Shown here piece after piece: positions 1 through 33,434 of a DNA stretch of 33,434 nt (position 1 is the first letter of the stretch; every line of letters begins with the position of its first letter). The stretch comes from Deltaproteobacteria bacterium (lineage in GTDB: Bacteria > UBA10199 > JACPAL01), in assembly GCA_016180855.1 (NCBI GenBank), contig JACPAL010000024.1:1-33434 (forward strand). Direction: 5' to 3'. The position numbers were made by a program, and so were the translations under genes. The notes under the pieces were generated by a model. It was not told the origin of the DNA and made no database searches. It saw nothing but the letters and a program-made list of their open reading frames with translations.

Positions 1-1
1 G

Positions 2-601
2 ACACCGGGGTCGGGTGCCGGGTCTGAGATCTGCGGGGATGCCCTTTGCAACGGTTCGGAGTCACCGACGAACTGTCCGTCGGATTGCGGGAGTGTTGCA
101 GGAGGCGGTGGTTATTGTGGGGATGGGAGTTGTCAGGCGGCCAGGGGAGAGACCTCCACAATCTGCCCGACGGATTGCTCTTCTCAGCAGTCAAATCTTC
201 TCCCATCGACGTTTACTTTAACCAGGGGAAATGTCACCGTAAGTTCCTGTCCTGGTATTAGTGTCGGGGCATCAGTAGGAGACTCGACGGTAACAGTCTC
301 AAGTCAAACGGCGAGCAGTTTTTCAGCATCGCTTTCTAACTCAACTGGTGGTCCAGCTGCCGGTACAGGGACAATAGCCTCTGGGGGTTGGGGAATTGGT
401 GCGACACGTGAAGTAACGACGGCTGGTTGTACCTTCAACTCAGTCGACTCAATGGCCGGGGGGACAATCTCCCCGTTTGGCTGTGGTGCTATTAGTCGTG
501 CAATGACCGTTGTATCGGGGACCTGCGTTGCTATAATCGGGAGCAACTCTGTGGGTGCTAATTGTAGCTTGTCCTTTGGGAATGCTACTTGCAGTCAGTA
601 A
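2..601 (+). CDS. C-terminal part of a secreted Cys-rich repeat protein (5' truncated by window edge)
   Basis: The second forward frame is open from the first base to a TAA at 599-601, about 199 codons with no start in the window, so this is the 3' end of a longer gene. The first 60 residues hold two Cys-rich units of the pattern CGDxxC...E...CPxDC, around residues 12-30 and 42-62. Such units recur in bacterial surface proteins and may bind calcium or be disulfide-locked. The rest is rich in Ser, Thr, Gly and Val with scattered Cys, as in exported adhesin or polymorphic-barrel-like proteins. The next gene starts 59 bp downstream and is also an exported envelope protein, so the two are probably co-transcribed. 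The exact function is unknown. Coding is supported by the long open frame, the internal Cys repeat and the stop just before a gene with a good ribosome site. Confidence 0.75.
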   Translation, partial: TPGSGAGSEICGDALCNGSESPTNCPSDCGSVAGGGGYCGDGSCQAARGETSTICPTDCSSQQSNLLPSTFTLTRGNVTVSSCPGISVGASVGDSTVTVSSQTASSFSASLSNSTGGPAAGTGTIASGGWGIGATREVTTAGCTFNSVDSMAGGTISPFGCGAISRAMTVVSGTCVAIIGSNSVGANCSLSFGNATCSQ

Positions 602-660
602 ATAATGACCTTCCGTCTTTGAGATAGATTTTTCCTGGACCTTTTGCTAATGAGAGGAAG

Positions 661-1710
661 ATGCTGAGGAAGTTCTCTCCTCTCTTTCTTTTGTTGATTC
701 TCCCTTTTCTGGCTGAAGCACGTCCCACAAGTTTTGATACCTTGAGATTTCGCCCGGCAACCGATCAGGGGCTCTACCTCCAGATCTACGGGGCGGAGTT
801 GCTGGAGCGACGCCAATGGTCAGCCGGATTTCATCTAGACTATGTTCGTGAACCACTGGCGGTTATTGACTTGAATGACAATCGTCAGCCCGTTGTTCGT
901 GACCTGATCGGTGCCCACCTCAGTGCCGCTGTCGGCCTCCTGGACTGGCTGGAGGTCGGGATCAACCCGAACATTGCCCTTTATGAAAAATTTTTTGATC
1001 CTGTCACCGGGGCCCAAAGTAGTCACATCCGCCTGGGAGATACGAGGGTGGGTGCAAGGATTCGCCTCCTCTCCAAAGAGGACTATCCCATTGGTATTGC
1101 CCTGATCCCTTTTATCGATCTGCCAACGGGTTCTGGGGCAAGCTATGTTGGAAACAACAGCTTTGCGGGTGGAGGGCTCTTCGCCCTTGAGACGAGGCGT
1201 ATTGAGGAACGGCTCACGTTTGCGATGAACCTTGGCTATTGGGCGCGCGATCGTGTGGTGGTTGTCGGGACCCCTTTTGATGACCTCCTGACCTTCGGTC
1301 TGGCGGGGAATTTTCTCGTCGTCCGATGGCTCGAACTGATAGCCGAGTTTCAGGGAGGGACGACCGTTTCTGGTCTTTTTGAACCGTCCGGGACACCGTT
1401 TGAAGGAGGGGGTGGTGCGCGTTACTCCATTGGTAAAGAGCGCAGGATCCAGATCACAACCGCGGTCTCGGCGGGCGTTGGCTCCGGGCTAGGCAATCCT
1501 TCTATTCGTGGGGTTGTGGGACTCTCCTACACCCCTCCGCGTCGGGTGAAGGGTGTCGAAATTCAGGAGTCGGCTACGGAGGCATTTCAGGTCTATGAAC
1601 TCCAGGTGCCGGATGAGATGGAGCGATTAAGGCAGATCTGCCCCGAGCGACAGAACTTCAACAAGGATCGGGATGATCCCCGTTGCATCAAGTTGTACCT
1701 CAGTCAGTAA
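661..1710 (+). CDS. Outer-membrane beta-barrel-like exported protein
   Basis: A 349-residue protein with a clear signal peptide (basic MLRK, then a Leu/Phe-rich core, cleavage near AEA at about residue 20). The mature part alternates hydrophobic and polar residues with many Gly and aromatic residues, and includes segments resembling the strands of OmpA-type or porin-like barrels in deltaproteobacterial outer-membrane proteins. The last 45 residues look like a soluble periplasmic tail with two Cys. No OmpA peptidoglycan-binding domain is present. The start is supported by GAGAGGAAG directly upstream of the ATG. The stop overlaps the end of the convergent cold-shock-domain gene by 7 bp. The specific role (pore, anchor or structural protein) cannot be told from sequence. 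Confidence 0.75.
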   Translation: MLRKFSPLFLLLILPFLAEARPTSFDTLRFRPATDQGLYLQIYGAELLERRQWSAGFHLDYVREPLAVIDLNDNRQPVVRDLIGAHLSAAVGLLDWLEVGINPNIALYEKFFDPVTGAQSSHIRLGDTRVGARIRLLSKEDYPIGIALIPFIDLPTGSGASYVGNNSFAGGGLFALETRRIEERLTFAMNLGYWARDRVVVVGTPFDDLLTFGLAGNFLVVRWLELIAEFQGGTTVSGLFEPSGTPFEGGGGARYSIGKERRIQITTAVSAGVGSGLGNPSIRGVVGLSYTPPRRVKGVEIQESATEAFQVYELQVPDEMERLRQICPERQNFNKDRDDPRCIKLYLSQ

Positions 1711-1973
1711 AGCCTCATTCGTGTGACCCGGAGGCCCCGGGAAGTCAGGCCGACATCAAAACCGATCTCGACTCCTTCCCTGAAGAGAGAGCGGTCCTTC
1801 TTCTCCCCGAGCAGCCGGATTTCATCGAGGTGGAAGTAAACCTCCTTTCCCCCTTCATCACGGACAAAGCCATACCCCCCTTGGGGAAAGTATTTGGTGA
1901 TTTTACCGTGTCGAAAATTGTCCTGCGGATAGGTCACACTCCTCTGATTATAATTGAGTTTGTTGCTTGGCAA
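1704..1973 (-). CDS. Divergent cold-shock-domain protein
   Basis: An 89-residue basic protein. From about residue 22 it has the start of a cold-shock domain: HGKITKYF, a GGYGFVRD stretch equivalent to the RNP1 GYGFI motif, then VYFHLDEI, equivalent to the RNP2 VFVH motif. The C-terminal half is longer and more charged than in the canonical CspA-like protein at 16942-17160, so this is a divergent single-stranded nucleic-acid binder. The start is uncertain. The longest reading uses a TTG at 1973. An in-frame GTG at 1940 follows AGAGGAG, but with only one base between. It is transcribed toward the upstream outer-membrane gene and divergently from the VKOR-DsbA gene. Confidence 0.75.
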   Translation of the reverse strand: MPSNKLNYNQRSVTYPQDNFRHGKITKYFPQGGYGFVRDEGGKEVYFHLDEIRLLGEKKDRSLFREGVEIGFDVGLTSRGLRVTRMRLY

Positions 1974-1989
1974 GGGTATAGGGGAGGCA

Positions 1990-3198
1990 ATGCGAAAAAT
2001 TTATATCGCCCTCCTTCTTTTTACCTTTGCCGGTTTTGTCGCCTCTCTTCTCATGTCCCGCCTCCATATGAAGCTGGAGCAGGGGGCGGGCTTTGAGGAG
2101 AGGAGTTTTTGTACCATCTCGGAGGTTGTCGATTGTGACACTGCCATCGCCAGCCGGTATGCGAGGATCGCCGGGATACCGACCGCCTACCTTGGTTCCC
2201 TCTACTACCTTTTTGTCCTGTTTGCGACGTTCTATGCCTGGGCCGTTGAGCAAGGGAGAAAGGCGACCGTTTCATTTCTGATGGCCGGTTCGGCCCTGGC
2301 GACTCTCTACAGTATTGTGCTTGCCTATTTCGCATTTTATCAGCTTCGGATTGTCTGTCTCCTCTGCACCACAACCTACCTTGTCAACCTGGCCCACATC
2401 CTCCTGTTTCCGCGCGTTCTGGAAGTTAGGTGGCATCGTATCCCGGTTTATCTTTGGGAGTATCTCAAATCGATTTTTGGCTTAGGGGCTATTCAGACGA
2501 AAATCCTGCCTCATCTGGCAATTTTTCTTTTGGTTATGGGTGGAGGTGTATTTTTCTTTCGTGGGTTGGCAAAAGGGGCCGATGAAAGAAAAATATCTGA
2601 GGTCAAGATCCCTGACGAGGCAGTGCTCAAGTATTTTTATGCCCAGACTCCGATTGAATTTCAGTTAAGGGAGGCTGTCAGTCGTGGTCCGGAAAAGGCC
2701 AAGGTGACCATTGTTGATTTTTCTGACTTCCAATGTCCGTTCTGTAAACGTGCCGCCTTCACGCTAAAACCTTATTTGGGAGAGCTTAAAAGCCAGGTAC
2801 GTTTGATTTATGTCAATTACCCCCTCGATAACGCCTGCAATCCGGCGATCCAAAGGCCGTTTCATCCCGTCTCCTGTCTTGCCGCCAAGGCGGCGCTTTG
2901 TGCCCAGGGTCAGGGAAAGTTCTGGGAGTATCATGACCTTGTTTTTGAGAACCAGAAGAGACTGTCACGCACAACGCTGCTCCAATTGGCGAATCAGGCC
3001 GGTTTGGATGAGACCACATTCAATAACTGTCTTGTCTCTCTCGAGACGGAAAACCGGCTTGGGCAGGAGATCAAGGAGGCCGAGAGGTTCGGTGTTCGTG
3101 GAACCCCGGCCCTCTTTGTTAATGGGCGGCCGCTTTCGAACTGGACGGATCCGCACGTTTTTCGGCTGGTTGTTGAGTCGGAGCTGAAACAGCCTTAA
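1990..3198 (+). CDS. VKOR-DsbA fusion, disulfide-bond formation protein
   Basis: A 402-residue fusion that makes and recycles protein disulfides in the periplasm. The N-terminal part is a VKOR-family quinone-linked oxidoreductase with several membrane helices, the loop pair C41/C49 and the active CLLC motif (C123, C126). After a further membrane helix (about 174-190) comes a thioredoxin-fold DsbA-like domain with CPFC (C249, C252) and a cis-Pro region near GTPALF. In such fusions the VKOR part reoxidises the DsbA part and passes electrons to quinone, replacing DsbB. The ATG at 1990 is preferred over one 36 bp upstream because AGGGGAGG precedes it and the hydrophobic helix then starts at once. 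The 3' end overlaps the convergent DUF4340-like gene by 80 bp. Confidence 0.93.
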   Translation: MRKIYIALLLFTFAGFVASLLMSRLHMKLEQGAGFEERSFCTISEVVDCDTAIASRYARIAGIPTAYLGSLYYLFVLFATFYAWAVEQGRKATVSFLMAGSALATLYSIVLAYFAFYQLRIVCLLCTTTYLVNLAHILLFPRVLEVRWHRIPVYLWEYLKSIFGLGAIQTKILPHLAIFLLVMGGGVFFFRGLAKGADERKISEVKIPDEAVLKYFYAQTPIEFQLREAVSRGPEKAKVTIVDFSDFQCPFCKRAAFTLKPYLGELKSQVRLIYVNYPLDNACNPAIQRPFHPVSCLAAKAALCAQGQGKFWEYHDLVFENQKRLSRTTLLQLANQAGLDETTFNNCLVSLETENRLGQEIKEAERFGVRGTPALFVNGRPLSNWTDPHVFRLVVESELKQP

Positions 3199-3670
3199 AC
3201 CTCTTTTCATCAGTCGTCAGATCGGCGGCTCGGTAATCCGGCATGAGATAAAGGTTCGGTGATCCCTCCAGTTGAAGGTAGCGCTCCCATCCCACCGCTG
3301 TCTTTTTGCCTACCCTCAAGAGCTTGGATTCCCCCGTTTTAAGGGTCAGCCGGAGTCTCTTTTCTGGTGGTTCGAGGCCAAATTTTGCGAATTCTTTGAT
3401 CGGTTCTGAAGATTCCAGCTTTTTGACCTGAGGTTCAGACCAGAAGGCAAGAATGGAATCAATATCGAGCCTCCATGTTCCGTTCTGATCCCGCTCGATC
3501 TTGAGGGATTTCCCTCCCTCGGTCATCTCGACCGACTGGATCTCTGTCTTGGAGAGTGTGTAAAGGGTTATTGTATCGCCATCGTCCCGATCTTTTTCAA
3601 AATAGTGGATGTAGACGACAAGGCCGATGAGAAGCAGGACGGCTAGCAATGTCATTTGGTAACGATTCAT
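3119..3670 (-). CDS. DUF4340-like membrane-anchored protein
   Basis: A 183-residue protein with an N-terminal membrane helix (about residues 5-22) and a periplasmic beta-rich domain of the DUF4340 type, which usually lies beside GldG-like ABC-transporter accessory proteins. That is the case here: the GldG-like gene is upstream on the same strand. The Ala/Ser/Lys-rich tail is probably disordered and is encoded opposite the end of the VKOR-DsbA gene. The ATG at 3670 is chosen because the membrane helix begins there. An in-frame extension to 3817 would add a Pro-rich, non-membrane segment overlapping the GldG-like gene. No convincing ribosome site precedes the ATG, so the start is less sure than the gene. 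Confidence 0.8.
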   Translation of the reverse strand: MNRYQMTLLAVLLLIGLVVYIHYFEKDRDDGDTITLYTLSKTEIQSVEMTEGGKSLKIERDQNGTWRLDIDSILAFWSEPQVKKLESSEPIKEFAKFGLEPPEKRLRLTLKTGESKLLRVGKKTAVGWERYLQLEGSPNLYLMPDYRAADLTTDEKRFKAVSAPTQQPAEKRADPSSSKAAAH

Positions 3671-3707
3671 ATTATATAAAGCACGTTCAGCCAACGGGTG
3701 GCCCGAC

Positions 3708-3768
3708 TGGGGGACCCCCATCGAGCGCCTGGACCGAGCGTAAGCGAGGGAAGCCGTCGGATGGGGGT
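3708..3768. repeat. Inverted-repeat element between the GldG-like and DUF4340-like genes
   Basis: ACCCCCATCGA at 3714-3724 pairs with TCGGATGGGGGT at 3757-3768 apart from one bulged G. The left arm is also the second half of a tight palindrome, TGGGGGACCCCCA, at 3708-3720. Between the arms lies CCGAGCGTAAGCGAGG, a mirror-like sequence. The element sits in the only sizeable gap of this operon. It could be a REP-like element or an mRNA hairpin that lowers expression of the downstream gene. It has no T-run, so it is not a typical terminator. Confidence 0.6.
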
Positions 3769-3792
3769 GAGGAGGGACAGGACCCGTGGGCA

Positions 3793-5211
3793 CTAAACAC
3801 GTCGTTTTCTCCTCCACCAGTAAATTCCGCCCGTTGCGAGTACGAGCAACGGGTACCCTGCCTGGGTAAAATATTGGATAAAAACTACCTTGGCCGGCGT
3901 TAAATTGATGTTACGAAACTCAGGCGTCTTTGGGCGGATCGCTACCTTTTCTTCATCTCCCACGAGCCACCCGACCATATTGAGGAATAGGTCCAGATTA
4001 CCTGGGGCCTGAATCAGTTCGTTGGCGGCAAAATTGCTGTCCCCGACAACGATGGCGAGCGGTTTTTCGTCCCGCTTCACAGCCACCCCCAAGGTTAGAG
4101 GCCCACGGGCGTCACTTACCTTATCAAACCGGGGTTCGCTCCCCTCCTGAAGGTTTGTTTCCCCCCACGCCTCGTCAGTCGAGGTGAGCAGGGTCTCGAC
4201 AACCTGGGGTCCCTTTTCTTCTTTTTTGATAATCTGAAGGCTTCTCGCGAGTGAGAGGATTGGATTCATCTCCTGGAGCCCCTGTGTAATTTTATGGTCT
4301 GACAGAATGGGGGCTGGGTAATGGGGACCTAAGAGAAAATGTCTTTCAGGGTCCAGAACAAGGTCGTTGTTCCAGGCGAGACCGAGTTTTTCCAGGACCC
4401 CTGTCGGGGTTGCGGGCGTTAGAGGGTCTCCCAATAACAGGAGAGGTCTACTTTTGGCCAGATAGTTGTTGACCACCTCCTCTTCGGCCGAAGCGATGTT
4501 TTTCTGCGGTCCTGCAATCACAAGCAGGCTACAGTCTTTGGGAACCTTCTGTTCAGTAACCAGGTTTAGAGTTTTTACATCGTAATTATTTTTTTTCAGA
4601 TAATCCCCGATCTGGCTGAAACCGGCGGGGGTTGTTTCTTTCAAGCTTCTTTCTTCATGACCCTCCAGAAAACAGACGACCGCGGCGTTCTTTTCCTTCA
4701 CCTTGAGGATGGCATTCGTAAAAAGTCCTTCTCCCACGAAGGCAGGAAGCGATTTTTCGCTTGCCTGGGAATAGTCAAAAAGGGCCGACTTGTAGATCTC
4801 CTTCCGGTTTTTTCCGGAGAGGAAAACGATCGTCCCATCCGTCGTGATATTGTATTGCACCGCCAGTTCAATCTCCAGATCGGGGTCGACCAGGCGGTAG
4901 GAGATTTTGGAGCTTCGCGAGGAGTATTCCTTCAGCAGGTCGTCGATGCGACGGCGGATGAAGAGGTCGTCGAGATCCTCTCCGCGTCGGAAGAAGGCCA
5001 GGATCTTGACCTCCTGATCCAGGTTTTTCAGGATTTTTTCGGTCTGTTCCGAAAGAGAGAAATCGCGGTTGGCCGTCAAATCCCAGCGAAGGTGCAAGCG
5101 ATCAACAATCCCATAGGTCACGACGGCGATCGCGAGGACGGCTATTGTAAGCACGACGGCGTTCGTCCCATAATAGAACCGTCTTTTGCGGTCATGAATT
5201 TTCACTTCCAT
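3793..5211 (-). CDS. GldG-like ABC-transporter auxiliary protein
   Basis: A 472-residue protein with a membrane helix near the N-terminus (about 15-37) and another at the C-terminus (about 446-464) before a basic tail. The large domain between resembles the GldG/ABC-transporter auxiliary family, including a segment like a ThuA or IFT52-type fold (AAVVCFLEGHEERSL and LLVIAGPQKNIASAEE). In Bacteroidetes GldG works with GldA and GldF in gliding. In other phyla the same gene trio is found without gliding, and its substrate is unknown. It overlaps the permease gene by 10 bp, so the two are translationally coupled. GGAGAG just upstream supports the ATG. Confidence 0.87.
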   Translation of the reverse strand: MEVKIHDRKRRFYYGTNAVVLTIAVLAIAVVTYGIVDRLHLRWDLTANRDFSLSEQTEKILKNLDQEVKILAFFRRGEDLDDLFIRRRIDDLLKEYSSRSSKISYRLVDPDLEIELAVQYNITTDGTIVFLSGKNRKEIYKSALFDYSQASEKSLPAFVGEGLFTNAILKVKEKNAAVVCFLEGHEERSLKETTPAGFSQIGDYLKKNNYDVKTLNLVTEQKVPKDCSLLVIAGPQKNIASAEEEVVNNYLAKSRPLLLLGDPLTPATPTGVLEKLGLAWNNDLVLDPERHFLLGPHYPAPILSDHKITQGLQEMNPILSLARSLQIIKKEEKGPQVVETLLTSTDEAWGETNLQEGSEPRFDKVSDARGPLTLGVAVKRDEKPLAIVVGDSNFAANELIQAPGNLDLFLNMVGWLVGDEEKVAIRPKTPEFRNINLTPAKVVFIQYFTQAGYPLLVLATGGIYWWRRKRRV

Positions 5212-5897
5212 CTCTCCGCCTCCATCCAGCGAACGGTCAAAAAGAGGAAACCAAAAATGAACAAGAGGTAATAAAGAAAGTCGGATAGATCAAAGACACC
5301 GGTTCCGAAGCTATCCAGATGGGTAATGACGGAGATAGTCTCACCGATGGGGCCACCGCTATCCGAAAGGAACCAGAGGGTGATGAGGACTACGAATGTC
5401 AGGATGGCGGCGACCATCTGGTTCCGTGTTAGCGAAGAGCAGAAAAGGCCAACGGACAAAAAAGCCCCTCCCAGGAGAAGGAGTCCAAGATAGGACAAGA
5501 GCATCGTTCCTCCTTCCGGTTCCCCGATCAGGATCAACAGGAGAGGAAACTCAAGGGTCAGGATGAGGAGAAGGGCGTGGAGAATCCAGACCGCCAGAAA
5601 TTTCCCCAGGACCAGCTTTAAATCGGAGAGGGGAAGCGTCTTTAGTAATTCTATGGTGCCGGACCTTCTCTCTTCTGCGATCGATCGCATTGTCAGAAAA
5701 GGGCTGATAAAGAGGAGAATCACGGCCATGAAATAGAGAGTTCCGCGAAGGGAGGCCTCCGGCAGGTGTTGCGGTAAGGCTTGTGTCATCTGCGCGGTAA
5801 AGGCAAAGCCGGTTAGAAAGAGGAAGAGGGAGGCGACTACAGCAAAAACAGGCGATTTCAAATGGACTTTAATATCTTTTTTGATCAGGGGCCACAC
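5202..5897 (-). CDS. ABC-2 type permease (GldF-like)
   Basis: A 231-residue integral membrane protein with about six hydrophobic segments, a short cytoplasmic N-terminus (WPLIKKDIKVHLKSP) and the RSIAEERRSGTIELLKTLPLS stretch typical of ABC-2 permeases between the second and third helices. It forms the membrane channel of the transporter whose ATPase is encoded just upstream and whose auxiliary subunit lies just downstream. The start is GTG, 29 bp inside the ATPase gene, with GGAG eight bases upstream. The substrate cannot be inferred. Confidence 0.9.
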   Translation of the reverse strand: MWPLIKKDIKVHLKSPVFAVVASLFLFLTGFAFTAQMTQALPQHLPEASLRGTLYFMAVILLFISPFLTMRSIAEERRSGTIELLKTLPLSDLKLVLGKFLAVWILHALLLILTLEFPLLLILIGEPEGGTMLLSYLGLLLLGGAFLSVGLFCSSLTRNQMVAAILTFVVLITLWFLSDSGGPIGETISVITHLDSFGTGVFDLSDFLYYLLFIFGFLFLTVRWMEAERWK

Positions 5898-6699
5898 TAT
5901 TATTCTCCGTTATTTGCAGAAAAATCTCTTCGAGCCCAAAATGATGTTCCTTGACTTCGGTAACGCCCGGCAGTTTTTCAAGGGATGATTTGAACGCGTC
6001 ATCGGTACGGGTCGCCGTGACGAGGTAGCGGCGCTCCAGAGAGGCCTTTGTCAGTTCACTCACCTTGCCGTCCGCCACGATACTTCCCTGGTTTAGGATA
6101 ATTACACGATCGCAGACCGCACTGACCTCCTGTAGAATATGGGAGGAAAAAATAATTGCCTGTCTTCCCCTTAAGTTTTTAATCAATTCCCGGATTTCGA
6201 TAATTTGCTTCGGGTCAAGTCCGATTGTCGGTTCATCCAGGATCAGGACATCCGGCTCATGCAGGATCGCCTGTGCAATGCCAACCCTTTGACGGTATCC
6301 CTTGGAGAGGTGTTGGACCAACCGATGGCGGACGTCCTGAATGCCGGTTTTAGCAAGGGTTTCCGCAATCTTTTTTTCTGGACTCTGAAGACGGTGGAGT
6401 TCGGCAATAAAACGGAGTGATTCTTCGACGGTCAGTTCGGGGTAAAGCGGCGGTGTTTCCGGAAGGTAGCCGATCCTCTTTTTTGCCTCGATCGGATTTT
6501 CCAGGAGGTTAATCCCCTTGATCGTAACTTCGCCGGAAGTAGGCGGCATGAAACCGGTCAGAATCCTCATGGTGGTTGTTTTCCCGGCTCCGTTGGGGCC
6601 TAGAAGCCCGACAACCTCTCCCGCCTCAATGCGGAAGGAGATCTCTTTCAGGGCGGTAAACGGTCCGAATTTTTTGGTGATGGAGGTGGCGACGATCAC
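5869..6699 (-). CDS. ABC transporter ATP-binding protein (GldA/CcmA-like)
   Basis: A 276-residue nucleotide-binding subunit. Walker A is GPNGAGKT (about 34-41), the ABC signature is LSKGYRQR (131-138), Walker B is VLILDEP (151-157), and the switch His lies in SSHIL. The C-terminal 60 residues form the extra domain seen in exporters paired with ABC-2 permeases. It drives the permease encoded next. The GTG start overlaps the stop of the cpoB-like gene by 4 bp, so ATPase production is tied to that envelope protein. Confidence 0.93.
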   Translation of the reverse strand: MIVATSITKKFGPFTALKEISFRIEAGEVVGLLGPNGAGKTTTMRILTGFMPPTSGEVTIKGINLLENPIEAKKRIGYLPETPPLYPELTVEESLRFIAELHRLQSPEKKIAETLAKTGIQDVRHRLVQHLSKGYRQRVGIAQAILHEPDVLILDEPTIGLDPKQIIEIRELIKNLRGRQAIIFSSHILQEVSAVCDRVIILNQGSIVADGKVSELTKASLERRYLVTATRTDDAFKSSLEKLPGVTEVKEHHFGLEEIFLQITENNSVAPDQKRY

Positions 6700-7496
6700 G
6701 GTTTTACAGTTTCCTGTTTTGGTTCCGTTGCCGCAGGGGTACCGGAGGCCACCGGTTCAGGAGAGGACTGTTCCTGAATTTTTTTCAGGCGCTCTTTTGC
6801 CTCAGCGGCCTCATCGGAACGGGGGTAGCGCTGAACCACTTTTTTTAAAAAAATGGCCGCTTCGGAGAAGGCCTTCTGTTCATAAAGACAAAATCCCTGC
6901 TTCAGAAGGGCTGCTGGAGCCTTGTCACTTTCGGGGTATTTCTCGAGTACCTTCTGAAATTCAAGGAGGGCACCGGGAAAATCGCGGCTGGCGTAAAGCG
7001 CCTCCCCCTTCCAGTACTGTGCATTGTCACTCAAGGTGGAGTAGGGAAATTTTTTAAGGAATTCATCAAACAGCTTGAGGGCCTCCTGATAATTGCCGAG
7101 ATTAATTTCCGATAACGCCTTCTTGTACTCCCCCTCTTCCGCCTTGTTGACACCCTCTTTTTTGTTGGACGTCCGGCTGCGGGTCAACAGTTCACCCAGC
7201 GCCTTCTGCTGGAGGGAAAGTCTCTCTTCAATGCCGATCAGGCGGTAATCATAATCCCTGAGAAATTTTTGATTTTTAAAGGCTCCCTCTTCAAAGAAGT
7301 GTTTTGTCTCCTCGGCGAGCCCACGAATCACCTGAAACTCTTTTTTGAGCTCTGTGATCTCTTGTCGGACCTCGGCGAGGATTTTGGCGTTGGATTCCTG
7401 GATTCTTTCCAATTCCTCAATTTTCTTCTTAGAGGAATCGGCATAAACCGACAGGTTCATAAGCAGGACAAAAAAAAGTGGGGCGCCGAATTTCAT
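6696..7496 (-). CDS. cpoB: Tol-Pal-associated coordinator protein, CpoB/YbgF-like
   Basis: A 266-residue periplasmic protein. After a signal peptide (KFGAPLFFVLLMNLSVYA) come a coiled coil (about residues 18-85, KKKIEELERIQ onward), a short linker, and tandem TPR-like repeats (about 120-225) with the YxxALxxFxxxLxxxP spacing typical of the C-terminal domain of YbgF/CpoB. In known systems CpoB links Tol-Pal with peptidoglycan synthesis at division. It follows pal across a terminator, which agrees with that role, although tolB, tolA, tolQ and tolR are not in the window. The ATG at 7496 is chosen because it starts the signal peptide. A TTG nine codons upstream is possible. Neither has a clear ribosome site. 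Confidence 0.85.
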   Translation of the reverse strand: MKFGAPLFFVLLMNLSVYADSSKKKIEELERIQESNAKILAEVRQEITELKKEFQVIRGLAEETKHFFEEGAFKNQKFLRDYDYRLIGIEERLSLQQKALGELLTRSRTSNKKEGVNKAEEGEYKKALSEINLGNYQEALKLFDEFLKKFPYSTLSDNAQYWKGEALYASRDFPGALLEFQKVLEKYPESDKAPAALLKQGFCLYEQKAFSEAAIFLKKVVQRYPRSDEAAEAKERLKKIQEQSSPEPVASGTPAATEPKQETVKP

Positions 7497-7540
7497 TAGG
7501 GGTTCAGATAATGAATCTTTCAAACAAAGGCAAGAGGACG

Positions 7541-7575
7541 AAAAAAATCCCCCCCGTTTTTAAGCGGGAGGGATT
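7541..7575 (-). terminator. Rho-independent terminator after pal
   Basis: On the minus strand AATCCCTCCCG pairs with CGGGGGGGATT across a short A-rich loop, and seven T residues follow (seen as A7 at 7541-7547 on the given strand). It lies between the pal stop and the cpoB-like start. Readthrough, or a promoter inside this region, must supply the downstream genes. Confidence 0.88.
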
Positions 7576-7611
7576 GAAGCAACTAATAACAACTTAAAGA
7601 GCAGGGACGAA

Positions 7612-8040
7612 TTATTTGACAAACTCGGCCCGGCGATTCTTCCACCAGCAACTCTCGTTGTGACAGCTCTCCAGCGGCTTCTCCTCACCGAAACTCTTTG
7701 TGCCGAGACGCGAAGCAGCTACACCGAGAGAAACCAGGTAATCCTTAGTTGACTTGGCCCGGCGATGACCGAGGGCAATGTTGTACTCCTCCGACCCTCT
7801 TTCATCACAGTGACCTTCAACTGTTACCTTGAGACTTGCATTCTCCTCGAGGTATTTTTTGTTCTTCTCCAGTGCATCCTTATACTCCCCCTTGATGACC
7901 GACTGGTCATAATCAAAGTGGACACTCTCCAACCCCTTGACCGCCTTGCTACTGGCTACACCTCGGCCGGTACGCTTTTGACATCCGACACCGACTACGA
8001 CTGCCAGCCCTACCAGGGCTACTAACGTCAGCTTGTTCAT
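7612..8040 (-). CDS. pal: Peptidoglycan-associated lipoprotein Pal
   Basis: A 142-residue lipoprotein. The signal peptide ends at VGVGC (Cys20), the likely lipidated residue. From about residue 40 an OmpA-C-like domain follows, with FDYDQSVI, VEGHCDERGSEEYNIALGHRRA and the NRRAEF ending that binds diaminopimelate in peptidoglycan. The mature N-terminal linker is short. Pal anchors the outer membrane to the wall and helps it constrict during division. AAGGAGG sits seven bases upstream of the ATG, an ideal ribosome site. Two extra Cys residues near the C-terminus (ESCHNESCWW) may form a disulfide, which fits the VKOR-DsbA gene in the window. Confidence 0.95.
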   Translation of the reverse strand: MNKLTLVALVGLAVVVGVGCQKRTGRGVASSKAVKGLESVHFDYDQSVIKGEYKDALEKNKKYLEENASLKVTVEGHCDERGSEEYNIALGHRRAKSTKDYLVSLGVAASRLGTKSFGEEKPLESCHNESCWWKNRRAEFVK

Positions 8041-8233
8041 ATCTTTCCTCCTTAAAAATTAATTAAAAACAAAAAAACCTTTTTTATTTCTAACACCCAA
8101 CCCGTTTGCTGTAAGAACGCTGCTTAAGTTTCGGCACGGTATCTATTGGAGAGGATTATGAAAGTCAAGTATTTCCGATAGATGAAATATTCCTAGACGA
8201 GGAACCAAAGAGCATTGTAAAGAGGAAGGCATT

Positions 8234-8638
8234 ATGCCGGCTCGTACACGTCATGATATAGCGATCGTGGATCGCTCCCCTTTGGCCAGAAATATGTATC
8301 AGGTCCTTTTCTCGGGGCAGGACCGTTTTCACATTAATTTTACTGACGAATTTCAGAGTTTGTTCAAAAGGAGTCCCCGGTTGAAGCCGGACCTTCTTAT
8401 TGTAAACAGTAACGCACTCCCCAAAGGGTCGGAGCTGCGATTTCCCTGTGCGACGGTTATGATCGTTTCGAAAGATCGTCTGGATCTCAAGGAGTCGGCA
8501 CAGTCTTCTCCCTCATTGTTTTTACTTGAAAAACCATTTTATCCTTACGATCTCCTCTCGGTTGCCAACCGGCTGATTCAGGACAAAAAGGAGATACCTC
8601 GTCGTGGAAGACCCCCTGGAAGGAGCAAAAAAAAATGA
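8234..8638 (+). CDS. Degenerate receiver-domain protein with AT-hook-like tail
   Basis: A 134-residue protein with the outline of a CheY-type receiver: IAIVDRSPLARNMYQVLF at the start (Asp13 in the acidic pocket), PDLLIVNS where the phosphoacceptor Asp is usually found but which here has Asn58, VMIVSKD, and LLEKPFYPYDLL with the conserved Lys100-Pro. The acidic pocket is incomplete, so phosphorylation by a kinase is unlikely. The last 12 residues (RRGRPPGRSKKK) match an AT-hook and could bind the minor groove of AT-rich DNA. AGAGGAAGG precedes the ATG. The stop overlaps the PilZ gene start as ATGA, so the two proteins are probably made together. The partner and target are unknown. Confidence 0.78.
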   Translation: MPARTRHDIAIVDRSPLARNMYQVLFSGQDRFHINFTDEFQSLFKRSPRLKPDLLIVNSNALPKGSELRFPCATVMIVSKDRLDLKESAQSSPSLFLLEKPFYPYDLLSVANRLIQDKKEIPRRGRPPGRSKKK

Positions 8639-8976
8639 ACTTTCCGGGTTCCGAAAAGAGACTTTTTCCCCGAAAAAAGCTTCGTACCCGCGTTGTTTTT
8701 GAGGATGAAACAGGAGAAGGTTTTATCTATTTTTATTCTGTCGATGTGAGCGTCGGCGGGGTCTATTTTGAGTCGGATGTTCCGCTCAAGCTAGGGACGA
8801 AGGTCTTTCTTTCTTTTCTCCTGGGAGAGGGAGGCCCGATGATTCGTTCAACGGGGCAGGTGGTTCGTGTGGAGAGGGAGACCGGCTCGGGATTCCTGGT
8901 TTTGGGCGTTGGAATAAAATTTGTCGATATTTCAGAGGCCTCCCGAAAGTTGATTGATCAGTACGTCAGTGTCTGA
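8635..8976 (+). CDS. PilZ domain protein (cyclic-di-GMP receptor)
   Basis: A 113-residue single-domain PilZ protein. Both ligand motifs are visible: RKKLR at 13-17 (RxxxR) and DVSVGG at 37-42 (D/NxSxxG), followed by the beta-barrel of the fold. PilZ proteins sense cyclic-di-GMP and change motility, secretion or polysaccharide output by binding partners. Its ATG overlaps the stop of the degenerate receiver gene, which points to a joint function. It ends within the convergent ArsA-like gene (11-bp overlap). Confidence 0.92.
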   Translation: MNFPGSEKRLFPRKKLRTRVVFEDETGEGFIYFYSVDVSVGGVYFESDVPLKLGTKVFLSFLLGEGGPMIRSTGQVVRVERETGSGFLVLGVGIKFVDISEASRKLIDQYVSV

Positions 8977-10048
8977 GGGTGTGGCCAATCTTTTGCAACC
9001 CTTCCAGACTGTGAACATCCTCCTCAAAGAGCGGGATCTTTGTATAAAGAGCACTTGAAGGTCCCATCTTTTTGAGTAGCTGGACTGCCTTTTGGTCTCG
9101 TTCGTAAAGTTTCTCATATTGCTCCCATAGCTGGTGTATCTTTTCCTTAAGTTTTGGGTGAAGATTCTTCGATCTCTTCGCCGAAACAGGCTCTTCTTCA
9201 GGAAGAAGACGGTTGATAATAAATCCAGAAAAAGGGAGTCCCCCCTCTTCGATTTTTTCAAAGAAATAGAGCGAGTCCTGAATCGCAACCGTGGAGGGAG
9301 TGGTGATCAGGAAAAAAGAGGTGACTGGGTCCTTGAGAACGGCATAAACCGCCTCGGCCCGTTCGTGAAAACCACCGATCAGATCGCCCAAGAGAGAGAT
9401 CATCTCGGCCAACTCCTGCAAAAAAGAGACACCAGCGAGTCGGTCGAAGACCGACAGGATTTTCTTTCCACCCCCCCGTAATGCCCTCAGGCCAAGGCGG
9501 GTAGCAAACAGGCCAGGTTTTAACATCCACTTGATGAGGCTATTGCCGGTCAGGTCAATCATCTTTCGGGGGGCCTCCAGAAAGTCGAGGGCATGGCGTG
9601 TTGGAGGGGTATCCAGCACAAGCAGGTCGTATCTTCCTTCCTCATAGAGTTCATACAACCTCTCCATCGCCATATACTCCTGGGAACCGGCGATCATGTT
9701 TGACATGTGGGTATAGAGCCTGTTTTCGAGGATCCGTTGTGCCACTTCATGCGAGGGGGCATATTTTTCAATCAGATGGTCAAAGGTTCGCTTGGTATGC
9801 AGCATCATCGCTGAAAGGGTTCCCGGAAAAGAAGGAGGAAGTTCAACCTCAAAAGGTTCATCCGAAATCTGCTCGAGACCCAATGCCGTTGCCAGCCTTT
9901 TGGCGGGATCGATTGTGAGGACAATCGCCTTTTTCCCCCTACGGGCTGCTTCCAGTGCAATGGCGGCGGCAGTCGTTGTTTTTCCGACCCCCCCGCTACC
10001 ACAACAGACCAGAATTTTTTTCGACTCCAGGATTTCGTCCATTTTCAT
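8966..10048 (-). CDS. ArsA/Get3-like ATPase, first paralogue
   Basis: A 360-residue P-loop ATPase of the ArsA family. The P-loop is GSGGVGKTT (17-25), switch I is near TIDPAKRLATAL, and switch II is LDTPPTRHALDFLEAP, close to the family DTAPTGHT motif. ArsA proteins drive arsenite efflux and Get3 inserts tail-anchored proteins, but no ArsB, ArsC or metal-binding Cys cluster is seen here, so an arsenic role is not supported. The gene overlaps its upstream paralogue by 4 bp. The pair follows a PhaR-like regulator, suggesting that the two ATPases form a heteromer. Confidence 0.88.
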   Translation of the reverse strand: MKMDEILESKKILVCCGSGGVGKTTTAAAIALEAARRGKKAIVLTIDPAKRLATALGLEQISDEPFEVELPPSFPGTLSAMMLHTKRTFDHLIEKYAPSHEVAQRILENRLYTHMSNMIAGSQEYMAMERLYELYEEGRYDLLVLDTPPTRHALDFLEAPRKMIDLTGNSLIKWMLKPGLFATRLGLRALRGGGKKILSVFDRLAGVSFLQELAEMISLLGDLIGGFHERAEAVYAVLKDPVTSFFLITTPSTVAIQDSLYFFEKIEEGGLPFSGFIINRLLPEEEPVSAKRSKNLHPKLKEKIHQLWEQYEKLYERDQKAVQLLKKMGPSSALYTKIPLFEEDVHSLEGLQKIGHTLRH

Positions 10049-10929
10049 GAAAGACCCCGGTTAATTTCTTCGGCGAGCGTTTCAATTTCCGGAAGCCCGA
10101 ACTCGGCCGAGAACAGGAAGGGGATTGAAATCACGGGAGTTCCAGGCAAGGAGAGGGCGAGCTGCTTTTTATAATGTTCCGATTGAAGCGCGGCACTGTG
10201 ATGTCGATTTAAGACAGAGGAGGGGATTGAGGCGACCTGTTTCCACTCGTCACGGGTCAGGAGCGACACCTGATGCTGGTTTAAGAAGACAAGGGAGAGC
10301 TCCAGCTTTAATTTCTCCATCAACCACTGGGACATCTCGACGGTCTCTGTGACTGGCATCTCTTCCGGAAGGCTTACACCGAGGAGGGCGGTCTTTTTGC
10401 GATCATGCAGCAGTTGATCGATTTTGGCCGACTCCGTGTTGAGCGGTCCGGCCCGGACGGCACTGGCAACGACAGAGGCAATCTGAAGCAGCGCAATGGT
10501 ATGGCCAGTGGCCGGCGCATCGACAATGACCAGATCGTAGCGGGAGGTGAGTGTGGAAATTTTTCCAATCGACATCAGGTCAGCCAAGCCAGGCGTTCCC
10601 TCAACAAAGTGACGCACCAGATGGTTTTCAAAAACGGCACGGAAGAGACGTTCAAACCGGATCTGTTGGAGAACATATTCCCGAAAGGCCTCGCCGGGTT
10701 TGATATTAATCCCCCAGAGGCGTGGAAGAAGTTCAGTCTCCTGATAACCGATGGCCGGTCGCTTCAGGAGATGCGCCACCTGTTCCTCGGAATTCATTTC
10801 GGCCAAAAGGACCTTCTGGCCTCTTTCCGCCGCCATGAGGGCGAGAGTAAGACTCACGGTGGTCTTGCCGACTCCTCCCTTGCCGGAAACGACAAGCAGT
10901 TTTTTCGAGAGCAACTCGGAGAGTCTCAT
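10045..10929 (-). CDS. ArsA/Get3-like ATPase, second paralogue
   Basis: A 294-residue ATPase with P-loop KGGVGKTT (17-24) and switch II VDAPATGHTIALLQ. The Asp-Pro pair of switch I in the neighbour (TIDPAKR) is not obvious here, where the sequence reads LLAEMNSEEQ. The two paralogues have therefore diverged and may have unequal catalytic roles. It is coupled by 4-bp overlaps to both neighbours: the PhaR-like gene upstream and the larger ATPase downstream. No transmembrane partner is in the operon. Confidence 0.87.
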   Translation of the reverse strand: MRLSELLSKKLLVVSGKGGVGKTTVSLTLALMAAERGQKVLLAEMNSEEQVAHLLKRPAIGYQETELLPRLWGINIKPGEAFREYVLQQIRFERLFRAVFENHLVRHFVEGTPGLADLMSIGKISTLTSRYDLVIVDAPATGHTIALLQIASVVASAVRAGPLNTESAKIDQLLHDRKKTALLGVSLPEEMPVTETVEMSQWLMEKLKLELSLVFLNQHQVSLLTRDEWKQVASIPSSVLNRHHSAALQSEHYKKQLALSLPGTPVISIPFLFSAEFGLPEIETLAEEINRGLS

Positions 10930-11387
10930 TTCTCATACTTCTTAAGGCGGGCCTCCAGCAGGTCAATCTTCTTTTGAAGGGCTGTGATCTCTTTTTGGAC
11001 GGAAGGGAGATTGGAGACAGATTCCAGAGCGGTTTTGATCTTTTTTTCCGCCTCCTCACGGACATGAGTGAAAGAGGAGACCCCTGAAGAGACGAGGTCA
11101 ACGATTTTTTCGCCTTTGGCCTGAATAATTTCCTTGAGTGTGGCGAGGGGGAGAAGACTCTTCTTCTTCTTCTCCTCCTCAAAGATGATTTGGGTCAGCG
11201 TAATACTCGTCAAATCCTCATGAGTGCGATTGTCAACAACCCGAACATCCTCTTCTCCCTGACGAATCATGCCGGCTATATCTTCAAGCGTGACATAGGT
11301 AGAGGCGGCGGTGTCGTAAAGTTTCCGGTTGGGGTATCTCTTGATGAGTCGTGTCTTCTTGTCAGAACTGGCTGAGGCCTCTTTCAC
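10926..11387 (-). CDS. PhaR-family polyhydroxyalkanoate regulator-like protein
   Basis: A 153-residue protein with the PHA-accumulation regulator DNA-binding domain at the N-terminus (IKRYPNRKLYDT, then YVTLEDIAGMI, then VVDNRTHEDLTSITLTQII). The C-terminal half is a Lys/Glu-rich amphipathic or coiled-coil segment (about 95-152) like those that bind phasins or granules. In PHA producers PhaR represses phasin genes and attaches to granules. No PHA synthase or phasin gene is present here. The GTG start at 11387 follows AAGGAG by nine bases. It heads the operon with the two ArsA-like ATPases. Confidence 0.87.
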   Translation of the reverse strand: MKEASASSDKKTRLIKRYPNRKLYDTAASTYVTLEDIAGMIRQGEEDVRVVDNRTHEDLTSITLTQIIFEEEKKKKSLLPLATLKEIIQAKGEKIVDLVSSGVSSFTHVREEAEKKIKTALESVSNLPSVQKEITALQKKIDLLEARLKKYEK

Positions 11388-11405
11388 CTTGAGGATCTCC
11401 TTAAC

Positions 11406-11609
11406 TTAAGGTTTTTTGCCTGCATCATCCCCTGGTTCCTCTCCTTTAATCGTTTTTTTGAAGTTTTTGATCGCCTGCCCGAGTGATGAGCCGATGCCTG
11501 GAAGTTTGCCGGCGCCGAAAACAAGCAGGACAATCACAACGACAAGGCCAATCTCCCAAGGACCCAGTCCGCCAAGACCTGCCTGAATGATGGGGATATC
11601 AGGGTGCAT
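11406..11609 (-). CDS. tatA: Sec-independent translocase subunit TatA/E
   Basis: A 67-residue protein with one membrane helix (about 14-32, [22 protein letters not shown]), the Phe-Gly hinge, and an amphipathic helix ([19 protein letters not shown]) before an acidic tail, matching the TatA family pattern. TatA oligomers form the pathway for folded proteins carrying a twin-arginine signal. TatB and TatC are not in the window. The N-terminus is about ten residues longer than usual before the helix, and no strong ribosome site is seen. The stop of rpe lies 16 bases upstream, so the genes may be co-transcribed. Confidence 0.92.
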
Positions 11610-11625
11610 GAAAAGCAGGTATCAC

Positions 11626-12294
11626 TTACCCTATCTGTTGTCCAGATAGTTCCGTTCGCATCGCCTTGATTGTTTCGGCATAATTGGCACTTTTGAAAAT
11701 GGCAGATCCGGCCACAAAAACATTAGCGCCGGCGGCGGCATTGTCACCGATGTTGCTTGTCTTGATCCCTCCGTCGACCTCGATGTCAAGAGTCAGGGCC
11801 AAATCTTTCACAAGACGGTTTAGCTCTTTTACCTTTTCGAGGCATGAGGGGATAAAACCCTGACCGGCCCAGCCGGGATGAACCGTCATCACGAGGACCA
11901 TCTCGACCTGGTTCAACACGGATAAAATGGAGGAGACCGGTGTGTCCGGGTTGATGGCCACCGCTCTGCGAGCGCCATGTTTTGCAATCAATGCCAACGT
12001 TTTTGGCAGGTCACGACAGGCCTCATAGTGTACGGAAATCGAGTTGGCCCCTGCCTTGGCGAACGCCTCAACGTATTTCTCGGGATTCTCGATCATGAGG
12101 TGGGCATCGAGTGGAAGTTTTGTGGCCCGCCGGGCCACCTCAACCAGAATGGGACCGGCTGTGATATTCGGGACAAAATGCCCATCCATAATGTCCAGGT
12201 GGATCAGATCGGCACCGGCCTTCTCCACCGCCTGAATCTCTTCGGCGAGTCGACCAAAATCAGCGGACAGAATGGAGGGGGCGATTTTTTTCAT
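11626..12294 (-). CDS. rpe: Ribulose-phosphate 3-epimerase
   Basis: A 222-residue TIM-barrel enzyme interconverting ribulose 5-phosphate and xylulose 5-phosphate in the pentose-phosphate route. Visible family motifs are APSILSADF at the start, HLDIMDGHFVPNITAGP (metal and catalytic Asp), DAHLMIENPEKY, MTVHPGWAGQGF and EVDGGIK (second catalytic Asp). The ATG at 12294 follows GGAGGGG. An in-frame extension of 12 codons upstream is not needed. A transketolase that uses its product is encoded at 29829-31682. Confidence 0.96.
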   Translation of the reverse strand: MKKIAPSILSADFGRLAEEIQAVEKAGADLIHLDIMDGHFVPNITAGPILVEVARRATKLPLDAHLMIENPEKYVEAFAKAGANSISVHYEACRDLPKTLALIAKHGARRAVAINPDTPVSSILSVLNQVEMVLVMTVHPGWAGQGFIPSCLEKVKELNRLVKDLALTLDIEVDGGIKTSNIGDNAAAGANVFVAGSAIFKSANYAETIKAMRTELSGQQIG

Positions 12295-12346
12295 TGCCCC
12301 TCCACCACCATTTATTCTCCTTATTGTCAATTGTCCTCAAAACAAC

Positions 12347-12499
12347 TCACATGGGTTCTGTAAAACCCATCTCATAACCCGAGCGTTGTTCCATTTTGAT
12401 GGTGATCCTCCGAATTTTGGATGGTCGGCGTCTGAATTTCAGCCGGTTTTTATCCGCCTCCGCCAGAAAACCCTGCCGTCTTGCCGCGGGGAGCTTCAT
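12347..12499 (-). CDS. Possible 50-residue basic small protein upstream of rpe
   Basis: On the minus strand an ATG at 12499 follows AGGAGG by eight bases and opens a 50-codon frame ending 52 bp before rpe. The product would be very basic (KFRRRPSKIRRITIK in its middle) with no membrane helix. I do not recognise it. The other frames of this segment are also open for some distance, so it may instead be the remnant of an intergenic repeat. The evidence is the ribosome site and position only. Confidence 0.22.
   Translation of the reverse strand: MKLPAARRQGFLAEADKNRLKFRRRPSKIRRITIKMEQRSGYEMGFTEPM
12351..12370. repeat. Short hairpin in the rpe upstream region
   Basis: ATGGGTT at 12351-12357 and AACCCAT at 12364-12370 form a perfect 7-bp inverted repeat with a six-base loop, about 57-76 bp upstream of the rpe start. 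It could be an operator or mRNA hairpin. There is no T-run next to it. Confidence 0.4.
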
Positions 12500-12523
12500 A
12501 CCCCACGCCTCCTATAGCATTTC

Positions 12524-12559
12524 AACTTTTAGCGGATACGACTGTACCCGCTAAAAGTT
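12524..12559. repeat. Perfect 12-bp inverted repeat
   Basis: AACTTTTAGCGG (12524-12535) and CCGCTAAAAGTT (12548-12559) are exact reverse complements around a 12-base loop. The pairing extends outward (ATTTC / GAAAT) with one unpaired base. It marks the border where base composition shifts from GC-richer to AT-richer toward the toxin-antitoxin locus. No T-run follows, so a terminator is doubtful; an operator, recombination site or mobile-element end are alternatives. Confidence 0.6.
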
Positions 12560-12662
12560 AGAAATACTTATGGTTTATCAACAAAAATATACTAAAAAAG
12601 CTGATCAACCATAAAACACTATTGAGGCATGGCCTTCTTTTGGCACTATCGAATGTGGGGAA

Positions 12663-12679
12663 TTGGCAAAAGTATTGCT
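12663..12679 (+). promoter_or_regulatory. Possible sigma-54 promoter for the brnT/brnA locus
   Basis: TTGGCAAAAGTATTGCT has the GG and GC pairs exactly ten bases apart, as in -24/-12 promoters (consensus TTGGCAC-N5-TTGCW). The predicted start of transcription would be near 12690, only a few bases before the brnT ATG at 12694, so the mRNA would be nearly leaderless. That makes the call tentative. Confidence 0.3.
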
Positions 12680-12693
12680 ATTAACCCATATTT

Positions 12694-13131
12694 ATGTCAT
12701 CCTTTTATAATGACCATGAGGCTGTCTACAAGGATTTTATATGGAGTCGGGCTAAGGAGATTGAAAATAGGGCTCGACACGGTCTTGATTTTACGACAGC
12801 GGCTCAAGCATTTGCTGATCCAAGGCGTCTTATTTATGTGGATCAGCAACACAGCCGGGTTGAAGAGAGGTTTTTCTGCTTAGTACTTCGACTCGTAATT
12901 ACTATGACGTATATACAAAGCCAAAAAATCAACAAAATTACTCGCTCAGCACTAGTCCTGAGTAAATAAATTCGTCACCGAATTTATGAATCGAAGGATT
13001 TAGGAAAAATTGGGGAGCAGGTGGCAACGGTTCGTTTTGCTTACAGAGCTGGCAAGATTAGAATTATCGGGGCCGGCTTTTGGAGGAAGGGGAGAAAAGT
13101 TTATGAAGGTGAAAACAAAAAAAATGGCTGA
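12694..13131 (+). pseudogene. brnT: BrnT-type toxin gene split by a 120-bp insertion
   Basis: The first 63 codons encode the N-terminal part of a BrnT-family ribonuclease toxin (FIWSRAKEIENRARHGLDF, FADPRRLIYVDQQHS, VEERFFCL). The remaining 42 codons are found downstream in the same frame from 13003 (GKIGEQVATVRFAYRAGKIRI onward, then WRKGRKVYEGE), matching the C-terminal RIISAR...RRYEE region of the family. Between them is a 120-bp insertion bounded by TTA copies, which carries an in-frame TAA at 12967-12969. Removing it restores a 105-residue BrnT. As it stands only a truncated protein can be made, so toxicity is probably lost. The antitoxin gene overlaps the 3' end by 29 bp, the usual brnT-brnA order. 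Confidence 0.82.
12883..13002. mobile_element. 120-bp palindromic MITE/REP-like insertion in brnT
   Basis: The segment lies between two copies of TTA (12880-12882 and 13000-13002), consistent with a target duplication. Its ends are imperfect inverted repeats: CTTCGACTCGTAATTAC from 12886 and the reverse complement of the right end, CTTCGATTCATAAATTC, match at 13 of 17 positions. Inside are a perfect 9-bp hairpin (12966-12974 with 12979-12987), CTCAG/CTGAG arms, and a direct repeat ACTCG at 12891 and 12940. The CTTCGA...CTCAG...CTGAG...TCGAAG order resembles the widespread palindromic intergenic repeats built on TCGAAGG and CTGAG. It has no transposase gene, so it would have to be moved in trans. 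Confidence 0.72.
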
Positions 13132-13342
13132 CAGTAATCTTCCAGTCGGAAAACTGACAAAGGTCCCTGATTTTTTACCACGCCCCGAAGAGCTTGTTTT
13201 TCCGAATAAAACCGTCAAAGTAACAATTGCCCTTGACGAAAACAGTCTTGCCTTTTTCAAGAAAAAGGCAGACCACCTTGGTGCCAAATATCAACAGATG
13301 ATTCGAGAGGTTCTGCGTCGGTATGTCGAGCATTACTCTTAA
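13103..13342 (+). CDS. brnA: BrnA-type antitoxin
   Basis: A 79-residue protein with a basic N-terminus and a C-terminal ribbon-helix-helix-like segment (VKVTIALDENSLAFFKKKADHLGAKYQQMIREVLRRYVEHY), as in BrnA/CopG-type antitoxins that bind their own promoter and neutralise BrnT. The ATG at 13103 lies inside the end of brnT and is preceded by GGAAGGGGAG. The frame is intact although the toxin is broken, so the product may persist as an orphan antitoxin or repressor. It ends 5 bp before the convergent fmt stop, and a small palindrome ACTCTT/AAGAGT spans both stops. Confidence 0.85.
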   Translation: MKVKTKKMADSNLPVGKLTKVPDFLPRPEELVFPNKTVKVTIALDENSLAFFKKKADHLGAKYQQMIREVLRRYVEHYS

Positions 13343-13347
13343 AAGAG

Positions 13348-14277
13348 TTAACCAACTTGGTCTCTGCCGGTGGGAGGATGGCCTTTAAGGAAATCAACAG
13401 CCGTCATCCTTTTTTTACCCTCCAACTGAACCTCTTCGAGAACCAGCGTCCCCTTGCCGCAAATGATCTTAATCCCCCTTTCATCAGCAGAGAGGAGAGT
13501 GCCGGGAGGTTCGCTGGTCTTTGCCTCCTCATAGCTTGCCTTCCAGATTTTGAGCCGTTGTTCGTTCAGCGTCATGTAGGCGCCGGGCCAGGGAGTCATG
13601 CCTCGAATTCGGTGCCAAAGCGTTTTTGCTTTTTTAGAGAAGTCGATCTTCCCATCCTCTTTCTTCAGGAGGGGGGCATAGGTCGCCTCCTCCTCGTCTT
13701 GCGGGATCGGAATGCATTCCCCCCTTTTTAGTTTTTCGATCGTTCGAATGAGAAGGTTGGCGCCAATCGTGGACAGGCGTTGGCTAAGCGTCTCGGTGGT
13801 CTCCTCTGGCTGGATCGGAACCTCCTCCTGGAAGAGGATTGGCCCTGCATCAAGCTCCTCAGTCATGAAGAGTGTCGTGACCCCTGTCTCCTCTTCGCCG
13901 TTGATGAGGGCCCATTGCACGGGAGCTGCCCCACGGTATTCAGGAAGCAGCGAAAAATGCAGATTGATGCAGCCCTTGGGCGGAAGATCCAGGATCGATT
14001 TTGGCAATATCCTGCCGTAGGCACAGACGACAATCAGATCGGGGGCCAGTTGTTTGAGCTCGTCATAAAAGGCAGCGGTCTTGATCTTTTCCGGCTGGAG
14101 GAGGGTTAGATTTTTCTCGCGGGCGAATTGGGCAACGGCACAGGGGTGAACAATCTGGCCTCGGCCTGCTGGTCGGTCCGGCTGCGAGACGACGCCGGTG
14201 ATTTCATCGGCACTTTCGTAGAGTGTCTTGAGAGTCGGAACCGCAATGGCCGGCGATCCCATGAATAGAATTTTCAT
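13348..14277 (-). CDS. fmt: Methionyl-tRNA formyltransferase
   Basis: A 309-residue enzyme that formylates the initiator Met-tRNA. Motifs visible are MKILFMGSPAIAVPTL at the start, SQPDRPAGRG (folate region), CINLHFSLLPEYRGAAPVQWAL with the catalytic Asn and His, and ELDAGPI with the catalytic Asp. The C-terminal OB-like domain follows from about residue 200. The ATG at 14277 starts one base after the def stop, so translation is coupled. A longer frame upstream overlaps def and is not needed. The priA-def-fmt order is common in bacteria. Confidence 0.97.
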   Translation of the reverse strand: MKILFMGSPAIAVPTLKTLYESADEITGVVSQPDRPAGRGQIVHPCAVAQFAREKNLTLLQPEKIKTAAFYDELKQLAPDLIVVCAYGRILPKSILDLPPKGCINLHFSLLPEYRGAAPVQWALINGEEETGVTTLFMTEELDAGPILFQEEVPIQPEETTETLSQRLSTIGANLLIRTIEKLKRGECIPIPQDEEEATYAPLLKKEDGKIDFSKKAKTLWHRIRGMTPWPGAYMTLNEQRLKIWKASYEEAKTSEPPGTLLSADERGIKIICGKGTLVLEEVQLEGKKRMTAVDFLKGHPPTGRDQVG

Positions 14278-14278
14278 T

Positions 14279-14845
14279 TTACCCAATGTATGCAGGCCCT
14301 TTTCCCTTTTCCACTTCTGGTTCAGGAGGTACTTTTTCGCCCCGCGCCAGCTTTTCCAGTTTTTTCCTGTACAGATCTCGCTTAAGTCGGGAGAGGTGGT
14401 CCACCAAAAGAATTCCATTCAGATGATCCATTTCATGCTGAAAGGCGACCGCCAGGAGATCCTCTCCGAGATATTTTCTCAGTTTCCCTTCCTTGTCCAA
14501 CGCCTCCACCACAATTTTTTTGGACCGTTCAACCGAGACAATCAGTTCGGGAAGGGAGAGACATCCTTCTTCCCAGGTGATTTTCCCTTCCCGGCTTACA
14601 GCGCGAGGATTGATCAAGACCTGCGGGTCCGGCCGACGTTTTTCGCCGTCCCGGCGGTCGATGTCGACCACCAGTATTTGCTTTAAAACGCCCACTTGAG
14701 GACCGGCCAAACCGACGCCGGGAGCCGCGTACATTGTTTCGAACATATCCTCGACCAGTTTCTGAATTGTGCGGTCTACTTTCTCGATCGGCGATGATTT
14801 TTGTTTCAGAATCGGGTTGGGATATTTCACGATTTCCAAAATCAT
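14279..14845 (-). CDS. def: Peptide deformylase
   Basis: A 188-residue metalloenzyme that removes the formyl group from new proteins, the counterpart of fmt encoded next. The three motifs are GVGLAGPQ (43-50, with Gly where many have Ala), EGCLS with metal ligand Cys95, and HEMDH with ligands His137 and His141 and catalytic Glu138. A Lys/Glu/Pro-rich C-terminal tail of about 20 residues extends beyond the core. GAGGAA lies six bases upstream of the ATG, between the priA stop and the start. Confidence 0.97.
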   Translation of the reverse strand: MILEIVKYPNPILKQKSSPIEKVDRTIQKLVEDMFETMYAAPGVGLAGPQVGVLKQILVVDIDRRDGEKRRPDPQVLINPRAVSREGKITWEEGCLSLPELIVSVERSKKIVVEALDKEGKLRKYLGEDLLAVAFQHEMDHLNGILLVDHLSRLKRDLYRKKLEKLARGEKVPPEPEVEKGKGPAYIG

Positions 14846-14854
14846 AAGATTCCT

Positions 14855-16843
14855 CTACATCATTTGTTGGGGATCGACATCAACCAGCATCCTCACCGTC
14901 GAGGGTAAGATACGGCGGGAAACTTCGTCAAGGAATGGTTCCAGCTCCCGATGGAGTTTAAAAAAAGAACGGCTCTTGATCAGGAGGTGCCAGCGGACCT
15001 TGTTGCGGATTCGTTCCAGAGGGCAAGGGGAAGGCCCCAGGACCCGGTGATCGGTTGAGTCTTTTATGAGTGACAGGTTTTCAAGTCGATTTTTGATGGT
15101 CCGGATTGTTCTTTCAACCGCCCCGCCGTTTCTCCCGTAAAGAATGATTCGGATCAGCCGGCAGAAAGGGGGATAGAGTCCTTTCTGTCGATGGGCGAGC
15201 TCCGTTTCGATCCAGGGATCGATCTTCTGCTGGGTGCAGGTAATCATGACCGGATGTTCTGGATTGAAGGTTTGTATGAGGACACGACCGGGCCGTTCGC
15301 TGCGCCCCGATCTTCCGGCGACTTGAGTCAAGAGCTGGAACGATCGCTCTGCGGCACGAAAATCGGGAAGTGACAGAATGCTGTCGGTGTTCAGGATGCC
15401 AACCAGCGAGAGGTAAGGGTAATCGTGCCCTTTACTGACTATTTGTGTGCCGATTAAAATATCGAGATGACGCTCCTTCATTCGTGTCAGGATTTTTCGT
15501 GTTGCGTCTCCTTGGGCGGTGTCTCGATCGAGTCGACCTATTCGTGCCTTGGGAAACAACGAGCCTACCTCTTCTTCCAATCGTTCGGTGCCTATTCCTT
15601 CCTGTTTGAGGGGGAGTTCCTTGCAACGGGGGCAGCGGGAAGGAAGGGGCTGTTTGGCGTCGCAATAGTGGCAGCGAAGGGTCGCCTCCTTTTTGTGAAA
15701 CGTGAGTGTCATGTCACAGGAATCACAGAGTGCGATATACCCGCAGCGGCTGCAACTGACGTACGGGGCAAAGCCGCGGCGGTTCAAAAAGAGGAGACTC
15801 TGTTCCTCCTTCTTGAGATTTTCCTGAAGCTCCTGCCGGAGTTCTTCGGAGAGGAAATGGCCCCTGTTTTCCCGGAGGCGTCTGTCGATCACGCGGATAT
15901 GGGGGGGCGACATCCCGCAGGGGCGATGGGGCAGTGAGAGGAGGGTCAGTTTCTTCTGGCGGACCCTGTAAATCGACTCCAGTGAGGGGGTGGCTGATCC
16001 GAGAATGACAGTCGCCTCCTCTTCCTTGCCTCTCCAAAGCGCCAGATCGCGGGCATGGTAACAAAACCGCTCCTCCTGTTTGTAAGAGGAATCATGCTCC
16101 TCATCCACCACAATCAGTCCCAGGGTGGTGAAGGGAAGAAAGATTGCGGATCGTGTTCCCAACACCAGGCGAATCTCGCCGCATCGGACCTTTTCCCAAA
16201 CCTGCACCCGTTGGGCCTCCGTGAGACCACTGTGGTAGGGAACAACAGGCCCCGGAAGGGCTCCTTGGAGGCGTCCCAACAACTGGGGGGTCATTGAAAT
16301 CTCCGGGACAAGGATCAGTGCCGATCGATTCTCTTTCCATGCCTTCTGCAAGAGATGGATATAGATTTCCGTCTTCCCGCTCCCTGTAACCCCTTGCAGG
16401 AGGAAGGGAGTGGCCGGCAAGGCGACTATTTTTGCCAAAACAGCCTGTTGTTCCGGTGTCAATTTTACTGGTTTGATCTCCTGAAACGAGTTCTCTTCGG
16501 GGGGGGTAGGGCGAGCTCGTCTTCCCCTCTTTTTCATTTTTAGGAAGGAAGGGGGAAGGAGATGGCGGAGTACCTCTCCGATAGGGGTCAAATAGTAGTA
16601 AGAGGCCCAACGCAGCAACTTGATCTGAATCGGCGTGAGAAGAGGTTCATCGTCCAGCAAGGAATAAACCTGTTTTAATCCACGTTGGTGGATCGATTGG
16701 GATTCCCCTAAAAGACATCCGATGACCGTCTGCCGCCCCAAGGGAACCAGGAGACGGACACCCGGTTTTGCCTCTTGCGTGATGGAAAGCTCGTAGGTGA
16801 GCGGATGGGGAATGCGATAGGGGAGGACAACATCGACAAGCAT
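14855..16843 (-). CDS. priA: Primosomal protein N', replication-restart helicase
   Basis: A 662-residue helicase that reloads the replisome at stalled forks. The N-terminal DNA 3'-end-binding domain (VDVVLPYRIPHPLTYEL) is followed by Walker A GVTGSGKT (151-158), the DEEH box (247-250), and the zinc-binding Cys clusters between the helicase lobes (CSRCGYIALCDSCD, then CHYC and CPRCK). The C-terminal lobe contains GTQIVSKGHDYPYLSLVGILNTD and QVAGRSGR. It is somewhat shorter than the E. coli protein (about 730 residues). The start ATG has no strong ribosome site. The gene is divergent from the cold-shock gene. Confidence 0.96.
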   Translation of the reverse strand: MLVDVVLPYRIPHPLTYELSITQEAKPGVRLLVPLGRQTVIGCLLGESQSIHQRGLKQVYSLLDDEPLLTPIQIKLLRWASYYYLTPIGEVLRHLLPPSFLKMKKRGRRARPTPPEENSFQEIKPVKLTPEQQAVLAKIVALPATPFLLQGVTGSGKTEIYIHLLQKAWKENRSALILVPEISMTPQLLGRLQGALPGPVVPYHSGLTEAQRVQVWEKVRCGEIRLVLGTRSAIFLPFTTLGLIVVDEEHDSSYKQEERFCYHARDLALWRGKEEEATVILGSATPSLESIYRVRQKKLTLLSLPHRPCGMSPPHIRVIDRRLRENRGHFLSEELRQELQENLKKEEQSLLFLNRRGFAPYVSCSRCGYIALCDSCDMTLTFHKKEATLRCHYCDAKQPLPSRCPRCKELPLKQEGIGTERLEEEVGSLFPKARIGRLDRDTAQGDATRKILTRMKERHLDILIGTQIVSKGHDYPYLSLVGILNTDSILSLPDFRAAERSFQLLTQVAGRSGRSERPGRVLIQTFNPEHPVMITCTQQKIDPWIETELAHRQKGLYPPFCRLIRIILYGRNGGAVERTIRTIKNRLENLSLIKDSTDHRVLGPSPCPLERIRNKVRWHLLIKSRSFFKLHRELEPFLDEVSRRILPSTVRMLVDVDPQQMM

Positions 16844-16875
16844 CGGTTGGCACAGCTACCTTTTCTAAAAATCTC

Positions 16876-16904
16876 TTGCCATGAAAAAAGGAATTCACTA
16901 GGTT
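16876..16904 (+). promoter_or_regulatory. Possible sigma-70 promoter of the cold-shock gene
   Basis: TTGCCA at 16876-16881 and TAGGTT at 16899-16904 are separated by 17 bases and lie 38 bp upstream of the cold-shock ATG. The -10 match is moderate. Confidence 0.35.
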
Positions 16905-16941
16905 CCGCCCCATTATTTTTCACCAAAAGGAGGTATGAAGT

Positions 16942-17160
16942 ATGGGAGACAAACAACGCGGAACCGTCAAGTGGTTCAACGATAGCAAGGGGTATGGGTT
17001 CATCACGCCGGAGGATGGTGGAAAGGACGTGTTTGTCCATCACACCAATATCCAGGCCGATGGTTTTCGGACCCTTTCGGAAGGTCAGCTTGTCGAATTT
17101 CTTGTTGCCGAGGGGCCGAAGGGGCCTCATGCAACAGAAGTCAACAGTCCCGTTGTGTGA
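16942..17160 (+). CDS. CspA-family cold-shock protein
   Basis: A 72-residue single-domain protein that covers nearly all of the CspA fold: [31 protein letters not shown] includes the RNP1 (KGYGFI) and RNP2 (VFVHH) motifs for single-stranded RNA or DNA binding. Such proteins melt mRNA secondary structure in the cytoplasm and are often induced by cold or growth. AAAGGAGG precedes the ATG by nine bases, an excellent ribosome site, fitting high expression. Confidence 0.97.
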
Positions 17161-17210
17161 GGCAAAGCAACAAAACAAGCGGATAGCCGATCATATAGTA
17201 AGAGTTGGCT

Positions 17211-17633
17211 ATGACATTATTTTTGAGAAGCATCGCCTCTTTGGGTTCTCTCTTCCTGATCAGTTGTCTAGCCCATGAAGAGGTTGTCCAATTACCTACT
17301 ACGCCTCGTCCTCAGGATGGGGATCCGGATCAGACAAAGGTTGAGATTGAGGATCTGCCCGATGGCGGAAAGCGAATGGTTGTCAGTAATCAGTGCAGTA
17401 CGGATATACATGCTACCTTTTTGACCCACTATGCCTATCGGCTTCACCAGGAATATGACGAACTTTTTCTGGTACGAAAACCTGGCTTTCAGTATCCGTG
17501 TCCCCGAGAGACAACCTATAAAATTGAAGAGCCGGTTTCTGATACCCGTTTTCTCAAAATCCCTTGCCTAGAAGGATATTTCCGGGCCGTCCTGGAAGGA
17601 CGGTGTGTCTCCAAAGGAGAGCTTAATGAATAA
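17211..17633 (+). CDS. Orphan lipoprotein
   Basis: A 140-residue protein with a lipoprotein signal: LRSIASLGSLFLISC ends in the lipobox LISC, so Cys18 would be lipidated. After an acidic, Pro-rich linker the mature domain (about 48-138) has several Cys (CSTD, PCPRE, PCLEG, RCVS) and no family that I recognise. The ATG at 17211 is chosen because it starts the hydrophobic segment. A TTG two codons upstream is possible. TATAGT just upstream could be a -10 box, but no -35 match is seen. Confidence 0.62.
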   Translation: MTLFLRSIASLGSLFLISCLAHEEVVQLPTTPRPQDGDPDQTKVEIEDLPDGGKRMVVSNQCSTDIHATFLTHYAYRLHQEYDELFLVRKPGFQYPCPRETTYKIEEPVSDTRFLKIPCLEGYFRAVLEGRCVSKGELNE

Positions 17634-17683
17634 AAGTTGTTTTTGTTAGCAACAGCGTTCTGAACAGCTCGATCTAACCTCCG

Positions 17684-18340
17684 ATGGTTACTGCGTCGGC
17701 AGTTGCAGCAACGCTCGGTGCGAACGTTATCGCCGATATCATTTCGGACGGATTTCTTCACTACAACTACAGACTGGATCAGGGAATCGTCGACAAGCCG
17801 TTTGGTGAAAAGGTGGAATCCCCCTTTTGGGGGACCCGCCTGCAGCATCATATTGGGATCCCGATTGCCGTGACTCTAACGGAGTATCTCTCCCAGGGGA
17901 TCTTCAAGAAAGCCCTTCGAACAGCCTCTTTCAAGGTCGAGACCCATCCACGGGCCTATCCTCTCCACAACGTCTGTTTCATCATTGTTGGCATTTTACT
18001 TTATTGTGGCCTCGATGCTGCTCTGAATCCCGAGTATAAAGGCCATCGCACGGAGTCATTCACAAAGGAAATTTATCCGACTCTTCGTGGTACTGCAGCC
18101 TCTATCGTTCCTATTCTTATGTTTGAGGGGACGGTCGTTCGTCTCTTTAGCAAGGTGACCCCATTTGTTAACTGGGCTGCGGATGACCTCCTGACCGATG
18201 TTGCTGTCTATCTGACTGTTAAAGGGTTTGGCTGGAACGACTATGGTGCCTGGGGTTTGACCGATCGTGAAAGGAAGAGGAATGGCCTCACAAAGCCTCC
18301 TCAAGGATGTAGTAGCTTCTTGAGTGTTGATTTTGTTTGA
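17684..18340 (+). CDS. Orphan multi-pass membrane protein
   Basis: A 218-residue protein with about three hydrophobic segments (near 58-70, 96-113 and 135-153) separated by charged stretches. I do not recognise its family. An in-frame TAA lies just before CCTCCG-ATG, so the start cannot be earlier. No Shine-Dalgarno sequence is visible and translation may be weak. It follows the orphan lipoprotein by 50 bp on the same strand, suggesting a shared envelope function. Confidence 0.6.
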   Translation: MVTASAVAATLGANVIADIISDGFLHYNYRLDQGIVDKPFGEKVESPFWGTRLQHHIGIPIAVTLTEYLSQGIFKKALRTASFKVETHPRAYPLHNVCFIIVGILLYCGLDAALNPEYKGHRTESFTKEIYPTLRGTAASIVPILMFEGTVVRLFSKVTPFVNWAADDLLTDVAVYLTVKGFGWNDYGAWGLTDRERKRNGLTKPPQGCSSFLSVDFV

Positions 18341-18365
18341 CAGGCTGTTTCTTTATTGCTATCCC
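18337..18365 (+). promoter_or_regulatory. Sigma-70-like promoter for the small Ala/Glu-rich lipoprotein
   Basis: A perfect -35 TTGACA (18337-18342) and a weaker -10 TATCCC (18360-18365) are spaced 17 bp apart, 46 bp upstream of the ATG and overlapping the stop of the preceding gene. Confidence 0.5.
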
Positions 18366-18411
18366 CCGGCCCGCGTAGCTATCTAACTAAAACAATAGGA
18401 GGAGGAACACT

Positions 18412-18621
18412 ATGTTCAACAGCTACAAGATGTTGGCCGTTCTCATCGTAACGGCCCTGCTGGTCCTGCCGGCCTGCTCAAAGAAAGAGAGCGCTCCGGC
18501 GGCCGAAGTTCAGGAAGAAGTAACCGAGGCTGCCCCGGCAGCTGAGGCTGCTCCTGCCCAGGCTGAACAGGCACCTGCAGCGGCTGGTGAGGCTGCCCCT
18601 GCTGAAGCTGCAGAGCAGTAA
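18412..18621 (+). CDS. Tiny Ala/Glu/Pro-rich lipoprotein
   Basis: A 69-residue lipoprotein. The signal peptide ends in the lipobox LPAC at Cys22, followed by SKKES and then a low-complexity tail made almost only of Ala, Glu, Pro and Gln (APAAEV, EAAPAAEAAPAQAEQAP). The tail is probably unfolded and negatively charged, and could act as a spacer on the membrane surface. AGGAGGAGG precedes the ATG by seven bases and the gene has its own promoter and terminator, so it is probably abundant. Short Ala/Glu-rich lipoproteins of this kind recur in proteobacteria without known function. Confidence 0.82.
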   Translation: MFNSYKMLAVLIVTALLVLPACSKKESAPAAEVQEEVTEAAPAAEAAPAQAEQAPAAAGEAAPAEAAEQ

Positions 18622-18647
18622 AAGTTCGCTGGTTTTAGCAAGGAAAC

Positions 18648-18686
18648 AATGCCGGATGGGGAATACCCCTCCGGCACTGTTTTTTT
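18648..18686 (+). terminator. Rho-independent terminator after the small lipoprotein
   Basis: GCCGGATGGGG (18651-18661) pairs with CCCCTCCGGC (18666-18675) with one unpaired base, and a T-run follows (18680-18686). The SDR gene ATG lies only two bases after the T-run. Confidence 0.87.
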
Positions 18687-18688
18687 AA

Positions 18689-19357
18689 ATGAGACAATCT
18701 CCAGGGGAAGTTGTTTTAATCACCGGTTCTGCCAAGAGGGCCGGCCGGGCGATTGCGTTGGCGTTTGGTTCTTTGCAATACAGGCTAGCGATTCATTACC
18801 GATCCTCCCGTTGCGAGGCGGCGGGCCTTCGATCTCAATTACGTTCTCAAGGGACTGAGGCCGGGCTTTTTCGGGCTGACCTTTCCAGGGTGTCGGGGGT
18901 CAAAAGACTTGTTTCGCAGGTGGAGAGAGAGCTTGGTCCTATCACCTGCCTTATTAATAATGCAGCCAATTTTTTACGAACGCCTCTTGAGGCATTAAGA
19001 GAGAAAGATTGGAATAGGAGCCTTGATACCAACCTCAAAGGCCCCTTTTTTTTGGCACGTGAGGCAGGACTTTTGATGAAAAAAAGAGGCATGGGTATCA
19101 TCATTAATATCTCTGATTGGGCCGGTCTTGATCCGTACCCAAGCTACCTTCCCCATAGTATTGCAAAGGCGGGGCTGATTGCCGGAACACGTGGTTTGGC
19201 CAAGGCGCTTGGTTCTTCGGTCAGGGTTTATGGGATCGCTCCCAAAAAAATGAAGTCCTTTAACCCTCTGGCACGACTGATTCTCCGGATGGTGAGGGGA
19301 AGCTGTTTTCAGAGCGGTGCGACGTATGGAGTTGACGGGAAAAAGCTCGTTAGTTAA
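18689..19357 (+). CDS. Short-chain dehydrogenase/reductase, pteridine-reductase-like, catalytic Tyr replaced
   Basis: A 222-residue SDR. The nucleotide-binding motif is TGSAKRAG (12-19), the NNAA motif follows (90-93), and catalytic-region residues are Ser142 and Lys160. The family Tyr of YxxxK is His156 here (PHSIAK). The C-terminal part is shorter than usual and reads APKKMKSF where most have APG. The segment ITGSAKRAGRAIA and the downstream 6-pyruvoyl-tetrahydropterin-synthase-like gene suggest a pteridine or dihydromonapterin reductase (FolM/PTR1) ancestor. With Tyr missing, activity is uncertain. The ATG abuts a terminator and has no ribosome site, so expression would depend on readthrough or a leaderless start. 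Confidence 0.8.
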   Translation: MRQSPGEVVLITGSAKRAGRAIALAFGSLQYRLAIHYRSSRCEAAGLRSQLRSQGTEAGLFRADLSRVSGVKRLVSQVERELGPITCLINNAANFLRTPLEALREKDWNRSLDTNLKGPFFLAREAGLLMKKRGMGIIINISDWAGLDPYPSYLPHSIAKAGLIAGTRGLAKALGSSVRVYGIAPKKMKSFNPLARLILRMVRGSCFQSGATYGVDGKKLVS

Positions 19358-19366
19358 ACCGCACTC

Positions 19367-19774
19367 ATGTATCGCATTCATACAGCGGTCGATTTTTGTT
19401 ACGGCCACCGACTTCTCGATTACGAAGGACCTTGCCAACATCTCCATGGCCACAATGCTCGTGTGGAGGTGATACTCCGTGGAGACACCCTTGATCATCG
19501 AAATTTTTTGTACGACTTCAGCGAACTCAAGGATTGTCTATCGGAATGGGTCCATAAGAATTTTGACCATCGGATGTTGCTCAACAAGTCGGATCCGGTT
19601 GTCCTGGCCTTGCGGGAGCTGGGAGAACCGGTTGTGCTTTTTGATACCAATCCAACCGCGGAGGCGATTGCCAAGAAGATCCATGATTTCTTTGTGGAGA
19701 AGAATCTTCCCGTTGAAGAGGTCAAAGTTTGGGAGAACCAAAAGGCTTGGGTTTCCTACGGAGAAAATTCATGA
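19367..19774 (+). CDS. 6-pyruvoyl-tetrahydropterin synthase / QueD family protein
   Basis: A 135-residue zinc enzyme of the PTPS/QueD family, converting dihydroneopterin triphosphate to 6-pyruvoyl- or 6-carboxy-tetrahydropterin. Zinc ligands are His14, His27 and His29. Cys23 lies in the CxxxHGH motif typical of catalytically active QueD/PTPS enzymes, and FDHRMLL has the catalytic Asp-His pair. Glu in VWENQKAW is a substrate-binding residue. Next to the SDR, the product could be reduced to a tetrahydropterin; a role in queuosine synthesis is the alternative. The gene lies 9 bp after the SDR and overlaps the next gene as ATGA. Confidence 0.9.
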   Translation: MYRIHTAVDFCYGHRLLDYEGPCQHLHGHNARVEVILRGDTLDHRNFLYDFSELKDCLSEWVHKNFDHRMLLNKSDPVVLALRELGEPVVLFDTNPTAEAIAKKIHDFFVEKNLPVEEVKVWENQKAWVSYGENS

Positions 19775-20508
19775 AAAAAATTCTGGTTTTTCAACATGCC
19801 GACTCAGAGACGTTGGGAAATCTGGAGAAGGAAATCAAACTCCAGAATCTGGAATTTGAGACACTCCGAACCTTTGACCACCCGGTCTTCCCTTCCGGGA
19901 AGGATTTGGAGAATTACGGGGCGGTGATCAGCCTGGGAGGCCCTCTGGCTGTCTATGAAGCCTCCCGACATCCTTGGATGGTCAAGGAATTGCTGATTCT
20001 CAAGGAGGCACTTCGCCAGAAGAAGCCGATTCTGGGAATTTGCCTGGGGGCCCAGCTTTTGGCAGCGGCCGCCGGGGCCAAAGTGGTGAAGGGGCCGATC
20101 AAGGAGATCGGCTGGGGATGGATTCAATTCGACGACTGGTTTTCAAGACGGAATCCACTCACCTTTCAAGTTGATTTGAAAAAACGGCACAGGGTGTTTC
20201 AATGGCATGGGGACACCTTTAATCTCCCTCCGGAGGGGTACCGTCTTGCCTGGAATGACAGTTATCCGGTCCAGATGTTCTCCTTCCAGGGGAATGCGAT
20301 CGGGATCCAGTTTCACGTCGAGACGACGGAGAAGATGATTTATGATTGGGTTTCTGATGGGCGTGACAAAATCGTCAAGAACGGGTTCGATCCGGAAAAG
20401 ATTCTGGAGGAATCGGTCAGCTATTTGCCTGATCTTCAGAAGATGAGTCACAAGTTCTTTTATGGATTTGCCTCGTTGATTCGCGAAAATCGGCGAGTGG
20501 TGGCCTGA
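19771..20508 (+). CDS. Class I glutamine amidotransferase-domain protein
   Basis: A 245-residue GMP-synthase-like amidotransferase domain standing alone. The nucleophile Cys91 is in GICLGAQLLAAAAG, and His182 and Glu184 in GIQFHVET complete the triad. SLGGP earlier forms the oxyanion region. Free-standing members of this family hydrolyse glutamine or act on gamma-glutamyl compounds. The ATG at 19771 is chosen over one 14 codons upstream because it overlaps the QueD-like stop and follows GGAGAAAA. The tail beyond residue 200 is helical and extends past the core. The partner synthetase or substrate is unknown. Confidence 0.88.
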   Translation: MKKILVFQHADSETLGNLEKEIKLQNLEFETLRTFDHPVFPSGKDLENYGAVISLGGPLAVYEASRHPWMVKELLILKEALRQKKPILGICLGAQLLAAAAGAKVVKGPIKEIGWGWIQFDDWFSRRNPLTFQVDLKKRHRVFQWHGDTFNLPPEGYRLAWNDSYPVQMFSFQGNAIGIQFHVETTEKMIYDWVSDGRDKIVKNGFDPEKILEESVSYLPDLQKMSHKFFYGFASLIRENRRVVA

Positions 20509-20513
20509 AATCG

Positions 20514-21548
20514 ATGCAGGGACTGTTGACACAACTTCCCGTCTGGGTGCTTTTTCTGATTCTCCCGGCCGGATTTTTTCTCCTTTTTCTTTTAAAAAAA
20601 GCGCTTCTTAAGATTTTGATCCGTTGGTCAGCCAAGTCTGAAAATCAATGGGATGATCTGGTGGTGCATGCCCTCAATTATCCCATGACCCTTGTTCTGC
20701 TTGCCTTTCTGATCGGTCTTCTTCCCGTTCTCTTTTCATGGCCGGATCGATGGAATGAGCTGCTCCATCTGGCCACCAAACTGCTGGCGATTCTGGCGGT
20801 GGCCCTCTTTATCCAAAAGTTGCTCATCAGCCTGCATCATCGTTATGTGGCAACCCGCGAATCTTTAAAAACCTATTCCGGCTTGCTCAAGGTTGTTATC
20901 TCGGTCGGAGTTTACGCCATTTTCCTTCTGATCTTTCTTGATACCGCCGGGATCTCCATCACACCGCTTATCGCCTCATTGGGTGTTGGGAGCGTGGCCG
21001 TTGCCTTGGCCCTTCAGGATACCCTCTCCAATCTTTTTTCAGGTTTTTACATGGTTGTCGACCAGCCGGTGCGGGTGGGGGATTACGTTGAAATAGAATC
21101 GGGGCAGGCGGGATCGGTGGAGGCGATCGGATGGCGAAGTGTACGATTACGAACCCTGGCAGGTAACGTGGTGATCGTTCCGAATTCGAAGATGGCAGGA
21201 AGTCTCATTGTTAATTACCGTCTCCCTCAGCCTGATATGGCGATTACTGTTCCGGTGGGTGTCTCTTACAACAGCGATCTGGAGCGCGTGGAGAGAACCA
21301 GCATAGAAGTTGGCAGGGACGTGATGAAAGGAACCGTGGGTGGCGTGCCAGGCCATGAACCGCTTGTCTTATTCAAGGAGTTTGGCGAGTCGAGTCTCAA
21401 TTTCAATGTCATCCTGCGGATCCGGACTGTAGAAGAGAAGGCTCTCGTGGTGCATGCCTTCATTAAAAAACTTCACCAACGTTTTCAGAAGGAGGGGATT
21501 GTCATCCCCTATCCGACACAGACGATTCATCTGAAACAAGAGCCTTGA
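20514..21548 (+). CDS. MscS-family mechanosensitive ion channel
   Basis: A 344-residue membrane protein with about five hydrophobic segments in the first 175 residues, then the MscS pore helix and beta domain: GVGSVAVALALQDTLSNLFSG is the Gly/Ala-rich TM3 and hinge. It is followed by VVDQPVRVGDYVEI, GWRSVRLRTLAGNVVIVPNS and the cytoplasmic alpha/beta domain. Such channels release solutes upon hypo-osmotic shock in the inner membrane. It lies 5 bp after the amidotransferase gene and overlaps mutY. Confidence 0.93.
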   Translation: MQGLLTQLPVWVLFLILPAGFFLLFLLKKALLKILIRWSAKSENQWDDLVVHALNYPMTLVLLAFLIGLLPVLFSWPDRWNELLHLATKLLAILAVALFIQKLLISLHHRYVATRESLKTYSGLLKVVISVGVYAIFLLIFLDTAGISITPLIASLGVGSVAVALALQDTLSNLFSGFYMVVDQPVRVGDYVEIESGQAGSVEAIGWRSVRLRTLAGNVVIVPNSKMAGSLIVNYRLPQPDMAITVPVGVSYNSDLERVERTSIEVGRDVMKGTVGGVPGHEPLVLFKEFGESSLNFNVILRIRTVEEKALVVHAFIKKLHQRFQKEGIVIPYPTQTIHLKQEP

Positions 21549-21556
21549 CGGCAACG

Positions 21557-22561
21557 ATGCAACAACAATTGCTTTTCTGGTACCGTCGGCACAAACGTGA
21601 TCTTCCGTGGCGAAGGACAAAGGACCCCTACCGGATCTGGGTCTCGGAGATCATGCTTCAGCAGACAACCGTAGAGACCGTCATTCCTTATTACCATCGA
21701 TTTTTAGAGAGGTTTCCGACGGTCCGATCCTTGGGTCGAGCTCGTGAAGAGTCGGTCTTAAGGCTTTGGTCGGGGTTGGGGTATTATTCACGGGCAAGGA
21801 ATCTTCACAGTGCCGCGAAGATTTTGATTGCTGATGTCACCCGTTCTCTTGCAACATTCCCAAAAACGGCTACCGACTGGCAACAACTCCCTGGTGTCGG
21901 TCGCACCACCGCCGGTGCAATCGTCTCGATTGCCTTTGATCAAAGGGCTCCGATTTTGGATGGGAATGTGATTCGGGTGCTCTCACGGGTTTTTGCAATC
22001 GAGGATCATCCAAAAACGGGTCATGGTCAGAAAATCTTTTGGCGGAAGTCGGAGGAGATTCTTCCTCAAAAAAATTGCGGTGATTTTAATCAGGCCTTGA
22101 TGGAGCTCGGTGCCACTGTTTGTCATGTAACGAACCCCGCCTGTCCCGACTGCCCTCTCTCATCGTTCTGTCTTGCCAGAAAAGAAGGTCAGATGGAGTC
22201 GTATCCGCGCGGAAGAGGAAAAACTGTTTATCGTAATGTCCTGATGAGTGCGGCCATGGTTCGGCGAAACGGCTCTTTTTTAATGGTTCGCCGCCCCGAT
22301 AAGGGATCTTTGAAGAAGATGTGGGAATTTCCGATGGTGGAGGGGAATCTTCACAAATTGGTCAAGGCGTTTCCGGTGATTCCGCAAAAAGAACTCCCGA
22401 TCGTTCGACATGCGGTCATGAATCGAAGGCTTACGATTGCTCCTTATCTCTGCACCTTGGTTTCCAGTAAAGGGATGAGATCTTCAAGGTGGATTGCCAA
22501 GAAATCGGTCCTCGCCCTGCCGACTTCTTCAATGAATCTTAAGCTCGCAAGGCTGTTCTAA
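21557..22561 (+). CDS. mutY: A/G-specific adenine DNA glycosylase
   Basis: A 334-residue base-excision enzyme removing adenine opposite 8-oxoguanine. It has catalytic Glu31 in EIMLQQT, Asp135 in PILDGNV, the helix-hairpin-helix region LPGVGRTTAGAI, and an iron-sulfur cluster at Cys189, 196, 199 and 205 (C-x6-C-x2-C-x5-C). The C-terminal NUDIX-like domain, which recognises 8-oxoG, is present from about 220. The ATG at 21557 is preferred. A TTG at 21545 would overlap the MscS stop. It ends with a 4-bp overlap with a convergent gene. Confidence 0.95.
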   Translation: MQQQLLFWYRRHKRDLPWRRTKDPYRIWVSEIMLQQTTVETVIPYYHRFLERFPTVRSLGRAREESVLRLWSGLGYYSRARNLHSAAKILIADVTRSLATFPKTATDWQQLPGVGRTTAGAIVSIAFDQRAPILDGNVIRVLSRVFAIEDHPKTGHGQKIFWRKSEEILPQKNCGDFNQALMELGATVCHVTNPACPDCPLSSFCLARKEGQMESYPRGRGKTVYRNVLMSAAMVRRNGSFLMVRRPDKGSLKKMWEFPMVEGNLHKLVKAFPVIPQKELPIVRHAVMNRRLTIAPYLCTLVSSKGMRSSRWIAKKSVLALPTSSMNLKLARLF

Positions 22562-23514
22562 TCTGTTTTCTTTGTCTCTTCCTTGAGATATTTACGCCAC
22601 CGGCTGTGGGTGTCTTTCTTAAGGGCGCTCAGGAATTCCGCGAGGTGCCGTACCTCAATCCCGACAAACGGGAAGGTTGTATGAGGAGAGGTGACGAAGT
22701 TGCCTCCATAGCCAAACGCGAGAAAATCAAGGACGGTTAATCCCACGCCTCCAAAACCATCGAGCTGTTCGGTAACGATATTATCACCCCCTCCGAAAGG
22801 GGTAACGTCTTTCCGGAGCAGGAGCCCCAGAAAGAGGTTCGCCCGGACGGCCCTCGTCATCTTTGACAAGAGGCTGTATTTTTTTTCCGGGTCCATGGCG
22901 CGCGCGACGGAGAAGGAGACGGCTGCTGTGGAATAGGCGGCTTGAATGATTCCACCGGGGTTCGGAGTGAAAAGATTGAGTGGTTGGACAAAGGCGATAT
23001 CGATATCCCAGTTGGTTCCCTGGTGATGATAACGAAAATAGTAATTGTAGACTTTGGACGGATTCTTCAGGTCGGTCATCTGCAGGGCCAGAAGATCCCC
23101 CTCGTCAAATTCATACTGCAACAGAAGGCCGTACATATAAAGGGTGTTGGTCTTGCCGGTCTCAACCAATCTCTCGAGGTTGACGATTTTCCGGTTTGCT
23201 TGACGGTTGAAAACTCGTTCCGAGACCTTTTGCTCAAGTGAGGAGCTCTCCTGAAAGAGGGCAATCGAGGAGAAGCTGCCTCGGTGATGAATCCCCAATT
23301 CCATACGGTAGGAATTTGCCATGTTTTTTGGAAGCCGGATCGCCCCCCACTGGGTCAGAATACAGGGGGTTGCAACGCAGGCCTCGGCAGAAAGATAGTT
23401 TCTCTCCCCTTTTTTGTCGCCACGGTCATATTCGGCAAGCGGTGTTCCTGCCCTAAGGGGTGTTGGAAGAGGCGTGACAACCAACAAAAAAAATGCGACG
23501 AATAATAAACGCAT
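22558..23514 (-). CDS. Exported protein of unknown function, possible beta-barrel
   Basis: A 318-residue protein with a signal peptide (RLLFVAFFLLVVTPLPTPLRA, cleavage after residue 22). The mature part has two Cys near the N-terminus (EACVATPCIL) and many Gly/Phe/Tyr-rich alternating stretches (YYFRYHHQGTNWDIDIAFVQPLN, GFGGVGLTVLDFLAFGYGGNF) that suggest an outer-membrane or secreted beta protein. I do not recognise the family. Its ATG overlaps the start of the divergent MFS gene; GAGGAG lies just before the ATG and supports this start. Confidence 0.72.
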   Translation of the reverse strand: MRLLFVAFFLLVVTPLPTPLRAGTPLAEYDRGDKKGERNYLSAEACVATPCILTQWGAIRLPKNMANSYRMELGIHHRGSFSSIALFQESSSLEQKVSERVFNRQANRKIVNLERLVETGKTNTLYMYGLLLQYEFDEGDLLALQMTDLKNPSKVYNYYFRYHHQGTNWDIDIAFVQPLNLFTPNPGGIIQAAYSTAAVSFSVARAMDPEKKYSLLSKMTRAVRANLFLGLLLRKDVTPFGGGDNIVTEQLDGFGGVGLTVLDFLAFGYGGNFVTSPHTTFPFVGIEVRHLAEFLSALKKDTHSRWRKYLKEETKKTD

Positions 23515-24679
23515 GAACTCCTCGCTCGTCGTCAGGCTCTACTCCGTCCATTCCCTTTTGTCCAAACTCTTCTTTTTTCTGCCGATCATCGTTATCTGGT
23601 TTCGTGATCAGGGTTTTAGCCAGTTTCAGGTGACCCTGATCATGAGCTCTTTTTTCCTCTCCGCTACGGTCGCTGAGATCCCGAGCGGAATTTTCTCAGA
23701 CAAATACGGTTATCGCTGGGCCCTCTTCATCACCGGCATCCTGGAGGCGATTGGAATGGTGCTCATTGCCAATGCGGATCATTTTATCACGGCCTTGATC
23801 GGTGAGGTCTTAAACGGCATCGGCTATGCCTTTTACACCGGCTCGAAGGAATCTTACCTGTTCCATTTTTTAACCATTACGCGGGAGGACGGCACGTATC
23901 AAAAGCGTTTTGCGCGCGCCAAACTGTTTGAGTTCATCGGAATGGCCGCCGGGGGGCTTGTCGGTGGATCGATCTACATTTACTGGAAGGAGCTTCCTTT
24001 TTATCTCTCGGCGATCAGCTTCGTTGCCTCCTCCTTGCTCATTTTTTACCTCCCCACCGTCCGCCAGGGGGCTAGCGATTCCATTTCCAGCCTTAATCAT
24101 TTGAGGCAAGGGATCGAACATATTCGGACGGGGGATCAGGATTTAAAGACACTCCTCGCCTTTTATTGTGCCTATCTCTCCTCCATGCTGATCTTTCTCG
24201 TGACCTTAAATCAGCCGTATCTTCGAGAATCGGGGATCCCTCTCTCCTATTTTGGCCTTGTCTTTCTCGGTTTCCACCTTTGTTCCATGGGGGGGAGTGA
24301 AGTGGCGAGGCACCTCCCTGGTGAGCAGCTGACCCGGCGGCTCTTCTTCTTCATCGGTCTTGGGCTTGCCAGTGGAATCATGGTGCTCGGCTTTTTCAGA
24401 AGCCCATTCTCTATCCTGCTGATTTTCGGGATCCATTTTCTCTGGGGGCTCTTTTTCCCGGTTACGAGTCAGGCAACCAACCGGTTGATCGACTCCCGAT
24501 GGCGCGGGACCGTTTTGGCTGCGCAGGACTTTGTCCAGAATCTTTTGTTTGTTATCCTGGCGCCACTCCTTGGATGGATCACGGATGAAAGAGGTCTTTC
24601 TACGGCGCTCTGGCTCTTGGGGGCGTTTGCCGGCCTGACGCTTCTCTTTTCGCTCAAGATGAGGCTTGGGCGTAAGTAG
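23513..24679 (+). CDS. MFS-family transporter
   Basis: A 388-residue integral membrane protein with about 11-12 hydrophobic segments and a motif-A-like loop (IFSDKYGYRWALFITG) between the second and third helices. The charge pattern around SKLFFFLPIIVIWF at the start fits MFS transporters. The substrate is unknown. The start is uncertain: the ATG at 23513 has no ribosome site and overlaps the ATG of the divergent exported-protein gene. A GTG at 23474, after GGAAGAGG, is a possible longer start. The next large gene begins 57 bp downstream in the same frame. Confidence 0.85.
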   Translation: MNSSLVVRLYSVHSLLSKLFFFLPIIVIWFRDQGFSQFQVTLIMSSFFLSATVAEIPSGIFSDKYGYRWALFITGILEAIGMVLIANADHFITALIGEVLNGIGYAFYTGSKESYLFHFLTITREDGTYQKRFARAKLFEFIGMAAGGLVGGSIYIYWKELPFYLSAISFVASSLLIFYLPTVRQGASDSISSLNHLRQGIEHIRTGDQDLKTLLAFYCAYLSSMLIFLVTLNQPYLRESGIPLSYFGLVFLGFHLCSMGGSEVARHLPGEQLTRRLFFFIGLGLASGIMVLGFFRSPFSILLIFGIHFLWGLFFPVTSQATNRLIDSRWRGTVLAAQDFVQNLLFVILAPLLGWITDERGLSTALWLLGAFAGLTLLFSLKMRLGRK

Positions 24680-24736
24680 TCGGCTATCCGTTCTTTAGCC
24701 CCACAACCTTTCCACCCAATTGACGAATCCACCGGC

Positions 24737-27700
24737 GTGGAGGCTGGTTGCTCAAAGCTTGGCGTTGGGTGTGAAGGAAATCCGGCGCAATTTCCGGCGA
24801 AAACACCCCCTCCTTTCTCGCCAAATCCTTCCCCCTCATCCCGAGGTCAGATTGAGAATCCTGTCTTAAAAGGGGCGGCGGAGGCCCTCGATCAGATTGA
24901 GCGGGGGACTCAACATATCAAACGGTTCCCCCTGCCTTATGGGCATCGGCCCCTTTTTCAGAGCTGGCTCTCACCGGACCTGGATGTTCATTATGAATTT
25001 TTCGGAAAGTTTTTTGGTTATCCCGTTGCCCGACTACAAAAAGGGTGGGTCTATTTCCACTCCGATGAGGGGAGCTACTTTGAGACCGTGAACCCGGTTG
25101 TCTGGCGTGACGGAAAGATTGAGTCGGGACTCCTCAAGGTTCATGGACGCGTCGGGTTGACGATGAATAAACATTTTGATCGTGGGAAGATGCCTCTCTG
25201 GCTGGCTCTGGATAGGGTGCGTTTTGAAAACGGGAGGATCTATGCAACGGCTCGCACGTTTGTTGATGAGCGTCCCCCTTTCCCGCGTTTTGCCGACGAG
25301 GAACCGACGATCGACGCTGACCGGTTGCTCCTCCATTATAAATTCGGGTGTGCTAATTCACGGGGGGAATATGATGTGACCCCCGCTTTGGAGGAGTTTT
25401 TTCAGGGCTATTTTGAGGAACCCGCCCCCTCGGAACCGTTTGTCACCGGATTAAAAGGTTCCCGGCTCCTGGAGCTATTCGAGAGAACCTGGCAGAAAAA
25501 GAATCCATCCCCTCCCGGGACCGATTTCCCGCATTGGCCCTCCTGGAGGGAGACCGTGGAGGCGATCCAGGAGTTTGATTTTGAGGATCCGCTCTTTCAG
25601 GACAGGGAATCGGGCGAGGAGCTGACGGTCCGCAGTTTGGAGAATCTCATCCATCCGAATCAGTGGGGTTCTTCAGCCTTTTCGCCGGCCGTTCATCTGC
25701 GTCTTAAGGAAATCGGGTATATTGGAAGGCAGCATCGCTTATCCGTGGAGTTGGATCAGATCGATTTTATCATCCCCCAGGACCTTGTTTGGCACGATCC
25801 GAAAAATTTCTCCGGGACCGTGGAGGTCCGGTTGGGGCGGCTGGTCCACAAGGGGTTGCTTAAAGAGGGCCTTGTCGTTGAATCGCCGGACAAGATTATT
25901 TTTAAATTTCAAGGCGGTCCTGATGGCATCCAGATTGTCCAAAACGCCGGCCGGCTTTCTATTAACAGTTTTCAGCATGAGCTCTCCGCCAGGCTGACAG
26001 ATATTTTCTTGAATCTCCTCTATGATTATCGATCTCGTCAGCTCTCCCTGACAGGGGGGCTTCATTTTGATGGCATGGCAGGAAAGGCGATTCGTCTCCT
26101 GCCCCAGTTGACCCTTCAGGGGGAATGGGGCACTCATTGTGGATTTCGGTCCGAAGACCTTCTGGCGAACGGCGCCTTGATCAGTTGTCGAGGGAACCTC
26201 CGTGATTTTTCGATGGAGCGCCTTGGTTCCGAAGGAGTTTCTTCGTTGAGGGTCAATTTGGATCGTGCTGTTTTCAGGGGGGGGCGACTTTATTACAGCG
26301 GCCAGCAAGACCCCCTTCGTTTTAATCTCAAGGCGCTGGAGGGGAGATCAGGATTCCGGTTTAAAACACCGAAGGGTGCCAAGGGAGACTTCAAAACCCG
26401 GCTTCTTGTTTCCCAGCTGGAAGGGACTATCTCACCTTCCGGGACGGTCCATATGGAATCTTCTCACCCGCTCGCCTCCGCACCATTCGCGGTTTTAGAG
26501 GGAGGGGGTGTTTTACGTCGGTCGGACGGTTTGACGATCCCGATCCGGCAGGGGCTTATCAACCTCTTCTCCGTTGACTACTCGCCGTTCAAGGATCGTT
26601 GGCGTTTTCAGGGACTTCTTCAGGCCGACCACGAAAATCGCCCTGCCGACTACCTGCAGGCCGATCGCGATCAGGTCCTGTCATGGTCAGGTGAGCCGCA
26701 AAAGATCAGTGCGACCCTGTCGCTCCACGATTGGGAGATCGATCGTAAAGGGGCCCTGATCTTTAATGAAGGTGAACTGCTCGGTCGCTCCGTCGATCGT
26801 CGGGAAGTTTCCTCCCCTTCGTTATTTCCACAAGAAGCCGCTTCGCTCCCGACCGTCCTCCCTCCTCCGCTCCAGATTGAAACTAAACGGGAGGATCCGG
26901 CGGAGAGTCCTCTCCTCCCGGCGCTTCGTCAAATCCTTGGGAGTTTTGTTGCCTCCATCGACCAGATCAATCGTCTGCAGGTCGACCTGCCCCAGAATCC
27001 GACTGAGACCGAGATACCGCTTTGGGGGGATAACCTTACGGTGAGCTTTCGGTTCCCCCAAAAAATCTCCTGGAAGATGGAGATGGGGACCTGGCCTGAC
27101 CGTCGTACGGGAGAAGAGAAGGTTGCCTTTTTTTCCGTCGGTCCCCAGAGACCGATTCGAGCCTGTCTGAATCTTTTTGGGCGATGCATCACGGAAGAAG
27201 AGGTTGTCTTTGAGGGGGTCAGGCTTCATACCGAGGAACTTCCGCCGGAACAGTTTGACTGGACCCGTTTTCAATGGAGTGAACCCCAAGGGTATAAACC
27301 TGGGGAGCTTATTCTTCGGCTCTCTCACGGTGGCGGCCTTGTCAATTTGGTGAAGCTCCTGTTTGAGAGCCAGGGATTGGATCCGGCCTCTTTTGGCGTG
27401 AAGCAGGACGGAACAAGCTGGCGGCTCCCGCTCGATTGGGATCAGATCAGGAAATTGATCGGTGCCATTCTGAACCGCTCCGATGATAACGGTGCCTCTG
27501 GCGGTTCTCGTCCCACGGGATTACCAGCCAAGATTCGTAACACCCCCTCGTTTCTCTGGGATGAGATGACCGGTGTTATTGATCTCCAGTTTCAAGGGGG
27601 ACCCAGAGAGTTTCGGCTCGAAGGGGCAGGGAAGGTTCGTACCGATCTTTTGTTTGAGATGGATTCCAAGGCTCCTCTGAGGATCTGGAGGAATGAGCGA

Positions 27701-29143
27701 GATGGAAAAATAGGGGCTGATCCTTTTCACCTCCCCCATATCCGTTTGTCTGCCTCTCCATTTCTCCTGGAGCTCAAGGATTTTCAGGTTGGTGAAAAAT
27801 CAAGGTTCGTGATTGATCCTGGCCGGCGGAAATTACACGCCCCCTATCACCTTGATTTGCTCCAATTCCGTTTTAAACCTTCCGAAGGATCTCCCACATG
27901 GGATGGGGCTGTTACCTCGCTTGCCGGTAGGAATCTCACCTTCAATAAGGGAAATGAAACGGATCAGCTGGATCCGATGCAACGCCGTTTTGAGACCTCG
28001 ACGATCGGCTCAGACGAACTTCGGTTTGACTTCTCTCTTCAAAAGGCGTGTGAGGAATCGGCAGTTCATTGTAAGACCGCGCGGTTCGAGGGTTCCCCTC
28101 GCATCAGCCGGATTTTTTCCTTAAAGCAGTTTCCCCACCGTCTTGAAATTGGCTTTGGCAAACTTGAGGATCGCCAGATGAGCTTTGTGGGGGGGCATTT
28201 TGTTATCCCGCGCCTCCATTATAAGGCGAACAGGGGGGGGATAATCTCCGTTCCGTCGGGATCAGGAGGGATTTTTGATCAGGACTTCTACCTCTCTTTG
28301 CCGGAGCTCACTTTCTCTGCCGGAGGTACGATGGAGTTGGAGAAAGGCCTGACACTTCGACTCCGGGAGACGAGTTATGCACGCGGGGTCAACATCCAGG
28401 CCCGAAACGATGAGGTCCAGTTTTCAGGTGATGAGGTTCATCTTGCCTTTGACCGGATGACGCTCGACTTCTTGAAGAGCTTAGGATTACCACACCTGGA
28501 AGCGACCCTTCAGACAGCCGATTTTGACGGCTTCCTGGCCCAATCGACGGCTCGGAACAGAGATATCGATCTGCAGGGAAGGATGCGGTTCTCTTCCAAA
28601 GGGCATCTTACCCTTCATCATCACCACCCCTCCATTGACGTCGATCATCTTGAGTCGGATTTTTCCTTGAAGCTGGATGCCCTCCGACGCCTTCAAACAA
28701 CAGAAGGGGATCTCTCTCTCTTGGAATTTGAGGGCCTAACCCTCAAGGTGGCCGATCTCCATGCCCAACTGGCCCTTCTGGGAATTTTTGAGACCCATCT
28801 GGCGCATGAATTGAATCATCGACACCCTCATTTTGAAGGAGAGTTGATGATCCGGAAAGGGAGGATCCGGATCCAGAAGATTCCGGGCCAGACAACCCCG
28901 ACTGTTTCTGTGGAACTGAACGGCATCTCGCTTAACCAAAATGGGACGAGTTACGAGACGACATTGCAGCTCGGAGGGAAGGGGAGTAGTGTGGGGCTGG
29001 AGTTTCCGGATATTCAGTTCAACCTGAGCGGCCAGGGGGCGGTTGTTTTTACCAACGAGGGTGGTGTCTGGAGGAGGCAGATTACGCTCGGCCCCTCCGA
29101 ACTCTACCTCTTGTTTCAAGGGGGGAGGGTGAGGAGAAAATGA
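24737..29143 (+). CDS. Giant 1468-residue beta-rich protein of unknown function
   Basis: The longest gene of the window. Apart from a Pro/Ser-rich N-terminus (residues 15-40) and a Pro-rich linker near 690-760, it is a chain of short amphipathic beta-like repeats (for example LDQIDFIIPQDLVWHDPKNFSGTVEVRLGRLVHKGLL) with recurring Gly and hydrophobic spacing. This resembles large AsmA/TamB-like envelope proteins, but no specific motif or transmembrane helix was identified. There is no signal peptide at the present GTG start, which also lacks a ribosome site. The true N-terminus may lie elsewhere or involve a frameshift. It follows an MFS transporter gene in the same frame, 57 bp away. Functional assignment is open. 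Confidence 0.75.
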   Translation: MEAGCSKLGVGCEGNPAQFPAKTPPPFSPNPSPSSRGQIENPVLKGAAEALDQIERGTQHIKRFPLPYGHRPLFQSWLSPDLDVHYEFFGKFFGYPVARLQKGWVYFHSDEGSYFETVNPVVWRDGKIESGLLKVHGRVGLTMNKHFDRGKMPLWLALDRVRFENGRIYATARTFVDERPPFPRFADEEPTIDADRLLLHYKFGCANSRGEYDVTPALEEFFQGYFEEPAPSEPFVTGLKGSRLLELFERTWQKKNPSPPGTDFPHWPSWRETVEAIQEFDFEDPLFQDRESGEELTVRSLENLIHPNQWGSSAFSPAVHLRLKEIGYIGRQHRLSVELDQIDFIIPQDLVWHDPKNFSGTVEVRLGRLVHKGLLKEGLVVESPDKIIFKFQGGPDGIQIVQNAGRLSINSFQHELSARLTDIFLNLLYDYRSRQLSLTGGLHFDGMAGKAIRLLPQLTLQGEWGTHCGFRSEDLLANGALISCRGNLRDFSMERLGSEGVSSLRVNLDRAVFRGGRLYYSGQQDPLRFNLKALEGRSGFRFKTPKGAKGDFKTRLLVSQLEGTISPSGTVHMESSHPLASAPFAVLEGGGVLRRSDGLTIPIRQGLINLFSVDYSPFKDRWRFQGLLQADHENRPADYLQADRDQVLSWSGEPQKISATLSLHDWEIDRKGALIFNEGELLGRSVDRREVSSPSLFPQEAASLPTVLPPPLQIETKREDPAESPLLPALRQILGSFVASIDQINRLQVDLPQNPTETEIPLWGDNLTVSFRFPQKISWKMEMGTWPDRRTGEEKVAFFSVGPQRPIRACLNLFGRCITEEEVVFEGVRLHTEELPPEQFDWTRFQWSEPQGYKPGELILRLSHGGGLVNLVKLLFESQGLDPASFGVKQDGTSWRLPLDWDQIRKLIGAILNRSDDNGASGGSRPTGLPAKIRNTPSFLWDEMTGVIDLQFQGGPREFRLEGAGKVRTDLLFEMDSKAPLRIWRNERDGKIGADPFHLPHIRLSASPFLLELKDFQVGEKSRFVIDPGRRKLHAPYHLDLLQFRFKPSEGSPTWDGAVTSLAGRNLTFNKGNETDQLDPMQRRFETSTIGSDELRFDFSLQKACEESAVHCKTARFEGSPRISRIFSLKQFPHRLEIGFGKLEDRQMSFVGGHFVIPRLHYKANRGGIISVPSGSGGIFDQDFYLSLPELTFSAGGTMELEKGLTLRLRETSYARGVNIQARNDEVQFSGDEVHLAFDRMTLDFLKSLGLPHLEATLQTADFDGFLAQSTARNRDIDLQGRMRFSSKGHLTLHHHHPSIDVDHLESDFSLKLDALRRLQTTEGDLSLLEFEGLTLKVADLHAQLALLGIFETHLAHELNHRHPHFEGELMIRKGRIRIQKIPGQTTPTVSVELNGISLNQNGTSYETTLQLGGKGSSVGLEFPDIQFNLSGQGAVVFTNEGGVWRRQITLGPSELYLLFQGGRVRRK

Positions 29144-29151
29144 GATAGGCC

Positions 29152-29168
29152 GTACTCTCTAAGAGTAC
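29152..29168. repeat. Small hairpin after the giant gene
   Basis: GTACTCT (29152-29158) and AGAGTAC (29162-29168) form a perfect 7-bp stem with a 3-base loop, followed by ATTTTAT. It might be a weak terminator for the giant gene or an operator for the next one. Confidence 0.4.
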
Positions 29169-29231
29169 ATTTTATGGTCAACTAGGTACCTTTAGTAGCA
29201 TCCTTTTCAAATTGAAGTCGACGATACTACT

Positions 29232-29813
29232 ATGAGAGCTTCAACAATCCTAGACTTTACCTTAACAGCTCTGGGAGTTCTGGTGTTACCCCAATTAGTG
29301 GTCGGATATAACACCGCGCTTCGACCGGTTCTTCCATCCCGCATAAAAGAGGATGGGGAATTGAAGACACCTGACGAGTTCGCTCGCGAATTTGGCCCAA
29401 CCTGTCAGGCGTCTTATAACCAATTATTTGGAGACAACCCTTCTGAGTGGATAAGTGCAGAGCGTCAATTTACGTGGATTAAAAATAACTGTGACCCAAA
29501 ACTCCTCCCACAGCAGTACGATTCCTCGCTCGCCAGATGTCACGTAGGGCATATTTATAAAGAAATTGGTCGTGGCATTTTTGCCTTTAACATGAGCGTT
29601 TTTGGTTTTATAGCCCTTGGCGGGGTTAGTTTTGCTCGACTCCAGGGAAAGTTGACAACAAGAGAAGCTCTCTTGATCCTTGGCATTGCCAGCTTCTCCC
29701 TTTCGGTTGGTGGGTATGTCTTTGGAATGTTGGAGGGGAGCAGCTCCGTCGTCAAAAAAAGCAAGTTCGATCGGTCTTATCAAAAAGATTGCGGTGACTT
29801 CGAAATACGGTAG
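29232..29813 (+). CDS. Orphan membrane protein
   Basis: A 193-residue protein with an N-terminal hydrophobic segment (about 7-26), a polar domain with three Cys (CQASY, NNCDP, CHVGH), and two further hydrophobic segments (about 113-127 and 145-161) before a basic tail. The domain between the first and second helices is probably periplasmic, and its Cys residues could form disulfides. I do not recognise the family. No ribosome site precedes the ATG. The start lies inside an inverted repeat (29193-29202 with 29223-29232). Confidence 0.65.
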   Translation: MRASTILDFTLTALGVLVLPQLVVGYNTALRPVLPSRIKEDGELKTPDEFAREFGPTCQASYNQLFGDNPSEWISAERQFTWIKNNCDPKLLPQQYDSSLARCHVGHIYKEIGRGIFAFNMSVFGFIALGGVSFARLQGKLTTREALLILGIASFSLSVGGYVFGMLEGSSSVVKKSKFDRSYQKDCGDFEIR

Positions 29814-29828
29814 GTTCAGCCAAACAGC

Positions 29829-31682
29829 CTAAACAATCTCTTTAATTTTTTTGACAATACAGGACGCGGAAATCCCGGCAGCCTCTAGCAATTCAGCCGG
29901 TTTGCCGGAGCGAGGCATCTCACAAACGGCCAGTTTAATGATCGGGACAGAAGGCTTCTCGGCAAATACGTTGAGCACGGCGTCTCCGATTCCCCCTTCA
30001 AACCAGTGATCCTCCACAACAAGAATCGCCTTCGTCTCCTGGGCCGCCTTGCGAAGCGTCTTTTCATCAAGTGGCTTGACGGAATAGCAATCGATCACCC
30101 GGATGGAGATCCCCTCTTTCTGAAGCTGATCATACGCCTTGAGTGCCTCGAACAATGTGACACCGGCCGCAACAACCGTCACCTTGTCTTGTGAAGAGGA
30201 CTTGATCGTTTTGGAACCACCAATCGGGAATTTTTCATCAGATGGGTAAATAACAGGTGTCGCCGGCCGGCTGGTTCGGATATAGACAATCCCCTCTCTC
30301 TTCACAGACTCTTCGACGAGATGTCCCGTCGCCACGGCATCGGAAGGATAAAGAACGGTACTCCCTGAAATCGATCGAAACATCGCAATATCTTCCAATC
30401 CCATCTGCGAGGGACCATCCTCACCAATCGAGACCCCTACATGGGATCCAACACACTTCAAATTGGCCCGACTGACCGCGGCCATCCGAATCTGGTCAAA
30501 CGCGCGCGTCAAAAAGGCGGCAAAGGTCGAGGCAAACGGAACCTTCCCCCGTTTCGAAAGCCCCAATGCCACACCGATCATGTTCTGTTCAGCGATGAAC
30601 ATCTCAAAATAGTTTTCCGGATGCCTCTGTGCAACAATCTCCGAGAAGGTCGAATTACTCGTATCGCCATCGACTGCGACAATCTCGGGGTAACGATCGA
30701 CAAGGGAGGCAAGAACCTCTCCGTACGCCTTCCGGGTCGCAATGGAGTTCCCCGGTTTGTAAGCAGGACCGCTCTCATTCTTGACCGGTCTCTTCTCCGG
30801 TCGGCGATCCTCCGGTTTTTGTACCTGCCCGACCCTCTTCAAATCAACCGGACCGATCTCCTGAAGCGCCTTTTCGAGCTCCTGACGCGACAACGCCTTG
30901 CCATGCCAGCCGAGTTTGTCCTCCAGAAAGGAGACCCCCTTCCCCTTGAGCGTCTTGGCAATAATCACCTTCGGACGAGATTCTGTATTGCTCAGGAAAC
31001 GATCATACGCCGACTCGATCTCCGCTATGGAATGGCCATCGACAATCGCCACCTCCCACCCAAATGCCGAAAATTTCTTGGCAAACGACTCGACATCATG
31101 CCCCCACATCGTCTCCCGGCTCTGACCGATCCGGTTGATGTCGACGACCGCAATCAGATTATCCAGCTTGTAATAAGCGGCCAGCTGAACCGCCTCCCAG
31201 ACCGACCCCTCTGCCAACTCACCATCCCCCAGGAGTACATAGGTTCGGTACGTGAGCTTATCGAGATACCTGGCGTTGAGTGCCATCCCAACACCTATTG
31301 ATAATCCCTGTCCCAAACTGCCGGTCGCAACTTCCGCGTAGGTAAAGCGGGGGGTCGGGTGTCCCTCGAGAGGGCTCTCGTAAAGACGCAAACCGTTTAT
31401 CTGTTCCTGCGAGAGTTTTCCGGCCGCCGCAAACAACGCATAATAAAGAGGGGCGGCATGCCCCTTGGAAAAGATCAAACGGTCATTATTAGGCAGTGCC
31501 GGCCTTGCAAGGTCGAACCGGAGATACTTAAAAAAGAGGGTCGTCATCAAATCGGTCGCAGAGAGGGAGGTCGTTGGATGTCCGGAGCCCGCCTCCGTTG
31601 TGGAGGTCAGGATATAATACCGAACAAGACGGGCGAGTGACGCCAGATCGGCCGGTTCAACCATGGGGCGGCTATTAGTCAT
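29829..31682 (-). CDS. tkt: Transketolase (animal-type length)
   Basis: A 617-residue thiamine-diphosphate enzyme moving two-carbon units between pentose and hexose phosphates. It has the N-terminal substrate/cofactor motif AGSGHPTTSLSATDLMT, the diphosphate motif GDGELAEGSVWEAV ending near DIN, the second-half EQNMIGVALGLS with the catalytic Glu, and SHVGVSIGEDGPSQMG. The length and SGHP(T/S) sequence are closer to the animal-type enzymes of about 620 residues than to the E. coli type of about 660. Three possible ATGs (31742, 31682, 31664) lack clear ribosome sites; 31682 is chosen because the first overlaps the divergent ctpA start. It works with rpe, encoded at 11626-12294. Confidence 0.93.
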   Translation of the reverse strand: MTNSRPMVEPADLASLARLVRYYILTSTTEAGSGHPTTSLSATDLMTTLFFKYLRFDLARPALPNNDRLIFSKGHAAPLYYALFAAAGKLSQEQINGLRLYESPLEGHPTPRFTYAEVATGSLGQGLSIGVGMALNARYLDKLTYRTYVLLGDGELAEGSVWEAVQLAAYYKLDNLIAVVDINRIGQSRETMWGHDVESFAKKFSAFGWEVAIVDGHSIAEIESAYDRFLSNTESRPKVIIAKTLKGKGVSFLEDKLGWHGKALSRQELEKALQEIGPVDLKRVGQVQKPEDRRPEKRPVKNESGPAYKPGNSIATRKAYGEVLASLVDRYPEIVAVDGDTSNSTFSEIVAQRHPENYFEMFIAEQNMIGVALGLSKRGKVPFASTFAAFLTRAFDQIRMAAVSRANLKCVGSHVGVSIGEDGPSQMGLEDIAMFRSISGSTVLYPSDAVATGHLVEESVKREGIVYIRTSRPATPVIYPSDEKFPIGGSKTIKSSSQDKVTVVAAGVTLFEALKAYDQLQKEGISIRVIDCYSVKPLDEKTLRKAAQETKAILVVEDHWFEGGIGDAVLNVFAEKPSVPIIKLAVCEMPRSGKPAELLEAAGISASCIVKKIKEIV

Positions 31683-31733
31683 CGAGGGGGAAAAAGGCAA
31701 GCCAAGAGTCAAAGAAGAATCTATACTTTTTGA

Positions 31734-33023
31734 ATGAGGCATGGAAACATAAACACCAAGTTGAAGAGACAATTCTCCATTCTTCTTGTAACACTTTTGA
31801 CCTTTCTCCCTCTCTATGCCGATCCCAAGAAGGAAGAGGAGGCAAAGGTTCCGCCGGTCCCATACGAAGAGCTCGATCTCTTCGCAAAGGTCTACCATTA
31901 CATCCAAAACCATTACGTTGAAGAGGTCGATGGCAAAAAGGTGATTGAGGGGGCGATTGACGGGATGCTCCGCTCGCTCGATCCCCACTCCAGTTTTTTA
32001 AGGCGTGATGTCTACAACGAGCTCAAGGTCGATACGGAGGGACAATTTGGGGGTATCGGTATCGAAATTACAATAAAAGATGAGGTGCTGACCGTTGTCA
32101 CCCCGCTTGAGGGGACACCGGCCTATAAGGCGAAGATCGAGGCCGGCGACAAGATCATCAAGATCGATGGCACTCCCACTAGAGAGATGTCACTCGCCGA
32201 TGCCGTTTCAAAGATGCGCGGCAAGAAGGGGTCCAAAATTACGCTCACGTTGGTGCGAGAAGGGAAGAAGCAACCGTTCGACGTCGTGCTCACGCGTGAG
32301 GTGATCCATATCCAGAGTGTCCGGTCCGAACTTCTTGAGAAACAGTATGGCTATGTCCGGATCAATTCATTTCAGGAAGGGACGAGCCGTGAACTCACCA
32401 AGGCGTTACAACGACTAGGCAAGGGGACCCTCCTGAAAGGACTCATCCTCGATCTTCGAAACAATCCCGGTGGACTTCTGGATGAGGCAATCGCTGTCGT
32501 CGATTCCTTTCTCAAAGAGGGGGTCATTGTATCGACCAAGAGTCGTGATCAGGAGACCGATCGTAAACTGGCTCAGGACGACGGCAATGAGCCTAATTAT
32601 CCGATCGTTCTCCTCATTAACGGCGGCTCGGCCTCCGCCTCGGAGATCGTTGCGGGGGCGTTGCAGGACCACCACAAGGCGGTCCTCCTGGGAACGACCA
32701 CCTTTGGCAAGGGCTCTGTTCAAACCGTTTATGAGCTCGATAAGGGGACGGCGCTTAAGCTCACGATTGCGCGCTACTACACCGCCTCGGGTCGCTCCAT
32801 CCAGGCCGAGGGGATCAAACCGGATATCGTGGCAACCCAAGAGGCGCCCAGCTCATCTGAATCCTCCCAATCCTCTATTCGTGAAAAAGACCTTAAAGGG
32901 CATCTGGAAGAGGAGGAGAGAAAATTCGCAAAAGAGAAGGAATCCGAGATTGACCATCAAAAACAGCTGGCACTCAATTATCTCAAGGGGCTCGAGGCGT
33001 TTGTCCCACCGCAACAAAAATAG
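31734..33023 (+). CDS. ctpA: S41-family C-terminal processing protease
   Basis: A 429-residue periplasmic serine protease. A signal peptide (KRQFSILLVTLLTFLPLYA, cleavage near residue 29) is followed by a helical region, a PDZ domain (about 104-185, GGIGIEI to VLTREVI) and the protease domain with nucleophile Ser301 in GGSASASEI and Lys326 in TTFGKGSVQT. Such enzymes trim C-termini of envelope proteins and degrade tmRNA-tagged or misfolded substrates. Its end precedes the tmRNA gene by 65 bp, an intriguing neighbour because CtpA/Prc-type proteases recognise the hydrophobic ends that tmRNA adds. Divergent from the transketolase. Confidence 0.95.
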   Translation: MRHGNINTKLKRQFSILLVTLLTFLPLYADPKKEEEAKVPPVPYEELDLFAKVYHYIQNHYVEEVDGKKVIEGAIDGMLRSLDPHSSFLRRDVYNELKVDTEGQFGGIGIEITIKDEVLTVVTPLEGTPAYKAKIEAGDKIIKIDGTPTREMSLADAVSKMRGKKGSKITLTLVREGKKQPFDVVLTREVIHIQSVRSELLEKQYGYVRINSFQEGTSRELTKALQRLGKGTLLKGLILDLRNNPGGLLDEAIAVVDSFLKEGVIVSTKSRDQETDRKLAQDDGNEPNYPIVLLINGGSASASEIVAGALQDHHKAVLLGTTTFGKGSVQTVYELDKGTALKLTIARYYTASGRSIQAEGIKPDIVATQEAPSSSESSQSSIREKDLKGHLEEEERKFAKEKESEIDHQKQLALNYLKGLEAFVPPQQK

Positions 33024-33038
33024 GGGTCACCTCTGATT

Positions 33039-33066
33039 TGACCTTACAGCCATTCCCATTTATCAT
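33039..33066 (+). promoter_or_regulatory. Sigma-70-like promoter of ssrA
   Basis: TTGACC (33039-33044) and TATCAT (33061-33066) are 16 bp apart, placing the start of transcription about 14 bases before the mature 5' end at 33088. This agrees with RNase P processing of the precursor. Confidence 0.6.
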
Positions 33067-33087
33067 CTCCGGGATTCAAGTGAATGA

Positions 33088-33433
<346 letters not shown>

Positions 33434-33434
33434 A

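What the first reader, a model, noticed from the sequence alone, without database searches (positions are those of the whole stretch)
24737..29143. 1468-codon orphan protein with a doubtful N-terminus
A very long, internally open gene with beta-repeat-like composition but no recognised domain. The present GTG start lacks a ribosome site and signal peptide. Another frame is open from 24699 to 24866 and could supply a different N-terminus by a frameshift. It may be a new type of envelope bridge (AsmA/TamB-like) or secreted structural protein linked to the adjoining MFS transporter.
Basis: partly seen in the sequence, partly recalled or inferred. Interest (0 to 1): 0.62.

Follow-up and report, generated by a model that had tools for sequence, protein, structure and literature searches.

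The report
Orphan giant, likely type III regulon
This very large bacterial protein belongs to no known family, and its gene carries the same unusual promoter as other genes apparently switched on by a regulator encoded inside a needle-type (type III) secretion gene cluster, so it is probably a protein the cell exports through that machine rather than the envelope bridge first suggested.

Summary
The 1468-codon gene is real and matches no Pfam, NCBIfam or PDB family. It is not a singleton: two full-length, colinear relatives (1517 and 1607 aa, about 21% identity) occur in 2 of the 45 other genomes held for the phylum. Both begin MAPP..., are proline-rich at the N-terminus, and lack a signal peptide or membrane helix. 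This argues against a hidden frameshifted leader and an AsmA/TamB anchor.
The missing ribosome site is explained by a sigma-28-type promoter. Upstream of both relatives and of other genes lies RCAAC-N(3+11+2)-CGA (typically GCCGATAA), 5-13 nt before the start, implying leaderless or near-leaderless mRNA. In 547 kb not fetched with this motif, exactly this spacing has 15 hits, against 0-4 at most other spacings. The window gene has ACAACCTT-N11-GACGAATC, 7 nt before GTG 24737 (p about 0.002).
The likely cognate sigma, FliA/WhiG-like, lies inside a non-flagellar type III secretion cluster in the three genomes read. SctV occurs in 44 of 46 genomes, including this one.
Best explanation (0.5): a signal-less, beta-rich candidate type III substrate. 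Regulon membership is well supported; export and molecular activity are inferred. Structure prediction failed (pLDDT 40 and 36).

The parts
24737..29143 (+). Coding sequence, 1468 aa, acidic, beta-rich, no signal peptide, no membrane helix, no known domain
   Evidence: two colinear relatives
24703..24710 (+). -35-like box ACAACCTT of a sigma-28-type promoter
   Evidence: PWM trained without this site, p about 0.002 together with the -10 box; spacing scan
24722..24729 (+). -10-like box GACGAATC (family consensus GCCGATAA; weak match, CGA core kept), exactly 11 nt after the -35 box and 7 nt before GTG
24737..24871 (+). Proline/serine-rich, probably disordered N-terminus (8 Pro in the first 40 residues); family homology begins at residue 23 (24803), where the relatives have MAPP...
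26414..27766 (+). Best conserved block of the family (residues about 560-1010)
   Evidence: pairwise BLASTP E 6e-10 and 4e-13
28247..28762 (+). C-terminal segment (residues about 1171-1342) of long antiparallel strands, the only part modelled at pLDDT mostly 60-79
17649..18340 (+). Second gene of the window with the same promoter: GCAACAGC-N11-CTCGATCT, then ATG 17684 (218 aa, no confident family)
17167..17633 (+). Third gene of the window with the same promoter: GCAACAAA-N11-GCCGATCA, then 17205/17211 (about 140 aa, lipoprotein-like signal)

Best explanation
The gene encodes a member of a new, rare family of giant (1470-1610 aa), beta-rich, signal-less proteins found so far only in this phylum. 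It is transcribed from a sigma-28-type promoter as an almost leaderless mRNA that starts at or next to GTG 24737. The promoter class (RCAAC-N11 spacer-GCCGATAA) marks a dispersed regulon, most likely read by the FliA/WhiG-like sigma factor encoded inside the non-flagellar type III secretion cluster of these bacteria. The protein is most likely a substrate of that system: kept in the cytoplasm, recognised through its disordered Pro/Ser-rich N-terminus, exported, and folding outside into an extended beta structure that binds or carries something rather than catalyses. Shown: the gene, the family, the start context, the promoter class, and the sigma gene inside T3SS clusters of three other genomes. 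Inferred: that this sigma reads these promoters, that the protein is exported by the T3SS, and what it does outside.
For: Relatives. Both relatives start MAPP..., 7 codons after an in-frame stop, with no hydrophobic N-terminus. The same promoter lies 11 and 13 nt before the two ATGs and 6 nt before a signal-less S8 peptidase gene adjoining one of them. Spacing scan over 547,554 bases that were not fetched with the promoter motif: 15 genes at spacing 11; of the other 23 spacings, 21 have 0-4, while 12 has 6 and 13 has 9. All 15 training sites have exactly that spacing; the window site, left out of training, scores p = 0.0023. The sigma lies beside SctJ, SctL and SctN in three genomes; at least 39 of 46 genomes have it, and in 11 it is 10-19 kb from SctV on the same contig. 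The three genomes of the family have no flagellin, so the sigma is unlikely to serve a flagellum there. The window's genome has SctV. Other genes with this promoter include signal-less proteins of kinds that usually act outside cells: S8 peptidase, GH114 glycosidase.
Against: Some genes with the promoter encode lipoproteins with Sec signals (window 17205, L017, L183, L116), so regulon membership does not prove type III export. The window site is a weak match in its -10 box. The sigma could not be seen in the window's own genome: its best hits there are 612 and 291 aa (probably RpoD and RpoH), but the contig next to its SctV is withheld (reads N from about C2:240001), so presence is inferred. 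Spacings 12 and 13 also have more hits than the rest (6 and 9). The family is in only 3 of 46 genomes, although the T3SS is in 44 of 46. No chaperone-like gene adjoins it. The structure models are too poor to test a fold.
Confidence: 0.5

Rival explanations
1. It is a cytoplasmic protein that is merely co-regulated with the type III system (scaffold, storage or stress protein) and is never exported.
For: No signal peptide or membrane helix; the same promoter also serves Sec-type lipoproteins, so the regulon is broader than T3SS substrates.
Against: 1500 residues of beta-rich, acidic, rapidly diverging sequence (about 21% identity between full-length relatives) with a Pro/Ser-rich N-terminus, and sharing its promoter with signal-less hydrolases of usually extracellular kinds, fit secreted proteins better.
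Confidence: 0.3
2. It is an AsmA/TamB/YhdP-like lipid-transfer bridge across the envelope.
For: Beta-type alternation along the whole length; predicted long antiparallel strands in the C-terminal part; a non-significant stray hit (E = 0.03) between relative P0002 and a GspN-like gene; LptD, LPD-3 and P47 among the insignificant Foldseek hits.
Against: No N-terminal anchor or signal in any of three members; no AsmA, TamB or YhdP Pfam/NCBIfam match at E up to 10; best Foldseek E-value 0.12 with probability at most 0.11.
Confidence: 0.08
3. The annotated N-terminus is wrong: the real gene starts in another frame, with a leader joined by a programmed frameshift or a sequencing error.
For: Another frame is open from 24699 to 24866, and codon usage is ambiguous at 24740-24800.
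Against: Both relatives have the same kind of signal-less start 7 codons after a stop; ORF-frame homology begins at residue 23 without a break; the alternative frame matches nothing; the promoter sits 7 nt before GTG 24737.
Confidence: 0.05

Closest known systems
Type III secretion substrates/effectors without Sec signals, read by a system-linked alternative sigma
   Same: No signal peptide, disordered Pro/Ser-rich N-terminus, promoter shared with other candidate substrates, T3SS present in the genome
   Different: No homology to any known effector; export not shown; linked regulators known from plant pathogens are ECF-type (HrpL; own knowledge), whereas this one is FliA/WhiG-type
FliA (sigma-28) flagellar regulon
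   Same: -10 box GCCGATAA and 11-nt spacer (E. coli consensus TAAAGTTT-N11-GCCGATAA, own knowledge)
   Different: -35 box is RCAAC rather than TAAA; no flagellin in the three genomes of the family; sigma scores 127-143 bits against the FliA/WhiG cut-off of 189.6
Myxococcus 'needleless' T3SS* (PMC12075869; Myxo group in PMC3459982)
   Same: Non-flagellar T3SS core with no flagellin; FHA- and TPR-containing proteins in the cluster
   Different: Cluster also holds FliG-like, FliM-like and FliA-like genes; secretin and needle presence not fully surveyed; neither paper's text mentions a sigma factor
AsmA/TamB/YhdP family
   Same: Long, beta-rich, about 1000-1500 aa
   Different: No membrane anchor, no family match, no signal peptide

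Membership tests
AsmA/TamB/YhdP | N-terminal transmembrane anchor or signal | tested here: not met
   Best KD19 in the first 60 residues 0.06, 0.04 and -0.29 in the three members; none reaches 1.6 anywhere
AsmA/TamB/YhdP | AsmA, TamB or DUF3971 domain by profile | tested here: not met
   No Pfam or NCBIfam match at E up to 10 for any of three members
AsmA/TamB/YhdP | Beta-groove (taco) fold | tested here: inconclusive
   Models at pLDDT 40 and 36; no significant fold match
Sigma-28-type regulon linked to the T3SS | -35/-10 boxes at the fixed 11-nt spacing just before the start | tested here: met
   p about 0.002 for the window gene with a matrix trained without it; spacing scan; the -10 box itself is weak
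Sigma-28-type regulon linked to the T3SS | Cognate sigma gene in the T3SS cluster | tested here: inconclusive
   Met in G001, G011 and G045; in the window's genome the stretch next to SctV is withheld
Sigma-28-type regulon linked to the T3SS | Transcription from this promoter by this sigma | not testable with these tools
   Needs transcript-start mapping or in vitro transcription
Type III secretion substrate | No Sec signal, flexible N-terminus | tested here: met
   N-terminus modelled as coil at pLDDT about 30
Type III secretion substrate | T3SS-dependent export | not testable with these tools
   Needs an experiment
Type III secretion substrate | T3SS present in the genome | tested here: met
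   SctV/FHIPEP at G000:C2:232298-234286, E 6e-235

The most novel reading that the evidence does not exclude
A phylum-wide, non-flagellar type III secretion system that keeps FliG-, FliM- and FliA-like parts runs its own sigma-28-type regulon of leaderless genes, through which uncultured bacteria export a large, unrecognised set of signal-less proteins, including this family of giant beta-rich proteins that act as structural or lipid-binding agents on other cells.
Probability: 0.3. Interest if true: 0.82.

Novelty: new variant of a known kind. Interest (0 to 1): 0.58.

Why it matters
It turns an unclassifiable giant protein into a testable candidate with a regulator and an export route, and gives a promoter signature that could find the secreted proteins of a whole uncultured phylum. 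A T3SS cluster that still encodes FliG-, FliM- and FliA-like proteins also bears on how injectisomes arose from flagella.

Tried and rejected
AsmA/TamB membership. Frameshifted N-terminus. MFS operon link. Recent DNA repeat at the N-terminus: the best secondary hit in the own genome is 27 nt at 85%. Phage origin: no relatives in phages or viral contigs. More relatives in genome contigs: both scans negative. Weak hits from P0002 in G017, G006 and G026 lie in unrelated genes. Homology between this protein and other genes of the regulon, or other giants nearby: none. A first count of GCCGATAA-N-ATG in three genomes looked enriched, but most sites lay inside genes; only adding the -35 box and spacing gave a usable test. 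Absence of the sigma in the window's genome was first read as loss; this was dropped when the T3SS contig turned out to be partly withheld. Flagellin genes of flagellated class members do not show the CGATA box. Foldseek on a poor model gave nothing; it was not repeated on the worse model. The phylum's name is not known to me from tool output; UBA10199 was only a guess used in a literature search.

Full report
The observation. The ORF 24737-29143 is exactly as described: 1468 codons, GTG start, no internal stop, and the only stop-free run of that size in the window. No Pfam, NCBIfam or PDB family matches it or its relatives. It has no Shine-Dalgarno, no signal peptide and no membrane helix. 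The beta-like character is real as hydrophobic alternation (z about +6), but there are no detectable internal repeats.

Relatives. The window's phylum is held as 46 genomes of one class. Two others encode full-length, colinear relatives: P0002, 1517 aa in G045, and P0003, 1607 aa in G011. Identity to the window protein is about 21%; P0002 and P0003 match each other over nearly their whole length (E 9e-70). Public genome contigs, viral contigs and phages gave nothing. The family is therefore real, rapidly diverging and patchy. Family homology in the window protein begins at residue 23, aligned with the MAPP... starts of the relatives. The relatives' frames extend only 7 codons above their ATGs and carry no hydrophobic leader, so a frameshifted signal peptide is not needed. 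The 56-codon alternative frame is unremarkable: 285 such runs exist in the window, and its translation matches nothing.

The start and the promoter. Upstream of both relatives' ATGs, and of a signal-less S8 peptidase gene next to P0002, stands the sigma-28-like -10 box [G][CG]CGATAA. A simple count of that box before ATG codons mostly found sites inside genes. Adding a -35 box gave a specific signal: [AG][CT]AAC + 3 nt, 11-nt spacer, two bases, CGA, 4-24 nt before a start. In 547,554 bases of loci that were not fetched with this motif, spacing 11 has 15 genes. Of the other 23 spacings tested, 21 have 0-4; spacings 12 and 13 have 6 and 9, perhaps a looser class. A few of the 15 are probably chance (for example a site inside the SctV gene in L165), and the loci holding the two relatives are those from which the motif was first noticed. 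A matrix trained on 15 sites without the window gene scores the window site (ACAACCTT-N11-GACGAATC, 7 nt before GTG 24737) at p = 0.0023 against shuffles and 0.0027 against other start codons. The -10 box is weak, but this genome and its family-mate have several such variants that keep the CGA core and the spacing. If the usual distance from -10 to transcript start holds, these mRNAs are leaderless or nearly so, which explains the missing ribosome site.

The regulator. A FliA/WhiG-like sigma of about 270-320 aa (117-148 bits, below the 189.6 cut-off) is present in at least 39 of the 46 genomes. In G001, G011 and G045 it lies inside a non-flagellar type III secretion cluster with a YscJ-type lipoprotein, stator, ATPase, FHA/YscD-like, FliG-like and FliM-like proteins. 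In 11 genomes it is 10-19 kb from SctV on the same contig. Only four genomes have flagellin, none of them those with this family. SctV is in 44 of 46 genomes including the window's own. In the window's genome the contig is withheld beyond about C2:240001, next to SctV, so the sigma could not be checked there.

What the protein probably does. Genes sharing the promoter include signal-less hydrolases of kinds that normally act outside cells (S8 peptidase, GH114), a HAD-like and an acetyltransferase-like protein (the last by eye only), several unknowns, and some Sec-type lipoproteins. The simplest reading is a regulon that serves the secretion system and its substrates, with this giant as one substrate. 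The lipoproteins show that the regulon is not made of substrates only, so export of this protein remains an inference. AlphaFold2 with three sequences gave pLDDT 40 and 36, with only residues about 1171-1342 near 60-79 as long antiparallel strands; Foldseek found nothing significant. No catalytic signature stands out, so a structural or ligand-binding role is guessed.

Known or new. The protein family is new to the libraries searched. As a system it would be a variant of a known kind: a type III substrate regulon under a sigma-28-type factor. Myxococcus has a 'needleless' T3SS* used in predation (PMC12075869), placed at the root of non-flagellar systems by PMC3459982; neither main text mentions a sigma factor. 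No open-licence paper found here describes a type III cluster with its own FliA-type regulon, but that library is incomplete.

Noticed in passing
window 17167-18340: Two further small unknown genes (about 140 aa lipoprotein-like, and 218 aa) with the same sigma-28-type promoter, GCAAC-N3-N11-NNCGATC, about 7 kb upstream of the giant gene.
   Followed up: partly
L196, L136, L143 (T3SS clusters of G001, G011, G045): A non-flagellar T3SS that keeps FliG-like (L196), FliM-like (L143) and FliA-like (all three) genes; SctV is in 44 of 46 genomes of the phylum while only 4 have flagellin. Possible intermediate between flagellum and injectisome.
   Followed up: partly
L195:10564-18297 (-), own genome G000:C2: A 2577-codon signal-less giant ORF with a Ser/Pro-rich N-terminus, not homologous to the window giant by BLASTP or by the family profile.
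   Followed up: partly
L195:4434-6932 (-), own genome G000:C2: 832-codon ORF of no Pfam family, with CAACCTCA and GTCGATG just before its start; annotated start may be slightly too far upstream.
   Followed up: partly
L145:2217-3494 (+), G011:C85: Signal-less GH114 glycosidase under the same promoter.
   Followed up: partly
window 29200-29813: 193-aa membrane protein of no Pfam family after the giant gene; GACGATAC lies 4 nt before its ATG but without the -35 box.
   Followed up: partly
L176:13404-14426 (+), own genome G000:C2: 340-aa HAD-like protein with ACAACTCT-N11-GGCGAACT before its start, on the same contig as SctV.
   Followed up: partly
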